Shown here piece after piece: positions 1-64,000 of a stretch of DNA of 64,000 nucleotides. Source of the DNA: Bacteroides zoogleoformans (GTDB lineage Bacteria > Bacteroidota > Bacteroidia > Bacteroidales > Bacteroidaceae); contig NZ_CP027231.1 of the NCBI RefSeq assembly GCF_002998435.1, positions 785,001-849,000 on the forward strand, given 5' to 3'. A model generated the notes under the pieces. It was not told the DNA's origin and searched no databases. It saw nothing but the letters and a program-made list of their open reading frames with translations. Position numbers and translations under genes: made by a program. Every line of letters starts with the position of its first letter. Positions within the stretch are counted from its first letter, which is position 1.

Positions 1-1615
1 GGATTTTCTGGGGAGTATGATTACATGCGCTATTGGGTTGTCCAAAGGACGCCCCATACTATCAGGTTCGGCTCGGAGGACGGATTTGCCTGCCCTCCTC
101 GACACCTACACCATTCAACCGGCTATTCCGTCAGCCGGCGGCACTGTCACTGCTCCGTCACCGCGTCACTCCTGAAGGTAGTACCGGAATATTAACCGGT
201 TCTGCCATCGGCATCGCCATTCGGCTGAGCCTTAGGACCCGACTTACCCTGATCCGATTAGCGTTGATCAGGAAACCTTAGTCTTACGGCGAGGGGGGTT
301 CACACCCCCTTTATCGTTACTTATACCTACATTTGCTTTTCCACACGCTCCAGAGAAGCTCGCGCTTCGCCTTCGACGCAGAGTGGAATGCTCCCCTACC
401 GATGATGATATCATCCCAGGGCTTCGGCAGAATACTTATGCCCGATTATTATCCACGCCAAACTCCTCGACTAGTGAGCTGTTACGCACTCTTTAAATGA
501 ATGGCTGCTTCCAAGCCAACATCCTAGCTGTCTTAGCAATCTGACTTCGTTAGTTCAACTTAGTATTCATTTGGGGGCCTTAGCCGCTGGTCCGGATTGT
601 TCTCCTTTAGGACACGGACCTTAGCACCCGTGCCCTCACTCCTGACATAGAACCGGCAAGCATTCGGAGTTTGTCAAGACTTGATAGGCGGCGAAGCCCT
701 CGCATCTTATCAGTCGCTCTACCTCATGCCGGTATAAGTCAAGGCTGCACCTAAATGCATTTCGGGGAGTACGAGCTATCTCCAAGTTTGATTAGCCTTT
801 CACCCCCACCCTCAGGTCATCCGGAAGCTTTTCAACGCTTATCGGTTCGGTCCTCCAGATGGTGTTACCCATCCTTCAACCTGCCCAAGGGTAGATCACT
901 TGGTTTCGCGTCTACTCCTTCCGACTAAAACGCCCTATTAAGACTCGCTTTCGCTTCGGCTCCAGGTCTCAAGACCCTTAACCTCGCCGGAAAAAGTAAC
1001 TCGTAGGTTCATTATGCAAAAGGCACGCCGTCACCGCCAATAGGCGGCTCCGACCGCTTGTAGGCGCACGGTTTCAGGAACTGTTTCACTCTTCTGCTCG
1101 AAGTGCTTTTCACCTTTCCCTCACGGTACTGGTTCACTATCGGTCTCTCGGGAGTATTTAGCCTTACCGGATGGTCCCGGCAGATTCACGCAGAATTTCT
1201 CGTGCTCCGCGCTACTCAGGATACCACTGGGCTGGATACGGTTTCGTGTACGGGGTTATCACCCTCTATGACCCGCCTTTCCAGGCGGTTCCACTCACCG
1301 TAACACATGCCGGAACGTGGTCCTACAACCCCGCCGGCGCCGTAACGCCGGTGGTTTGGGCTCATCCCCGTTCGCTCGCCACTACTGGGGGAATCATTGT
1401 TTATTTTCTTTTCCTGCGGGTACTAAGATGTTTCAGTTCCCCGCGTTAGCCTCTGTCTGTGACAGATGTCACTCCTTCAAAGTGACGGGTTGTCCCATTC
1501 GGAAATCCGCGGATCAAAGGTTATTTGCACCTACCCGCGGCTTATCGCAGCTTATCGCGTCCTTCATCGCCTCCGAGAGCCAAGGCATCCGCCGTGCGCC
1601 CTTACTTGCTTTTTT
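1..1615 (-). rRNA. rrl: 23S ribosomal RNA, 5' portion (cut by window edge)
   Basis: Read on the minus strand, the sequence from about 1615 downward matches the start of bacterial 23S rRNA: an AAGCAAGTAAGGGCGCACGG-type 5' end followed by the conserved GGATGCCTTGG block. The gene runs off the left edge, so only about the first 1.6 kb is present, and 5S is outside the window. It lies downstream of tRNA-Ala in the usual 16S-Ile-Ala-23S order. The 5' end is placed by analogy with E. coli and may be off by some bases. Short reading frames within it are not genes. Confidence 0.97.
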
Positions 1616-1725
1616 ATCGTACCGGCTCACATTGTGTGGGTCGATATATACTTTCAGCTTTAACTTTACTTTTTTATTGTTCGCATCATGTCAAAGATCG
1701 TAATACCCGAAAACACGGGAATATG

Positions 1726-1799
1726 TGGAGAATAACGGATTCGAACCGTTGACCCCCTGCTTGCAAAGCAGGTGCTCTAGCCAGCTGAGCTAATCCCCC
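1726..1799 (-). tRNA. tRNA-Ala (anticodon TGC)
   Basis: The minus strand folds as a standard 74-nt cloverleaf: acceptor GGGGGAT paired with ATTCTCC (two G-U pairs), D-arm AGCTC...GAGC, anticodon loop with TGC, and T-arm GGTTCGAATCC. The discriminator base is A, and no complete CCA is encoded. It sits in the 16S-23S spacer. Confidence 0.98.
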
Positions 1800-1810
1800 C
1801 CAAAAAAGGG

Positions 1811-1884
1811 TAGTCCCAGGCAGAGTTGAACTGCCGACCTCTACATTATCAGTGTAGCGCTCTAACCAACTGAGCTATAGGACT
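1811..1884 (-). tRNA. tRNA-Ile (anticodon GAT)
   Basis: The minus strand gives a 74-nt cloverleaf with acceptor AGTCCTA pairing with TGGGACT, anticodon GAT in the loop CTGATAA, and T-loop TTCAACT. It is the first spacer tRNA after 16S, with 11 nt to tRNA-Ala, and is cotranscribed with the rRNAs. Confidence 0.98.
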
Positions 1885-2002
1885 GTCAGTCAAACCCCGG
1901 CCGTGGAAAAGGCCCGGCTTCTACTTTTCTCGTATTCGGATAAACAAACAGGCGGTACAAGACAGGAGAACCGGACTTCCTAAAAATATACGAAGTCACT
2001 CC

Positions 2003-3532
<1,530 letters not shown>

Positions 3533-3804
3533 AAAAGTATCGTGTGCTCTCACTTAAACCCAAATCCCGAAGAAAATGGGAAAAAGGAGGGCATGTTGCT
3601 CTGTTCAGGACATCCGAAATTCTAAAGAAGTCTCAATGTTCAATCCCCCGAGCGAATAAGCAAGGGGGCATTGACGGTTCTTCTGTTTTACCCAAGAACG
3701 CCTTCCGAATGAACGGAAAACGAATCTTGATCTTGTACTACTTGTATTGTTTATGTAAATCTGTTCAAAGATCGACGGCGCTGACCTCTAAGGGAAAGCG
3801 GATG
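3533..3804 (-). other. rRNA operon leader
   Basis: This is the transcribed leader between promoter P2 and mature 16S. It contains one strong hairpin, 3633-3674, in which TCAATG/CATTGA and CCCCC/GGGGG pair around an AT-rich loop. This could be part of leader processing or antitermination. I see no gene in it. Confidence 0.7.
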
Positions 3805-3837
3805 CAAAGGTAAGCACTTTTAGCAATATACTCCAAA
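3805..3837 (-). promoter_or_regulatory. rrn promoter P2 (proximal)
   Basis: On the minus strand a -33 TTTG (3834-3837) is followed by 21 nt and the -7 box TACCTTTG (3805-3812). This matches the Bacteroidetes sigma-ABfr consensus TTTG/TAnnTTTG. It lies about 270 nt upstream of 16S. Confidence 0.85.
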
Positions 3838-3986
3838 TTATCGGAGAAGTTTTTTTCCCTTTTTTATTTACCGCCACACGCTCTCTCTGCGAAAGGGGAG
3901 GAGAATAAAGGGAAACGAAAGCCGCTTGCAGCATCTCGCAAACCATCATGTCAAAGCGCACATGCCCCCGTTGCCGAAAGCGGATG

Positions 3987-4017
3987 CAAAAGTAGAGCTT
4001 ATGGGAAATACGGCAAA
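3987..4017 (-). promoter_or_regulatory. rrn promoter P1 (distal)
   Basis: This is a second minus-strand promoter with TTTG (4014-4017), 19 nt, then TACTTTTG (3987-3994). Right after the -7 box, P1 and P2 share the 15-mer TTTGCATCCGCTTTC (3976-3990 and 3794-3808), so the promoter module looks duplicated. Tandem promoters are usual for rRNA operons. Confidence 0.82.
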
Positions 4018-4079
4018 ATATACGGGGAACTTTTTTCCGAGAAAAATGAAAAAAAATAATCAAACGACTGAAAAACAGC

Positions 4080-4207
4080 AAGGTAGGAGGAAGAAGAAAA
4101 GGAAGGGAGGAAAGGTGGGGAGCGGAAGGGACACATTATAATAATGGAAAAGGAAGAAAAAAGGGGGAAAGGACACGGGGGTAAGGGAGGGGAAAGGAGA
4201 GAAAAAC
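4080..4207. other. purine-rich tract upstream of the rRNA promoters
   Basis: For about 125 bp the plus strand is almost all A and G (blocks such as AGGAAGAAGAAAAGGAAGGG), broken by one short AT-rich stretch near 4133-4145. It lies between rrn P1 and the 11-bp array. The reverse-strand reading frames rich in Ser/Pro/Phe here follow from the composition and are not credible genes. Confidence 0.6.
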
Positions 4208-4274
4208 ATATGAGGCGTGCCGGCGGCGTGTCTCCGCCGTGTCCGCGCCACCTCCGCTCCGTATCCATATAAGC

Positions 4275-4400
4275 GGAGATTATACGGAGGTAATACGGAG
4301 GTGATACGGAGATGATACGGAGGTGATACGGAGATGATACGGAGCGGATACGGAGCGGATGCGGAGGAGATGCGGAGCGGATACGGAGATGATGCGGAAC
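4275..4400 (+). repeat. 11-bp tandem array, copy 1 (consensus GGAGRTGATAC)
   Basis: Eleven consecutive 11-bp units run from 4275 to 4395 without a length change, followed by a partial GGAAC. Variation is limited to the R position, GC in place of the second AT, and TGC for TAC in some units. An inverted relative (CTCCGCTCCGTATCC, about 4252-4266) precedes it. The array ends 60 bp before the -7 box of the ECF sigma gene. A similar array lies at 44966-45058, also upstream of a SusC operon. Confidence 0.9.
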
Positions 4401-4437
4401 ACCAAACCAGTGTGTGTGCAAAAAAAGACAAGGATTT

Positions 4438-4467
4438 ATTGGATAGTTATTTTTTTTCGTACATTTG
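4438..4467 (+). promoter_or_regulatory. promoter of the ECF sigma operon
   Basis: A -7 box TACATTTG at 4460-4467 is preceded by TTG (4439-4441) at 18 nt. It gives a leader of about 40 nt before the ATG at 4516. Because the box overlaps the longest possible reading frame, it excludes the upstream TTG at 4465 as the start. Confidence 0.65.
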
Positions 4468-4515
4468 CTATTCCATCATTTACCTACTTTATTCAGATAC
4501 TCCCACAAAGTCGAT

Positions 4516-5052
4516 ATGAAGAAAAAAAAAGAGAACAGTCGGTCAGATACTTTGAAAGATAATTTCGAGAAACTTTTCAAAGAAAATTATTCCAGTCTTT
4601 ATTATTATGCCCTTCATTTTATTCCTGATAGTGAAATTTGTAAAGATTTAGTAAGTGATACATTTTATTTTGTGTGGGAAAATATTAAAACTTTACGTAT
4701 GGAAACTGCAAAAGTTTATATGTATACTCATCTTCAACGACTTTGCATTGATTATCTTCGCCGTTTAGGTATGATAGTCGGTAAAACAGAATCATATCTT
4801 GCAATGCTTCGGGAGTGGAATGAGAATGATTGGAAGGAAAGCGAAGAGCGCATTCAGAATATTATGCGTTTAATAGAGCAGATGCCCACACTTACGCGGA
4901 CAATAATGGAACAATGTTATATATATAAGAAGAAATACATAGAGGTAGCCGAAATGACAGGACTTTCGGAAAGCGGTGTACGCAAGCATGTGATGAAAGG
5001 ATTAAATATTATCAGACAGTATTTTTCCGTTAAATATAAAAAACGGCAGTGA
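4516..5052 (+). CDS. ECF-type RNA polymerase sigma factor
   Basis: A 178-aa sigma-70 family protein of the extracytoplasmic-function class. Region 2 covers roughly residues 12-75 (FEKLFKENYSSLYYYALHF, then a helix with a DLVSDTFYFVW-like core). Region 4 covers about 110-170, with a helix-turn-helix around YIEVAEMTGLSESGVRKHV. The start at 4516 follows a promoter-like element and gives a normal length. It is immediately followed by a FecR-type anti-sigma factor and an STN-domain SusC, the standard Bacteroidetes arrangement in which substrate binding at the outer membrane releases the sigma factor. It probably activates this operon. The exact family is inferred from motifs, not from a search. 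Confidence 0.92.
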   Translation: MKKKKENSRSDTLKDNFEKLFKENYSSLYYYALHFIPDSEICKDLVSDTFYFVWENIKTLRMETAKVYMYTHLQRLCIDYLRRLGMIVGKTESYLAMLREWNENDWKESEERIQNIMRLIEQMPTLTRTIMEQCYIYKKKYIEVAEMTGLSESGVRKHVMKGLNIIRQYFSVKYKKRQ

Positions 5053-5119
5053 CTAAGTCATTAATCAGTTCGTAATAAATAATGTTATAAATATTTTATA
5101 TTATGAGGGAATAAGCTTT

Positions 5120-6259
5120 ATGAATGATTCAAATAATAAAGAAGAAAAGAATGGTAAAGAAGTATATCAGACACCGGAAGAGATTTTACATTACGAATGT
5201 GAACAGGCATTATTGCGCCACCATTTCAAGGAGCCTTCTGTCAATGATGAGTGGAAGAAGTTTCAACATTCGATACCATCGAATCTATTGAGTGTCGTAC
5301 ATAAAAAGAAGCTTCTTACCCATTATATTATCAGTGGCATTTCGGTAGCCGCAATGATATTAGGGGCCGTTTTCCTTGCTTTGCCTAATCATAATGCACA
5401 AGGAGTGAAAGGTAGCCAAGAAATGAAAGTATTGATAGCTTCAGCATCTGAAAATCAGCAAGTTGTTTTGGAGGAATCGGAGAACGCTGCGTCAGAAGAA
5501 CAGACAGTGGTAATTAATAATACGATTCCACATATAGAACGGCAAGGTGCCGTTTTGTCGGTAAGAGAAGCCGATTACACCCATGTAAATGTCAAGAAGA
5601 TTCGTCATAACATAGTTTCCATACCTCGGGGCAAAGTCTATAAGATACTTTTAAACGACGGTACAGAAGTTTGGCTTAATGCAGACAGCCGCTTCTCTTT
5701 CCCCTCCCGTTTTTCCGGGAAAAATCGTGTCGTGACACTTGACGGAGAGGCTTATTTCAAAGTAGCGCCCGATGAGCACAAGCCTTTTATTATTACTACT
5801 GATAAAATGACAACGCAAGTATTAGGAACAGAATTTAATATCAAAGCTTATAAAGAATCAGAAGCCCATGTGACGTTGGTACGTGGTTCAGTATGCGTGC
5901 GATTGCCGCATAAAAAAGAGGAAGTGATCCTAACTCCCGGTGATGACATTGTTTGCACCGAGAATGGTTACCAAGTGAGAAAAATCGACACAAGTTACTA
6001 TAGTCAGTGGATGGAAGGTTATTTTTATTATGATGATGTATCCCTTACCGATATTTTACGCGATCTCGCGCGCTGGTATAATCTTTCTATTGAGATAGAG
6101 CAGGAGCCTTCGCTTATAAATCTGCGACTGCACTTTATTGCCGAACGGAGTGATAATATAGAGCAAGTGATTGAGAACTTGAATACTTATGAATATTTTT
6201 CTGTTATAAAAAGAGAGAACAGGTTAATAGTAAAATGGAACTATAATGCAATCCAATAA
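5120..6259 (+). CDS. FecR-family anti-sigma factor
   Basis: A 379-aa inner-membrane protein. The N-terminal roughly 65 residues are cytoplasmic and should bind the sigma factor. One membrane helix lies at about residues 68-90 (HYIISGISVAAMILGAVFL). A periplasmic FecR domain follows at about 165-275, with the typical IPRGKVYKILLNDGTEVWLN and VVTLDGEAYFKV segments, and a C-terminal DUF4974-like domain at about 295-375. It lies 67 nt after the sigma gene and upstream of the SusC whose STN domain it should contact. This is the standard trans-envelope regulator for SusC/SusD loci. A stem-loop follows the gene before susC. Confidence 0.93.
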   Translation: MNDSNNKEEKNGKEVYQTPEEILHYECEQALLRHHFKEPSVNDEWKKFQHSIPSNLLSVVHKKKLLTHYIISGISVAAMILGAVFLALPNHNAQGVKGSQEMKVLIASASENQQVVLEESENAASEEQTVVINNTIPHIERQGAVLSVREADYTHVNVKKIRHNIVSIPRGKVYKILLNDGTEVWLNADSRFSFPSRFSGKNRVVTLDGEAYFKVAPDEHKPFIITTDKMTTQVLGTEFNIKAYKESEAHVTLVRGSVCVRLPHKKEEVILTPGDDIVCTENGYQVRKIDTSYYSQWMEGYFYYDDVSLTDILRDLARWYNLSIEIEQEPSLINLRLHFIAERSDNIEQVIENLNTYEYFSVIKRENRLIVKWNYNAIQ

Positions 6260-6343
6260 AAGATAATTGAAATGATATTGGAATAAGCAGAGATAAGATT
6301 CTGTTAAAAAAATCCTCAAAAGATAAGGGTAAAAAAAATAAAG

Positions 6344-6375
6344 AGCGTTTGGTGGGACTAAACGCTTTATTTTTT
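6344..6375 (+). terminator. stem-loop with T-run between fecR and susC
   Basis: AGCGTTT (6344-6350) pairs with AAACGCT (6360-6366) around a 9-nt loop, followed by TTATTTTTT. It looks like an intrinsic terminator or partial attenuator that would limit read-through from the regulator genes into the structural genes. Confidence 0.65.
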
Positions 6376-6414
6376 CGTATTTAAGTAAAAGTCACCTTTA
6401 ATTTAATCAAGTTC

Positions 6415-9400
6415 ATGAAAAATTTTTATTGTTTGAAGGCCTTCCACAAATGTTTTTTATTCTTCTTGCTCTTCTTTTTCAGTGGGAGTATTGGGAGTGG
6501 AAGTGCGTTAGCACAAAGTGTTTCACAGAAAATAGATTTGGTATGTCACAATGAGCTTATGCCATCTGTGCTAAAAAAGCTGGAGCAAGAAACTAAATTC
6601 AAATTTCTGTTTACGTATAACGAACTCCAACATTTTAAGGTTACAGTTGAGATTAAATCGAAAACGATAGATGAGGTGATGAACGCTATTTTAGCCTCTT
6701 ATCCGCTAACTTATAAGATTAATGGAATATATGTCACAGTTTCAGCTTTGCAGAAAACGAAGCAGAGGCGCATAAAGGGGCGTGTCGTGGACATTGACGG
6801 AATTCCTCTACCCGGTGTCAATATTCTTACCAATGACATTTCTGTGGCAGGGGTCAGTGACGGAGATGGAAATTTTGACATTTTAATTCCCGATAGTAAA
6901 GAAATTAAGGAAGTGAGATTTTCTTATATCGGAATGAAAACCGTATCTGTACCTTTCGCAGAAAAGCTTTTTTTTATTTCCATGAAAGATGATACGCAAC
7001 TTGTAGATGAGGTAGTTGTCAACGGTATATTTGAACGTAAAAAAGAGAGTTTCACAGGTGCTACCACTGTTATTAGAAAAGAAGAATTGATGCGGAATGG
7101 CAGTCAAAACTTATTGCAAAATTTAAAGAATATAGATCCTGCCTTCAAGATTGTAGAGAATATGGATTTAGGCTCCAATCCGAATGCCATGCCCGAAATC
7201 AGAATGCGTGGGCAGCAGTCAATGCCCGATTTGAAAGGGACATATAACGGGAATCCTAACTTGCCGCTATTTATATTAGATGGCTTTGAATCGGATATTA
7301 CAGCTGTTTACGACTTAGACATGAACCGTGTAGAAACTATTGTTTTGTTGAAAGACGCTGCCGCAAAAGCAATTTATGGCTCCAAAGCGGCCAATGGAGT
7401 GGTGGTCATAGAAACCCGTAAGCCCGAAGCCGGTAAATTGAGAATCACTTATAAAGGAGATTTGAACCTGACAATCCCGGATTTGACAGGATATAACCTT
7501 TGCAATGCCCGTGAGAAGTTTGAAGTAGACAAAGCACACGGTGTGTATTCCGACCCGTGGTTTTGGGAACAATATTTGAATAATATACAATCGGAAATAG
7601 CACGTGGCGTAGATACCGATTGGTTGGCACAACCCCTACGTACGGGAGTCGGACATCGACACTCGGTTTACTTGGAAGGAGGCGACGAACGCCTTCGGTA
7701 TGGCGTAAATTTACTTTACAACGACATCAAGGGGATTATGAAAGATTCCGGTCGTAAAACGTTTACCGGAGGTTTTATTCTCTCCTATCGTTATAAAAAT
7801 TTATTATTTCGTAATCAATTCAATACCACTTTGAATCATGCAGACGACTCTCCTTATGGTTCTTTTTCCGAATATGCAGAGTTGAATCCATACTGGACAC
7901 CATATGATAAGAATGGCAATTTGAAGCAAATTGCCGGTTCGACAGGCGGTGGAGGTTTGGTAGGTGTTACTAAAGGAAATCCGTTGTGGAATGCGGCTAT
8001 CGGTACAAGAAACTTTGGTAAATACACAAATCTGACTAATAATTTTTATATCGAGTGGCAGTTGGTCGAGTCATTGAAATTGACGGGACGTCTGGGGTTG
8101 TCGAAAACATTCAACAGACGGGAGGATTTTTATCCAGCTTCCCACACATCTTTTTTAGGCTATTCGGAAGAACGTTCTTTTGACAAGGGAAGTTATAGTA
8201 AAGCCGATGGAGAGAGTAGTTCCATATCAGCCGACCTAACGGCAAATTATTCTTTATTCTTGAACAAAAACCACTTATTCTTCAATGCAGGCTGGAATAT
8301 GCAGCAGAATCAGTCAGAAACCACTAAATTTAAAATCATAGGTTTTCCCAATGACCGTATCAATTTCATTGCTTCCGGTCTGAAACCGGATCCCAATCAA
8401 CCATTTTCCGGAAGCGAAAGTATCGGTCGATCAATTAGTCTGCTATCGGCAATGAACTATTCATATGATGATCGTTATTTGGCAGATCTCTCTTATCGTG
8501 CCAGCGCCTCTTCTCTTTTTGGAAAAGAAAACCGGTGGGGACATTTTTGGGCTGTAGGCGCAGGGTGGAATTTACATAAAGAACCCTTCATGAAAGAGGC
8601 TACTTGGTTGAAGCAATTTAAAGTAAGAGCTTCTACAGGCTATACGGGAGCACAAAACTTCAGTTCTTATCAGGCGTTGGCCACTTTTGGATATTATCAA
8701 ACGCAAGCTTATGATAATTGGATAGGTTCTTACCTGATGACTTTGCCCAACGACAACTTGAAATGGCAGAAAACCCAAGATTATAATGTCGGAGTTGATA
8801 TCAACCTCTTCAACCGTCTGAATATTCGTTACGATTACTATATACAGAAGACCGAAGATCAGCTTTTGTCACTTACAGTTCCGCCTTCTATGGGATTTCT
8901 TAGCTATATGGAGAATTTGGGAAGTACTGAAAATAAAGGCATGGAATTGAAGCTGAATGCGCACCTTCTATATAATCCGGCAGAAAATCGTTACTTAAGC
9001 GCATTTTTCTCTATTGCCAAAAATTCGAATAAACTAAAAAAAATATCGAATGCCTTGAAAAACTATAATGATGAAGTAGATGGCAAAATTGTAGCCGGTA
9101 AAACGAATAAGCCTCAGCTTCATTTTATCGAAGGAGAATCCATGAATGCCATTTGGGCTGTACGTTCATTGGGCATCGATCCGGCCACAGGAGATGAATT
9201 ATACCTGACTAAGGATGGAAAAACAACAACGGAATGGAGAGCGGAAAACCAAATAGTGTGTGGAGACGCTATGCCGAAATGTACAGGAACTTTCGGATTA
9301 AACTTAGATTATAAAGGAATCTTCATGAATATGTCTTTCTTTTATCAGCTGGGTGGACAAATGTATAATCAGACATTGGTAAACCGCGTGGAAAACGCCT

Positions 9401-9723
9401 ATGTAGGTCTGAACGTAGATAAGCGTATATACGATGCCGTTTGGAAGCAACCGGGCGATATCGTCGATTTTTCTTATAGCCCTTATAAGACGACCAAACC
9501 AAGCTCCCGATTTATTCAGGACTTGAATGAACTGCGTTTTTCTATATTGAATGTCGGCTATGATTTTCGTCATACAGCTTTTCTGAACCGGCTTAAACTC
9601 GCACAATTGAAAATCAGTTTCTATATGAACGATATTTTCCGTGCATCTACCGTAAAAGTGGAAAGAGGATTGGATTATCCGTTTGCCCGCACTTACTCGA
9701 TTTCTTTACAGGCAACTTTTTAA
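6415..9723 (+). CDS. SusC/RagA TonB-dependent outer-membrane transporter with STN domain
   Basis: A 1,102-aa protein. A signal peptide ends near the LAQS of residues 33-36. Next comes an STN (secretin/TonB short N-terminal) domain at about 42-112, then a carboxypeptidase-like regulatory domain at about 118-195 (IKGRVVDIDGIPLPGVNIL), a TonB plug from about 200 (LVDEVVVNG; later PLFILDGF), and a 22-strand-type barrel ending in aromatic F. The STN domain marks it as a signalling transporter working with the upstream FecR and ECF sigma. It forms the import channel with the SusD encoded 11 nt downstream. Substrate unknown. The N-terminal signal anchor is weakly hydrophobic but acceptable. Confidence 0.95.
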   Translation: MKNFYCLKAFHKCFLFFLLFFFSGSIGSGSALAQSVSQKIDLVCHNELMPSVLKKLEQETKFKFLFTYNELQHFKVTVEIKSKTIDEVMNAILASYPLTYKINGIYVTVSALQKTKQRRIKGRVVDIDGIPLPGVNILTNDISVAGVSDGDGNFDILIPDSKEIKEVRFSYIGMKTVSVPFAEKLFFISMKDDTQLVDEVVVNGIFERKKESFTGATTVIRKEELMRNGSQNLLQNLKNIDPAFKIVENMDLGSNPNAMPEIRMRGQQSMPDLKGTYNGNPNLPLFILDGFESDITAVYDLDMNRVETIVLLKDAAAKAIYGSKAANGVVVIETRKPEAGKLRITYKGDLNLTIPDLTGYNLCNAREKFEVDKAHGVYSDPWFWEQYLNNIQSEIARGVDTDWLAQPLRTGVGHRHSVYLEGGDERLRYGVNLLYNDIKGIMKDSGRKTFTGGFILSYRYKNLLFRNQFNTTLNHADDSPYGSFSEYAELNPYWTPYDKNGNLKQIAGSTGGGGLVGVTKGNPLWNAAIGTRNFGKYTNLTNNFYIEWQLVESLKLTGRLGLSKTFNRREDFYPASHTSFLGYSEERSFDKGSYSKADGESSSISADLTANYSLFLNKNHLFFNAGWNMQQNQSETTKFKIIGFPNDRINFIASGLKPDPNQPFSGSESIGRSISLLSAMNYSYDDRYLADLSYRASASSLFGKENRWGHFWAVGAGWNLHKEPFMKEATWLKQFKVRASTGYTGAQNFSSYQALATFGYYQTQAYDNWIGSYLMTLPNDNLKWQKTQDYNVGVDINLFNRLNIRYDYYIQKTEDQLLSLTVPPSMGFLSYMENLGSTENKGMELKLNAHLLYNPAENRYLSAFFSIAKNSNKLKKISNALKNYNDEVDGKIVAGKTNKPQLHFIEGESMNAIWAVRSLGIDPATGDELYLTKDGKTTTEWRAENQIVCGDAMPKCTGTFGLNLDYKGIFMNMSFFYQLGGQMYNQTLVNRVENAYVGLNVDKRIYDAVWKQPGDIVDFSYSPYKTTKPSSRFIQDLNELRFSILNVGYDFRHTAFLNRLKLAQLKISFYMNDIFRASTVKVERGLDYPFARTYSISLQATF

Positions 9724-9734
9724 TATAGTAGAAT

Positions 9735-11168
9735 ATGATGACAAAAACACAAAAAATAAGAAGAACGCTTGGAATGTTGCTCTTATCTTTGCTAAGCATT
9801 TCGTGTCAGGACTGGTTAGACGTCAGTCCGAAGTCTGAAGTGAAATATGATGATTTGTTCAGCTATAAAAATGGATTTAAAGACCAGTTGACAGGAATCT
9901 ATACTGCGCTTTGTTCTGAAAATCTATATGGGGCAAACCTTTCTTTTGGTATGGCAGATGCTTTGGGACAACAATATGTATGGAAGCAAGAGGCAGGTAC
10001 ATACTATCATCTGCATCGATTTGAGTACGAGAATACCACCAGCCGTGGAGTAATCGACAATGTGTGGAGCAGTATGTATAATGTGATTGCCAATATTAAT
10101 ATCCTGTTGCAAGGCATTGATGAACACCGGGGAGTTCTGTCAGAAGCAGAAGAAAAAGTTTATGAAGGTGAAGCCTATGCTTTGCGTGCCTTTCTGCATT
10201 TCGATCTGCTTCGGTGGTTTGGCAAGAGTTATGCGAACGGTGCCGGTGAGAAGGCTATTCCGTATGTGAAAGGAGTATCAAAGGAGGTCACTCCATTATC
10301 TACAGTTTCCGAGACTATTGAGCTGGTGATTGAAGATTTGAAGCGCGCATTGGAGCTATTGGCGACAGACCCCATAAAAACAAATGACTCTGTCATGAAT
10401 TTTTTGGGTACACGTGATTTTCATCTCAATTACTATGCAGTTTGTGCATTGATGGCTCGTGCCTATCTTTATAAAGATGATAAAGCTAACGCGTTGCGAT
10501 GTGCCCGTGAAGTCATCGAATCGAACAAATATCCTTGGGTGGTAAGTAGTAATGTTACCACCAATACACGCGAAACACGTGACGGGATTTTTAAAACGGA
10601 GTGTATTTTCATGCTCAATAATACAAGATTGAAATCGCTGACGGAAAGATATTTGAAGGAAGGGGAAAGTAACACTGTAGGAAATTTGCTTATCATGTCT
10701 CCGGAGGTATGTGCAGAAATATTCGAAACCGGCCAGTATGGCTTTGATTGGCGATACAACTATTACTTTGAGACATTGTCGAGTTATTATCTTGGCAGTA
10801 CTAAGTTGTGGCAGCTTTCTTCTAACTATAACAATCGCCAACCAATGCTCAGGATCAGTGAGATGTGGTTGATTGCAGCAGAATGCGCAGTCTCGAAAAA
10901 AGATGCCGTGAACTGTATCAACACATTGCGTAAGCATAGAGGATTTGACGAAGGAAGTATGTTGACCGAAGGCGGGACAACTGATATGATGTTGAAAACT
11001 ATTATCGGAAAAGAATACCGAAAAGAGTTTATCGGAGAGGGACAATGGTTTTTATATTGCAAGCGGTTGGATATTGAGGAGATACCTGATGTAACGGTCC
11101 CTTTCAGCAAGGGATTTTATGTACTTCCAATGCCTGATCAGGAGAAAGAATATGGTAATAGAAAATAA
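9735..11168 (+). CDS. SusD/RagB-like nutrient-binding lipoprotein
   Basis: A 477-aa lipoprotein with lipobox LSISC near residue 24 and the usual DWLDVSPKSEV start of mature SusD proteins. The TPR-like helices and the conserved C-terminal pattern (LRISEMWLIAAECA, then a KEYRKEFIGEGQWFLYCKR-like segment) are clear. It should sit on the cell surface as the lid of the preceding SusC. Only 11 nt separate the two genes, so they are cotranscribed. ATG at 9735 is followed directly by another ATG, and either could be used. Confidence 0.95.
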   Translation: MMTKTQKIRRTLGMLLLSLLSISCQDWLDVSPKSEVKYDDLFSYKNGFKDQLTGIYTALCSENLYGANLSFGMADALGQQYVWKQEAGTYYHLHRFEYENTTSRGVIDNVWSSMYNVIANINILLQGIDEHRGVLSEAEEKVYEGEAYALRAFLHFDLLRWFGKSYANGAGEKAIPYVKGVSKEVTPLSTVSETIELVIEDLKRALELLATDPIKTNDSVMNFLGTRDFHLNYYAVCALMARAYLYKDDKANALRCAREVIESNKYPWVVSSNVTTNTRETRDGIFKTECIFMLNNTRLKSLTERYLKEGESNTVGNLLIMSPEVCAEIFETGQYGFDWRYNYYFETLSSYYLGSTKLWQLSSNYNNRQPMLRISEMWLIAAECAVSKKDAVNCINTLRKHRGFDEGSMLTEGGTTDMMLKTIIGKEYRKEFIGEGQWFLYCKRLDIEEIPDVTVPFSKGFYVLPMPDQEKEYGNRK

Positions 11169-11186
11169 AAAGGAAGGAGACGATAT

Positions 11187-11864
11187 ATGAAACGATTCGG
11201 TTATACGATAGGGTTATCTCTGTTGTTGATGATAAGTTGTACCAAAGACAACTACTTACGATATGACACAAATGTAGCTTCTTTACGATTTGTCTATTCT
11301 CCGGCAGGGAAAGACAGCACGGTTTACTCTTTTGGGCTACATCCGGGAGTAGAAGAGGATATAGTAGAAATAGCGTTCAAACTAATAGGAGTAAGTTCTT
11401 CCGAACCCAGAGAAGTTGCCGTGGAAGTTGTAAAGGAGAAAACAACGGCTATAGAGAACAATGACTTTGTGATTGAGCCATGCAAATTGCCGACAGATGC
11501 AATTGCCGGTAGTGTAAAAATAAAAGTACGGAAAAACAAGAGCTTAGATGGAGAAAGTAAGGTTGTCGCTCTGCGTTTATGCGCCAACAATTACTTCTCA
11601 GAGGGTCCAGTCAACGAATCGACATTCAAGGTTGTAATAACCAATGATTTGGCAGAACCTGCGGGATGGATTTTCAACGAATACAGTCGCGTAAAGCATC
11701 AATTCGTTATTTTACATACAGGGGTTGCCATGAATTATAACCAATGGAGCACTTCGGAACAGATTTATTGGAAGGGCGTATTGATTAATGCTCTTTATGA
11801 ATATAATAAAGCACATCCGGGAGAACCCTTGACTGATGAAAACGGTTTAGTGGTAACCTTCTAA
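11187..11864 (+). CDS. DUF4843-type lipoprotein
   Basis: A 225-aa protein with a short signal peptide and lipobox LMISC near residue 18, followed by a beta-rich domain with the RFVYSPAGKDSTVYSFGL opening seen in DUF4843 proteins. These proteins are usually encoded directly after SusD in loci that also contain a PKD-like lipoprotein, as here. Probably a surface accessory binding protein; its ligand is unknown. Part of the operon (18 nt after susD, 24 nt before the next gene). Confidence 0.8.
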   Translation: MKRFGYTIGLSLLLMISCTKDNYLRYDTNVASLRFVYSPAGKDSTVYSFGLHPGVEEDIVEIAFKLIGVSSSEPREVAVEVVKEKTTAIENNDFVIEPCKLPTDAIAGSVKIKVRKNKSLDGESKVVALRLCANNYFSEGPVNESTFKVVITNDLAEPAGWIFNEYSRVKHQFVILHTGVAMNYNQWSTSEQIYWKGVLINALYEYNKAHPGEPLTDENGLVVTF

Positions 11865-11888
11865 TTATTAACGGTAAAGACACGTGCA

Positions 11889-13439
11889 ATGATGAAAAAC
11901 AGACTAAAAATCAGGCTATACCTTATCATGGGATTGATGATAGGTCTGGCCGCTTGTTATGACGATCACGGGAATTATAATTATTCCGAGTTACCCGACA
12001 TCACTCTTGAAGTAAAAGATACGGTATATGCCACCCAATTCAAGCCATTGGAATTGTCGGTAAACATCAAAGCGAATGGCGCCGAAGAAAGTGATTATGA
12101 ATTTAGCTGGCGTCTTTGGTCGAATGAAATCGGAGGCGTCTGGAAACAGAAAACCATCAGCAATACAAAGGAACTTTCTTATTCTGTGACAGAAATACCG
12201 GGATCTTACTCGCTGGTACTTACTTGTCATAATAAGAATACCGGAATAGATACCTACAAGAAGATTCTTCTGGTTGTGCAAGGAGTTATTACCGAAGGAT
12301 GGATGGTTCTACAGGAGAAAGACGGAAAGACTGATTTCGATATTATTATGAGCCCTTATTTTTCCAACCGAGTAGATAAAGATCAGATATTACATGACGT
12401 TTATCGGTCAATCAATGGAGAGCAATTGGAAGGAAGGGGCGTCAAGATGGGTAGTTTCTTCTGTTTGGGACGCTATCAGAACGTAATGATTCTGACTGAT
12501 AAAGGTGGGGTTCGCTTGGATGCCATCACCATGCAAAAGACCTTCGATATCTCTACTTTGATGCCGGATATGAAGAATTGGAAACCGGAGAATTATATTT
12601 TCTACCATTATTATTGGAGTCCCGGCCGATACGGTTATGACGCCATTATCTCCAACGGACGTTTTTATGAATATAGTACTATTGGTTCAATGGGTTTTAC
12701 AACTTATATTGAACCTATCCTAAAAGATGGAATGACCTATAAATCGGCTTCTTATGCCCCCCGTTATTTCGATTATTATCTGGCTATTATCTATGATGAA
12801 CTGGGTGGGCGTTTTCTGTGCTTTCCCAAAAAGAACGGAGGTTCTACATGGATACTTCAAGAAATGCCTGACAATGCTTCCGGCTCGGTATTCAACATAA
12901 AGAATATGCGTGCGAAGCTACGATATATGGATACAGGTTTTAATAACTACGAGTATGGATTGTTTGAAGATTGGAATACTCATACAAATACTTTGTATGC
13001 ATTTAATTTTGATGCGAAAACCAATGTAGATAAGGCAATGTATAGTGCGGAAAACTGTCCTGATATACAAAAGGCCGGCTATTTTGCCGTAGGAAACTTA
13101 GGGCCGGTATTTTATTACGCTACAGACAGGGATATTTATCAATATGACTATGCGGGCACCAATACGGGCAAAAAGGTTTACACTTTAACTAACAATGAGG
13201 AAAGAATTACCGGCATGAAAATCTTCAAACCTTGTGTCGATCGCTTCATTCGCTCACATCCTTACAATAATAAGATTTTAATAATTTCTACTTATAATGA
13301 AAATTCAAAAGAAGGGAAAGTATATATGTATTATATTAACGTAAGCAATGGAGCTATTGACGCTTCTTCGGAGAAGATCTTCAGTGGATTCGGAAGAATT
13401 CTGGACATGGAGTATAATTTTCCGAAATATGGTTCTTGA
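11889..13439 (+). CDS. PKD-like family surface lipoprotein
   Basis: A 516-aa lipoprotein with signal peptide and lipobox LAAC near residue 23. An Ig/PKD-like N-terminal part (about 40-140, ending GSYSLVLTCHNKNTGI) is followed by a repeat-rich region with many Tyr/Trp residues that could form a propeller. This is the PKD-like family usually found with DUF4843 and TlpA-like genes after SusCD. The function is not established; surface binding or presentation of a protein-like ligand is possible. It lies 15 nt before the thioredoxin gene. Confidence 0.8.
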   Translation: MMKNRLKIRLYLIMGLMIGLAACYDDHGNYNYSELPDITLEVKDTVYATQFKPLELSVNIKANGAEESDYEFSWRLWSNEIGGVWKQKTISNTKELSYSVTEIPGSYSLVLTCHNKNTGIDTYKKILLVVQGVITEGWMVLQEKDGKTDFDIIMSPYFSNRVDKDQILHDVYRSINGEQLEGRGVKMGSFFCLGRYQNVMILTDKGGVRLDAITMQKTFDISTLMPDMKNWKPENYIFYHYYWSPGRYGYDAIISNGRFYEYSTIGSMGFTTYIEPILKDGMTYKSASYAPRYFDYYLAIIYDELGGRFLCFPKKNGGSTWILQEMPDNASGSVFNIKNMRAKLRYMDTGFNNYEYGLFEDWNTHTNTLYAFNFDAKTNVDKAMYSAENCPDIQKAGYFAVGNLGPVFYYATDRDIYQYDYAGTNTGKKVYTLTNNEERITGMKIFKPCVDRFIRSHPYNNKILIISTYNENSKEGKVYMYYINVSNGAIDASSEKIFSGFGRILDMEYNFPKYGS

Positions 13440-13454
13440 AAAAAAAAATTTCCG

Positions 13455-14786
13455 ATGAAAAAACTCTTGATTCTAAAAATAGGACTTGTTCTTCTATGCT
13501 TTCAATGGGGAGAACAAGTATCCGCCCAAGTAGCTTTCTTTTTTGAGTCACTCAGGCAGGTAAAAATACACGTTACTTTCAGAGACTCATCATACCAAAC
13601 AATGTTGGACAAATCGGGGGTGGGTATTATTCAAGTACCCACTTCACTGCCTCCCGGATATGCTGTTTTATATGAACCGCACAGTATTAATTACTTCTAC
13701 CTTGTTCCGGGCAAAAAGCAAAGCATACATAAATACTCTGACGGTCACCTTGAATTTGATGGAGAAGGAAAAACAATTAATGAATACTTAAACGGGAAAT
13801 TCCTGAACACGCTGAATTTGAGCTATGAACAGCCAGAAGAGGACTTCTTGAAAGAATGGGAACTATTGCCAGAAAGGTTACAATCTCATCTTGACTCACT
13901 TTTGTTGCCTGAGAATTTTAAACGGTTGGAACGAAAGCGTCTGTATTATCAGGCTTGCAATATGCTACAAGCTTATCCGCTTTATCGTGCAAGAAAACTG
14001 AGAATAAATAGGTATTCTCCCCAAGAAAGCTATTACCGACAAGTGGGAAAGACAATGAAAGAGGATGAGGAAGCCTATGAGTTGTGGGAATATCGGCAAG
14101 CTTTTAAGAATCGTATTCGAATATTAGCAGAAAAATTTACCGAAAACAAACCATTGGAGCAGTTGCGTTACGCATTGCGTTACGTACAAGACTCTGTGAG
14201 GGATTCCCGACTCACCGATTATTTGGTTCATACTTTCATGTACGAACACCTCAGAAATTTCGGTGCGAAGGATGTTGAAGAATTTCTGCCTATCTATAAG
14301 AAGAAAGTGAACAATCTTGCCCGAAAAGCGGAGTTTGATAAAATTTATCAGCAGTATTCGAATCTGGCAAAAGGAAGGAAAGCACCGGATTTTTTGTTTC
14401 CCGATATTAATGGCAAGCCGGTTTCCCTTTCCGGCTTATCCGGAAAATATGTTTATATAGACGTATGGGCTACATGGTGTTTTCCTTGTCGCCGGGAACT
14501 TCCTTTGCTGCAACAATTGGAGGAAAGGTATAGAGAAAAACCAATTCATTTTGTCGGTATCTCCATTGATGATGACGAGGGGGCTTGGAAGAGAAAGGTA
14601 AAAACTGATAATTTGAGAGGAATCCAGTTGCATGCCGACAAGAATTCCACATTTCGCAACGATTATCAAATCTCTCTAATACCTCGTTTTATCCTGATTG
14701 ATCCGGAAGGGAAAATAGTAGATGCAAAAATGTCCAGACCTTCTGAATCAGAAACAGTAACTTTCTTGGATTCTTTATTTTATTAG
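13455..14786 (+). CDS. TlpA-like thioredoxin-fold protein
   Basis: A 443-aa exported protein with a signal peptide ending about VSAQ (residue 25). A roughly 280-residue N-terminal domain without an obvious family is followed by a thioredoxin-like domain at about 310-440. The redox motif is WCFPC (Cys342/Cys345), preceded by VYIDVWATW and followed by a cis-Pro region (SLIPRFILID). It lacks a lipobox Cys, so it is probably periplasmic. As last gene of the SusCD operon it may reduce or exchange disulfides in imported protein or peptide substrates, or maintain the envelope partners. That link is inference. Confidence 0.88.
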   Translation: MKKLLILKIGLVLLCFQWGEQVSAQVAFFFESLRQVKIHVTFRDSSYQTMLDKSGVGIIQVPTSLPPGYAVLYEPHSINYFYLVPGKKQSIHKYSDGHLEFDGEGKTINEYLNGKFLNTLNLSYEQPEEDFLKEWELLPERLQSHLDSLLLPENFKRLERKRLYYQACNMLQAYPLYRARKLRINRYSPQESYYRQVGKTMKEDEEAYELWEYRQAFKNRIRILAEKFTENKPLEQLRYALRYVQDSVRDSRLTDYLVHTFMYEHLRNFGAKDVEEFLPIYKKKVNNLARKAEFDKIYQQYSNLAKGRKAPDFLFPDINGKPVSLSGLSGKYVYIDVWATWCFPCRRELPLLQQLEERYREKPIHFVGISIDDDEGAWKRKVKTDNLRGIQLHADKNSTFRNDYQISLIPRFILIDPEGKIVDAKMSRPSESETVTFLDSLFY

Positions 14787-14973
14787 TTATAAGCCATTTA
14801 AACTCTATTATTTTTAAGATTTCGTCAATGATGGGTTACTAAATACAAAAGCTAAAAGCACAAATTAAGAAATCAAGAGCCATGCTCCTCACTTCAAAAA
14901 CCGCAAAGAACTCCCCCAATTCAAAGCAAAGAAATAATACGCAGGAAGGCGTCCGAATGTCTGCAAAAAAGCA

Positions 14974-14990
14974 TATCTTTGTCGCGACAA
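14974..14990 (+). promoter_or_regulatory. promoter -7 box overlapped by a palindrome
   Basis: TATCTTTG (14974-14981) matches TAnnTTTG and lies 53 nt before the ATG at 15034. The perfect 12-bp palindrome TTGTCGCGACAA (14979-14990) overlaps its end and the likely transcription start, the position expected for an operator. No clear -33 box is visible. Confidence 0.5.
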
Positions 14991-15033
14991 GAGATATGGA
15001 AACAGAATACTTCACTCTTAACACTTTAGCCCT

Positions 15034-15348
15034 ATGTACACCATACAAGCCAACCCAAGCGGAACCCGCAGTCTGGAAGTCTCGGAAGAAAACCTTGCCA
15101 CCATCGAGAAATACGGACTCTTCCGCCACCTCATAGACAGCAACGGAATCATTGACGAAACCGTACTCGACAAGTTGAAACTGAACATCCGCTCTCTCAT
15201 TGCCGCACAAGAGGAAGACAGCAAGGATCTGCTCGACCTCTGCATCGACGTCGTCTATCACAACAACATGAAAGCCTTCGGGTTGCAACAGCTCGTCAAG
15301 CTCTACCTGAACCGGCTCTCCGAACAAGAAACCACCAGGGAAGAATAA
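15034..15348 (+). CDS. conserved-looking hypothetical protein (104 aa)
   Basis: A small, acidic, mainly helical cytoplasmic protein with no signal peptide. It contains the motifs VSEENLATIEKYGLFRHLID and LKLNIRSLIAAQEEDSKD. I do not recognise the family. It has a promoter-like box at 14974 and its stop codon is directly followed by the ATG of a TusA-like gene (TAA then ATG, no spacing), so the two should be translationally coupled and may act together. The coding character (even codon use, no low-complexity sequence, tight coupling) makes it a real gene. Confidence 0.75.
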   Translation: MYTIQANPSGTRSLEVSEENLATIEKYGLFRHLIDSNGIIDETVLDKLKLNIRSLIAAQEEDSKDLLDLCIDVVYHNNMKAFGLQQLVKLYLNRLSEQETTREE

Positions 15349-15570
15349 ATGAAAACCATAGATACCTGCGGACAAAAGCAATACAGCCCCCTCATCCCGG
15401 CCATCACAGCCATGTGCCGTGCTCCGAAAGGTGAGAAGCTGGAAATCATCATGGACAATGCCGCCGCCTTCAACGATTTAAAAGAATACCTTGCCGAGCA
15501 GCAAATAGGTTTCCGCGAAATCTATGACGGCGAACAAATGACATTGCAATTTACGAAGCATGGTGATTAG
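15349..15570 (+). CDS. TusA/YedF-like small protein without the catalytic Cys-Pro
   Basis: A 73-aa protein resembling the TusA (UPF0033) fold: an IDTCG start, a helix region SPLIPAITAMCRAPKGE, then the KLEIIMDNAAAFNDLKEYL strand-helix and QQIGFREIYDGE. In true sulfur-carrier TusA the motif is C-P-x-P at the start of the first helix. Here the aligned position is YSPL, and the nearest cysteines are Cys7 and one later in the helix, so persulfide transfer is not assured. It may be a regulatory or YedF-like relative. Start is fixed by the coupled upstream stop. Confidence 0.6.
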   Translation: MKTIDTCGQKQYSPLIPAITAMCRAPKGEKLEIIMDNAAAFNDLKEYLAEQQIGFREIYDGEQMTLQFTKHGD

Positions 15571-15653
15571 TGATGAGCGGTCAGTGATGAGCGATTATCA
15601 GCCGATATGCAATAATTAACCACTAATCACTTACCGCAAACCGCTATATTTCC

Positions 15654-15661
15654 TATCTTTG
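15654..15661 (+). promoter_or_regulatory. -7 box of ygiQ-like gene
   Basis: TATCTTTG lies only 4 nt before the ATG at 15666. Transcription would begin at or beside the start codon, giving a leaderless or nearly leaderless mRNA. No -33 box is evident. Confidence 0.5.
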
Positions 15662-15665
15662 CGCC

Positions 15666-17537
15666 ATGAAAGAGTATCGACTGACCGACTGGCTGCCTAC
15701 TACCAAGAAAGAAACAGAACTGCGCGGATGGAATGAACTTGACGTCATTCTCTTCAGCGGCGATGCCTACGTAGACCATCCCTCATTCGGAGCCGCTGTC
15801 ATCGGGCGCATCCTCGAAGCTGAAGGATTGCGTGTAGCTATTATCCCCCAACCAAACTGGCGCGACGACCTGCGCGACTTCAAGAAGCTGGGCCTCCCCA
15901 GACTGTTCTTCGGCGTCAGCCCCGGATGCATGGACAGCATGGTGAACAAATACACCGCCAACAAACGCCTGCGTAGTGACGATGCCTATACACCGGACGC
16001 ACGCCCCGACATGCGCCCCGAATACCCCTCCATCGTATATACCCAAATACTGAAGAAGCTATATCCCAATGTCCCCGTCGTATTGGGCGGCATCGAAGCA
16101 AGCATGCGCAGACTGACGCATTATGACTACTGGCAAGACCGCCTCCGCCCCAGCATACTCGTAGACAGTGGCGCCGACGCCATCATCTACGGCATGGGAG
16201 AAAAGCCGATTGTAGAACTTGCCGGCCGGCTGAAGCAACGGTTGGAAGCAACCGGTATGGAAGAAAGCGAAACCGCTCTGACAAAAGATGAGTTCAAACA
16301 GCTTATTGCCGATATTCCACAGATGGTTTATCTGGGAAAAGATGTTGTCACGCAAGAGGGAGACATCACCCTCTTTTCTCATGAAGAATGTCTTAAAGAC
16401 AAAAGGAAAGAAGCCGCCAACTTCCGCCACATCGAGGAAGAGAGCAATAAATATGCGGCCTCACGCATCCTTCAGAAAGTAGGTAAACAGACCGTCGTCG
16501 TCAACCCGCCATATCCTCCTCTGACAGAGGCCGAACTCGACCACTCTTTCGACCTGCCCTACACCCGCCTGCCGCACCCCAAGTACAAAGGCAAACGCAT
16601 CCCCGCCTACGACATGATAAAGTTCTCCGTCAACCTGCACCGAGGTTGTTTCGGAGGATGCGCCTTCTGCACCATCTCAGCCCACCAAGGCAAGTTCATC
16701 GTGAGCCGCAGCAAGGAAAGTATACTGAAAGAAGTGAAAGCACTGACGGAACTGCCGGACTTCAAGGGGTACTTGAGCGACCTCGGCGGCCCGTCGGCCA
16801 ACATGTACCGGATGAAAGGACGAGATGAAGCTCTTTGCAGGAAATGCAAACGTCCGTCGTGCATCCACCCGCGAGTATGCCCCAACCTGAACACCGACCA
16901 TCAGCCACTGCTCGACATCTACCGGGCAGTAGACGCATTGCCCGGCATCAAGAAATCGTTCATAGGCAGCGGAGTACGCTATGATTTGCTTCTGCACCAA
17001 AACAAAGATGCCAAAGTGAACAGAAGCACTGAAGAGTATACTCGCGAACTCATAGCCCGACATGTCAGCGGCCGGCTGAAAGTTGCCCCGGAACATACGT
17101 CCGACCGTGTGCTCGGCATCATGCGCAAACCCTCATTCGCTCAATTCAGCGAATTCAAAAAGATATTCGACAGGATAAACCGTGAAGAAGGACTGCGCCA
17201 GCAACTCATCCCCTACTTCATCAGCAGCCACCCCGGATGTAAGGAAGAAGACATGGCAGAGCTTGCCGTCATCACCAAACGGATGGAGTTCCATCTGGAA
17301 CAAGTGCAGGACTTCACTCCCACTCCGATGACCGTGGCCACCGAAGCGTGGTATACGGGTTTCCATCCCTACACGCTGGAACCCGTATTCAGTGCCAAAA
17401 CGCAACGTGAAAAGCTGGCACAACGCCAATTCTTCTTCTGGTACAAACCGGAAGAACGAAAAAATATCATCAACGAGCTGAGACGAATAGGCAGACAAGA
17501 TCTGATAGACAAACTTTACGGAAACGGGAAACGGTGA
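15666..17537 (+). CDS. ygiQ: YgiQ-family radical SAM protein
   Basis: A 623-aa cytoplasmic enzyme of the YgiQ (UPF0313) family. An N-terminal cobalamin-binding-like region (about 1-230, with VLGGIEASMRRLTHYDYWQD) is followed by a radical SAM domain whose iron-sulfur motif is CFGGCAFC (Cys328, Cys332, Cys335). A Cys-rich stretch (CRKCKRPSCIHPRVCP) follows at about 395, then the family-specific C-terminal region with DFTPTPMTVATEAWYTG. The biochemical role of YgiQ is not known. It is preceded by a -7 promoter box adjacent to the ATG and stands alone. Confidence 0.93.
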   Translation: MKEYRLTDWLPTTKKETELRGWNELDVILFSGDAYVDHPSFGAAVIGRILEAEGLRVAIIPQPNWRDDLRDFKKLGLPRLFFGVSPGCMDSMVNKYTANKRLRSDDAYTPDARPDMRPEYPSIVYTQILKKLYPNVPVVLGGIEASMRRLTHYDYWQDRLRPSILVDSGADAIIYGMGEKPIVELAGRLKQRLEATGMEESETALTKDEFKQLIADIPQMVYLGKDVVTQEGDITLFSHEECLKDKRKEAANFRHIEEESNKYAASRILQKVGKQTVVVNPPYPPLTEAELDHSFDLPYTRLPHPKYKGKRIPAYDMIKFSVNLHRGCFGGCAFCTISAHQGKFIVSRSKESILKEVKALTELPDFKGYLSDLGGPSANMYRMKGRDEALCRKCKRPSCIHPRVCPNLNTDHQPLLDIYRAVDALPGIKKSFIGSGVRYDLLLHQNKDAKVNRSTEEYTRELIARHVSGRLKVAPEHTSDRVLGIMRKPSFAQFSEFKKIFDRINREEGLRQQLIPYFISSHPGCKEEDMAELAVITKRMEFHLEQVQDFTPTPMTVATEAWYTGFHPYTLEPVFSAKTQREKLAQRQFFFWYKPEERKNIINELRRIGRQDLIDKLYGNGKR

Positions 17538-17580
17538 ACGCCATAGAATACAATTTAACCACTTTAAGACCAAGTTGAAA

Positions 17581-18228
17581 ATGAAACAACTCATCGTTCT
17601 ATTGTTCTGTTTACTCAGTTGGAAGGGTTCTCACTTACATGCCCAATCCGAATGCCTTCCGCAGAAATACAGCCTGAGCTTTGGGGGCGGTTTGGCATTG
17701 CCTGCCGTCAATGGCAACCGTAATGACTTTTTCAGCAAGAACGGCAATCGTCCAGGCTACAACCTAATAACGGAAGGACGCTACTACTTCAGCCCCAACT
17801 TTGCCGCAGGAACACAATATGACTACCTCCGTACAGCCTTCGGACAGGACAAGATGCACGTGCATTTTGTCCGCCCCGAGCTTGTACTGCGCCACCTCTG
17901 GAGTCAAGGTAATCAGGCCGCATTCTTTTCGCTGGGCATCGGTTATCTGGATTATCAGGAGCGCACCTATACACAAGGCCAACGCTACGGACATCTTTAT
18001 CATAAGGGATATTGCGGCATATCATTCGCCCTCGGCTGGGAGTTCCGCATCAGCCGGAAAGTATCGGGCGTGCTACGCGCCGAAGCACTGACAGCCGATT
18101 GGTTTGTCAATCCCGAAGCACGTCTGTTCAATCCCGACAAAAACTATGACGACGGCATAAACCACCAGTGGTTCAAAAGTCACATCACGTTCATCAATCT
18201 GGGATTTGGAGTGCAATTCGGTAAGTGA
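17581..18228 (+). CDS. small outer-membrane beta-barrel protein
   Basis: A 215-aa exported protein. A signal peptide (about residues 1-22, ending LHAQ) precedes alternating strands such as YSLSFGGGLALP, YNLITEGRYYF, PELVLRHLW and a C-terminal FINLGFGVQFGK, consistent with an 8-stranded barrel of the OmpA/OmpW-like size class. No specific function can be assigned. The ATG at 17581 was chosen over a TTG 6 nt upstream. It follows ygiQ by 43 nt and may be cotranscribed. Confidence 0.75.
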   Translation: MKQLIVLLFCLLSWKGSHLHAQSECLPQKYSLSFGGGLALPAVNGNRNDFFSKNGNRPGYNLITEGRYYFSPNFAAGTQYDYLRTAFGQDKMHVHFVRPELVLRHLWSQGNQAAFFSLGIGYLDYQERTYTQGQRYGHLYHKGYCGISFALGWEFRISRKVSGVLRAEALTADWFVNPEARLFNPDKNYDDGINHQWFKSHITFINLGFGVQFGK

Positions 18229-18275
18229 ACGGTGAGGGGGAACTAAAACTCAATCTGCATAATCGCACTTAAAGC

Positions 18276-21200
18276 TCAAGCTTTATCTTCTTCGACCGGC
18301 ATTGTCAGAATCTCCTGAAGCACCCGGACAGCTTCTTCCACGGTACTCACGTCCTTCACCGACATGCTACGCCTGTTGTTCTGCTCGCGCAAGTCGCAAC
18401 GACGCGTATACTTCATCATATAGGCAATCATCTTGCCGAATGCCTGACTTTGAAAGTATGGGCTATCCGGATTGGATACGAAGAACATCGACATCCTGCC
18501 CCCCTTCAGGAACACTTTCTCCACGCCAAGACGTACGGCAAGACGACGGAGCGATACGATGCGCAACAGTTCTTCCGTTTCGGGAGGAACCGGACCAAAG
18601 CGGTCTTCGAGACGATAACGAAAGGCCTCCACATCCTTATCAAGCGTCAGTCCGTCCAACTCGCGATAAAGCAACATGCGATCGCTACTGCCCGTAACAT
18701 AGTCGGCAGGCAACAACAGTTCCAGATCACTCTCCACCTGACACTCATCTACAAACTGTTCGCCACTGATGATTCCTCCGTCTGTTTTCAATTCTTCGGC
18801 ATAGAGGTCGGCAAACTCATCGATCTTCAGTTCATGTACCGCTTCCGAAAGAATCTTCTGGTAAGTCTCGTAGCCCAAATCGGCGATAAATCCACTCTGC
18901 TCAGCACCCAGCATATTGCCAGCTCCGCGGATGTCGAGGTCTTGCATGGCGATGTGGATGCCGCTGCCCAAATCGGAAAAGTTCTCAATGGCTTGCAAGC
19001 GGCGTTTAGCTTCCGACGTTAGAGAAGACAGAGGAGGTGCCAGCAAGTAACAAAAAGCCTTTTTGTTGCTGCGCCCCACCCGTCCCCGCATCTGATGCAA
19101 ATCACTCAAACCGAAGTTCTGTGCCTGATTGATGATGATGGTGTTGGCGTTGGGGATGTCAATGCCACTCTCTATGATGGTGGTGGCAAGCAGCACATCG
19201 TAATCGTAGTTTACAAAGTCGAATATCACCTTCTCAAGTTCTGCCGGTTCCATCTGTCCATGCCCGATACAAACACGACAGTCGGGTATACGACGCTCAA
19301 TCATCATTTTCAGCTCCATCAGGTTAGAGATGCGATTATTGACGAAAAACACCTGCCCGTTACGGCTCATCTCGAAGTTGATGGCATCGGCAATGACCTC
19401 TTCGTTAAAGGTATGCACTTCCGTCTGAATGGGATAGCGGTTGGGCGGCGGGGTCTGTATAACACTCAAATCTCGTGCCCCCATCAATGAGAATTGTAAA
19501 GTACGGGGAATAGGTGTAGCGGTCATGGTCAGCGTATCAACGTTGACCTTGAGCTGACGCAGCTTTTCCTTGACAGATACACCGAACTTCTGTTCCTCAT
19601 CAATGATCAGCAAGCCAAGATCTTTGAATTTCACGTCTTTACCCAAGATGCGGTGAGTGCCGATAAGGATGTTCACTTCTCCCTCGGAAAGCCCTTTCAC
19701 CACAGCTTTAGTCTGTGCAGAAGTGCGCGCACGGCTCAAATATTCCACCCTGCAAGGCAGTCCGTTCAGGCGTTCCTTGAAGGTCTGGAAATGCTGATAA
19801 GCCAGTACTGTTGTAGGAACCAGCACGGCCACCTGCTTATTGTCAGCCACAGCTTTGAAGGCCGCACGCACCGCCACCTCCGTTTTGCCGAAGCCCACAT
19901 CACCGCAAACCAGCCTGTCCATCGGACGGGCGCTCTCCATATCCGCTTTTACATCAGCGGTGGCTTTGCTTTGGTCGGGCGTATCTTCGTAGATAAAGGA
20001 TGCTTCCAACTCCCGTTGCAGGAAGCTGTCCGGACTATAGCTGAAACCTTTTTCCTCACGACGTTGCGAATAGAGCTTAATCAGGTCGCGGGCAATATCT
20101 TTAATCTTTGTTTTGGTGCGGTCTTTTAGTTTCTCCCAAGCGCCGGTGCCAAGCTTATTCAGGCGGGGAGGCTCTCCCTCTTTCCCCTTATACTTAGAGA
20201 CTTTATGCAACGAATGGATGGAAACAAACACCACATCCTCATTCTGATAGACCAGCTTCATCACCTCTTGCGTGGTATCTCCATTGGGGATGCGCACCAA
20301 TCCGGCAAAACGTCCCACGCCATGGTCGGTATGTACGACGTAATCTCCCGAAGCAAACTGATTCAACTCTTTCAGAGAGAGAGCTACCTTTCCACTACGA
20401 GCCTTGTCGCTCTTCAGATTGTACTTATGAAAGCGGTCGAATAGTTGGTGGTCAGTGAAGATACAGAGACGCAGCGTGTGGTCGGAAAAACCTTCGTGCA
20501 AAGTACGCTCCACGGCAATAAAAGAAACATTGTCGCCCCGGTCATCAAAGATAGCCCGAATACGGTCGGTTTGTTTAATACTGTCACTACATATATATAA
20601 GGTGTAGCCATTCTTCATGTACTCTTTAAACGAATCGACCACCAAGTCGAAGTTTTTATGGAAGATGGGTTGTGCAACGGTATCGAAGGTGATAGTTGCG
20701 TCCGGCATACCGGTAGGCTTATTGCCAAACTCCATCCGACGAAAATCAAGTGCTCGCAACGTAAACTCACCGCCATCTATCAACTTATCCTCCGGCATGA
20801 CGATTCTGTTCTCTTCGGTCTCGCGGGCAGCGATGGCTTGTGGAGAGAGCGCTTCTTCATACACCGTCTGTATGCGTTCGCGCAACCAAAGGAAATCACG
20901 CATCGCCAATACGGTATCAGGCTGGAGAAAATCAAGAAACGACACCATGCCGCCGTTACCGCCTTGTTCCAAGCTCCGACTTAAGTCCGGCACAATCAGT
21001 ATGTTCTCTTTCTTTGCTTTGGAAAGCTGTGTCTCCACCTCGAACGTGCGGATGCTTTCCACCTCGTCTCCAAAGAAGTCGATACGGAAAGGATATTCTG
21101 AAGAAAAAGAAAAGACATCGATGATGCTGCCGCGCACGGCATATTGTCCGGGTTCATATACATAATCCACATACGAGAAGCCATAGCTGCGCAACACCTC

Positions 21201-21674
21201 TGTTACAAAGTCCATGTCCACCCGCTCGCCCACATTCAGTTTCAGGGTCTTCTCGTCCAATTCTTGGTGTGAAACCACCTTCTCGGCCAAAGCATCCGGA
21301 TAAGTGACCACGCAAAGCCTCTCTTCTTTCTTCTGCAACCGACCCAGAACTTCCGTGCGCAGAATCTCGTTTGCCGCATCCTTCTGCCCATACTTGATGG
21401 CACGGCGAAAAGACGATGGAAAGAACATCACCCGTTCCGTGCCCAATATCTGCGTCAAGTCATGGTAAAAGTATCCGGCCTCTTCCAAGTCACCCAGGAT
21501 AAAAACGAACGGCGCCTCTCTCCGTTCTACCAATGCGGATGAAAAAAGTGAAGCCGCAGAAGCACATAAACCTCCGCAATACAAATGTCGGACAGAAATA
21601 TTTTCGAGTAGTTTGCTCATCCCCTCTACATTGGGATGGGCTGCATAAAGCTGTTGCAGTTCGGTGATAGTCAT
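18276..21674 (-). CDS. mfd: transcription-repair coupling factor Mfd
   Basis: A 1,132-aa DNA translocase that removes stalled RNA polymerase and recruits UvrA. The order of domains is the UvrB-like N-terminal part (about 1-320), the RNA-polymerase-interaction CarD-like domain (about 445-520, SGDYVVHTDHGVGRFAGL), superfamily-2 helicase lobes with Walker A GDVGFGKTEV and DEEQ box (IIDEEQKFGV), TRG-like motif region, and the C-terminal D7 domain (about 980-1120). The start at 21674 was chosen because a -7 box at 21699-21706 lies just upstream and would overlap the longer frame. Length is normal for the family. Confidence 0.97.
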   Translation of the reverse strand: MTITELQQLYAAHPNVEGMSKLLENISVRHLYCGGLCASAASLFSSALVERREAPFVFILGDLEEAGYFYHDLTQILGTERVMFFPSSFRRAIKYGQKDAANEILRTEVLGRLQKKEERLCVVTYPDALAEKVVSHQELDEKTLKLNVGERVDMDFVTEVLRSYGFSYVDYVYEPGQYAVRGSIIDVFSFSSEYPFRIDFFGDEVESIRTFEVETQLSKAKKENILIVPDLSRSLEQGGNGGMVSFLDFLQPDTVLAMRDFLWLRERIQTVYEEALSPQAIAARETEENRIVMPEDKLIDGGEFTLRALDFRRMEFGNKPTGMPDATITFDTVAQPIFHKNFDLVVDSFKEYMKNGYTLYICSDSIKQTDRIRAIFDDRGDNVSFIAVERTLHEGFSDHTLRLCIFTDHQLFDRFHKYNLKSDKARSGKVALSLKELNQFASGDYVVHTDHGVGRFAGLVRIPNGDTTQEVMKLVYQNEDVVFVSIHSLHKVSKYKGKEGEPPRLNKLGTGAWEKLKDRTKTKIKDIARDLIKLYSQRREEKGFSYSPDSFLQRELEASFIYEDTPDQSKATADVKADMESARPMDRLVCGDVGFGKTEVAVRAAFKAVADNKQVAVLVPTTVLAYQHFQTFKERLNGLPCRVEYLSRARTSAQTKAVVKGLSEGEVNILIGTHRILGKDVKFKDLGLLIIDEEQKFGVSVKEKLRQLKVNVDTLTMTATPIPRTLQFSLMGARDLSVIQTPPPNRYPIQTEVHTFNEEVIADAINFEMSRNGQVFFVNNRISNLMELKMMIERRIPDCRVCIGHGQMEPAELEKVIFDFVNYDYDVLLATTIIESGIDIPNANTIIINQAQNFGLSDLHQMRGRVGRSNKKAFCYLLAPPLSSLTSEAKRRLQAIENFSDLGSGIHIAMQDLDIRGAGNMLGAEQSGFIADLGYETYQKILSEAVHELKIDEFADLYAEELKTDGGIISGEQFVDECQVESDLELLLPADYVTGSSDRMLLYRELDGLTLDKDVEAFRYRLEDRFGPVPPETEELLRIVSLRRLAVRLGVEKVFLKGGRMSMFFVSNPDSPYFQSQAFGKMIAYMMKYTRRCDLREQNNRRSMSVKDVSTVEEAVRVLQEILTMPVEEDKA

Positions 21675-21698
21675 TATAATCCGGTGATAAATCCGATG

Positions 21699-21706
21699 CA
21701 AAATTA
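21699..21706 (-). promoter_or_regulatory. -7 box of mfd
   Basis: On the minus strand TAATTTTG matches TAnnTTTG, 24 nt upstream of the ATG at 21674. No good -33 box is seen. Confidence 0.5.
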
Positions 21707-21891
21707 CATAAATTATCCATAGAGGTTGTTCTATTTCTGTTTTTAATTATCCACTGAAGTTCCGATTAGGATTATTCCGGCCTTTAGTTCATCTTAGTCC
21801 CATTCAGCGAAGCGGGGTCTAATAAAAACTTAAAAAAATAAATTCACAACAGATTCTTATTTATAAATGACAAAAAAGCATTACATTTGTT

Positions 21892-21899
21892 TTCAGTAA
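21892..21899 (+). promoter_or_regulatory. -7 box of the mannosyltransferase-pyrC operon
   Basis: TACATTTG, 22 nt upstream of the ATG at 21922, matches TAnnTTTG. It is divergent from the mfd promoter across a 247-bp intergenic region with no other visible feature. Confidence 0.55.
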
Positions 21900-21921
21900 C
21901 AACCCACACACACAGTTGAAT

Positions 21922-22698
21922 ATGCAAACATCAGACAGCATTGTTATTATCCCCACCTACAATGAACGGGAAAATATAGAAAACATCATACGTGCCGTAT
22001 TTGCGCTGGAACATGGTTTTCACATTCTTGTCATCGAAGACGGTTCGCCGGACGGAACGGCTAACATTGTCAAATCATTGCAACAAGAATTTCCCGAACG
22101 TCTCTTCATGATAGAGCGTAAGGGGAAATTAGGATTGGGCACAGCCTATATAGCCGGATTCAAATGGGCTTTGCAGCATCGCTACGAATATGTGTTCGAG
22201 ATGGATGCGGACTTCAGCCACAACCCGCAGGATCTGCCACGTCTCTACCAGGCTTGTTCCGAGGAGGGAGCCGATGTAGCCATCGGTTCGCGCTATGTCA
22301 GTGGAGTCAACGTGGTGAACTGGCCTATGGGACGTGTACTGATGTCTTATTTCGCCTCCAAATATGTGCGTCTCATCACTGCCCTGCCTATCCATGACAC
22401 TACCGCGGGCTTTGTATGCTACCGCAGCCATGTATTGAAAACCATCGACTTGGACAGTATCCGCTTCAAGGGATACGCCTTCCAGATAGAAATGAAGTTT
22501 ACCGCCTACAAATGCGGCTTCCGGATAAAAGAAGTGCCCGTCATCTTCATCAATCGCGAGCTGGGCACCTCTAAGATGAACAGCAGCATCTTCGGCGAGG
22601 CCGTCTTCGGCGTCATCCGCCTGAAGTGGAGCAGCTTCTTCCGCAAGTATCCCGCGAATAAAGAATCGGAAAAGGGAAAAGAGACAGAAAGAATATGA
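21922..22698 (+). CDS. polyprenol monophosphomannose synthase (GT2)
   Basis: A 258-aa cytoplasmic-face glycosyltransferase of family GT2, similar to dolichol-phosphate mannosyltransferase (Dpm1/Ppm1). It transfers mannose from GDP-mannose to a polyprenyl phosphate. Visible motifs are IVIIPTYNERENI at the N-terminus, EDGSPDGT, the metal-binding DxD in EMDADFSHNP, and HDTTAGFVCYR. There are no C-terminal membrane helices, as in the single-domain members. ATG at 21922 was preferred over a TTG 6 nt upstream. Its stop overlaps the pyrC start by 4 nt (ATGA), so the two are translationally coupled. Confidence 0.9.
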   Translation: MQTSDSIVIIPTYNERENIENIIRAVFALEHGFHILVIEDGSPDGTANIVKSLQQEFPERLFMIERKGKLGLGTAYIAGFKWALQHRYEYVFEMDADFSHNPQDLPRLYQACSEEGADVAIGSRYVSGVNVVNWPMGRVLMSYFASKYVRLITALPIHDTTAGFVCYRSHVLKTIDLDSIRFKGYAFQIEMKFTAYKCGFRIKEVPVIFINRELGTSKMNSSIFGEAVFGVIRLKWSSFFRKYPANKESEKGKETERI

Positions 22699-24038
22699 AA
22701 AGAACACTGATACATAACGCCACCATCGTCAACGAAGGACAATCCGTCCGGGGTTCCGTAGTCATGGAGAACGGACGCATCGCCGAAGTGCTGACTGACA
22801 TGAAGCCGCTCCATGCACCTTGTGACGAGATTATAGACGCCGCGGGATGCTATCTGCTGCCAGGCATCATCGACGACCACGTACACTTCCGCGACCCGGG
22901 ACTGACGCACAAAGCCGACATCCTGACCGAGAGCCGCGCGGCCGCCGCAGGAGGTGTTACCTCCATCATGGATATGCCCAACACCAATCCACCGACCGTC
23001 ACCCTCGATGCATTGGAAGCCAAGCTCGACTTGCTGAACGAGAAGTGCATCGTAAACCATTCCTGCTACTTCGGCGCCACAAACAGCAACTACAAGGATT
23101 TCCACAAGCTGGACAAGCGTCGTGTTTGCGGCGTCAAGTTGTTCATGGGTTCCAGCACCGGGAACATGCTGGTGGACAAAATAAACAGCCTGCAACACAT
23201 CTTCAACGGGACGGACATGCTCATTGCCACGCATTGCGAAGACCCCGCCATCGTCAAAGAGAACACAGCCAAATACAAGGCCATGTACGCCGAAGAGGAT
23301 GATGTGCCCATCGGCAAACACCCGAGCATTCGCTCCACGGCGGCATGTTACGCTTCTTCCGCTCTGGCCGTGCAACTGGCCCGACAGGCAGGCGCACGGT
23401 TGCACATCCTGCACATCTCCACTGCCAAGGAGCTCCGACTGTTCCAAAGCGTCCCCCTGGCAGAAAAGCGTATCACGGCCGAAGCGTGTATCGCCCATCT
23501 CTTCTACTCCCTCGGCGACTATCGCACGCTGGGCACTCGCATCAAGTGCAACCCTGCCATCAAGAGGAAAAGCGACCGAGATGCCCTGCGTGCAGCCGTC
23601 AACTCCGGCTTGATAGACGTCATTGCCACCGACCACGCCCCGCACCTGCTTGCCGATAAAGAAGGCGGCGCACTGAAGGCTGCATCGGGCATGCCCATGA
23701 TACAGTTTTCTCTTGTCAGCATGCTCCAATTGGTTGACGAAGGCGTCTTCACGCTCGAAACCATCGTGGAGAAGATGTGCCATGCCCCCGCCGAAATCTA
23801 CCGCATCGCCGAACGCGGCTATATCCGCCAAGGTTATCGGGCCGACCTTGTGTTGGTACGCCCCGACACCCCATGGGAAGTAACCACCGACAAGATTCTG
23901 AGCCGATGCGGTTGGAGTCCGATGGAGGGTCGCACCTTCCACTGGAAAGTGGAAAAGACCTTCGCCAACGGACACCTTATTTATAATGACGACACCGTGG
24001 ATGAAACCTACCGTGGCGAAGAACTAAGATTCAACTAA
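22695..24038 (+). CDS. pyrC: dihydroorotase
   Basis: A 447-aa amidohydrolase catalysing the third step of pyrimidine synthesis (carbamoyl-aspartate to dihydroorotate). It is of the long, class I type: DDHVHFRDPG carries the metal ligands His62 and His64, and further metal-site segments are HCEDP, HILHIST and the catalytic Asp in IATDHAPH. It overlaps the upstream mannosyltransferase by ATGA. The strong codon bias here produces a long antisense frame that is not a gene. Confidence 0.95.
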   Translation: MKRTLIHNATIVNEGQSVRGSVVMENGRIAEVLTDMKPLHAPCDEIIDAAGCYLLPGIIDDHVHFRDPGLTHKADILTESRAAAAGGVTSIMDMPNTNPPTVTLDALEAKLDLLNEKCIVNHSCYFGATNSNYKDFHKLDKRRVCGVKLFMGSSTGNMLVDKINSLQHIFNGTDMLIATHCEDPAIVKENTAKYKAMYAEEDDVPIGKHPSIRSTAACYASSALAVQLARQAGARLHILHISTAKELRLFQSVPLAEKRITAEACIAHLFYSLGDYRTLGTRIKCNPAIKRKSDRDALRAAVNSGLIDVIATDHAPHLLADKEGGALKAASGMPMIQFSLVSMLQLVDEGVFTLETIVEKMCHAPAEIYRIAERGYIRQGYRADLVLVRPDTPWEVTTDKILSRCGWSPMEGRTFHWKVEKTFANGHLIYNDDTVDETYRGEELRFN

Positions 24039-24057
24039 AAAAAGACCAAGATTGCAC

Positions 24058-24981
24058 ATGAACGAACCCATCCCCGCACCGACTCACGGTGTCCTCTCCT
24101 ACCGTGTACACGAAACGGCTTCTTACATCAACTGGATTTACTTCTTTCACGCATGGGGATTTCAGCCACGCTTTGCTGCCATTGCCGACATTCACGGATG
24201 CGATTCCTGCCGCGCCATGTGGTTGGCCTCCTTTCCCGAAGAAGAGCGCGCCAAGGCTGCCGAAGCCATGCAGTTGTTCAAGGAAGCAAACAGAATGCTC
24301 GACCGATTGGACGAAGCAATCACCATCCGGTGCGTCTTCAGACTCTGCCGGGCCAATGCCGACGGCGACAACCTGCTGATAGACGGAACAACGTTCCCCT
24401 TGCTCCGGCAACAGACGCCACATTCCGACGACAGTCCGTTTCTCTGCCTGAGCGACTTCATACGACCGCTTTCCTCCGGCATCCCTGACACCATAGGGCT
24501 TTTTGCCTCTTCCATCAGCTCGGAGGATACCGAGAAATACTACAAAGACGACCCCTACAAACATCTCCTCGTACAGACATTGTCGGACCGGCTTGCCGAA
24601 GCCGGCACGGAGAAGTTGCACGAGTATGTGCGCAAGCAGGCATGGGGATACGCTCCCGATGAGTCCCTCTCCATGCCCGAACTATTGAAAGAGGAGTATC
24701 AAGGCATCCGTCCCGCTGTGGGCTATCCCTCACTGCCCGACCAGTCCGTCAACTTCCTGCTGGACACACTGCTCGACATGAAGCAAATCGGCATCACCCT
24801 GACCGAGAACGGCGCCATGCACCCTCATGCCTCTGTCTGCGGCTTGATGCTGGCGCATCCCGCTTCCCGCTATTTCGCCGTAGGCAAAATAGGAGAAGAC
24901 CAGTTGGAAGACTATGCCCGCCGACGCGGAATGCCGGTGAAAGAAATGCGGAAATTCCTTGCGGCCAATCTCTCCAAGTAG
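24058..24981 (+). CDS. stand-alone methionine synthase (MetH) reactivation domain
   Basis: A 307-aa protein corresponding to the C-terminal AdoMet-binding activation domain of cobalamin-dependent methionine synthase. The AdoMet-contact signature RPAVGYP (residues 218-224, followed by SLPDQS) matches the MetH RPAxGYP motif, and a helical segment with AEAGTEKLHEYVRKQAWGY precedes it. The N-terminal roughly 130 residues are also as in this domain. The homocysteine, folate and cobalamin modules are absent, so it should act in trans on a shortened MetH encoded elsewhere. A split arrangement is known in Thermotoga. It follows pyrC by 19 nt. ATG at 24058 was preferred over a TTG at 24052. Confidence 0.88.
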   Translation: MNEPIPAPTHGVLSYRVHETASYINWIYFFHAWGFQPRFAAIADIHGCDSCRAMWLASFPEEERAKAAEAMQLFKEANRMLDRLDEAITIRCVFRLCRANADGDNLLIDGTTFPLLRQQTPHSDDSPFLCLSDFIRPLSSGIPDTIGLFASSISSEDTEKYYKDDPYKHLLVQTLSDRLAEAGTEKLHEYVRKQAWGYAPDESLSMPELLKEEYQGIRPAVGYPSLPDQSVNFLLDTLLDMKQIGITLTENGAMHPHASVCGLMLAHPASRYFAVGKIGEDQLEDYARRRGMPVKEMRKFLAANLSK

Positions 24982-25090
24982 AAAATGTATAAAGTAGCCG
25001 ACAAACAGTTTATAGCTGTTTTGGAAACTGTGATTAATCTCCTTTCCTTACGACTCATAGTGTATAAAAATCCGAAAGAAGTTTGCGAAA

Positions 25091-25576
25091 ATGGAAAATA
25101 CAGAACAAGAGTTCGTCTCCATGGTAAAGGAGTATGAGCGTGTCATATACAAAGTGTGCTATATATACACTACGCCCAATGCCACCCTCAACGACTTGTA
25201 TCAGGAAGTGGTACTCAACTTGTGGAAGGCCTTTCCTAAGTTCCGAAAAGAGTGTAAAATCTCAACTTGGATTTATCGCATCGCACTGAACACGTGCATC
25301 AGCTTTATCCGAAAAGAGAAGAACATCCCCGAAATAGTCTCTCTCACCTACGAGGTTGACCGAGTAGAGGAAAGCGACGAAACACAAGAAATGCTGAGAC
25401 AACTCTATCGGATGATAAACCGACTGGGACAATTGGAGAAATCCATTATTCTGCTTTATCTGGAAGATAAAAGCTATGAAGAGATTGCCGAAATCACCGG
25501 ACTAACCGTGACAAACGTTGCCACAAAACTCAGTCGAATCAAAGAAAAACTAAGAAAAATGAACAAGGAGAACTGA
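25091..25576 (+). CDS. ECF-type sigma factor
   Basis: A 161-aa sigma-70 family protein with region 2 at about 8-75 (LNDLYQEVVLNLWKAFPKFRKE, then STWIYRIALNTCISFIRKE) and region 4 at about 105-158 (YEEIAEITGLTVTNVATKLSRIKEKL-like helix-turn-helix). It is the first gene of a three-gene operon with a multi-pass membrane protein and a phosphoesterase, spaced by 3 nt and then overlapping. The membrane protein is the probable anti-sigma factor. It is unrelated in arrangement to the SusCD-linked sigma factor at 4516. Confidence 0.92.
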   Translation: MENTEQEFVSMVKEYERVIYKVCYIYTTPNATLNDLYQEVVLNLWKAFPKFRKECKISTWIYRIALNTCISFIRKEKNIPEIVSLTYEVDRVEESDETQEMLRQLYRMINRLGQLEKSIILLYLEDKSYEEIAEITGLTVTNVATKLSRIKEKLRKMNKEN

Positions 25577-25579
25577 TAT

Positions 25580-26206
25580 ATGGAACTGGATGAATTGAAA
25601 AAATCATGGAATGCACTGGACGAGCAGCTACAGAAAAAAAAGGTTGCCGATGAAAAGCAGATAGAAAAGTTAATTGCCGGATACAAAGAAAAGACCCTGA
25701 GAAGTATGGGACGCCTCGCCATCATACAACGCTTTTCCATCGGCATGGGAGCATTGGCATTGTTCATTATTCTATTGGCGTGGTTGTCACTGCCGGCTCT
25801 CGGCGTCAACGAACATACTCAAAGCAAAATGACCGTTTTCCTTCTGTTTCTTACGGCCAGTATCCTATCAGGCATGTGGTGGGACCGGAAAACTTATCGT
25901 TGGAACAAAGCCACGCACGTTGATGAGATGAGCGTTGCCGAAGTCAGCCGCCGCACTACAGTTTTCCGCCAATGGATCCAATATGAAGTAGTAGCCATTT
26001 CTGTATGGATTGTACTGTTTAATGCCCTGAGTTATTGGATGATGGGGTATCATTTGAAACCTATCGGACGGCAAATGCTGCTGATTGCTTTTCTTGCAGC
26101 AATCAATGCCGCAATCATCTACTTCCTCTACAAGAAACTTATCTACAAACATCTGAATAATATTAGAAAGAACATAGAAGAACTGAAAGACGTATGTACC
26201 GAATAA
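25580..26206 (+). CDS. multi-pass membrane protein, probable anti-sigma partner
   Basis: A 208-aa protein with an N-terminal cytoplasmic helix (about residues 1-45, LDELKKSWNALDEQLQKKK) and four predicted membrane segments at about 50-72, 84-100, 135-153 and 160-182, plus a charged C-terminal helix. I recognise no catalytic motif. It follows the ECF sigma gene by 3 nt and overlaps the next gene by 13 nt, so all three are coexpressed. An anti-sigma role is inferred from the position and the soluble N-terminal helix only. Confidence 0.7.
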   Translation: MELDELKKSWNALDEQLQKKKVADEKQIEKLIAGYKEKTLRSMGRLAIIQRFSIGMGALALFIILLAWLSLPALGVNEHTQSKMTVFLLFLTASILSGMWWDRKTYRWNKATHVDEMSVAEVSRRTTVFRQWIQYEVVAISVWIVLFNALSYWMMGYHLKPIGRQMLLIAFLAAINAAIIYFLYKKLIYKHLNNIRKNIEELKDVCTE

Positions 26207-27363
26207 TTCTCATCTTGACCTTTTTTCTCTTCATCCCCGATATCTATATATACGGGATGTATATTGTAAAGAAAACCCGCAAGGCGCTTCTGCGCCTTGC
26301 TTATTGGATTCCCACCACATTATTGGTTGCAGGCTATGTCTACTTCATGATGCTGACGGGCGACAATGCAATGGCAAACCACACACAAGGCATAGGCAGA
26401 CTATCCATTATCACCCTGCTGATTATCCTTCCTAAAACGGTTTTCATGCTCTGTTCCTTGATAGGTGTCTTGGTGCATGCCGTTATCCGTCGCTGCCCCC
26501 GCAGCCCGTTTACCGCCATCGGACTGATATTGGCAATCATCGGATTTTTCAATATCCTTTACGGAACGCTTATAGGAACCACACGTTTCGAGACCAAAGA
26601 AATCGAATATCGTTCTGATACCTTACCCCAAGATTTCGATGGCTATCGTATCGTGCAGATTTCAGATATCCACATCGGAAGTTGGCAGGGCAATCCGGAA
26701 GCAATCGGACGCCTGATGGACAAAGTCAATGCCTTGAAGCCCGACCTCATCGTCTTCACCGGCGACCTCGTGAACCAACAAAGCCATGAGATAGACGGTT
26801 TTCAGGAGACGCTATCAAAACTGCATGCGCCGGACGGCGTTTTCTCCATCCTCGGAAACCATGATTACGGCGACTACTACCACTGGCCCTCCCCCCAAGC
26901 AAAAGAACAAGACCTTGCTTACCTCAAAGAGCAGCAAAAGGCAATGGGGTGGAAACTGCTGAACAATGAGCATGCCATACTTCATCATAAGACTGACAGC
27001 ATTGCGCTTATCGGTGTGGAGAACGACGGCGAACCTCCTTTCTCGCAACATGCCAACCTGTCGAAAGCCATAGAAGGAACCGATGGAATGTTCCGGATAT
27101 TGCTCAGCCATAACCCCAGCCACTGGAGGCGTGAAGTACTGCCGAAGTCGGATATTCCATTGATGCTGGCCGGGCATACCCATGCCATGCAAAGTATTTT
27201 TTTCGGGCACTCGCTCGCCGAGCTTATTTATCCCGAATGGGGCGGCATGTACTATGAAGGCAATCGCGCATTGTACGTCAATATAGGCATCGGATATGTA
27301 GGTCTTCCCTTCCGTTTCGGAGCATGGCCCGAAATCACAGCACTTACATTGCGCAAAAAATAA
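26194..27363 (+). CDS. membrane-anchored metallophosphoesterase
   Basis: A 389-aa protein with four membrane helices in the first roughly 125 residues, followed by a calcineurin-like phosphoesterase domain (about 145-380). All metal-binding motifs are visible: SDIHIG, GDLVN, GNHDY, the SHNP segment and AGHTHAMQ. This is the YkuE/YaeI-like group of membrane phosphoesterases. The substrate is unknown; a phospholipid or lipid A precursor is possible. It overlaps the upstream membrane protein gene and is part of the ECF operon. Confidence 0.88.
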   Translation: MYRIILILTFFLFIPDIYIYGMYIVKKTRKALLRLAYWIPTTLLVAGYVYFMMLTGDNAMANHTQGIGRLSIITLLIILPKTVFMLCSLIGVLVHAVIRRCPRSPFTAIGLILAIIGFFNILYGTLIGTTRFETKEIEYRSDTLPQDFDGYRIVQISDIHIGSWQGNPEAIGRLMDKVNALKPDLIVFTGDLVNQQSHEIDGFQETLSKLHAPDGVFSILGNHDYGDYYHWPSPQAKEQDLAYLKEQQKAMGWKLLNNEHAILHHKTDSIALIGVENDGEPPFSQHANLSKAIEGTDGMFRILLSHNPSHWRREVLPKSDIPLMLAGHTHAMQSIFFGHSLAELIYPEWGGMYYEGNRALYVNIGIGYVGLPFRFGAWPEITALTLRKK

Positions 27364-27374
27364 ATGATTAGTAT

Positions 27375-27382
27375 TATCTTTG
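27375..27382 (+). promoter_or_regulatory. -7 box of the acyltransferase gene
   Basis: TATCTTTG lies 22 nt upstream of the ATG at 27405. A TTG at 27349-27351 is 23 nt upstream, a little far for a -33 box. Confidence 0.5.
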
Positions 27383-27404
27383 TAACGACAAAAAACCTGC
27401 ATTT

Positions 27405-28160
27405 ATGAAGATACTCTACACGATTTATCAAGTTTGCTTTGCACTCCCCATCCTTTTGATATTGACTATCCTCACGGCGTTGGTCACCATCGTTGGATCG
27501 CTCATTGGAGGAGCACACACGTGGGGCTACTATCCCGGAAAAATCTGGTCGCAACTCATTTGCTATATACTGCTCATTCCGGTACAGGTACGTGGAAAAG
27601 AGAAGCTACATAAACATACATCGTACGTCTTTGTTCCCAACCATCAGGGAGCTTTCGATATATTCCTCGTTTACGGATTCCTCGGCCGTAATTTCAAATG
27701 GATGATGAAAAAAGGGATACGCAAGATTCCATTTGTAGGAAAAGCTTGTGAAAGCGCAGGACACATCTTCGTAGACCGCTCCAGTCCGAAGAAAGTATTG
27801 GCTACCATGCACCAAGCTAAATCTTCATTAAAAGATGGAGTATCATTAGTAGTTTTTCCCGAAGGAGCACGCACTTTCAACGGACATATGGGCTATTTCA
27901 AAAGAGGGGCTTTCCAATTGGCAGATGAGTTGCATCTGGAAGTGGTTCCCGTAACCATAGACGGTTCATTCGAAATCCTTCCCCGCACTGGGAAATGGAT
28001 ACACCGACACCGTATGATACTGACCATTCATCCTCCCATTCCCCCCAAGGGACAAGGCATGGAAAATATTAAAACAACAATGGCCGAAGCCTATGCAGCC
28101 GTGGAAAGCGCATTGCCTGAAAAGTATAAGGGAATGGTGAGAAACGAAGATCAAGACTAA
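27405..28160 (+). CDS. 1-acyl-sn-glycerol-3-phosphate acyltransferase
   Basis: A 251-aa PlsC-type enzyme that acylates lysophosphatidic acid to phosphatidic acid in membrane lipid synthesis. It has an N-terminal membrane helix (about 10-35), the catalytic HX4D motif NHQGAFD (His80/Asp85), the substrate-binding FPEGAR segment and PVTIDGS further on. It has its own promoter box and is transcribed convergently with the DUF4369 lipoprotein gene. Confidence 0.92.
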   Translation: MKILYTIYQVCFALPILLILTILTALVTIVGSLIGGAHTWGYYPGKIWSQLICYILLIPVQVRGKEKLHKHTSYVFVPNHQGAFDIFLVYGFLGRNFKWMMKKGIRKIPFVGKACESAGHIFVDRSSPKKVLATMHQAKSSLKDGVSLVVFPEGARTFNGHMGYFKRGAFQLADELHLEVVPVTIDGSFEILPRTGKWIHRHRMILTIHPPIPPKGQGMENIKTTMAEAYAAVESALPEKYKGMVRNEDQD

Positions 28161-28199
28161 CACACATAAATAGTCTGCATCGCCCCTATTCTGCCCATG

Positions 28200-28952
28200 T
28201 CATCTTGTCTCTTCGCCCGAGACCATATTCTGCCGCATGCGGCGTTGCTCTTCGAGCAACTTCATATTTTCTTTGGCCTTTGTCAGGAAATCTTTTACTT
28301 GCTTGTTTTCTTTAAAAGACAAGGGGGCGGTTTTCATTATTTCTTCTATTTGCGGAGTCATCACCGGATAAGGCAACGTACTGCACATCATCATAAACAC
28401 ACTCGGGCCTAATACATTTTCAAAGTTATCGGTAATAAACTGTCTGACGTAGTCATTCATCTCTTTTACCAATGTTGCACTTTCTTTCGAAAGTGCTTGA
28501 TGCACATCCTCCAGATCGGCTCCATCCAACACCATACGCGCTTCTTTCCGCTCCAGTTCTTCAATTTTCACTTCCAGCGCATTGCGTTTGTTTATAAATT
28601 CGTATAATTTGTCATTCAAAGAGGTTCCCTTGGCTGATAATTGAGAAACGGAAATCGTAACTTCAATCTTCCCGTTTTCCAAAACCAAAGGCATAATGCC
28701 TTCCTGGCCCATATAAAGTGTCACCATCATGGCAGAGTCAACCGGGCCATTCATCTTGAAAAAGCCATGAATAACCTCCGCCGAGTCTATTGGTACCCAT
28801 TCTCCGTCTTGAAAAACTTTGAGAAACAACATTTTTCCGTCAAGGCCGGTTATCGAAGAATTGCCCTCAATCTTATATTTATGGCTGCAAGACGTTAAGA
28901 AAAAAAGCAAGGCCAATAAAGGTAAAATGCGATTCACACTCATTCTAATCAT
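28200..28952 (-). CDS. DUF4369-type lipoprotein
   Basis: A 250-aa exported lipoprotein with signal peptide and lipobox FLTSC near residue 22. The beta-rich N-terminal part (about 25-125, ITGLDGKMLFLKVFQDGEW) is of the DUF4369 type commonly fused to thioredoxin domains in Bacteroidetes. A charged helical C-terminal half (LEVKIEELERKEARMVLDG) follows, with no thioredoxin domain. Start is either ATG at 28952 or ATG at 28943; a -7 box at 28979-28986 excludes the longer frame. Function unknown. Confidence 0.8.
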   Translation of the reverse strand: MIRMSVNRILPLLALLFFLTSCSHKYKIEGNSSITGLDGKMLFLKVFQDGEWVPIDSAEVIHGFFKMNGPVDSAMMVTLYMGQEGIMPLVLENGKIEVTISVSQLSAKGTSLNDKLYEFINKRNALEVKIEELERKEARMVLDGADLEDVHQALSKESATLVKEMNDYVRQFITDNFENVLGPSVFMMMCSTLPYPVMTPQIEEIMKTAPLSFKENKQVKDFLTKAKENMKLLEEQRRMRQNMVSGEETR

Positions 28953-28978
28953 GCACGAGATTTTTTTATTATACCTGA

Positions 28979-28986
28979 CAAAGGTA
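28979..28986 (-). promoter_or_regulatory. -7 box of the DUF4369 lipoprotein gene
   Basis: On the minus strand TACCTTTG matches TAnnTTTG, about 27 nt upstream of the start at 28952. Confidence 0.5.
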
Positions 28987-29039
28987 TTAATATTCCTTAT
29001 AAACCAGATAGAAAGAAAGGATTTTTCATTCGGTTTACG

Positions 29040-29047
29040 TATTTTTG
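29040..29047 (+). promoter_or_regulatory. -7 box of the sulfatase maturase gene
   Basis: TATTTTTG lies 35 nt before the ATG at 29083 and is divergent from the lipoprotein promoter 54 nt to the left. No clear -33 box is present. Confidence 0.45.
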
Positions 29048-29082
29048 CATAATAACAAATCATAAAAACAAGAAAAAGATAA

Positions 29083-30315
29083 ATGTCCACCTACGCTCCC
29101 TTTGCCAAACCGCTCTATGTAATGTTGAAACCCGTGGGAGCGGTATGCAATCTGGCTTGCGACTATTGCTATTATCTGGAAAAATCCAAACTCTACAAAG
29201 AGAACCCCAAGCACGTGATGAGCGAGGAGCTGCTGGAAAAGTTCATCGAAGAATACATTCATTCGCAAACCATGCCTCAGGTGCTGTTCACCTGGCACGG
29301 CGGAGAGACGTTGATGCGCCCCCTCTCGTTCTATAAACGAGCCATGGAGCTGCAGAAGAAATACGCCGGAGGACGCACGATAGACAACTGCATACAGACC
29401 AACGGCACGCTGCTGACCGATGAGTGGTGCAGGTTCTTCAAGGAGAACAACTGGTTGGTAGGCGTCTCCATCGACGGACCGCAAGAGTTTCACGACGAAT
29501 ACCGGAAGAACAAGCAGGGCAAACCGTCGTTCATCAAAGTGATGCAGGGTATCAACCTGCTGAAGAAACACGGTGTGGAATGGAACGGAATGGCGGTGGT
29601 GAACGACTTCAACGCCGACTATCCGCTGGAGTTCTACCATTTCTTCAAAGAAATAGGATGCCGATACCTCCAGTTTGCCCCCATCGTGGAGCGCATCACG
29701 CCCCATCAAGACGGACGACACCTCGCCTCTCTGAGTGACAAAGAGAATCGTACGGAGTTGGCCGACTTCTCCGTCAGTCCGGAACAATGGGGCAACTTTC
29801 TCTGCACGCTGTTCGACGAATGGGTACGGCAGGATGTGGGAACATACTACATCCAGCTGTTCGACTCCACGCTGGCCAACTGGATAGGCGAGCAACCGGG
29901 CGTCTGCACCCTGGCAAAGACGTGCGGCCACGCAGGAGTCATGGAGTTCAACGGAGATGTATATGCCTGCGACCACTTCGTGTTTCCCGAATACAAACTG
30001 GGTAACATTCATCAGCAGACTTTGGTGGAAATGATGTACGGCGAAAAGCAGCAAGCCTTCGGCCTGATGAAACAGCAGTCGCTCCCTACCCAATGCCGGG
30101 AGTGCGAATGGCTGTTTGCCTGCAACGGCGAATGTCCCAAGAACCGTTTCGCACAGACTCCCGACGGCGAGGCGGGACTCAATTATCTTTGCGCCGGCTA
30201 TCATAAGTTCTTCGGCCATGTGGCTCCCTACATGGACTTCATGAAAAACGAGCTGATGAACCAACGCCCGCCCGCAAATGTTATGAAAGCGATAAAAGAA
30301 GGAATACTGAGATAG
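29083..30315 (+). CDS. anaerobic sulfatase-maturating enzyme (radical SAM/SPASM)
   Basis: A 410-aa radical SAM enzyme that oxidises the active-site Cys or Ser of sulfatases to formylglycine under anaerobic conditions. The iron-sulfur motif is CNLACDYC (Cys22, Cys26, Cys29). The WHGGE segment, SIDGP and a C-terminal SPASM domain with seven or more cysteines (CTLAKTCGHAG, DVYACDHFVFPE, CRECEWLFACNGECPKNRF) are all present, typical of anSME. No sulfatase gene lies nearby, so it probably serves sulfatases elsewhere on the chromosome. Confidence 0.95.
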   Translation: MSTYAPFAKPLYVMLKPVGAVCNLACDYCYYLEKSKLYKENPKHVMSEELLEKFIEEYIHSQTMPQVLFTWHGGETLMRPLSFYKRAMELQKKYAGGRTIDNCIQTNGTLLTDEWCRFFKENNWLVGVSIDGPQEFHDEYRKNKQGKPSFIKVMQGINLLKKHGVEWNGMAVVNDFNADYPLEFYHFFKEIGCRYLQFAPIVERITPHQDGRHLASLSDKENRTELADFSVSPEQWGNFLCTLFDEWVRQDVGTYYIQLFDSTLANWIGEQPGVCTLAKTCGHAGVMEFNGDVYACDHFVFPEYKLGNIHQQTLVEMMYGEKQQAFGLMKQQSLPTQCRECEWLFACNGECPKNRFAQTPDGEAGLNYLCAGYHKFFGHVAPYMDFMKNELMNQRPPANVMKAIKEGILR

Positions 30316-30343
30316 ACTGATAAAGAATATATAAACCATTAAA

Positions 30344-30361
30344 ATGAAAAGAACAATATGA
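30344..30361 (+). other. five-codon upstream minicistron overlapping the S46 peptidase start
   Basis: The reading frame MKRTI ends in TGA that overlaps the real ATG at 30358 by 4 nt. It looks like a 14-bp tandem duplication of the start region (ATGAAAAGAACAAT then ATGAAACGAACAGT, 12 of 14 identical). It could couple translation to the main gene; no functional evidence. Confidence 0.4.
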
Positions 30362-32523
30362 AACGAACAGTAAAGAAGTGTCTACTTGCAGCCGCTGCTG
30401 CATGGACGGTCTGCTCGGCACGTGCAGACGAAGGAATGTGGTTGCTGCAACTGATCAAACAGCAGAACTCCATCGAAATGATGAAGAAACAAGGCCTGAA
30501 ACTGGAAGCGGACGATCTGTACAATCCGCACGGCGTGTCGCTGAAAGATGCCGTAGGTATCTTCGGCGGTGGCTGCACCGGCGAAATCATCTCACCCGAA
30601 GGGTTGATTCTGACCAACCACCACTGCGGCTACTCCTCCATTCAGCAGCACAGTTCCGTGGAGCACGATTACCTGACGGATGGTTTCTGGGCCAAGAACC
30701 GCAACGAAGAGTTGCCCACTCCGGGCTTGAAGTTCCGTTTTGTGCATCGCATTGTCGACATCACCGACTTGGTGAACGAAAAGGTGAAAGCCGGCGAAGT
30801 GGACGAAGTGAATGCCATGACACGCCCCTTCCTCCACAAACTGGCAACGGAAGAACTGCGGAAAAGCGACCTCAACGGCAAACCCGGCATCGTGGCGCAG
30901 GCCTTGCCTTTCTATGCGGGGAATAAGTATTATCTGATTTACTACAAGGTGTACAGCGACGTCCGCATGGTTGCCGCTCCTCCCTCGTCGGTAGGAAAGT
31001 TCGGCGGCGAAACGGACAACTGGATGTGGCCCCGCCATACGGGAGACTTCTCCATATTCCGCATCTATGCCGATGCCAACGGCGAGCCTGCCGACTACAG
31101 CGCAAGCAACGTACCTCTGAAGACTCCCAAATTCCTGCCCATCTCCATCAAGGGACTGCAAGAAGGAGACTATGCCATGATTATGGGATTCCCCGGTTCT
31201 ACCGAGCGCTACTTGACTCAAAGTGAGGTGAAGCAGCGCATGGAGGCCGTCAACCAAGCCATGATAGATATGCGCGGCGTCCGTCTGGAAGTCTTGCGTC
31301 GGTTTATGGATGCCAGCGACAAAACACGCATCCAGTACGCCAACAAATTTGCGGGAAGCAGCAACTACTGGAAAAACTCCATCGGCATGAACAAAGCCAT
31401 CATAGATAACAACGTGCTAAACACCAAAGCCGAGATAGAGAAACAATACGCAGCGTTTGCCAAAGGTAAACCCGAATACGAGGGCGTGGTGGAGAAAATA
31501 GACGCCATCGTCGGGCAGAGCAGCCCTACGTTGCGACAGCTGTACTACACCAGTGAGGCACTGCGCAGAGCCATTGAGTTCGGAAGCACTTACCTGATCA
31601 TGGACAACATCCAAAAAGCCCTCGAAGAGAAAAACGACTCGCTGCTCCAAGCATCCAAGAAACAGCTGGAAGAGGCTTACGACGGCATACACAACAAGGA
31701 TTACGACCACGAAGTGGACCGTGCCGTGGCAAAAGCCATCCTGCCCGCCTTGGCCAAAGCGTTGAATGCGGATGAATTGCCCGATTTCTACAAGACAATC
31801 TTCAATGAGTTCAAAGGCAACTATGATGCTTATGTGGACAATCTGTATGACAACTCCATCCTGTCCAACCGCAGCAACCTCGACAAGTTCTTGAAGAAGC
31901 CTACTGTGAAAGCGATAGAACGCGACCCGGCAACAGCCTACTCACGCTCCAAGAATCTCAAACTGCAGGAATTGAGCTCAGCGCACGCCAAGCAGGAAGA
32001 AGGGCTCGGACTGTTGCACAAGTCCTACATCCGCGGCTTGGGAGAGATGAAGCAACCTGTACCCTCCTACCCGGACGCCAACTTCACCATCCGCCTGACC
32101 TATGGCAACGTGAAGGCTTACAACCCGAAAGACGCCGTATATTACAATTACTACACAACCACCGACGGCATTCTTGAAAAAGAAAATCCTGAAAACCGCG
32201 AGTTCACGGTTCCTGCCAAGCTGAAAGAGTTGATTCAGAACAAAGACTTCGGCCGCTATGCCATGAAAGACGGTACCATGCCGGTTTGCTTCCTCACCAC
32301 GAACGACATCACCGGCGGCAACTCCGGAAGTCCAGTCATCAATGCCGAAGGCCATCTCATCGGTACCGCCTTCGACGGCAACTGGGAGTCATTGAGCGGA
32401 GACATCAACTTCGACAACAACCTGCAACGTTGCATCAACCTGGACATCCGCTACGTACTCTTCATCCTTGAGAAGTTGGGCGGCTGTGAACATTTGATCA
32501 AAGAAATGGAAATAACGGAGTAG
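30358..32523 (+). CDS. dpp7: S46 dipeptidyl-peptidase, DPP7-like specificity
   Basis: A 721-aa exported serine exopeptidase of MEROPS family S46 that releases N-terminal dipeptides from peptides in the periplasm. A signal peptide ends near SARADEGMW (residue 24). The catalytic His is in LTNHHCGY (His89), the Asp in HTGDFS (Asp230) and the Ser in GGNSGSP (Ser656). Position Ser+18 is Gly, as in DPP7, which prefers hydrophobic P1 residues; in DPP11 this position is Arg. It lies 22 nt upstream of a second S46 gene. Signal, triad and length fit the family well. Confidence 0.94.
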
Positions 32524-32545
32524 CCCATTCATTACACAGATTATT

Positions 32546-34708
32546 ATGAAAAAGACATTATTATCGCTTTTCTATATACTATCCGTCGCATCCACGGCCC
32601 AAGCCGATGAAGGCATGTGGATGCTGACCGACCTCAAGAAACAAAACGAGGTTGCCATGACGGAATTAGGGTTGTTGATACCGACAGACCAAATCTATAA
32701 TCCCACAGGCATTGCCCTGAAAGACGCCGTGGTGCACTTCGGAGGCGGATGTACCGGCGAAGTCATTTCAGCCGAAGGGCTGGTGTTGACCAACCACCAT
32801 TGCGGATACGGAGCCATTCAGCAACACAGCAGTGTGGAGCACGACTACCTGACGGACGGTTTCTGGGCCATGTCGCGCGAAGAGGAGCTTCCCTGCAAGG
32901 ACCTCACGATTACATACATCGACGAGATTCTGGACGTGACGGACTACGTGAACGAGCAGTTGAAGAAAGATGCGGACCCTAACGGGACCAACTATCTATC
33001 GCCCAAATACCTCAATATGGTGGCCGACCGCTTTGCCGAAGCCGAAGGCATCGCCCAGACGCCCGGACGAAAACTGGAACTGAAAGCGTTTTACGGCGGA
33101 AACAGATACTACCTGTTCGTGAAGACCGTCTACAGCGACATCCGCATGGTAGGCGCTCCTCCCTCCTCCATCGGCAAGTTCGGTGCCGATACCGACAACT
33201 GGATGTGGCCCCGCCACACCGGCGATTTCTCCATCTTCCGCATCTATGCCGACAAAGACGGGAAACCGGCGGCATACAGCAAGGACAATGTTCCGCTGAA
33301 AGTGAAGAAGCACCTCACCATCAGCCTCGAAGGTTATCGTGAAGGAGATTTCACGTTCGTCATGGGCTTCCCCGGCCGCAACTGGCGCTATATGATTTCC
33401 GACGAGGTGGAAGAGCGTATGCAAACCACCAACTTCATGCGTCACCATGTGCGCGACGTCCGCCAGCAGGCCCTTATGGAACAAATGACGCAGAACGATG
33501 CCATACGCATACACTACGCCAGCAAGTATGCCTCTTCGGCCAACTATTGGAAAAACGCCATCGGCATGAACGAAGGACTTGTCCGGCTGAAAGTTCTCGA
33601 CACCAAACGAGCGCAACAAGAGCAACTACTTGCCTACGGACGTTCAAAAGGCGACGACGCCTACCGGAAAGCCTTTGAACAAATACGCGACATTGTGCAG
33701 CATCGCCGCGCGGCCCTCTATCATCAACAAGCCATTCAGGAAGCCTTGATAACAGGATTGGACTTCATGCGCATCCCCAGCACCACGGCGCTGGTTGCGG
33801 CTTTGAAGAGTAAGGACAAAGCACGAATCACGTCGGAGGCAGACAGCCTGCAAACCGCAGCCGACAAATATTTTGCCTCCGTCCCCTTCCCCGAAGTGGA
33901 ACGCGCGGTAGGCAAAAAGATGCTGCAGACGTACATGCAGTATATCCCGGCAGAGCAACGCATCGGCATCTTCAAGATAATAGATAAACGCTTCAAAGGA
34001 AACAGCGATGCATTCATCGACGCTTGCTTCGACCACTCCATTTTCGGGGGTAAAGAGAACTTTGCCAAGTTTATACGGAAACCCAGTCTGTACAAAATCA
34101 GTTACGACTGGATGATTCTGCTCAAATACTCCATTACCGACGGTCTGTTGCAGACAGCCGTCGCCATGAAGGATGCCAACACGAACTACGACGCCGCCCA
34201 TAAAGTGTGGGTAAAAGGAATGATGGACATGAAACTTGCCGACGGAAAGCCCATCTATCCGGATGCAAACTCCACCTTGCGCCTGACCTACGGACGGGTA
34301 CTACCCTACTCGCCCGCCGACGGTGTGGAATATGGCTACTACACCACCTTGAAAGGCGTCATGGAGAAGGAAGACCCGAATAACCGGGAGTTCGTGGTTC
34401 CCGCTAAGCTGAAACAATTGTATCTGACCAAAGACTTCGGCCGCTATGCCTTGCCCGATGGAGAGATGCCCGTCTGCTTCATCGTCAATACGGACAATAC
34501 CGGCGGAAACTCCGGAAGCCCCGTATTCAATGCCAAGGGCGAACTGATAGGTACTGGATTCGACCGCAACTACGAAGGGCTGACGGGCGACATCGCATTC
34601 CGTCCCTCGTCGCAGCGTGCGGCATGCGTGGATATCCGATACACGCTGTTCATCATCGATAAATTTGCCGGGGCTTCGCATCTCATCAAAGAGCTGACAG
34701 TGAAGTGA
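32546..34708 (+). CDS. dpp11: S46 dipeptidyl-peptidase, DPP11-like specificity
   Basis: A 720-aa paralogue of the preceding gene with signal peptide ending near AQADEGMW. The catalytic residues are His85 (LTNHHCGY), Asp227 (HTGDFS) and Ser656 (GGNSGSP); the first two coincide in number with the Porphyromonas gingivalis DPP11 triad. At Ser+18 the residue is Arg (GTGFDRN), the determinant for Asp/Glu at P1 in DPP11. Together with the DPP7-like neighbour the cell could release both acidic and hydrophobic dipeptides. Specificities are inferred from these residues. Confidence 0.94.
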   Translation: MKKTLLSLFYILSVASTAQADEGMWMLTDLKKQNEVAMTELGLLIPTDQIYNPTGIALKDAVVHFGGGCTGEVISAEGLVLTNHHCGYGAIQQHSSVEHDYLTDGFWAMSREEELPCKDLTITYIDEILDVTDYVNEQLKKDADPNGTNYLSPKYLNMVADRFAEAEGIAQTPGRKLELKAFYGGNRYYLFVKTVYSDIRMVGAPPSSIGKFGADTDNWMWPRHTGDFSIFRIYADKDGKPAAYSKDNVPLKVKKHLTISLEGYREGDFTFVMGFPGRNWRYMISDEVEERMQTTNFMRHHVRDVRQQALMEQMTQNDAIRIHYASKYASSANYWKNAIGMNEGLVRLKVLDTKRAQQEQLLAYGRSKGDDAYRKAFEQIRDIVQHRRAALYHQQAIQEALITGLDFMRIPSTTALVAALKSKDKARITSEADSLQTAADKYFASVPFPEVERAVGKKMLQTYMQYIPAEQRIGIFKIIDKRFKGNSDAFIDACFDHSIFGGKENFAKFIRKPSLYKISYDWMILLKYSITDGLLQTAVAMKDANTNYDAAHKVWVKGMMDMKLADGKPIYPDANSTLRLTYGRVLPYSPADGVEYGYYTTLKGVMEKEDPNNREFVVPAKLKQLYLTKDFGRYALPDGEMPVCFIVNTDNTGGNSGSPVFNAKGELIGTGFDRNYEGLTGDIAFRPSSQRAACVDIRYTLFIIDKFAGASHLIKELTVK

Positions 34709-34835
34709 AAGGAACGCTTGTACCTTCTCTTTGCGGCATGCGAAAGAAGGTGCAAGTGCCCCTCCTTTGAACAAAACATCCTTTCCCTTTGTTATATCAC
34801 CAAATAATAACTAATAAACAAGAAAGGAATAATTT

Positions 34836-35132
34836 ATGGAAAAGTTTAACGAAGTAATACAATCAGAGAAACCGGTTTTAGTTGACTTCTTCGCAACCTG
34901 GTGCGGACCCTGTAAAGCCATGCATCCGGTATTGGAGGAACTCAAAAACGAGATAGGCGAAGCCGCCCGCATAGTGAAGATAGACGTAGACCAGCAAGAA
35001 GATCTTGCAGCCAACTACCGCATACAGGCCGTGCCCACGCTTATCTTATTCAAAAAAGGGGAAGCCGTATGGCGCCACTCGGGCGTGATAAGCGGAAAAG
35101 AGCTGAAAGCGCTTATTGAACAACATTCATAA
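34836..35132 (+). CDS. trxA: thioredoxin
   Basis: A 98-aa cytoplasmic thioredoxin, slightly short for the family. The redox motif is WCGPC (Cys23/Cys26), the buried Asp is in VLVDFFATW, and the cis-proline region is AVPTLILF. It reduces protein disulfides. It stands 127 nt after the peptidases and 10 nt before a second, exported thioredoxin-family gene. Confidence 0.95.
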   Translation: MEKFNEVIQSEKPVLVDFFATWCGPCKAMHPVLEELKNEIGEAARIVKIDVDQQEDLAANYRIQAVPTLILFKKGEAVWRHSGVISGKELKALIEQHS

Positions 35133-35142
35133 TGAGGTAATC

Positions 35143-35616
35143 ATGAAGAAGACCATAGTCATCGCTGCCTTGTTCTTTTCAAGCGCATTGACTTATGCTT
35201 GTACCGACGGGCCTAAACAGGCCAAACAAGCCGAAGTGGCCAGCCAGACAGAAGGAAAGGTCATCGTAATGAACAAGGAGATGTTTGTGAAGGATATCTT
35301 TGATTACGAGAAGTCTCCCGATTGGAAATACAAAGGAAGCAAACCTGCCATCATCGACTTGTATGCCGATTGGTGCGGGCCATGTAGGATGACAACTCCT
35401 ATCATGAAAGATTTGGCCAAGGAATACGCGGATAAAATAGTCATCTACAAGGTCAATGTTGACAAAGAGAAAGAATTGGCAGCTTTATTCAACGCTACAA
35501 GTATTCCTCTTTTTGTATTCATTCCCATGAACGGAACACCTCAACTCTTTCGCGGGGCCGCCGACAAAGCGACCTACAAGAAGGTTATCGATGATTTTCT
35601 GCTGAAAACGAAATAA
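35143..35616 (+). CDS. thioredoxin-family lipoprotein
   Basis: A 157-aa exported protein with signal peptide and a lipobox-like LTYAC (Cys20), followed by a thioredoxin domain at about 40-155. The redox motif is WCGPC (Cys78/Cys81) in LYADWCGPCRMTTP, and the cis-Pro segment is TSIPLFVFIP. It is probably attached to the envelope and could act on periplasmic disulfides. It lies 10 nt after trxA. A strong terminator follows. The ATG at 35143 was chosen over a TTG at 35116 because it gives a proper signal peptide. Confidence 0.9.
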   Translation: MKKTIVIAALFFSSALTYACTDGPKQAKQAEVASQTEGKVIVMNKEMFVKDIFDYEKSPDWKYKGSKPAIIDLYADWCGPCRMTTPIMKDLAKEYADKIVIYKVNVDKEKELAALFNATSIPLFVFIPMNGTPQLFRGAADKATYKKVIDDFLLKTK

Positions 35617-35642
35617 CCGTTATAAGGTTATATATGACACGG

Positions 35643-35697
35643 AAACACAGCGTTTAGTACATCCATTGGGTTACACTAAACGCTGTGTTTTCTTTTT
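35643..35697 (+). terminator. strong intrinsic terminator after the thioredoxin pair
   Basis: A perfect 16-bp stem (35643-35658 with 35675-35690, core AGCGTTTAGT/ACTAAACGCT) closes a 16-nt loop and is followed by TTCTTTTTT. It ends the thioredoxin transcript before the convergent phosphatase gene. Confidence 0.9.
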
Positions 35698-35709
35698 TCC
35701 CCTATCAAC

Positions 35710-36561
35710 TTAAAACACGATAGGTGTTTCTTTCCATTGGCCTGCGTGCAACTCCATTACATGCTTGTAGCCGGCCTTCCTCAAAGCTTGCAAAGCTTCC
35801 ATTCGACCATGGTTTATCCGCTCCGGATAGTGCGAGTCACTGTTTACCTGCACACGTATGCCCAAAGCATGAAGCATAGCAAAATAGCGTTCGTTGGGAT
35901 AGAAAGTTCCTAAGTCGTAATACGCCTTGGTATTGATTTCAACCTGATATCCGCGGCGGGCAATCTCGGCCAAATAGTTCCGGACAAGTTCATCATACCA
36001 AGCCTCATCCGGCACCCCCGGACGATAGCAGGCGGCATTATAGTGTATCTTGTCGGCATGCCCTACAATATCAAAGCCGCCCAATTCCAACATTCTCATC
36101 GAACGTTCGTAATAAAGACGCACCACATGCTCCAAATCGCCACCGAAATGTTCGTTTACAATTTGTTTGAAGACACCGGCAGAGGCATCTACATCCACCA
36201 CCTCTCCTTTATCATCATATAGCAGATGCACGGATCCGATGCGATAGTCCAATGGCAATTCCCTGAAACGGGCAATGGAGGGATTACTCGCCTCATTCAG
36301 ATAATCAATCTCCAGACCGACATAAAGTTCTATACGCCCGGCATACTTGGCTTTCAACCTCCGGAATTCAGACAGATAATCGTCCATGCAATCCCACTCC
36401 ATCGTCCAGAATGTGGGAAAAGGCAGTGGAGCATGTGAAGAAAAGCCATAAGAGGTGAACCCCTGGCTTATGGCAAAACGCACAAAGTCTTCCATTCCGG
36501 CACGCCCGTCACAATACAGGCTATGACTGTGGTAATTCGTCAAATTCCCTTTATCCGTCAT
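35710..36561 (-). CDS. PHP-domain histidinol-phosphatase-like protein
   Basis: A 283-aa metal-dependent phosphoesterase of the PHP superfamily, similar to HisK/HisJ-type histidinol-phosphatases. Metal-binding motifs are YHSHSLYCDG near the N-terminus, FSSHAPL, the GLEIDY segment, GSVH, DIVGHADK and the C-terminal VNSDSHYPE. It could carry out histidinol-phosphate dephosphorylation in histidine synthesis, though other PHP phosphatase roles are possible and no his genes are adjacent. It is cotranscribed from the ABC-F gene 34 nt upstream. Confidence 0.85.
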   Translation of the reverse strand: MTDKGNLTNYHSHSLYCDGRAGMEDFVRFAISQGFTSYGFSSHAPLPFPTFWTMEWDCMDDYLSEFRRLKAKYAGRIELYVGLEIDYLNEASNPSIARFRELPLDYRIGSVHLLYDDKGEVVDVDASAGVFKQIVNEHFGGDLEHVVRLYYERSMRMLELGGFDIVGHADKIHYNAACYRPGVPDEAWYDELVRNYLAEIARRGYQVEINTKAYYDLGTFYPNERYFAMLHALGIRVQVNSDSHYPERINHGRMEALQALRKAGYKHVMELHAGQWKETPIVF

Positions 36562-36595
36562 CTGTTTTTCGTTCTTCTCTTTTTCTTTCCGAACC

Positions 36596-38485
36596 TCAGT
36601 TCGATTCTATTTCACTTAGTTCAAGCCAACGCAATGTCTTTTCATCAATCAAGTCAGTTATTATCGGCAATCTTTTCGATTTTTCCGTCAACTCATCCAC
36701 TGACAAGAGGCCACTGCACAGCGCCGCCTCAATGGCACTCTTTTCTGCCTCCAGGTCGGCTATTTCCTGTTCCAGCTGCTCAAACTCACGCTTCTCCTTA
36801 AAAGACATGCGCCGCTTCTCATTCAAACGAACTTTTACAGTCTTCTCTTCCTGAGGCTTGACGGCCTCTTTCTCTTTCTTCTTCTCCTGATGTGCCCTTG
36901 CCTCCTTCCAGTCGCGATACTGCGTATAGTTGCCCGGGAAGTCGCGGATATCACCTTGACCGTTGAACACCAACAAGTGATCTACTACCTTATCCATAAA
37001 ATAGCGGTCGTGGCTCACCACGATGACGCAACCTTTGAACTTCTGCAAATACTCCTCCAACACGTTCAACGTCACAATATCGAGGTCGTTGGTAGGCTCA
37101 TCCAACACGAGGAAGTTCGGATTGCGTATCAGCACCGTACAGAGATAAAGACGACGACGCTCACCTCCACTCAGCTTATATACATAGTTGTGCTGCGCCT
37201 CGGGGGCAAAGAGGAAATGTTGCAGAAACTGCGAGGCCGTCAGCTTCTTGCCGTTGCCCAGCTCTATTACCTCGGCAATGTTCCTCACCACGTCAATCAC
37301 TTTCATCTGCTCGTCAAACTGCAAGCCCTCCTGCGAGTAGTAACCGAAACGAACCGTCTCGCCGATATCCAGCGTACCACTGTCGGCTTGCTCCAACCCC
37401 ATCAGTATTTTGATGAATGTGGACTTTCCCGTACCGTTGTTGCCTACGATGCCCATCTTCTCGTAACGTGAGAAGATATAGGAAAAATCATCCAGAATCT
37501 TCAATTTGCCGAAAGACTTGAACAGATGGTCTGCCTCGAATATCTTACTGCCGATGTAAGAGGCTTTGACATCCAGCTTGACGTTATCATTATTGAAACG
37601 CTGCTTAGCCACCTTCTCCAACTCGTAGAAAGCCTCTTCCCGATAACGGGCCTTATGCCCGCGGGCTTGAGGCATCCGGCGCATCCACTCCAGTTCGGTA
37701 CGATAGAGGTTGTTGGCACGTTCCACTTCCACCGTCTTGGCTTCGATGCGTTCTTCGCGCTTCTCCAGATAGTAGCCGTAATTACCCTTGTATTGATAAA
37801 TCCGTCGGTTGTCTATTTCGATTATTTCAGAGCAAACGCGATCAAGGAAGTAACGGTCGTGCGTCACCATCAGCAGGGTGAGATTGTTGCGACGGAGATA
37901 TTCTTCCAGCCACTCCGTCATGTCGAGGTCGAGGTGGTTGGTAGGCTCGTCCAATATCAGCAAGTCCGGTTCGGTGATAAGGGTGTTGGCAAGCGCCACA
38001 CGCTTCAACTGTCCGCCGGACAGATGCTTCACCTGCCGGTTGAAATCACGTATTTTAAGTTGAGAAAGAATCTGCTTGGCTTTTTGTTCATATTCCCATG
38101 CTTTTTCATGGTCCATACGCACCAAAATTTCATCCAGCCCGGGATGACCTTCTGTTTCCATGCAGCGTTCATACTCTTTAATCAGTTCAACGGTCGGGTT
38201 GCCATGCTGAAAACATGCTTCGAGCACAGTCAGTTCTTCGGGGTATTGCGGATCCTGTTCCAGATAGCCCACACGTAAATCCCTACGGAAAGAAACGGCG
38301 CCCGAATCATAGCCTTCTTTACCGTAAAGTATATTGAGCAACGTTGTTTTGCCGCTGCCGTTCTTGGCTATCAACCCCACACGCTGCCCCTCGGACAAAC
38401 CGAAAGATATATTCTCGAATAATACCAAATCGCCGAACGACTTGGTCAGGTTCTCCACCTGAAGTATTGAGTTTACCGCTGCCAA
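36596..38485 (-). CDS. ABC-F family ATPase
   Basis: A 629-aa soluble protein with two ATP-binding-cassette domains and no membrane segments. The first has Walker A GSGKTT and signature LSGGQLKRVALA; the second has GNNGTGKST and LSGGERRRLYL. Both have Walker B LDEPTNHLDLD-type sequences. The linker and a C-terminal coiled-coil tail (about 535-625) resemble Uup, which acts at the ribosome or on DNA. The start is a TTG at 38485 (MAAVNSILQVENL); no in-frame ATG precedes the conserved domain, so this non-ATG start is likely. Confidence 0.92.
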   Translation of the reverse strand: MAAVNSILQVENLTKSFGDLVLFENISFGLSEGQRVGLIAKNGSGKTTLLNILYGKEGYDSGAVSFRRDLRVGYLEQDPQYPEELTVLEACFQHGNPTVELIKEYERCMETEGHPGLDEILVRMDHEKAWEYEQKAKQILSQLKIRDFNRQVKHLSGGQLKRVALANTLITEPDLLILDEPTNHLDLDMTEWLEEYLRRNNLTLLMVTHDRYFLDRVCSEIIEIDNRRIYQYKGNYGYYLEKREERIEAKTVEVERANNLYRTELEWMRRMPQARGHKARYREEAFYELEKVAKQRFNNDNVKLDVKASYIGSKIFEADHLFKSFGKLKILDDFSYIFSRYEKMGIVGNNGTGKSTFIKILMGLEQADSGTLDIGETVRFGYYSQEGLQFDEQMKVIDVVRNIAEVIELGNGKKLTASQFLQHFLFAPEAQHNYVYKLSGGERRRLYLCTVLIRNPNFLVLDEPTNDLDIVTLNVLEEYLQKFKGCVIVVSHDRYFMDKVVDHLLVFNGQGDIRDFPGNYTQYRDWKEARAHQEKKKEKEAVKPQEEKTVKVRLNEKRRMSFKEKREFEQLEQEIADLEAEKSAIEAALCSGLLSVDELTEKSKRLPIITDLIDEKTLRWLELSEIESN

Positions 38486-38510
38486 TTTTCAATTCTCTTT
38501 TGATAGTTTC

Positions 38511-39317
38511 TTAAAACAAGGTGCCATAGCTTTCTGCCAGATTGACTTTATCCCCCGATTTCACTTTACTCCAAACCAACTTCATAGGGTCTATCCACTC
38601 TCCGGTGGCGATATTCAGCATAACCGGAACTTCCCGGTTCCCATCTATCAGGGTGCGCCATTCCATACCATCCACCTCGTTGGCCAAAATGACGCAGAGC
38701 ACGATGCCCAAGGCCAGCCATGCTTCTTTCTTTTTCGGGGCGATGCCTCCTTTATCTATCACCTGCTGCATATTGGCAATATCTTCCTCCACTCCCTGAA
38801 AGTCTTTCTTCAGCAACTCCTTCACAGTGGCATCCACCCATTCGTAGGCTTCATTGATTTGATATATCTCCGAAAGACGCACCGGAATGATTTCTGCCGG
38901 GTATTTAACTCCTTCCTTACGCACTTCCAATGACGCGATAACCTTCTCAGCCTCTGCCATCGGCTCTCCTTTCTTCACCGTAAACGAACATTCAAACGCC
39001 GTATCTCCCTCCCCCGTTATCCAAAGGTGAGAGGTATAATAACTGCCCTCTTCCTCGAACATCTCCTTACTGTAGGCACACTCCCGATTTCCTATTCTGA
39101 CAAGAGTGGCCGACGGATTTTCTTTCAGTTCTTGCCGGACAGCATCTTTACCGTACGTCGCATTTCCTTTATAAGCCGAAATACGGAAATTACCCGTCCA
39201 TTCCGACGGATGATAGAAAAGGAAAGAACCTTCCCCGTCTTCAAACTCGTTCCAGTCTGCCGGATATGTCATAGAAAACCATGCTCCCGGAGAGATAAAT
39301 TTCTTGTTTTGTTCCAT
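38511..39317 (-). CDS. DUF3805/DUF3806-type hypothetical protein
   Basis: A 268-aa protein without a signal peptide. The N-terminal domain (about 8-135, opening PGAWFSMTYPADWNEFED) resembles the DUF3805 family and the C-terminal part (about 145-265, with WLALGIVLCVILANEVDGMEW) the DUF3806 family, both common in Bacteroides and of unknown role. It has its own excellent promoter at 39393-39424 and a roughly 70-nt leader. The gene ends 26 nt before the ABC-F start and may be the first gene of that operon. Confidence 0.8.
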   Translation of the reverse strand: MEQNKKFISPGAWFSMTYPADWNEFEDGEGSFLFYHPSEWTGNFRISAYKGNATYGKDAVRQELKENPSATLVRIGNRECAYSKEMFEEEGSYYTSHLWITGEGDTAFECSFTVKKGEPMAEAEKVIASLEVRKEGVKYPAEIIPVRLSEIYQINEAYEWVDATVKELLKKDFQGVEEDIANMQQVIDKGGIAPKKKEAWLALGIVLCVILANEVDGMEWRTLIDGNREVPVMLNIATGEWIDPMKLVWSKVKSGDKVNLAESYGTLF

Positions 39318-39392
39318 ATATAATCATGCTAATCCTTGCATTTACAGATTTCTTACAAAAACAAATAGAATCTGCCTTTTCACTATTGCACG

Positions 39393-39424
39393 CAAAAGTA
39401 ACATTACCTTGGTTGATATGCAAA
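39393..39424 (-). promoter_or_regulatory. promoter of the DUF3805 gene
   Basis: On the minus strand TTTG (39421-39424), 20 nt, then TACTTTTG (39393-39400) matches the consensus fully. The box is just downstream of the susD terminator hairpin. Confidence 0.85.
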
Positions 39425-39465
39425 CAAACGAAACAAAAACAGCCGATTCTCACGAACCGGCTGTT
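39425..39465 (-). terminator. terminator of susCD operon 1
   Basis: On the minus strand AACAGCCGGTTC and GAATCGGCTGTT pair (12 bp, one G-U) around a GTGA tetraloop, followed by TTTTGTTTCGTTTG. The loop and inner stem are identical to the terminator of operon 2 at 51144-51192, while the outer stem pairs differ in a compensatory way. Confidence 0.85.
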
Positions 39466-39605
39466 GCAATCATCATCTATGAATGAAGACCTTGAAAGCC
39501 TTCAATGCCTATATTTAACTCAATAAAAACTATACATTTCACACTCGGAAACAAAAATAATCAATGCGATAAACAATAGACAAACATTTTAGAAATATTA
39601 TAAAT

Positions 39606-41468
39606 CTATTCTTGATCAGAATCCCACCAGACATTGATGGTGAAAGCGTCATCCTCCGTATTCCACATGGTAGATGCCATGTTTGCACCCGGCACTTGAG
39701 CACCGATAGCCTGTAAGTTTTTAGAATTGTAATTAAACTCGTGAGAACAATGCATCCAACGGCGATAGTATTTCCCCTCAGGAATACGCTTCAAACCATC
39801 GGCACTTATTTTGTGATATGCAGGAACACCCCATCCTAAGAAAATTTCAGGGTCAAAATCATAGCGACGCATATCATTCCATATTTCCACGGAGAAATGC
39901 AAGGCAATACGCTTTTGAGTCATAATCTTACCCAAAGTCAAGTCACTGGCCGTACCAATGCCGTTAGCTAAGAAATTATCAATATCCGCCTGTTCCATTG
40001 GAGTGAAAGACGGACACGATTTCAGTGACGCATCATCCGCACACCATTTATTCAATTTCTCATTCATACAATCAATGCTTGCCTTAATGCCATCTCTGTA
40101 TGCTGTAAATGCCCCGTTTTTATCATTCCGTTTGAATAGCACTTCAGCTTTGATAAAGCAGGCTTCAGCATAAGTTCCTACATACGTCGGCGAAGATACA
40201 CGCGTATAGAAAGAGCCCGATTCTCTTGACGCATCCGTATCTTTGAGTCTTCTATACAATAAGTCCACGTTCGAGTTATAACCTTTGCTGCTACTCGTAG
40301 CTTCTACGTAGATTGTATCACCCTTACGGATATCGGCCTGGGTATTGATATACCAACCACCTTTACTCAAATCAAAATCAGCTCTTAATGGGCCGCCTGT
40401 CAAATTAGGCGCAGCATCGGATACCATATCTACCCCCAAAGAACGTCTCCATTCATTCTTGAATTTTATGTTTGCAGGTGAAGCGGCTGATTTTTGCGAC
40501 CAGGCCCATGGTATGACTTTATCCGCACGCGGATCTTCTACACTTAATCCGGCAAAGTTGGTCAGGTTATCATAAAGCATCTTTGTCACCATGTAGCCGC
40601 CATTCATTCCACATACAGAGAAAAGCGGAGAGTAATCAACCGGTTCATCCCAGCCCAGTACGTCATGAGTAGGGCCATTATCATCTGTGTGATTGATAAT
40701 CGTATTATCGGCATTACTCTGTTGAGCTTTGGCCAAACAAGCCAAAATCTCTTCCGCATCATATTTACCTTCCTTATAGCTACCTGTTGCCTTTTTAGAA
40801 AGTTTGTTGCAATAACGAGCTTTCAATAAATAGGCCAATTTCAACCATTTGTTGACATTCCCGCTATTCCAGAAGTCCCCTTCAGCCAAAGTGGGAAGCG
40901 CAACATCCTGTTGCTTCTGCAAATGTTCAATACCTTCATCCAGCTCGTTCAGACACCCTAAATAAATGGTCTTTCCGTTATCGTACGCCGGAGTAGCACT
41001 TTGGCCCAATGCTTCAGTATAAGGCATTTCTCCATATAAATCAGTCATCAGCATAAAGCCATAGGCGCGAATCACCTTTGCAACTCCCGCATAGTGCCAG
41101 GCACCTGCCGACACGGCTTTTTTATACATATCTTCGATGTTTGAACCCGCACCGACAAACCACCACTGATAAGGAGTGGTAGAAGGCCCATATTTGGTAG
41201 CCCAAACGGGATTCCAACAAGACATTTGCCAATAAGTACCTCCATTGAAATTTCTCGTCCAATCGCCCATAGACATACTGGAACGCCAAGCGGCAAACTG
41301 ATTGGCACTGTTCGTATAAAATTCGATATGGGCCAAACGTGTCTGATAGTTAGTGCTCTCTGAAGACGGATGTTCAGGGTCGATATTGACATTCAACCAA
41401 TCACTACAAGAGCTCAGAGAAAGCATCAGCAGACTCGCGCTACATAATAATGTCTTTATAGATTTCAT
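39606..41468 (-). CDS. SusD-like lipoprotein, operon 1
   Basis: A 620-aa lipoprotein with signal peptide and lipobox LSSC near residue 21, then DWLNVNIDPEHPSSES, the start typical of the SusD_2-like group. TPR-like helices (WHYAGVAKVIRAYGFMLMTD) and the C-terminal segment with QKRIALHFSVEIWNDMRRYDFD are well conserved. It should form the surface lid of the SusC encoded 28 nt upstream. No catabolic genes adjoin, so the ligand cannot be inferred. Confidence 0.94.
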   Translation of the reverse strand: MKSIKTLLCSASLLMLSLSSCSDWLNVNIDPEHPSSESTNYQTRLAHIEFYTNSANQFAAWRSSMSMGDWTRNFNGGTYWQMSCWNPVWATKYGPSTTPYQWWFVGAGSNIEDMYKKAVSAGAWHYAGVAKVIRAYGFMLMTDLYGEMPYTEALGQSATPAYDNGKTIYLGCLNELDEGIEHLQKQQDVALPTLAEGDFWNSGNVNKWLKLAYLLKARYCNKLSKKATGSYKEGKYDAEEILACLAKAQQSNADNTIINHTDDNGPTHDVLGWDEPVDYSPLFSVCGMNGGYMVTKMLYDNLTNFAGLSVEDPRADKVIPWAWSQKSAASPANIKFKNEWRRSLGVDMVSDAAPNLTGGPLRADFDLSKGGWYINTQADIRKGDTIYVEATSSSKGYNSNVDLLYRRLKDTDASRESGSFYTRVSSPTYVGTYAEACFIKAEVLFKRNDKNGAFTAYRDGIKASIDCMNEKLNKWCADDASLKSCPSFTPMEQADIDNFLANGIGTASDLTLGKIMTQKRIALHFSVEIWNDMRRYDFDPEIFLGWGVPAYHKISADGLKRIPEGKYYRRWMHCSHEFNYNSKNLQAIGAQVPGANMASTMWNTEDDAFTINVWWDSDQE

Positions 41469-41496
41469 ATATTTTCTTCTTTTTATTGTTCTACAA

Positions 41497-44400
41497 TCAG
41501 AATGTCAAGTTCAAGCCAAAGGACATGCCCGAAGTGGCAGGAACTCCACAATAGTCAAAGCCTACTGAAGATGAGCCACCCACACCGGCACCGGCCGCAG
41601 CCACTTCGGGGTCGCCATCATAGTTGGTAAACAGCAGCAAGTTCGTGGCCGATGCGGATACGGAAGCACGCTTGACGAACCCTATTTTCTGAAGCCACTT
41701 TTTAGGCATCTCATAAGAAAGAGAAACCGAACGAAGTCTCAACAAATTTACTTTCGTAATATAATTCCCCGTTTCTTTGGAATAGAAGTTCTGGTAGTAA
41801 TCTTTGATAATGTTATAACCGCTTTTTTCTACCCCATTGAATACATAAGATTTGTTTGCTTCCCATGTATTACTAACAGCATTGCCGGCAGCATCTACAC
41901 CGGTCACCGTTAATGGTTTGTTACGGATGTCTGCCGAGAACTGGCTCACACCCGAAAGATCCATCGAATATTTTGTACCATTGATAACGTCACCGCCTAC
42001 ACGATACTCCCACAGCATATTGAAGGACAAGCCCTTCCATGTAAGCGTATTGTTCAAGCCACCGGTAAACTTAGATTCACGATTGCCCACCTCGGTAAGC
42101 CCGGAAGTATAGGTCGGCATGCCATTGGCGTCTAATATTACATTACCCGCTTCGTCTCTTTGCCACTTGGTTCCGGCAATCGCCATGAAGTTACCGCCGT
42201 TGAATGAAGCAGCCTGCGCACCGGCATATTGAACATCTGTCACATACATCACATCCATGCCTTCAGGCAGTCCATCCAACGTACCTCGATTGCCTGCCAT
42301 ATTGAACCCTATGTCCCATGTGAAATCTTTGGTCTGAATGGGAGTACCTGAAATAGACAACTCCATACCTTTATTGTAGACATTGCCGGCATTGATAGAA
42401 CAGAAAATATAACCGGTGGACTGAGGACCGCGCGGAGAAAGAATCTGATTGTAAGAATCGTTGGTATAGTAAGCATAGTCAATGTGCAAACGGTTCTTGA
42501 AGAAGCTCAGTTCAATGCCTATTTCCGTAGATTTGGTCATTTCCGGTTTCAAATAAGGATTACCGCGTGTCCAACTGTTACCTACACTGACAATATTATT
42601 CAAGAAAGTACCTACCGGCCAAAGGGATGTCGCAGTTTCATACACACCCGTGTCTTTACCTACCTTTGCCCATGATGCGCGAATCTTACCAAAATTCAGT
42701 ACATCATCCGACATCCATCCCAACTTCTGAAGCATTTCCGTGAATACGAATGAGCCGCTTACCGAAGGATAAAAATAGGAACGGTTCTCGATAGGCAAAG
42801 TAGAAGTCCAGTCGTTACGTCCGGAAACAGTCAAGTAAAGCATGTTCTTCCAAGAGGCACGGAATTCGCCGAACAAGCCTACAAGCCTCTTTTTAGTAGG
42901 TTCGTTCAAGAATTGTTTATTTGAATTGGTGGTATTGGCATACGAGAAGAAATCAGGCACAGAAAAATTATAGCCTAACTTGAATGTGCTATGAGTCTTT
43001 ACCTCGTCAATAGTCGAACCTAACAACAGATTAAAATCAAAATCACCGAAGGTCTTCGACATATTAGACATGAAATCATGCGACATATAACGGAATTCCT
43101 TGCTGTTGTCACTCAACATGCCTTTTTGCCACACCTGCTTGAGCACGCCATTGGCGGCCAATCTGTTGGAAGCCGTTTGAGTATATTGGTCCAAACCTAC
43201 TTTATAAGATAAAAACCACCATTTGGCAATGTCCGCTTTGACACTGATGGCCCCGGTAAAACGATACGTGTTGTCATAGATGTGATTTTTATTGACAATC
43301 CAATATGGATTATCTTCCTCGTCCCACGGGTCAAGACGATCGCCAAACATACGATAACGCGAACCATCTTCATTCAGATAATGTCTCATATCATCAAACG
43401 AAGACCAATTGTAGACACGATATAAAGCTCCGTTACCGGACGAGCCATACAGGCCTGCTCCCGTCAAAGTTCTGTCGGTATGGGCGTCAGAATATGCCGC
43501 ATTCGCGCTGAAGGTAAAGATTCCGACATTCTGCTCTCCATTAAAACGGAAAGCATATTTGCGATAACCTGTTTCAGGCACGACGCCTGCTTGGTCATAC
43601 AATGAACCGGACAGATAGTACTTACTTTTTTGTGTACCACCCGACACACTGGCACTCTCATCGAAAATATTACCGGCTTGGAAGAAGTTTCCTATATTAT
43701 CATACGTTTGAGCTTTTGACTTTTCACCCCACGAACTATATGCGAAGTCGTTGAATACCGTACCTATATATTTTTTGTCTTTATCATATTGATCCTCCAT
43801 ATAGCCTCTGGCATACTCTGTCTGGTATTTAGGCAGACTTTTCACCCAAGAACTCGTAAATTTAGAATTGATATTTACTTCCACCACTCCCTCTTTACCT
43901 TTTTTAGTTGTAATCAGAATCACACCATTAGCGGCACGCGAACCGTAAAGTGCCGCGGCGGCAGGCCCTTTCAGAACGGACATGTTTTCAATATCTTCCG
44001 GGTTAATATCCATCACGCGGTTAGAGGTAGTAGAAGCAGAACGCATAGAACCGTCAAACGCCGAATTGCCGATTACGGAAGAGGAGTTGTCATAAATCAC
44101 TCCGTCAACCACAAACAAGGGTTGATTATCTTTGCCCTCCGAACCGGATGTACCACCGCGAAGAATAATCTGTGCACCGGCACCGGCGGCACCTGAAGAC
44201 TGGGTGATGTTAACGCCTGCCACTTTTCCGGATAGTGATGAAATCGGATTAGCTGTCTTAATCTTCATCAATTCCTCGGACTTTACTTCTTGCATGGCAT
44301 ATCCCAATGCCTTCTTTTCTTTCTTGATACCCATAGCCGTCACCACCACTTCGTCCAACGCCTGCGAGTCATCTTGCAAGGTTATTGCATAAGAAGAAGC

Positions 44401-44706
44401 ATTCGTTACTTTCACCGTTGCGGCTTTGTAACCGATAAAAGAAATCTCCAATGTACTACCTACCGACGCATTCACTGTGAAATTTCCGTCAATATCCGTC
44501 ACGGTACCGGTACCGGAGCCTTTCACCAGCACACTGGCACCAATGACTGGCTCACCTGACGCATCTACAACTTTACCTGTGATTTTCTTGGCTTGCTGAG
44601 TGCTGTAGGAACTCTCCACATCTTCTGCGGCTGCTGTAGCGAAAATAGGCGAAGCTATCCCAAACAATGCAAGCATCATTAATGATAAGCAATAATCTCT
44701 TTTCAT
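41497..44706 (-). CDS. SusC-like TonB-dependent transporter, operon 1
   Basis: A 1,069-aa outer-membrane protein. A signal peptide (about residues 1-26) precedes a carboxypeptidase-like regulatory domain (about 42-115, KITGKVVDASGEPVIGASV), a plug with DEVVVTAMGIKKEKKALGYA and LFVVDGVIYDN, and a barrel ending in Phe. There is no STN domain, so regulation is not by FecR-type signalling. The first 45 codons and the leader are 93% identical to those of the divergent susC at 45173. Cotranscribed with the SusD-like gene downstream. Confidence 0.95.
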   Translation of the reverse strand: MKRDYCLSLMMLALFGIASPIFATAAAEDVESSYSTQQAKKITGKVVDASGEPVIGASVLVKGSGTGTVTDIDGNFTVNASVGSTLEISFIGYKAATVKVTNASSYAITLQDDSQALDEVVVTAMGIKKEKKALGYAMQEVKSEELMKIKTANPISSLSGKVAGVNITQSSGAAGAGAQIILRGGTSGSEGKDNQPLFVVDGVIYDNSSSVIGNSAFDGSMRSASTTSNRVMDINPEDIENMSVLKGPAAAALYGSRAANGVILITTKKGKEGVVEVNINSKFTSSWVKSLPKYQTEYARGYMEDQYDKDKKYIGTVFNDFAYSSWGEKSKAQTYDNIGNFFQAGNIFDESASVSGGTQKSKYYLSGSLYDQAGVVPETGYRKYAFRFNGEQNVGIFTFSANAAYSDAHTDRTLTGAGLYGSSGNGALYRVYNWSSFDDMRHYLNEDGSRYRMFGDRLDPWDEEDNPYWIVNKNHIYDNTYRFTGAISVKADIAKWWFLSYKVGLDQYTQTASNRLAANGVLKQVWQKGMLSDNSKEFRYMSHDFMSNMSKTFGDFDFNLLLGSTIDEVKTHSTFKLGYNFSVPDFFSYANTTNSNKQFLNEPTKKRLVGLFGEFRASWKNMLYLTVSGRNDWTSTLPIENRSYFYPSVSGSFVFTEMLQKLGWMSDDVLNFGKIRASWAKVGKDTGVYETATSLWPVGTFLNNIVSVGNSWTRGNPYLKPEMTKSTEIGIELSFFKNRLHIDYAYYTNDSYNQILSPRGPQSTGYIFCSINAGNVYNKGMELSISGTPIQTKDFTWDIGFNMAGNRGTLDGLPEGMDVMYVTDVQYAGAQAASFNGGNFMAIAGTKWQRDEAGNVILDANGMPTYTSGLTEVGNRESKFTGGLNNTLTWKGLSFNMLWEYRVGGDVINGTKYSMDLSGVSQFSADIRNKPLTVTGVDAAGNAVSNTWEANKSYVFNGVEKSGYNIIKDYYQNFYSKETGNYITKVNLLRLRSVSLSYEMPKKWLQKIGFVKRASVSASATNLLLFTNYDGDPEVAAAGAGVGGSSSVGFDYCGVPATSGMSFGLNLTF

Positions 44707-44738
44707 AAGCTCTGTTTTTATTTGGATTTATTTGTAAA
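44570..44738 (-). repeat. 169-nt inverted repeat, left arm
   Basis: The reverse complement of this stretch aligns without gaps to 45141-45309, with 158 of 169 positions identical. It covers the susC-1 leader, signal peptide and codons up to about 45. Identity stops abruptly at both ends of the alignment (GGTAAAGT inside the genes; TTTAC/TTTGC at the outer promoter side). Confidence 0.92.
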
Positions 44739-44767
44739 TATATGATTTTTTTCAATAATTACACAAA
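44735..44767 (-). promoter_or_regulatory. putative promoter of susC operon 1 (imperfect -7)
   Basis: TTTG (44764-44767), 21 nt, then TATATTTA (44735-44742) on the minus strand. The last G of TAnnTTTG is replaced by A, so this should be a weaker promoter than the one driving the divergent operon. Confidence 0.45.
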
Positions 44768-44965
44768 CGAAAATATTAAAAAATATAAAATAAAAATTAA
44801 TTTACATCTTCTGCAATTCCATAGTTCTTGGATGCAGTACCAATAGACAATCATCATCCATAAATGAAGACCCTTAGAAACTGTTTTTTGAATCTCATAT
44901 CCCAACCGTATCAAAGCCGTGTCTTCCCCATATCAACTCCACATCTATAGAAACGAAAGATATAC

Positions 44966-45058
44966 GGAGATGATACGGAGGTGATACGGAGATGATACGG
45001 AGATGATACAGAGGTGATACGGAGGTGATACGGAGGCAATGCGGAGATGATGCGAAAC
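44966..45058 (+). repeat. 11-bp tandem array, copy 2 (consensus GGAGRTGATAC)
   Basis: Eight successive 11-bp units from 44966 to 45053 plus a partial GAAAC. The units and the ends (GGAGATGATGC then G-AAAC, compared with GGAAC) match the array at 4275-4400, and the left flanks (CTCC..ATC.ATA..A.CG) are related as well. It lies in the middle of the spacer between the two divergent susC genes, 79 bp before the plus-strand -7 box. Confidence 0.9.
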
Positions 45059-45112
45059 AGGTAGAACCCGAATCATACTTTAGCGTTTATTTACTCTTTT
45101 TAATACATATAA

Positions 45113-45144
45113 TTTCTCTTTTTCTAAAATAAATTATAAGTTTG
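45113..45144 (+). promoter_or_regulatory. putative promoter of susC operon 2
   Basis: The -7 box TAAGTTTG (45137-45144) fits TAnnTTTG. At 20 nt upstream there is only TTTC (45113-45116) instead of TTTG. The -7 box straddles the outer end of the inverted repeat. The leader to the ATG at 45173 is about 25 nt. Confidence 0.5.
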
Positions 45145-45309
45145 CAAATAAATCCAAATAAAAATAGAGCTTATGAGAAGAAATTATTGCTTATCATTAA
45201 TGATGCTTGCATTGTTTGGGATAGTTACTCCTATTTCCGCTACAGCAGCCACAGAAGGTGTAGAGAGTTCCTACAGCACTCAGCAAGCCAAGAAAATCAC
45301 AGGTAAAGT
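45141..45309 (+). repeat. 169-nt inverted repeat, right arm
   Basis: Partner of 44570-44738 (158/169 identical, no gaps). It carries the leader, signal peptide and first 45 codons of susC-2. Because the match has no indels, exchange between the arms would preserve both reading frames. Confidence 0.92.
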
Positions 45310-48300
45310 AGTAGACAACGCCGGGGAACCGGTAGTCGGTGCCAATGTTGTAGTGAAAGGGACAAGTAATGGAACAATTACAGATGTAAACGGCAATTTC
45401 ACTTTGTCTGTTCCACCTAAAAGCAGTTTGAACGTATCTTTTATAGGATATAAAACCAAAACTGTAACTATTGGAAATCAAAACCAACTGACCATTGTAT
45501 TGGAAGAAGACGCCAATATGCTGGGCGAAGTAGAAATTACCGCCGAATTCGGTATGAAACGTGTAGCACGTTCCGTAGGTTCGTCCGTACAGAATGTAAA
45601 AGCGGCGGATATCATCGAGTCCGGTCGAGACAATTTTATTTCAGCCCTACAAGGACGTGTATCAGGAATGAATGTATCCTCCAGTGGAGGCGCTCCGGGA
45701 TCTTCCACAACAGTAATATTGCGCAGCATAACTTCTATCTCCGGTAATAACCAGCCGCTATATGTAGTGGATGGAATTCCTATGAACAACTCTACTTTCG
45801 ACCCGAGCTCGTTTGCCGATGCCGGAGCAAATTTTTCGAGCCGTAATCTGGATTTTGCATCAAGAGGTAATGACTTCAATCCCGAAGACATTGAAGCTAT
45901 GACCATACTGAAAGGCGCAGCGGCAGCGGCTCTTTATGGTTCGGACGCATCCAATGGAGCTATTATTATCACCACTAAAAAGGGCAACGCGGGAAAAGGA
46001 CGTGTAACCTACAGTAATAGTTTCCGCTGGGACAAAGCCTATGGATACCCTGAAATGCAAACCAAATATGCACAAGGTGCTTACGGAACGACCAACTATT
46101 ACTACACAAGCCGCTACGGCGGACTTTATCCGGAAGGAACAAAATTATATGACAATATTGATGCGGTGATGCAAACCGGATTCACCGGCAGACACAACAT
46201 TGCAGTCGAAGCCGGAAGCGAAAAAACGACTCTTCGCGCCGCAGCCTCCTTCCTTGAGCAAACCGGTGTTGTCAAGACCACAGACTATGGCCGTACAAAC
46301 CTGACACTCTCCGGAAAAGCCGATATCACCAAATGGATGAAGTTCGAGGCGTCCATGCAATACACCTCGACCACCAATTCAAAGACACTGCGCGGCACAG
46401 CGGGCCCGTTATATCTTGCCATGCGCTGGCCGATGGTGGATAATATGGCAAATTATCTCAACAAAGACGGATCACACATGCGCATGCCCGACTATTACAC
46501 GGATACAGACCTGCTGAACCCACTGTTCGGGTTATATAAAAACAAATATTATGATGAGTCGGATCGTTTTCTATCCAATGCAGCAATTACCATCAGGCCG
46601 ATAAAGGAAATTTTCCTCCGTGCCCAAGTAGGATGGGATGTCGGCACACAGGCTTTCGAAACCTCAAATCATCCTTACTACTCGAACAACAACGCCGGTT
46701 CAGGATATTATAACTTGGCAAAGTCCAACTTCTCCGACCCCACTCTGAATATCCTGGCCGGATATAACAATGAGTTCTTCAACAAGAAGTTGACATTTAA
46801 TGCGCAAGTAGGTTATCACCAGATAGAAAATGGTGTGACACGTCTATCTACTTACGGAACGAAGTTCGCCGTCCCGGATTTCCAATCAATCAACAATTGC
46901 GACCCCACCACCATTGCCAGTAAGAAACGTACCACCAAACGACGCGTGCAAGCTATTTCGGCACAAGCCGAGTTTGGCTACAACAACATGGCGTTTCTCA
47001 CTCTGCGTGCCCGTAACGACTGGTCGTCTACATTGCCGAAAGAAAACAATTCTTATTTTTATCCGGCAGCCGAATTTGCATTCGTTGCTACAGAACTTCC
47101 TTTCTTAAAGAAAAACAAGTATATAAATTACCTGAAACTACGCGGTTCAGTGGCCCAAGTGGGAAAAGACGCCGGCCCGCTGGAGATTGATCCGGAACTG
47201 GAGCCTACCGGGCTTTGGGGAGGAGGTTACAGCTATGGTTACACCGGCCCGAACAAGAACTTAAGACCGGAAATGACCACTTCGTGGGAAGCCGGATTTG
47301 AAGGACGTTTCTTCAATGACCGTATTGTTGCAGACTTTACTTATTTCCGCACCCATTGTTCCGACCAGATTGTAAAAGGTTTCCGACTGAGTTATGCAAC
47401 CGGCTTCGTTCTAAATAACATGAACGTCGGTACATTCAACACCTGGGGTTGGGAAGCTCATATCGACGGAGATATCGTCAATCAAAACGGGTTACGCTGG
47501 AATGTGGGCATGAACTTATCACAAACCGACTCGAAAGTGGTATATCTGCCTGAAAATGTAAGCGAATACTATAACGCATACACATGGAATTCAGGCAACA
47601 TCCGTAACGGCATCATGGTAGGGAATCCTGTTACTACCCTGACAGGACGCGCATACAGCCGCAACGAAAAAGGAGATATTCTGATCAACCCAACTACAGG
47701 ACTTCCCCTCGTAGACGAGAAATGGTCTGTCATTGGTAATCGCGAGCCCAAGTTGCGCTATGGCCTTACAACCTCATTATCATGGAATGGTCTTCGTTTT
47801 TCCGCCATGTTTGCCGGCCGTTACAAAGCAACCGTCGTAAATGGAACCAAACGTACCATGATGACCACCGGCACAAGCTGGGAATCGGTGAAACTTCGCG
47901 AAAGCGGCCCGATCATCTTCAAAGGAGTATTGAAAGATGGAAAAGAAAACTCCGACAAACCGACTCCCAATAATATTGCGGTGGATTACAAGATATACGG
48001 TGCCTCTATTTATGGTGGAGGAGATGAAGACTGGCTTGAAAAAGATGTCAACTACCTGCGTCTGCAGGAGTTGAGACTGTCATATACAGTACCCAGCAAA
48101 TATCTGAAGAAAGTCTTCAGCGGACTAATCAGCAATGCCAACATTTACTTATGTGGTAATGATCTTTACACTTGGACCAACTATTCGGGCATCGACGCCG
48201 TAGGAAATACCGTATCTGCGGCTGCCGGCGGCACCGGCGGTGAGGGTTATGACGTATGGTCACTCCCCAACCCGCGCAGCATCTCATTCGGCATCAGCCT

Positions 48301-48313
48301 GACTTTCAATTAG
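45173..48313 (+). CDS. SusC-like TonB-dependent transporter, operon 2
   Basis: A 1,046-aa outer-membrane transporter. A signal peptide (about 1-26) nearly identical to that of the divergent SusC is followed by a carboxypeptidase-like regulatory domain (about 42-115, KKITGKVVDNAGEPVVGAN), then a diverged plug (EVEITAEFGMKRVARSVGSS; PLYVVDGIPMNN) and a barrel ending in LTFN. No STN domain. Beyond about residue 46 it differs substantially from the divergent copy, so the two transporters probably take up different ligands. It is followed at 27 nt by its SusD partner. Confidence 0.95.
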   Translation: MRRNYCLSLMMLALFGIVTPISATAATEGVESSYSTQQAKKITGKVVDNAGEPVVGANVVVKGTSNGTITDVNGNFTLSVPPKSSLNVSFIGYKTKTVTIGNQNQLTIVLEEDANMLGEVEITAEFGMKRVARSVGSSVQNVKAADIIESGRDNFISALQGRVSGMNVSSSGGAPGSSTTVILRSITSISGNNQPLYVVDGIPMNNSTFDPSSFADAGANFSSRNLDFASRGNDFNPEDIEAMTILKGAAAAALYGSDASNGAIIITTKKGNAGKGRVTYSNSFRWDKAYGYPEMQTKYAQGAYGTTNYYYTSRYGGLYPEGTKLYDNIDAVMQTGFTGRHNIAVEAGSEKTTLRAAASFLEQTGVVKTTDYGRTNLTLSGKADITKWMKFEASMQYTSTTNSKTLRGTAGPLYLAMRWPMVDNMANYLNKDGSHMRMPDYYTDTDLLNPLFGLYKNKYYDESDRFLSNAAITIRPIKEIFLRAQVGWDVGTQAFETSNHPYYSNNNAGSGYYNLAKSNFSDPTLNILAGYNNEFFNKKLTFNAQVGYHQIENGVTRLSTYGTKFAVPDFQSINNCDPTTIASKKRTTKRRVQAISAQAEFGYNNMAFLTLRARNDWSSTLPKENNSYFYPAAEFAFVATELPFLKKNKYINYLKLRGSVAQVGKDAGPLEIDPELEPTGLWGGGYSYGYTGPNKNLRPEMTTSWEAGFEGRFFNDRIVADFTYFRTHCSDQIVKGFRLSYATGFVLNNMNVGTFNTWGWEAHIDGDIVNQNGLRWNVGMNLSQTDSKVVYLPENVSEYYNAYTWNSGNIRNGIMVGNPVTTLTGRAYSRNEKGDILINPTTGLPLVDEKWSVIGNREPKLRYGLTTSLSWNGLRFSAMFAGRYKATVVNGTKRTMMTTGTSWESVKLRESGPIIFKGVLKDGKENSDKPTPNNIAVDYKIYGASIYGGGDEDWLEKDVNYLRLQELRLSYTVPSKYLKKVFSGLISNANIYLCGNDLYTWTNYSGIDAVGNTVSAAAGGTGGEGYDVWSLPNPRSISFGISLTFN

Positions 48314-48340
48314 AATCGGAATAACTAAAAAGCATGAATT

Positions 48341-50218
48341 ATGAAAAGATTATCAATCATAACAATCTTAGCGGCAATATTGTCATTTAATAGCAGTTGC
48401 GACGACTATCTGGATGTGAACAAAAACATCGATGCCCCCGACTATGTAGAAGGATACCTGTATCTGTCGGGAATCATTCAGAATTACCAAAGCCTCTATT
48501 ACGACATACGCGCCGTAGGTCCACTCACACAGATGATGGGTACCGGTGGTTACACCAGTTTTGCAAGTAATTATTACGTTCAGGGATCGGATGCAGGAGC
48601 TGAAGTTTGGAGAATGGTGTATTGGCTGCAAGGCATGAACTTGGAAAATCTTATCAACCAATCGATAGCCAATGAAGAATGGACAATGGCAGGTATCGGT
48701 CTGGCCATTAAGGCTTTCAGTTGGGATAGACTGACAAAATACCACGGCGAACTCCCTATGAAAGAAGCCTTTGTTCCGAACTTGCTATCGCATAAATATG
48801 ATAGTCAAGAAGATATTTATGCACAAGTAAAAGAATGGGCGTATAAATCCATTGAATATTTGGAAAAAGAAGATACCCATAATTATGGGAACAAAATCAC
48901 TGACAACGATTGGATATACAAAGGCGACAAAAGTAAATGGATAAAGTTTGCTTACTCCGTTATAGTACACAACCTGGCTTCACTCTCCAACAAAAAAGAT
49001 TTTGTCAGTAAATATGCGCCGGAACTAATAGAATGTTCAAAAAAAGCTTTTCAAAGTCCTGATGACGATGCAACCGTAGCCTTGGACGGGAAAGGAGAAA
49101 GCTCTGCGGAAAGTGTATATAATAACTTTTGGGGAACTTACAGAGGCAATCTCTCAAGGTCTTACTTCCAGCATGAATATGCTGTTCAGGTAATGACCGG
49201 AAGTATTCCTAAATACGATGAACAGACCGGAGAGAAGTATCGGGTAGAGAACAATGATTACTATCCATACGAGCTTGCCGATAAACAGATAATCTGCGAT
49301 ACACTGAAGGACGTGACCGGACACTATGACCCGCGTATGGCCGTAAAGTTAGGTACAGCCGACGACCCTACCTACAAGAACATTGACAACGCAGACAGTG
49401 TAAAAGCGTATCGGTATTACGGCGGTTCTTTTACCACAAACAGTGGAGCGATAGGAGCAGCATCCACTTTCTACGGACGTTATGGAAGTTCACAATACAA
49501 AGGAGACGTGCATGACGGGAAAGGCCGCTGGCTGTATCGCGACGATGCTCCATACATATTAATGACGTACGCCGAAATCAAATTCTGCGTGGCTGAAGCC
49601 AACTACAAGATGGGTAATAAAGATGCCGCATTGCAAGCTTTCAAAGAGGGGGTAAAAGGCGACTTGTACTTCTGCGAACGATATATATACCCCGGAACTC
49701 CCGGACAGGCAACAGGTGGTGATAAAATCACAAAAGAAGTATTCAAGAAGCTGGCTACGGAATATGCGAGCGGTCCTTATGTAGAAGGTATGACAACCAA
49801 TGAACTGACCTTATCGCACATCATGATGCAAAAATGGGTGGCACTCTATCCTTGGGGGGCACACGAAGCATGGGTGGATATGCGCAAGTACCATTACGAC
49901 ATAAAGTACACGGGTGAATATCCCCAATTGGGGAACGGATGGTCTGAAACCATGATAGACCAAAAATGGGATACGGATGAATCGAAAGTATATAAAGGAT
50001 TCTATCTGGCTCCGGCACAAGTACAGAATCGTAAAGGACAATATAACACCCGCAATCAAGGTTCACCTTGCTACAGAGTACGCCCGCGCTATAACTCGGA
50101 ATATATGTGGAATGCTCCTTCGCTCGATGCCCTACGCCCCATCAGTGGAAGAGCGGACAACTACCATTGTTCCATTCCTTGGTTTGCATATCCGGGCGAA
50201 ATGCCGACAAATCTATAA
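48341..50218 (+). CDS. SusD-like lipoprotein, operon 2
   Basis: A 625-aa surface lipoprotein with lipobox SFNSSC near residue 20 and the typical DDYLDVNKN start. Helical TPR-like parts (WTMAGIGLAIKAFSWDRLTK) and a C-terminal segment (LSHIMMQKWVALYPWGAHEAWVDMRKYHYD) identify the SusD family. It pairs with the SusC encoded upstream. The ligand is unknown. 37 nt separate it from a small lipoprotein gene. Confidence 0.94.
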   Translation: MKRLSIITILAAILSFNSSCDDYLDVNKNIDAPDYVEGYLYLSGIIQNYQSLYYDIRAVGPLTQMMGTGGYTSFASNYYVQGSDAGAEVWRMVYWLQGMNLENLINQSIANEEWTMAGIGLAIKAFSWDRLTKYHGELPMKEAFVPNLLSHKYDSQEDIYAQVKEWAYKSIEYLEKEDTHNYGNKITDNDWIYKGDKSKWIKFAYSVIVHNLASLSNKKDFVSKYAPELIECSKKAFQSPDDDATVALDGKGESSAESVYNNFWGTYRGNLSRSYFQHEYAVQVMTGSIPKYDEQTGEKYRVENNDYYPYELADKQIICDTLKDVTGHYDPRMAVKLGTADDPTYKNIDNADSVKAYRYYGGSFTTNSGAIGAASTFYGRYGSSQYKGDVHDGKGRWLYRDDAPYILMTYAEIKFCVAEANYKMGNKDAALQAFKEGVKGDLYFCERYIYPGTPGQATGGDKITKEVFKKLATEYASGPYVEGMTTNELTLSHIMMQKWVALYPWGAHEAWVDMRKYHYDIKYTGEYPQLGNGWSETMIDQKWDTDESKVYKGFYLAPAQVQNRKGQYNTRNQGSPCYRVRPRYNSEYMWNAPSLDALRPISGRADNYHCSIPWFAYPGEMPTNL

Positions 50219-50255
50219 ATACAAGTATTATTAACCATAAAATAAAAATATCAGT

Positions 50256-51110
50256 ATGAGAAGATTTAAATATATATTTCTATTTTCAGTCTTAACACTG
50301 GGAATGGCTTCATGTGAAAAGCATGAGATAGAATACATGAGCACGCCGGTAGAAAAAGGTATGGCTGAAATACAGTTGCATTATTTTGTTCCTGTCACTG
50401 CTGTAGCCGGCAACAATATCTATAAAATGGAAATCGGAGGACAAGAATACGTGAATAACGGTGCAGCGGTAATCAGCACCTACAATGCAACCCCTTCGGG
50501 AAACGTAGGTCGATTTTATGTCGTGAAAGCAGGAGATGTAAACATCAAGCTATATCAAAGCAATAAACAGCAGCTTGTGTATGATAAAAATATAACGCTC
50601 GGCGTGGGCAAACAAAATGTATTTGTATACGACTTCGACAAAGAACCGATTGTTTTTGACAATGGCTATCCTTACGAAACCAATACCACAATGGATACAG
50701 ACAGTACCTGTTGGGTAAAGTTCTATCACTTCATGTATGAGAAAGAAGGGGAATACTGTCCGTTGAAACTGCAATATCAATACCAATACACCATATCCAA
50801 AGATGTGAAGAGCGACTGGATAAATATTGGCGGACCGATTGGCTTCGGCGAAACGACCGGATGGCAACCCGTAAAAATAAAGAAGAACGTCTTCAATTCG
50901 GAGGGATATACCCGCATCGACTATAAGATTAAGGTACAAGATGCCAACGGCGAATATACGGAAGAGTTACAAGTGTGGAACTCGAAAAGTAAATACATAC
51001 CATATTCCGATTATTGGAACGGCTATATAGGAAGGCGTTACCACCATATCCTGAAAGGTATGCGCTCGGCAAAACCCATTGCCTCGGTAAGCCAATTCAT
51101 TGCCTTATAA
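50256..51110 (+). CDS. surface lipoprotein of unknown function, third gene of operon 2
   Basis: A 284-aa exported lipoprotein with lipobox GMASC near residue 20, followed by a beta-rich region (about 35-135, AEIQLHYFVPVTAVAGNNIYKMEIGG, written here in overview) resembling DUF4397-type domains and a second beta-rich half ending SVSQFIAL. In position it matches SusE/F-like accessory binding proteins, but I cannot assign a family with certainty. Expressed with SusCD-2, and its 3' end is followed by a bidirectional terminator. Confidence 0.75.
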   Translation: MRRFKYIFLFSVLTLGMASCEKHEIEYMSTPVEKGMAEIQLHYFVPVTAVAGNNIYKMEIGGQEYVNNGAAVISTYNATPSGNVGRFYVVKAGDVNIKLYQSNKQQLVYDKNITLGVGKQNVFVYDFDKEPIVFDNGYPYETNTTMDTDSTCWVKFYHFMYEKEGEYCPLKLQYQYQYTISKDVKSDWINIGGPIGFGETTGWQPVKIKKNVFNSEGYTRIDYKIKVQDANGEYTEELQVWNSKSKYIPYSDYWNGYIGRRYHHILKGMRSAKPIASVSQFIAL

Positions 51111-51143
51111 TATAATGAAGTTAAAAGGAGTTCATTCATAAAT

Positions 51144-51192
51144 GATGATTAAGAATGGCCGGTTCGTGAGAATCGGCCATTTCTTAATCATC
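51144..51192. terminator. bidirectional terminator between SusCD operon 2 and the transglutaminase-like gene
   Basis: A near-perfect hairpin (outer arms GATGATTAAGAA, inner TGGCCGGTTC with GAATCGGCCA, one bulged A and one G-U) is capped by a GTGA tetraloop. It lies between two convergent genes and can serve both strands. The loop and inner stem equal those of the terminator at 39425-39465. Confidence 0.85.
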
Positions 51193-51204
51193 AGAATTCC
51201 TCTC

Positions 51205-52404
51205 CTACTTCCCTATCGGTTGTATTTTTCTTCTCACCTCTTTTGAAATCTCAAGGAACATGTAGTTCAACTTGCCGGAATGGATTTCCTCTTTATTCTG
51301 CTCATACTTTTTGTTGGCATATTCCTTGGACTTATCGAATGTGATGCGCGACATCTGGTTCTGTGACTTACCTAACATCGTCGAGTCCAATTGCTCGTCA
51401 GGAAAGAAATCATCCAAATCGACATCTCCAATCATGGTTGTCTCAAGAAAGTTCATGCCGCTATGGTTTGAATCCGTGTAGTAACCTACAAACATGTGCC
51501 CGGGAATACGTACCAGAATCGGCTCGATGTTGATGGCTCGAAGCAAAGAGGCAAACAGTACACTGCCGTCCACGCAATTGATCTGTGAAGATTGGAGTGC
51601 ATCATCAAACGTACGGACACGCTGCGAGAAAACCACATTGCTGGAAAGGCTGGTATTGGACACCGAGCTATAACGGAAACTACGTTTCTGCAACACATTC
51701 CATAAGGCATAAACCTGTTTGTCCACCGCTTCGGGCTTACGGGCCTGATATCCCAGAAAACGATTGACGATACGAGTATTCAATGCTTCGCGCAACAGTT
51801 GGTCTATCATCGGATTTTCTTCGTTGACATAAGCGGCAAAAAAGATACCGGTGTCGTGAAATTTGGTACCGCCGGTGACGTAGCCCAACAAGCATTCGTT
51901 CAGGCTACGAACGGAAAAAGTACGCACACTCTGACCCATACTTTCACCGTTTACCTCTACCGTTACAACCACACTGATTGGTTCAGGTTGATTGTTATGC
52001 TTCAAAGCTTCATAGTTCCAGATAAGATCGGGATAAATGGTGTATTCAGTTCTCGACTTTTCAAGCACAAATTCAGATACGGAACGAGAGAAGAAAGGGG
52101 TTTCGCCCACTTCTATCCGGACACGGCTGTAAGCCTTTCCCGAACGCATACGAACAGCGATGCACGACTTAGGATTACCCACATATATGGAATCGGTAGG
52201 GATAATGACTTGTGCATCAGTGGTTGCCACCGAAAGAATGCTGGAAGGAAATATGTTACCTCCCAAATCATCGACAATCTTAAAACCGGAACGGAAAGAA
52301 GAGGCATTCACCCAAATACCTCCCGCCACAACCAATAGCGCCACAATCAACAGCAAGTAGTGCTTCTTACAATAATCTCTACTTATACGTACAAGACTTC
52401 TCAT
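51205..52404 (-). CDS. membrane-anchored transglutaminase-like protein
   Basis: A 399-aa protein with one N-terminal membrane helix (about 16-35, YLLLIVALLVVAGGIWV), a beta-rich exported region, and a transglutaminase-like papain-fold domain at about 215-345. The expected nucleophile is the Cys in QINCVDGSVLFASLLR, followed by RIPGHMFVGYY with the His. An acidic partner may be in the VDLDDFF region. Its substrate is unknown; such domains can act as peptidases. It runs convergent to SusCD operon 2, and its upstream -7 box is at 52424. Confidence 0.8.
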   Translation of the reverse strand: MRSLVRISRDYCKKHYLLLIVALLVVAGGIWVNASSFRSGFKIVDDLGGNIFPSSILSVATTDAQVIIPTDSIYVGNPKSCIAVRMRSGKAYSRVRIEVGETPFFSRSVSEFVLEKSRTEYTIYPDLIWNYEALKHNNQPEPISVVVTVEVNGESMGQSVRTFSVRSLNECLLGYVTGGTKFHDTGIFFAAYVNEENPMIDQLLREALNTRIVNRFLGYQARKPEAVDKQVYALWNVLQKRSFRYSSVSNTSLSSNVVFSQRVRTFDDALQSSQINCVDGSVLFASLLRAINIEPILVRIPGHMFVGYYTDSNHSGMNFLETTMIGDVDLDDFFPDEQLDSTMLGKSQNQMSRITFDKSKEYANKKYEQNKEEIHSGKLNYMFLEISKEVRRKIQPIGK

Positions 52405-52423
52405 TTCATCTTTTTTAGTGATA

Positions 52424-52431
52424 CAAAGATA
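52424..52431 (-). promoter_or_regulatory. -7 box of the transglutaminase-like gene
   Basis: On the minus strand TATCTTTG is 20 nt upstream of the ATG at 52404. It matches TAnnTTTG without a clear -33 box. Confidence 0.5.
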
Positions 52432-52536
52432 GCCGATTCATATGAAACGACCTTAAAAGATATACAATGAAATTTACGTATGAAATGATTAATTTCTTAG
52501 CTTAAAGAATGCGTTGTAATTTTAATGTAACGTCTG

Positions 52537-52567
52537 TTTGTTTTCAAAGAAAAAATCTTTATCTTTG
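52537..52567 (+). promoter_or_regulatory. promoter directly upstream of the cobalamin riboswitch
   Basis: TTTG (52537-52540), 19 nt, TATCTTTG (52560-52567): a full match to the Bacteroidetes consensus. Transcription would start at the first riboswitch helix. Confidence 0.85.
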
Positions 52568-52569
52568 CA

Positions 52570-52751
52570 GTGCATTGGTTTGCCATCCTTATCCAAGGAT
52601 GGTAATTAAAAGGGAATCAGGTGCAAATCCTGAACAGTCCCGCTGCTGTAAGTTTCATAAAATGCTACAGGCAATTACCTCTATGCCACTGGAAATCCCC
52701 TTTCCGGGAAGGCGCCTGAAGCTGAAACAAGTCAGAAGACCTGCCATGCAC
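52570..52751 (+). promoter_or_regulatory. cobalamin (B12) riboswitch, orphan
   Basis: The aptamer hallmarks are in order: AGGGAATCAGGTGCAAATCC, then ACAGTCCCGCTGCTGTAA, the B12-box-like ATGCCACTGG, CGGGAAGGCG and GTCAGAAGACCTGCC. The closing helix is GTGCAT (52570-52575) with ATGCAC (52746-52751). It normally controls B12 uptake or synthesis genes. Here no recognisable gene follows on the plus strand. Two hairpins follow: AAATAAACT/AGTTTATTT at about 52851-52873 and a terminator at 52878. Confidence 0.9.
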
Positions 52752-52877
52752 ACTTTTATCATTGCTTTCGAGGAAAAAGCGTTGAGTTTAATGAAGCGGA
52801 CAAGGCGTCCTCCTATCATTTCATTCACCAAACTTGATTCAAAGAAAGTAAATAAACTCTGCCAAGTTTATTTGATG

Positions 52878-52914
52878 ATGTCCGGTCGAAGTGATTTCGC
52901 CCGGACATTTATTT
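52878..52914 (+). terminator. terminator downstream of the riboswitch
   Basis: ATGTCCGG (52878-52885) pairs with CCGGACAT (52901-52908), with an inner CGAA/TTCG helix around GTGAT. TTTATTT follows. It could be the expression platform or an ordinary terminator of the roughly 340-nt riboswitch RNA. Confidence 0.7.
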
Positions 52915-53026
52915 GCGGTTCCAAAGAAGATTGTGCCATTAACCAGGACACATGTACGAAACTTTTTGATCTTTAGGGCTCAGCGGAATATGCCCTTGAA
53001 AGGCAAAAGAAAAATTTTACATATGA

Positions 53027-53064
53027 AAAGGAACGGCAACTGGTTAAATTACCGTTCCTTTTTT
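53027..53064 (+). terminator. second plus-strand terminator
   Basis: AAAGGAACGG (53027-53036) pairs with CCGTTCCTTT (53052-53061), followed by TTT. There is no gene for it to end, which suggests that it once followed a gene that is now missing, or acts on riboswitch read-through. Confidence 0.75.
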
Positions 53065-53255
53065 ATAGAAAGCCGCACCGATGATGTGATGAAACTCCGT
53101 ATGACATGATTTGAGTGCTCGTCCTCTTTGTAATCCACCGACTCAAAGGTTACCCCGAAGGGCGTGGCCCGCCATCAAGAAACGAAACTTGTCTCGGTAT
53201 TTCATAAAACTTGATGAGTTTCCCGATCCAATCAATGCGGCTATTTTTTTCATAA

Positions 53256-53286
53256 CAAAGGTAGAAAGTTTCTATCAAAGAAGCAA
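53256..53286 (-). promoter_or_regulatory. isolated promoter-like element with adjacent ATG
   Basis: Minus strand: TTG (53284-53286), 20 nt, TACCTTTG (53256-53263), then TT and ATG at 53253-53251. A 36-codon frame (MKKIAALIGSGNSSSF start) would follow as a leaderless message to about 53143. It could also be chance in an AT-rich spacer. Confidence 0.35.
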
Positions 53287-53346
53287 GCAAAAACAAAATT
53301 TTGTTTCGGGTTCCGGTCTCTTTCACCTTTTTCAAATCTGCCGCAC

Positions 53347-53382
53347 AAAAAAAGTGCTGACTACCGAACAAGTAATCAGCAC
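53347..53382 (-). terminator. terminator of the thrS-infC-rpmI-rplT operon
   Basis: On the minus strand GTGCTGA (53376-53382) pairs with TCAGCAC (53354-53360), followed by seven T. It lies 24 nt after the rplT stop. Confidence 0.85.
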
Positions 53383-53405
53383 CTTGAACTTATCACATAA
53401 TCGAC

Positions 53406-53756
53406 TTATGCAACTTTTGCTTTGGCTACAATAGCCTTGAAAGCTTCCGGGTGGTTCATCGCCAAATCTGCCAACACCTTGCGGTTGATTTCGATTCCTG
53501 CTTTGTGTAAAGCCCCCATCAGCTTAGAATAAGACATGCCTTCCAAACGAGCGGCAGCATTAATACGCTGAATCCACAAAGCGCGGAAGTTTCTTTTTTT
53601 GTTTTTACGGTCACGGAACGCATAGGTCAAACCTTTTTCCCAGGTATTCTTGGCTACGGTCCAAACATTCTTTCTTGCACCAAAGTAACCTCTGGTTAAT
53701 TTCAAAATTTTCTTTCTTCTTGCTCTGGAAGCAACATGATTTACTGATCTTGGCAT
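53406..53756 (-). CDS. rplT: 50S ribosomal protein L20
   Basis: A 116-aa basic protein. Characteristic segments are [30 protein letters not shown] and [20 protein letters not shown]. It binds 23S rRNA early in large-subunit assembly. Last gene of the operon after rpmI; L20 often represses its own operon, but I see no specific leader structure here that I can defend. Confidence 0.98.
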
Positions 53757-53856
53757 AGTTTTTACTTGTTTTTGAATGTCAGCGCCGTTACTTCACGCAA
53801 CAGTCTTAAAGCTAATACATTCGGTTAATAACTTCGATTTTTTAAGTACGCTCGGA

Positions 53857-54054
53857 TTACTTCATTGCTAAGAGTTCCTTCACTTGGGCCACATCAGCCG
53901 GATTGACAAGTGTAGAATGGCATAAGTTTCTTTTCTGCTTCTTAGTTTTCTTAGTCAAAATATGACTATGAAAAGCGTGCTGTCTCTTGATTTTACCTGT
54001 TCCGGTAAGAGTGAATCTCTTTTTAGCACCGGAGTTAGTCTTGATCTTTGGCAT
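53857..54054 (-). CDS. rpmI: 50S ribosomal protein L35
   Basis: A 65-aa basic protein starting [14 protein letters not shown], typical of L35 in sequence and length. It lies between infC and rplT in the conserved operon, 65 nt after infC and 100 nt before rplT. Confidence 0.98.
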
Positions 54055-54119
54055 CTTTTTTTACTTTTAAATTATTAATTATATGGCAACGCACTATACC
54101 TATGGCGTTACTCATTTCT

Positions 54120-54722
54120 TCATTCTTCTTCTGTTTTAGCCGGAGCAACCTGTAGCGCACGTTCCGCAACCTTCGGAGCCATTGTTTTTTTGGGTGCGGT
54201 GACCTTTTTGGGAGAAAGCTGAATGATCATACGTTTTCCCTCCAAAACAGGCATCTGATCCACCTTTGCATACTCTTCCAAGTCATTGGCAAAACGCAGG
54301 AGCAATACTTCTCCCTGCTCCTTGAATAAGATGGAACGGCCTTTAAAAAACACATAAGCTTTCACCTTATCCCCATCTTCCAAAAAGCCCTTGGCATGCT
54401 TCAACTTAAAATTATAATCATGGTCATCCGTCTGAGGCCCAAATCGGATTTCCTTTACATTTACTTTGACTTGTTTGGCTTTTTGTTCCTTTTGGCGTTT
54501 CTTTAATTGATACAGAAATTTAGAATAATCAATAATACGACAAACAGGAGGGGTTGCAGTCGGAGATATCTCCACAAGATCAGCTTCATGCTCTTCAGCA
54601 AGTTTTAAAGCCTGTGCTATCGGATAGACCTTCGGTTCTATTTCATCGCCCACAATACGGACTTCTTTGGCACGGATCTGCTCGTTAATCCGATGTTGCC
54701 CTTTTAAGCTGTCATTTTTCAT
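54120..54722 (-). CDS. infC: translation initiation factor IF-3
   Basis: A 200-aa IF-3. The N-terminal domain ([20 protein letters not shown]) and the C-terminal domain ([30 protein letters not shown]) are clear, and an extra Lys/Ala/Pro-rich tail of about 30 residues follows. It prevents premature subunit joining and proofreads initiator tRNA. I chose ATG at 54722. A TTG 45 nt upstream is in frame, and IF-3 genes elsewhere use rare start codons for autoregulation, so the longer form cannot be excluded. Third-position spacing from thrS is about 120 nt. Confidence 0.96.
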
Positions 54723-54844
54723 TAAATAACGTTTACTTCCAGTTTGTTTCTTGTTTATTATTCCCAAATTTATGTTTTGTTATTAAGTAAAAGCCACCTT
54801 TAAAACATCTATTACATACTACGCTTTTACAATTGGCGGCAAAG

Positions 54845-56785
54845 TTACCACTTATTTATCATATTCTGAATCTCTTCGTTCACTTTTTTTGCAAAATCCT
54901 CTATTTTCAGGGTTCCTTGATCACCTTCTCCCTGCTTACGCACAGCAACTTCTCTATTCTCCGCCTCTTTTTCACCTACAACCAGCATATAAGGAATACG
55001 CTTCATCTCATTATCACGAATCTTACGGCCGATTTTCTCATTACGTTCGTCTACAACAGCACGAATGTCATATTTTTTCAGATATTGTTCTACCTCATGA
55101 GCGTAGTCGTTAAACTTTTCACTGATGGGCAAGACAACCACCTGATCGGGAGTCAGCCATAACGGGAATTTGCCTGCCGTATGTTCGATAAGAACAGCAA
55201 CAAAACGTTCCATCGAACCGAACGGAGCACGATGCACCATAACCGGGCGGTGTTTTTGATTGTCGGCACCGGTATATTCCAGCTGGAAGCGTTCCGGCAA
55301 ATTATAATCCACCTGAATAGTACCCAACTGCCAACGACGTCCGATAGCATCTTTCACCATGAAGTCCAACTTTGGTCCATAGAAAGCCGCTTCGCCATAT
55401 TCCACTCTCGCTTTCAACCCTTTCTCTTCGCACGCTTCGATGATGGCCCGCTCTGCCTTTTCCCAATTCTCGTCGCTACCGATATACTTTTCACGATTCA
55501 CCTTGTCACGCAAGGAAATCTGCGCTTCAAAATTCTCGAAGTTCATTGATTGGAATACAATGGAAATGATGTCCATCACACGAAGGAACTCATCTTTCAC
55601 TTGGTCGGGACGACAGAAGATATGTGCATCATCCTGCGTAAAACTGCGGACGCGTGTCAATCCGTGCAACTCACCACTTTGCTCATAACGGCAAACCGTA
55701 CCGAACTCTGCCAGACGCAGAGGCAGCTCCTTATAGGAGCGGGGTGAATTTTTATAAATCATACAGTGGTGAGGACAGTTCATCGGCTTTAGGAAGTACT
55801 CTTCCCCTTCCTCCGGTGTATGGATGGGCTGAAATGAATCTTTGCCGTATTTTGCATAATGTCCGGAAGTGATATAAAGCAACTTGTTTCCGATAGGCGG
55901 GCACATCACCTCTTGGTAATCATAGCGAGCCTGAATGCGGCGCAGAAAGTCTTGCAAACGGATACGCAATGCAGTTCCTTTGGGCAACCACATTGGCAAG
56001 CCCTTACCCACCGTGTCAGAAAACATGAATAGATCCATTTCCTTACCTATTTTACGGTGGTCACGTTTTTTAGCTTCCTCCAGCATCACCAGATATTCAT
56101 CCAGCATTTTTTTCTTGGGGAAAGTGATACCGTAGATACGGGTCATCATCTTACGGTCTTCTTGACCACGCCAATAAGCACCGGCTACAGAAGTCAACTT
56201 AACGGCTTTAATAGGTGCAGTAGTCATCAAGTGAGGGCCGCGGCACAAGTCGGTGAATGCCCCTTGTGTATAAGTCGTGATATGTCCGTCTTCCAATTCG
56301 GAAATCAGCTCACATTTATAGGTCTCGCCACGGTCGCCAAACATCTTCAAGGCATCGTTCTTCGCAATGCTCTTCCTGACAACCGCCTCTTTTTTAGAAG
56401 CTAACTCTGCCATTTTTTTCTCAATGACCGGAAGATCAGCTTCTTTAATACCTTCTTCACCCGGATCTACGTCATAATAGAAACCATTCTCAATGGCAGG
56501 GCCTATACCGAACTGAATGCCGGGATACAATTCCTGTAAAGCTTCGGCCAACAAGTGAGCACTGGTATGCCAAAAAGCATGTTTGCCTTGATCATCCTCC
56601 CATTTGTAAAGTACAACTTCAGCGTCTTGCATGATAGGACGCCCTAAATCATAAGTTTCACCGTTCACGCCACAGGCCAGTACATCTTGAGCCAATCGTG
56701 AACTGATGCTTTCTGCAATTTGCAACCCCGTTACCCCTTCGTTGTATTCACGAACGGAACCGTCTGGAAATGTTATCTTTATCAT
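54845..56785 (-). CDS. thrS: threonyl-tRNA synthetase
   Basis: A 646-aa class II synthetase: N-terminal TGS domain (about 1-60, [17 protein letters not shown]), editing domain (about 65-225, [11 protein letters not shown] and [14 protein letters not shown]), catalytic domain (about 245-535, [23 protein letters not shown] cut short here, [12 protein letters not shown]) and anticodon-binding domain at the C-terminus. It is the first gene of the operon, and a -7 box lies at 56815. Confidence 0.98.
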
Positions 56786-56814
56786 AATCTTATGTATATT
56801 TCTTTTTTAGAGCG

Positions 56815-56822
56815 CAAAAATA
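56815..56822 (-). promoter_or_regulatory. -7 box of the thrS operon
   Basis: On the minus strand TATTTTTG is 30 nt upstream of the ATG at 56785; no -33 box is evident. Confidence 0.5.
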
Positions 56823-57050
56823 ACTAAATCTTTTTGATATTCGTAACTACTCAGCAATAATATGCTGATTTCTTTTTAGGGCATGTTTGGGGAATAAAAA
56901 ATAGGCACCTGTATATGGGTACCAATTTTTTGATCCATGAGAGAAACAACTCACCCACATATTTATGATTATTTGAATGTCAGTAAAATAAACCCAAGAT
57001 AACATCATTATCATTTGGAAATCTCGATGTTTTTTCGTGCCTTTTCATCT

Positions 57051-57265
57051 ATGAGTGAGCAGGTTACGGACATATCAGAGGCACTTGACAACATGGCCAG
57101 AGAACTGCGGTCAATGCGGGAGACCATTGATGCGCAGCATACTGAGATACACGCCTTGAACCGTAATTTGGATTGTCTGAGAAAAGAGAACAGAGACCTT
57201 AAAAGACGTCTTTCCAAGTACGAGAGGCCTGGCAAGAACTCTGGCAACAGCAGTACTCTCCCATC
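57051..57265 (+). pseudogene. IS66-type transposase, N-terminal remnant
   Basis: The frame from ATG 57051 encodes a coiled-coil start (MRETIDAQHTEIHALNRNL; LRKENRDLKRRLSKYE) and KNSGNSST-PS, the hallmark N-terminal part of IS66-family TnpC proteins. The match stops at PSG, exactly where an IS-like terminus starts (57266). The DDE catalytic domain is absent. The stretch 56823-57050 between thrS and this remnant contains an imperfect palindrome around 56910-56930 but no gene. Confidence 0.75.
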
Positions 57266-57346
57266 TGGAAAAGCCACTCTACTTTGACCCTTTTGGCCAA
57301 ACAGGATTGCCCACCTTGGGCATAATATGATTGCCCCTTTAACCAA
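57266..57346 (+). repeat. IS-like terminus, left copy
   Basis: TGGAAAAGCCACTC followed by the CCCTTTTGGCCAAA block aligns with the reverse complement of 62328-62411. The first 36 nt are identical at 33 positions, and a further block AATATGATTG-CCCCTTT is shared. It starts at the break in the IS66 remnant and points rightward. The motif layout with inner repeats resembles IS21-type ends, but the family is not assigned. Confidence 0.7.
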
Positions 57347-57430
57347 CATTATTCATAACGTGAGTTCGACGAAATTATCGGTTGTTTCGTCTTGTGCGAA
57401 ACCGTTTTCATACTCCATAAGCAGGATGCG

Positions 57431-57502
57431 TTTATACCTCACTCGTAGCATACGTTTTCACCCCACTCGTGGGGTATGTTTATATCACTCGTGGATAGAG
57501 CG
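57431..57502. repeat. three degenerate 24-bp repeats
   Basis: Three adjacent 24-nt units share TTT-A-(C)-CACTCGTRG near the middle; the second contains the hairpin CCCCACTCGTGGGG. They lie between the IS-like terminus and the end of the uridine phosphorylase gene. Possible terminator or small repetitive element. Confidence 0.45.
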
Positions 57503-57541
57503 TTACCCCATTTACAAACAAATACAATTGTCGAACTAACG

Positions 57542-58420
57542 TTAAATACGATTGAGTACGGTTTTGATGAGCGTGTCGATAGTGTTCTTGTATCCGGTAT
57601 TGGCTTCCTTTATCAACCGATTGGCAATGACCATGCATACTGTCACGGCCTTGTGTCCCATCAGGCGACTTAATCCAGCCAATGCGGAACTTTCCATCTC
57701 AAAATTGGTAATGCGATATCCATCGTATTCAAATTTTTCAATCTTCTCGTTTTGGTGCGGATCAGCCAATGGAATACGAAGTTCGCGTCCTTGCGGTCCG
57801 AAGAATCCTCCGGCGGCAATGGTTACACCGCGCACCATGTCGTCTTGTGCAATGCGGTCTGTCAGTTCGGTGTCTGCGTCAATGACATAAGGAGCAGGTG
57901 CACACATATTGCCCGACCATCCCATGTGATTCAGAAAGGCACGTTCGAACGGCAGGTCGCAGATAGAGTTGCGTCCGGCATAGAAGTTCAGCAAACCATC
58001 AAACCCGATTGACTTTTCGGAACAAACGAATGTGCCTACCGGTGTGTAAGGTTGCAGACCGCCACAAGTGCCGATGCGCACTATTTCCAGCCGGCGCAGT
58101 TGAGGCTTCTCTGTGCGCGTATGGAAATCGATGTTGGCAAGGGCGTCCAATTCGTTTATGACAATGTCGATGTTGTCACAACCGATGCCGGTGGAAAGTA
58201 CAGTGATTCGTTTCCCTTCATAAGTACCGGTCACGGTTCTAAACTCGCGGTTTTCTACTTCGCATTCCTTGTTGTCGAAATGCGAAGCCACTACTGCCAC
58301 TCGCCCGGGGTCTCCTACTAATATAACTTTGTCTGCAAGCCATTCCGGTCTGACATGCAAATGGAAGATTGAACCTTCTTCATTGATTATTAATTCGGAA
58401 GAAACAAAATGTTTTTTCAT
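57542..58420 (-). CDS. udp: uridine phosphorylase-family nucleoside phosphorylase
   Basis: A 292-aa enzyme of the NP-I family that cleaves uridine (or a related nucleoside) with phosphate to base and ribose-1-phosphate. Motifs are VILVGDPGRV, VLSTGIGCDNIDI, VRIGTCGGLQP (phosphate site) and ITNFEMESSALAGLS (ribose site). Last gene of a four-gene operon, 34 nt after floA. Exact nucleoside preference is not proven by the sequence. Confidence 0.92.
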   Translation of the reverse strand: MKKHFVSSELIINEEGSIFHLHVRPEWLADKVILVGDPGRVAVVASHFDNKECEVENREFRTVTGTYEGKRITVLSTGIGCDNIDIVINELDALANIDFHTRTEKPQLRRLEIVRIGTCGGLQPYTPVGTFVCSEKSIGFDGLLNFYAGRNSICDLPFERAFLNHMGWSGNMCAPAPYVIDADTELTDRIAQDDMVRGVTIAAGGFFGPQGRELRIPLADPHQNEKIEKFEYDGYRITNFEMESSALAGLSRLMGHKAVTVCMVIANRLIKEANTGYKNTIDTLIKTVLNRI

Positions 58421-58454
58421 TTTCGTAGATGCTTGAGTTTTTCTCTTTGAGAGG

Positions 58455-59456
58455 TTATTTACTTAACGGTTGATTATTGTTGCCACTTGCGGGCTTGGCT
58501 ATGTTCTCACGCATGGAAGTGTCGGCTTCAATGTTCTTCATGCGATAATAATCCATGATGCCGAGATTGCCGCTGCGGAATGCTTCTGCCATGGCCTTAG
58601 GCACTTCGGCTTCGGCTTCGATTACTTTGGCACGGGCTTCCTGTGCTTTGGCTTTCATTTCTTGCTCGCTGGCCACGGCCATGGCACGGCGTTCTTCTGC
58701 CTTGGCTTGGGCTATATTTTTATCTGCATTTGCTTGATCTATTTGCAGGGTGGCACCAATGTTTTTGCCTATATCAATGTCGGCTATATCAATAGAAAGA
58801 ATCTCGAAAGCAGTTCCGGCGTCAAGCCCTTTGCGTAATACCAGTTTGGAGATAGAATCGGGATTCTCTAATACACTTTTATGATTTTCGGACGAGCCGA
58901 TGGATGATACGATACCTTCGCCTACACGGGCCAAGATGGTGTCCTCTCCGGCTCCGCCTACCAATTGGCGGATATTGGCGCGTACAGTGACACGTGCTTT
59001 GGCTATCAGCTGGATGCCGTCTTTGGCCACTGCGGTTACAGGAGGCGTGTCTATCACTTTCGGGTTCACCGACATCTGTACGGCTTCAAATACGTCGCGC
59101 CCCGCAAGGTCAATGGCTGTAGCCATTTGAAACGGCAATTCGATGTTGGCTTTCGAGGCGGAAACCAATGCGTGTACCACTCTTTCTACATGTCCTCCGG
59201 CAAGGTAATGCGCTTCCAGTTCGTCTCGAGTGATGTTTTTCAGACCGGCTTTATGCGCTTCGATCATTCCCGGGACAATGATATAAGGAGGAACATTACG
59301 AATACGCATCAGAAAAAGCTGCACTAACGAAATGTTGACTCCCGACACCTTGGCGGAAAGCCATAAAAAGAAAGGTACGTAATGGAAGAATAGTACCAGA
59401 AAGATGATGCCTCCTATGATAAGAAAGGCAGTCAGATACATCGTGTTTGGATCCAT
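58455..59456 (-). CDS. floA: flotillin-like protein FloA
   Basis: A 333-aa membrane protein of the FloA (UPF0365) family. It has an N-terminal hydrophobic hairpin or helix pair (about 5-28), a band-7-like SPFH region, and a long coiled coil rich in Ala/Glu (about 235-300, [21 protein letters not shown]). It scaffolds membrane microdomains. It lies 24 nt after an NfeD-type gene, the usual functional pair. Confidence 0.95.
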
Positions 59457-59480
59457 AAATTATAAAGTATTAAGTGAATA

Positions 59481-59951
59481 TTAGTTTGGCAACTTTTCAA
59501 CCATAAGCATTCCGTTTGTAATACGGTTTACAACGATGGGAGTCTTTTCGTTCAGAAAACCGTCGACGGACTTAACTTCTACAATGTCACCGTTAATTTC
59601 GGCATAACCGATAAGGGCCAGACGAGTGGTAGTAACGCCTACATCGCCCACCTTTACCCGCTCTTCGGCACTGCGGTCTACTTTGGATGTGATGTCTTTT
59701 TTTAGCGAAAGTCTCTCCAATGTTTTTGAACGCATAAATCCCATTAATGAGCCGATGCAAGCCATGCCGGATATGCCCAATGTTATGAAACCTGCTGTTG
59801 TTCCCAATTGTGCAAAGGCATAGTAATTGGCAACGACAATGCATCCTCCCGCCAGAAAACCGGCAATACTGATGCCCGGAACAATGAATAGCTCTGCTAA
59901 AAAAAAGATGATGGCTGCAATGAGCAATATTGCGATGATTAATATATCCAT
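59481..59951 (-). CDS. NfeD-like membrane protein
   Basis: A 156-aa protein with N-terminal membrane helices (about 3-30, 35-60, 62-80) and a C-terminal OB-fold domain (about 95-156, VGVTTTRLALIGYAEINGD). This is the short NfeD form without a protease domain. NfeD and flotillin proteins act together; the genes are adjacent here. It overlaps nothing and is 8 nt after the TPR protein gene. Confidence 0.9.
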   Translation of the reverse strand: MDILIIAILLIAAIIFFLAELFIVPGISIAGFLAGGCIVVANYYAFAQLGTTAGFITLGISGMACIGSLMGFMRSKTLERLSLKKDITSKVDRSAEERVKVGDVGVTTTRLALIGYAEINGDIVEVKSVDGFLNEKTPIVVNRITNGMLMVEKLPN

Positions 59952-59959
59952 GGCTTTTT

Positions 59960-61390
59960 TTATTTAATGAATTGTTTTTCTGTATTTCTTACTTTAATGA
60001 TAGATTGCTCCAATTCTGTTGACAATTGCTGTACCCGTTGCTCCAAATCAAGGATGGCGGCAGACATATCGGCTTTCTCTTTTTTTCCGGCATTAGCATA
60101 TTCCGAACGCATCTTTTCCAACTTTTCCTGTTGCTGCTTGTAGCTTTTCTCTAATAAGATGAATTGGTTGTATAAGGCTTTAGCCTGCGGAGAGCGAAAA
60201 TCGTCCGATCGATAATACGTGTCGTTATCGTCAATGATAAAACGAGACTCGTGCTGTTGGAGTGTTCGGGCATTATCATCGACAGACTTCCGCAGTCTTT
60301 CCCGGGCAGCTGTTACGGCATCGGCGTTGTTCCATGTGTCTTTTATGGAGTGTATTTGCGCCAATGCAATCATTTTATTCTGTTCAATGGCCTCATAATT
60401 GTATACTTGTTTAGAAATGTTAGGGATAAACACATAAATGCAAACTTTATTTGTCGGTTGATATCTGTCGGAGGCAAACCAGCCAAGGTTGTTGAACTCA
60501 TCTATTACGTACATGTAATCATTGTAGGGAGAGTTGAAAGGCATACCCACATTTTCAGGTGTCAGGTAAGAATCCGTATTTGTATTGTATCGTGTCACAA
60601 AGATGTCATAGCCTCCCATCGAATTGAAGCCGTCCGATGCATAATAGATGGTTATTCCGTCCGTGAGTACGTATGGATAACTCGCATTTACACCTTCATT
60701 GATGCTTTCAGGCAGGGGATTGCCATTACTCCACGCATCCAGCAATTTGTTGCGCGAAAGTATGCTGAATGTGCTGTCCGGCTGCAACTCGCTGTAATAA
60801 AGTTTGTTACCCAACTCCGTCTCATATACGGTTCCTCCTTGTTTGTCGGAGTCTTCGAAATAACTGTTGTACATGAAAAGTTTGCCTGATTCAGGGCTTA
60901 GCTTGTATGCCTCCAGAAATTTTTCTTTGTCTATCACAAAACTGTCTACAAAGCAGACTTCCTCCACTCCTTTCAGCATGCGTAAGTTGCTTCTGCTCTT
61001 TTCCAGTAACTTTTCGGCTTCTTGTGTGGGACGTTTCCTTTTAATCAAGTCTGAAATATAGGTCTCGTAGGTTTCAACGGCATCTTCAAAACGATATAAA
61101 TCATTGTATGCCCGTGCTAAATACAGCTGTCCGCTTGGAGTGCGTTTCTTCACAGCTGTTTCCAGATAGTTCAGAGCTTCGGCAGCTTCACCGGTTTCCA
61201 GGCAGCACACACCATACCACAAATTGTAGTTACCGTTTGCCGGTTGTGTCCTGACAAGTTTCTTAAATGCCGGTTTGGCTTTTTCGTATTCATTCTCCTC
61301 ATATAGAGCTTTTGCTTCGGCCAAAGTTTGTGCCGAAACTGTCATGCCCCAAAATCCGAATAGAAAGAATAATGTATATATCTTTTTCAT
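59960..61390 (-). CDS. exported TPR and PD40-repeat protein with C-terminal coiled coil
   Basis: A 476-aa exported protein. Signal peptide (about 1-20, ending VSAQ), then TPR motifs at about 22-140 (ALYEENEYEKAKPAFKKL; LYLARAYNDLYRFEDAVETY), a WD40-like PD40 stretch at about 225-320 (ITIYYASDGFNSMGGYDIFV), and a coiled coil at about 395-470. It resembles the N-terminal part of OmpA-associated TPR/PD40 proteins but lacks the OmpA peptidoglycan domain. First gene of the operon with nfeD, floA and udp. Confidence 0.85.
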   Translation of the reverse strand: MKKIYTLFFLFGFWGMTVSAQTLAEAKALYEENEYEKAKPAFKKLVRTQPANGNYNLWYGVCCLETGEAAEALNYLETAVKKRTPSGQLYLARAYNDLYRFEDAVETYETYISDLIKRKRPTQEAEKLLEKSRSNLRMLKGVEEVCFVDSFVIDKEKFLEAYKLSPESGKLFMYNSYFEDSDKQGGTVYETELGNKLYYSELQPDSTFSILSRNKLLDAWSNGNPLPESINEGVNASYPYVLTDGITIYYASDGFNSMGGYDIFVTRYNTNTDSYLTPENVGMPFNSPYNDYMYVIDEFNNLGWFASDRYQPTNKVCIYVFIPNISKQVYNYEAIEQNKMIALAQIHSIKDTWNNADAVTAARERLRKSVDDNARTLQQHESRFIIDDNDTYYRSDDFRSPQAKALYNQFILLEKSYKQQQEKLEKMRSEYANAGKKEKADMSAAILDLEQRVQQLSTELEQSIIKVRNTEKQFIK

Positions 61391-61420
61391 CTTGTAGTCT
61401 ATAGGTTCGTTTCAGGATTT

Positions 61421-61428
61421 CAAAAATA
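61421..61428 (-). promoter_or_regulatory. -7 box of the TPR-nfeD-floA-udp operon
   Basis: Minus-strand TATTTTTG lies 31 nt before the ATG at 61390. Confidence 0.5.
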
Positions 61429-61501
61429 CAAATTTATCATTAATAAAGCCTGATTCCTTAATTCTATTATGTTAATTCTTCTTTAAATCGTTCTTTTCGC
61501 T

Positions 61502-61509
61502 TACTTTTG
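61502..61509 (+). promoter_or_regulatory. -7 box of the ttcA-like gene
   Basis: TACTTTTG lies 41 nt before the ATG at 61550 and matches TAnnTTTG. Confidence 0.5.
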
Positions 61510-61549
61510 CAGCCGTTTATTTAACGAACAAAAGGCTATCGTTGTATTT

Positions 61550-62299
61550 ATGGCGCAATTTACCGAAGAAGAAAAGCTGCTGCGTCGCATTGAGAAGCGG
61601 TTCAGCAAAGGCGTGGTGGAGTATGGCTTGATTGAGGAGGAAGATAAGATACTCATCGGACTTTCCGGCGGTAAAGACTCTTTGGCATTGGTCGAACTTT
61701 TGGCCAAGCGTGCTCGAGTGTTCAAGCCGAGATTCTCTCTCGTTGCAGCTCATGTGGTGATGAAGAATATACCATATCAGAGTGATGTGACTTATCTGAA
61801 AAAACATGTCGAGGCATGGGGCATTCCCTTTGTCCTTTATGAAACGGGATTTGATGCTTCTACCGATACCCGTAAGTCCCCCTGTTTCCTTTGTTCTTGG
61901 AATCGGCGCAAAGCACTGTTCACAGTGGCCAAAGAACAGGAATGCAATAAAATAGCGTTAGGACATCACATGGATGACATCCTGGAAACGTTGTTGATGA
62001 ATGTCACTTATCAAGGAGCGTTCGGCACAATGCCTCCCCGGCTTGTCATGAAGAAATTTGATATGACAATTATTCGTCCGATGTGTCTGGTTCATGAAGC
62101 AGATTTGATAGAACTGGCCCAGGCCAGAGGCTATCGCAAACAAGTGAAGAGTTGTCCTTACGAGTCGCAGTCCCGTCGTAGTACGATGAAAGGCATTCTG
62201 AAGCAATTGGAAGCGATGAACCCGGAGGCGCGCTATAGCCTGTGGGGCAGTATGACGAATGTGCAGGAGGAATTACTACCTCAACACAAAAAACTCTAA
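61550..62299 (+). CDS. TtcA-family tRNA 2-thiolation ATPase
   Basis: A 249-aa PP-loop ATPase of the TtcA family, which thiolates a cytidine in the tRNA anticodon loop. The PP-loop is SGGKDS (residues 39-44). The iron-sulfur-type cysteines are CFLC (Cys112, Cys115), and a third Cys lies in VKSCPYESQSRR. HHMDDILETLLMN is the conserved second motif. Transcribed away from the TPR operon with its own promoter box. It ends only 6 nt before the transposase remnant on the other strand. Confidence 0.92.
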   Translation: MAQFTEEEKLLRRIEKRFSKGVVEYGLIEEEDKILIGLSGGKDSLALVELLAKRARVFKPRFSLVAAHVVMKNIPYQSDVTYLKKHVEAWGIPFVLYETGFDASTDTRKSPCFLCSWNRRKALFTVAKEQECNKIALGHHMDDILETLLMNVTYQGAFGTMPPRLVMKKFDMTIIRPMCLVHEADLIELAQARGYRKQVKSCPYESQSRRSTMKGILKQLEAMNPEARYSLWGSMTNVQEELLPQHKKL

Positions 62300-62327
62300 C
62301 AACACTTACATCAAGTGATTTATATTA

Positions 62328-62411
62328 TTTTGGCCAAAGGGGTCAATCATATTTGAGCCAGTAGGAGCAAAATTATTTGGCCAAAAGGGACAAAGTTGAG
62401 TGACTTTTCCA
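62328..62411 (-). repeat. IS-like terminus, right copy
   Basis: Reading leftward on the minus strand, TGGAAAAGTCACTC begins at 62411, followed by CCCTTTTGGCCAAA and a second GACCCCTTTGGCCAAA block. It is the inverted partner of 57266-57346, and it begins exactly where the IS982-type transposase homology ends. Confidence 0.7.
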
Positions 62412-62752
62412 CCAAAAGCATAGAGCTTCATGAACAGCATTATCTTAAAGAATACTCTTGGCATGAGCTCAACGAAGCGGTTATAGGAAACCCCATCGGG
62501 AAAATCCTGCCGCATCGCCCCTTTGACCCAATTCAAATAATACTCCTTGAAATTGCGATATGTGCCGAAATGATAGCATACCAGAATGGTCACAATCTCA
62601 CTTTCGGAGAGCCTGCCCTTGCGGTTCCGGTAGCGTTTGCCGTCACTGTTATGGGACGGCAAACGCAGGTTTTTCGCAAGTTCAGCACTCAAATTCTTGT
62701 CAAACTCGTCGATTATACAGAAAATTTCAGTAACTTTGTCGTTGGTAATCAT
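62408..62752 (-). pseudogene. IS982-family transposase, N-terminal remnant
   Basis: From ATG 62752 about 115 residues read as an IS982-family transposase N-terminal part: MITNDKVTEIFCIIDEFDKN, SEIVTILVCYHFGTYRNF and VSYNRFVELMPR are typical. After AFGG the homology ends at an IS-like terminus and the frame runs on into unrelated sequence. The DDE domain is missing. Confidence 0.85.
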
Positions 62753-62921
62753 CGCTTAATTATTTTTTAACTTATTGATTTTCAACTATAAAGGTACAAA
62801 ATATTAGCGAGATTACCAACTTTTTAAAGACTTTTTCTTATCCCGAACTGGCGTATACAATGAATCTTTGGAGAGCGGATTAAAGGCAATTCGTTCGAAC
62901 AAGAAAAGAAACAGACATATC

Positions 62922-63713
62922 ATGATACCTCAACGATATATCCTCGAATGGAAATCCGTAGCCCCTTGGACAAACGAGGCACAAGTGAAGCAGGATTTGG
63001 TTATCAGTCGTACACTGGTGGAAATATTTTCCTCGCCCCTCACATCAGGGAAACTTTTGCGTTTCGTGGCGGCACAGCTTTGCACAAACTCTACATACAA
63101 CCACAGGTGCGCTATTCGGAAGACATTGACTTGGTACAGATAACCCCGGCTCCGATTAACCCGATATTGAAGGAAATACGTGAGCGGCTCGTATTCTTGG
63201 GAACGAAACGAACGGTCAAGCAGCATATCCACAACAATACGGTCATTTATCGCTTTGAATCGGAGTTTCCTCCGGTCATCGACCTACGGCTGAAAAAAGA
63301 AATCAACACTCGTAAGGATTTCAGTGTATTGGGACTGAAACAGATTCCTTTTCAAGTAACCAATTCATGGCTTACGGAAAAGTGTGATTTAACTTGCTAT
63401 GAGTTGGAAGAACTGCTCGGAACAAAACTTCAGGCATTATATCAACGCCGTAAGGGAAGCGACCTCTTCGCTCTATTGGGCGATGAAGAATAATGATACG
63501 AATGCGACGAAAATATTGGAGTGCTATCACCAGTATATGGCATTTGTGGTGGAGCAGCCTCCCACACGCAAACAGTTCCTTGCCAATATGGAAACCAAGT
63601 TGAAAGACAATGAGTTCATCACCGACATGTACGCCATCATCCGTCCGGGAATATCCTACCGTACAGAGGAGGCTTGGGAGTTTGTTCGGAAAATCTTGGT
63701 TGAAAATATTTAA
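62922..63713 (+). pseudogene. AbiEii/AbiGii-type nucleotidyltransferase toxin, broken by two frameshifts
   Basis: The frame from ATG 62922 (MIPQRYILEWKSVAPW) changes near 63042 and returns near 63470, consistent with a 2-nt insertion (an extra AC after CCCCTC) and a later 2-nt loss (expected DLFDLYWA became DLFALLGD). Between these the second frame carries the nucleotidyltransferase signature FAFRGGTALHKLY and RYSEDIDL. The toxin modifies tRNA ends in characterised AbiE systems. The AbiEi antitoxin gene expected directly upstream is missing, the region instead containing the IS982 remnant. Confidence 0.75.
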
Positions 63714-63775
63714 GGATATGTCCCGGAATCAAGGGAGACAGGGGGAAACCTCCTTACACTTGATAATAAAACAAC

Positions 63776-63808
63776 GGCGAGACGCCGGTTTTACCCCGGC
63801 ATCTCGCC
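63776..63808 (-). terminator. strong hairpin, likely terminator of the minus-strand gene at the right edge
   Basis: GGCGAGA-C-GCCGG pairs with CCGGC-A-TCTCGCC (12 pairs, one mismatch). On the minus strand it is followed by GTTGTTTTATT. It lies between the AbiEii relic and the right-edge gene. The rest of 63714-63887 shows no gene. Confidence 0.7.
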
Positions 63809-63887
63809 TGAAATATTCCTTGTTTTAAGGAACCACTACATCTTTTGCCCGATAAACGTGCAACGCTTATTCAGTGCGCACGTGCCG

Positions 63888-64000
63888 TCAAGCGAAGATG
63901 TCGCTGCGCTGAATGTAAGCAATCACGTCACCTTTGTTGACCACACCGCCTTGCTTGGCGCACACCTCTACCACGCGTCCCGTGAAGCCGGTCCATACCT
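63888..64000 (-). CDS. 3' end of a gene with a biotinyl/lipoyl-like C-terminus (partial)
   Basis: The last 36 codons on the minus strand read VWTGFTGRVVEVCAKQGGVV then NKGDVIAYIQRSDIFA and stop at 63888. The beta-rich pattern with a G-V-V-N-K-G-D-V-I-A-Y-I ending resembles the biotinyl/lipoyl-like or HlyD-type barrel domain; no modifiable Lys is within the visible part. The rest lies outside the window, so the protein cannot be identified. Confidence 0.55.
   Translation of the reverse strand, partial: VWTGFTGRVVEVCAKQGGVVNKGDVIAYIQRSDIFA

Follow-up and report, generated by a model that had tools for sequence, protein, structure and literature searches.

Divergent susC genes of Bacteroides zoogleoformans share a leader and likely form a two-headed derivative of a SusC inverton

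The divergent genes for SusC A and SusC B of Bacteroides zoogleoformans open with nearly the same leader, and we think it likely that this locus derives from a SusC leader inverton and is now two-headed and probably locked. The form seen in related species comprises a single leader segment—promoter, 5′UTR and signal peptide—between two inverted 15-bp sites, of which one lies around codon 31 of the expressed SusC, in frame with it, and the second either starts a divergent, leaderless SusC body or adjoins a neighbouring gene. Inversion, presumably carried out by a tyrosine invertase, would hand the leader over to the other body or, where only one exists, remove it from that body. In the lineage of B. 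zoogleoformans and Bacteroides heparinolyticus the leader stands at both ends, such that SusC A and SusC B would keep a promoter and signal peptide either way. We infer that in B. zoogleoformans the switch has become locked in a state where both genes are on, that B received its leader as a copy from the A side, and that the likeness of the arms is maintained by conversion between them. As far as sequence comparison goes, the view that the locus is by descent a SusC inversion locus is supported.

The DNA analysed, here called the window, is the 64,000-nt stretch 785001-849000 of the single-contig, 3.36-Mb B. zoogleoformans genome, and coordinates below are those of the window. SusC A (TonB-dependent receptor, 1069 aa; 41497..44706, minus strand) is followed by SusD A (SusD-like_2; 39606..41468, minus), and SusC B (TonB-dependent receptor, 1046 aa; 45173..48313, plus) by SusD B (SusD-like_2; 48341..50218, plus). 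The two SusC proteins are 35% identical. A 284-aa protein without Pfam match lies 3′ of SusD B (50256..51110, plus) and accompanies B in genome G052 and in B. heparinolyticus as well. Two genes served as flank markers of the locus: gene X (399 aa, without Pfam match; 51205..52404, minus) and a DUF3805/DUF3806 gene (38511..39317, minus). In a scan of genome contigs, from which records of the window's own genome were possibly excluded, the closest named relative was B. heparinolyticus DSM 23917 (SusC A 96.5%, SusC B 93.4% aa identity); its two records, L023 and G104, are identical over the stretches compared. Beside gene X lie a cobalamin riboswitch (52558-52762, plus) and a Bacteroidales-1 (suggested 6S) RNA (53065-53242, minus). 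A candidate BTnc231 RNA at 39436-39537 was rejected, its match being under the gathering score.

A first-pass annotation had described a gap-free inverted repeat around the susC starts, and pairwise comparison and a repeat search agree with it on the coordinates, the identity and the 402-bp spacer. Arm A (44570..44738, minus) and arm B (45141..45309, plus) are identical at 158/169 positions in inverted orientation with zero gaps, the spacer between them (44739..45140) holding the divergent upstream regions and a repeat element; the repeat search extended the pairing to 44477-44752 and 45127-45402 (276 nt, 83%). Chance can be excluded for this likeness, because in a BLAST search of the whole B. 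zoogleoformans genome the top non-self match of each arm was the other arm (E = 1.7e-70). Blocks of 20 nt are identical at 15-20 positions within the arms and at 8-16 outside. Each arm covers the 5′UTR, the signal peptide and the first ~46 codons of its gene, in line with the earlier description of leader, signal peptide and about 45 codons, and the genes indeed diverge just past the arms: the two coding sequences are identical at 128/138 positions in codons 1-46 and at 1193/2682 in the far part (Fisher p = 4e-32). The arm is a unit of promoter edge, 5′UTR and signal-peptide leader. With reference to the Bacteroides −7 box consensus TAnnTTTG, as given in PMC4747536, a putative box of SusC B, TAAGTTTG (45137..45144, plus), fits and straddles the outer edge of arm B, and that of SusC A, TATATTTA (44735..44742, minus), is one base off. 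A 47-bp run at 45263-45309, free of any difference between the arms, contains a recombination-site-like 15-mer, AGTTCCTACAGCACT (45266..45280, plus, in arm B; identical at 44599..44613, minus, in arm A). This 15-mer is one mismatch away from AGTYYYN4GDACT, reportedly the motif of the invertase Tsr0667 (Nakayama-Imaohji et al. 2009), a string without match in the literature text searched.

The leader recurs across the genus. A sequence-only model, R1, was built from 13 aligned 5′ ends, including four of B. zoogleoformans and B. heparinolyticus, and, with 47 bits as the lower limit for a strong copy, matched 31 of 158 Bacteroides genomes: two copies each in B. zoogleoformans, B. heparinolyticus (G104) and G173, and one in each of the other 28. 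At a looser threshold, applied to 119 genomes, no match fell between 47.2 and 28.5 bits, both searches using strict filters by which weak copies can be lost. In B. zoogleoformans the model matched the two arms (44653-44752 and 45127-45225, i.e. G000:C1:829653-829752 and G000:C1:830127-830225) and nothing else. Gene X and/or DUF3805 adjoin many of the leader copies. A leader common to all susC genes is out: of the 42 further above-cut-off SusC genes in the B. zoogleoformans genome, 41 yielded a start for comparison and all 41 lacked it, with a best agreement of 41/90 positions (L113 yielded no start, nor did L148, L149 and L150 below the cut-off). Folding gave no sign of a structured RNA in the leader, the consensus energy being −3.74 kcal/mol with no pair changed on both sides.

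Sites fitting the Tsr0667 motif flank the leader in some relatives. Across the stretches fetched for all 31 leader loci, a scan for exact sites found inverted 15-bp sites on both sides of the leader in ten (G018, G047, G048, G062, G071, G072, G088, G133, G152 and G173), one flanking site lying in frame near codon 31 of SusC. G052 has two sites, on two contigs; five loci have a single site (G094, G125, G144, G148 and G157, the contig of the last stopping just above the leader); and 14 of the 31, B. zoogleoformans and B. heparinolyticus among these, have no exact site at the joint. In G053 the pair lies solely upstream of the leader, as two near-palindromic AGTTC...GAACT sites (L234:2702 and 3505) that would invert the upstream region alone.

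The arrangement of leader and bodies differs among these loci. In G088 and G072 the sole leader faces away from the SusC body (OFF), its frame stops after 37 aa, and the body aligns only from residue 32; in G062, G048 and G071 there are two divergent SusC bodies with the leader on one alone. We inverted all ten site-flanked leaders in silico and followed the leader frame. It went from 37 to 1068 aa in G088, from 1065 to 106 aa in G018, from 1065 to 85 aa in G047 and, now on the opposite gene, from 1080 to 1078 aa in G062 and from 1074 to 1065 aa in G048, making five clear cases of in-frame leader transfer. Transfer was partial in G072 (37 to 436 aa, the body itself broken) and G071 (132 to 607 aa, both bodies broken). 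It was not shown in G152, where the frame went from 1052 to 47 aa because the A body, directly beyond the site, is in a different frame, nor in G133, whose three-site locus includes a run of N (from 1145 aa to 156 or 91 aa). G173 was neutral, inversion altering nothing. The SusC 5′ end of G133 is partly duplicated in a small-shufflon-like manner, with the N run at one of its sites (L220:5282, 5477, 6640).

The same A/B pair is found with opposite leader states in two deposited assemblies, every state reported here being that of one deposited assembly and one assembly per species. In G052 (Bacteroides sp. UW_MP_BACTE3_1 contig, L024) the leader is on A and B is leaderless; A and B stand at facing contig ends, with gene X adjoining B and DUF3805 adjoining A, as in the window, and are presumably neighbours across the contig gap. 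In G152 (locus of Bacteroidaceae bacterium HV4-6-C5C, L044) the leader is on B, A is leaderless, and the two sites are 15/15 identical. G094 has A alone, with gene X on one side and DUF3805 on the other. In G102, which has no strong leader match, contigs stop three bases or fewer from two sites, as might be expected if assembly failed at a segment of mixed orientation.

SusC B itself is composite. Its codons 1-46 are 71-80% identical to those of A-type genes (G090, G094, G051, G018) versus 46-47% (G109, G070, G075) and 41% (G042) for B-type genes elsewhere, and past codon 46 the relation is reversed, with 69-76% nucleotide identity to B types elsewhere (69-71% to the four just named) and 44-45% to A types. 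Thus, in both B. zoogleoformans and B. heparinolyticus, SusC B joins a 5′ end of the A family to a body of the B family. Between these two species (z and h in what follows), SusC A differs at 30/138 positions in codons 1-46 and at 186/2682 in the far part (p = 6e-8); SusC B has no such excess (15/138 vs 349/2682, p = 0.5). In codons 1-46, zA is 93% identical to zB, 88% to hB and 78% to hA. The divergence inside the arm indicates gene conversion, and either zA or hA has probably been overwritten since the two species separated. Copying from B to A in B. zoogleoformans would be the simplest reading of the zA-hA excess, although zA and hA are equally far from the A gene of G094 (82% and 83% identical), so that this direction is not proven and either may be the changed copy. 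The A/B pair of G052 has another stretch in common (45/45 at nt 105-149 of the aligned codons), which points to a separate exchange.

The first-pass annotation had proposed that inversion would swap the two promoters while keeping both frames. As an account of a live switch, in which a tyrosine recombinase or homologous recombination inverts 44599-45280 today, we consider this unlikely. The part about the frames holds: with the segment inverted in silico, both the 1046- and the 1069-aa frame survive. The sites are identical in both arms and lie within the identical run, and the genome has 13 matches to the tyrosine recombinase family PF00589. None of these falls within 785001-849000, so the remark that the window lacks a recombinase gene is true of tyrosine recombinases. 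It is no argument against inversion, since Tsr0667 of B. fragilis is described as the driver of shufflon-type inversion in three SusC/SusD clusters and in nine regions besides (PMC4747536) and can hence act from afar. Ten of the 13 matches were compared with NCBIfam (the others being L238, whose frame was judged wrong-stranded, L243 and L244), and none was named an invertase above cut-off.

Several observations speak against a switch that is still thrown. A Tsr0667-type inverton would have one leader and an alternative silent body, an inverted pair of motif-fitting sites, and an in-frame joint of leader and body after inversion; the window locus has the in-frame joint, but both genes are led and each arm has its one mismatch to the Tsr0667 motif. 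With the leader already on both genes, a flip would probably turn neither SusC A nor SusC B off. The two sites of B. heparinolyticus agree at only 11/15 positions. The AGTTCC subset of the motif occurs 6 times against 8 for the backward control pattern in B. zoogleoformans, 3 against 11 in B. heparinolyticus, 6 against 9 in G088 and 10 against 5 in G047, i.e. genome-wide it is not above the control in the first three; inverted pairs of it number none in B. zoogleoformans, none in B. heparinolyticus, two in G047 and one in G088. Finally, the leader-proximal spacer has the same orientation in both species. Global alignment of the 150 nt upstream separated orthologous from crossed pairs weakly (zA-hA 73/114, zA-hB 67/114; zB-hB 52/114, zB-hA 51/114), and a local alignment test was therefore used. 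For the 110 nt beside each gene it scored 63 for zA-hA versus 38 for zA-hB, and 43 for zB-hB versus 26 for zB-hA. As the orthologous scores exceed the crossed ones, each upstream region appears to have stayed with its own gene; the zA-hB score also exceeded all 500 shuffles, an excess for which AT-rich sequence may account. At the diagnostic spacer positions from −150 to −76, 4 were of the orthologue and 6 of the crossed kind, favouring neither orientation.

The twin-leader form might also constitute a distinct, recurrent type of switch, in which inversion swaps promoters between two SusC/SusD systems rather than turning one on or off and arm conversion keeps the joints compatible. We regard this as doubtful. 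SusC A and SusC B each carry the leader in both B. zoogleoformans and B. heparinolyticus, and G173 offers a second kind of twin, with 227-nt, 100% identical arms that each contain leader and site, one leader being on SusC and the other pointing toward gene X. Between the twin leaders of G173 (L281:7241-8763) are open frames of 342 and 128 codons that look transposase-like by eye.

An account without any inversion history, in which B came to lie next to A and the A leader reached B purely by homologous gene conversion, which also keeps the arms alike, is improbable in our judgement. It would draw on the conversion signal between the orthologues zA and hA and on the different matching stretch of G052. 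It leaves aside, however, that this locus in relatives shows SusC bodies lacking a leader, leaders that point away and inverted site pairs in frame, and that G052 and G152 have one and the same A/B pair with the leader on A in the former and on B in the latter. The derivative of a leader inverton is the reading that we retain, with conversion acting on its arms. Counting against it are the leader loci that lack a flanking pair of exact sites, the broken frames of G152 and G133 after inversion, and the AGTTCC counts in B. zoogleoformans, B. heparinolyticus and G088, which do not exceed the control.

A further alternative holds that the arms are alike merely as a conserved post-transcriptional target, e.g. 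of FopS-type sRNAs, which might act alongside a switch. Codon choice lends it something: among the A-type genes of 11 genomes, same-residue codon agreement is 0.81 in codons 2-16, whereas 199 other codon windows average 0.44 (sd 0.05) and none exceeds 0.60, a strong synonymous constraint that also marks the leader as a conserved element. Besides, FopS is described as binding susC start regions in B. thetaiotaomicron (PMC11697453), where the surroundings of the start codon are a control point as they may be here. Yet the leader is missing from the 41 other SusC starts compared in the B. zoogleoformans genome and from B-type genes elsewhere, unlike the targets of FopS it is tied to an inversion site and single-copy in most genomes that bear it, and the gathering-level Rfam matches within the window include no FopS-type sRNA (no Rfam accession was found for FopS). 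We thus give this explanation little credence. Recent inverted duplication of one susC with subsequent divergence of the bodies would yield near-identical arms around a divergent pair but is hardly credible, the bodies being of different SusC types, with 35% protein identity and the B body much nearer to B types elsewhere than to A types; of the first-pass alternative of duplication or 5′-limited gene conversion, it is conversion of the 5′ end that the data indicate, and simple gene duplication is out.

The leader loci resemble the Tsr0667 systems in that the sites of ten related genomes fit the Tsr0667 motif. They are also alike in that SusC/SusD expression would be varied by DNA inversion, as set out for the B. 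fragilis shufflons and invertons in PMC4747536 and PMC11852207. They differ in that they occupy for the most part a single locus, next to gene X and DUF3805, which in several species has a one-leader toggle, and the window form differs further by its two leaders and off-motif sites. The invertible promoters of Bacteroides (Mpi, Tsr19/BF2766), as PMC4747536 presents them, likewise have a promoter moved between inverted repeats; here, in contrast, the start codon and signal peptide move along with the promoter, and the joint falls within the reading frame.

Which nutrients a gut or oral Bacteroides can import, and which surface it presents to phage and host, depends on its phase-variable SusC/SusD systems. 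Among the species compared, a single locus shows the leader on either transporter, pointing away or on both at once, a natural series in which to study how a stochastic switch arises, is flipped and may become fixed. The locus also cautions that a divergent susC pair with near-identical arms is not necessarily a functioning switch.

The spacer contains an interspersed element of 11-bp units (44896..45064, plus; array 44962-45049) with the unit ATACGGAGRTG, a further window copy of which lies at 4271-4391. It occurs in at least 39 further places in the B. zoogleoformans genome (40 of 67 candidates were scored), mostly outside long ORFs and in 36 of the 39 as arrays of three or more units, and many copies carry a short inverted set of the same unit. 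Weaker matches were present in three of eight other genomes (B. heparinolyticus, G051 and G009). The layout recalls the BrickBuilt minisatellite MITE of Porphyromonas gingivalis, described in PMC4596501 as a multicopy, mostly intergenic tandem-repeat element; the unit of BrickBuilt is 23 bp versus 11 bp here, and the likeness is one of copies and layout alone. The B. heparinolyticus spacer holds a different repeat element (L023:9360-9450) with a 22-nt (2 x 11) period, which had 37 matches in B. heparinolyticus (its own place counted), 14 in B. zoogleoformans, 2 in G094 and 1 in G052. Hairpins of TACGGA-type 11-bp repeats also adjoin gene X in G088, G072, G133 and G057 (L218:6897-7079, L219:6904-7009, L220:8157-8339 and L236:7913-8050, respectively).
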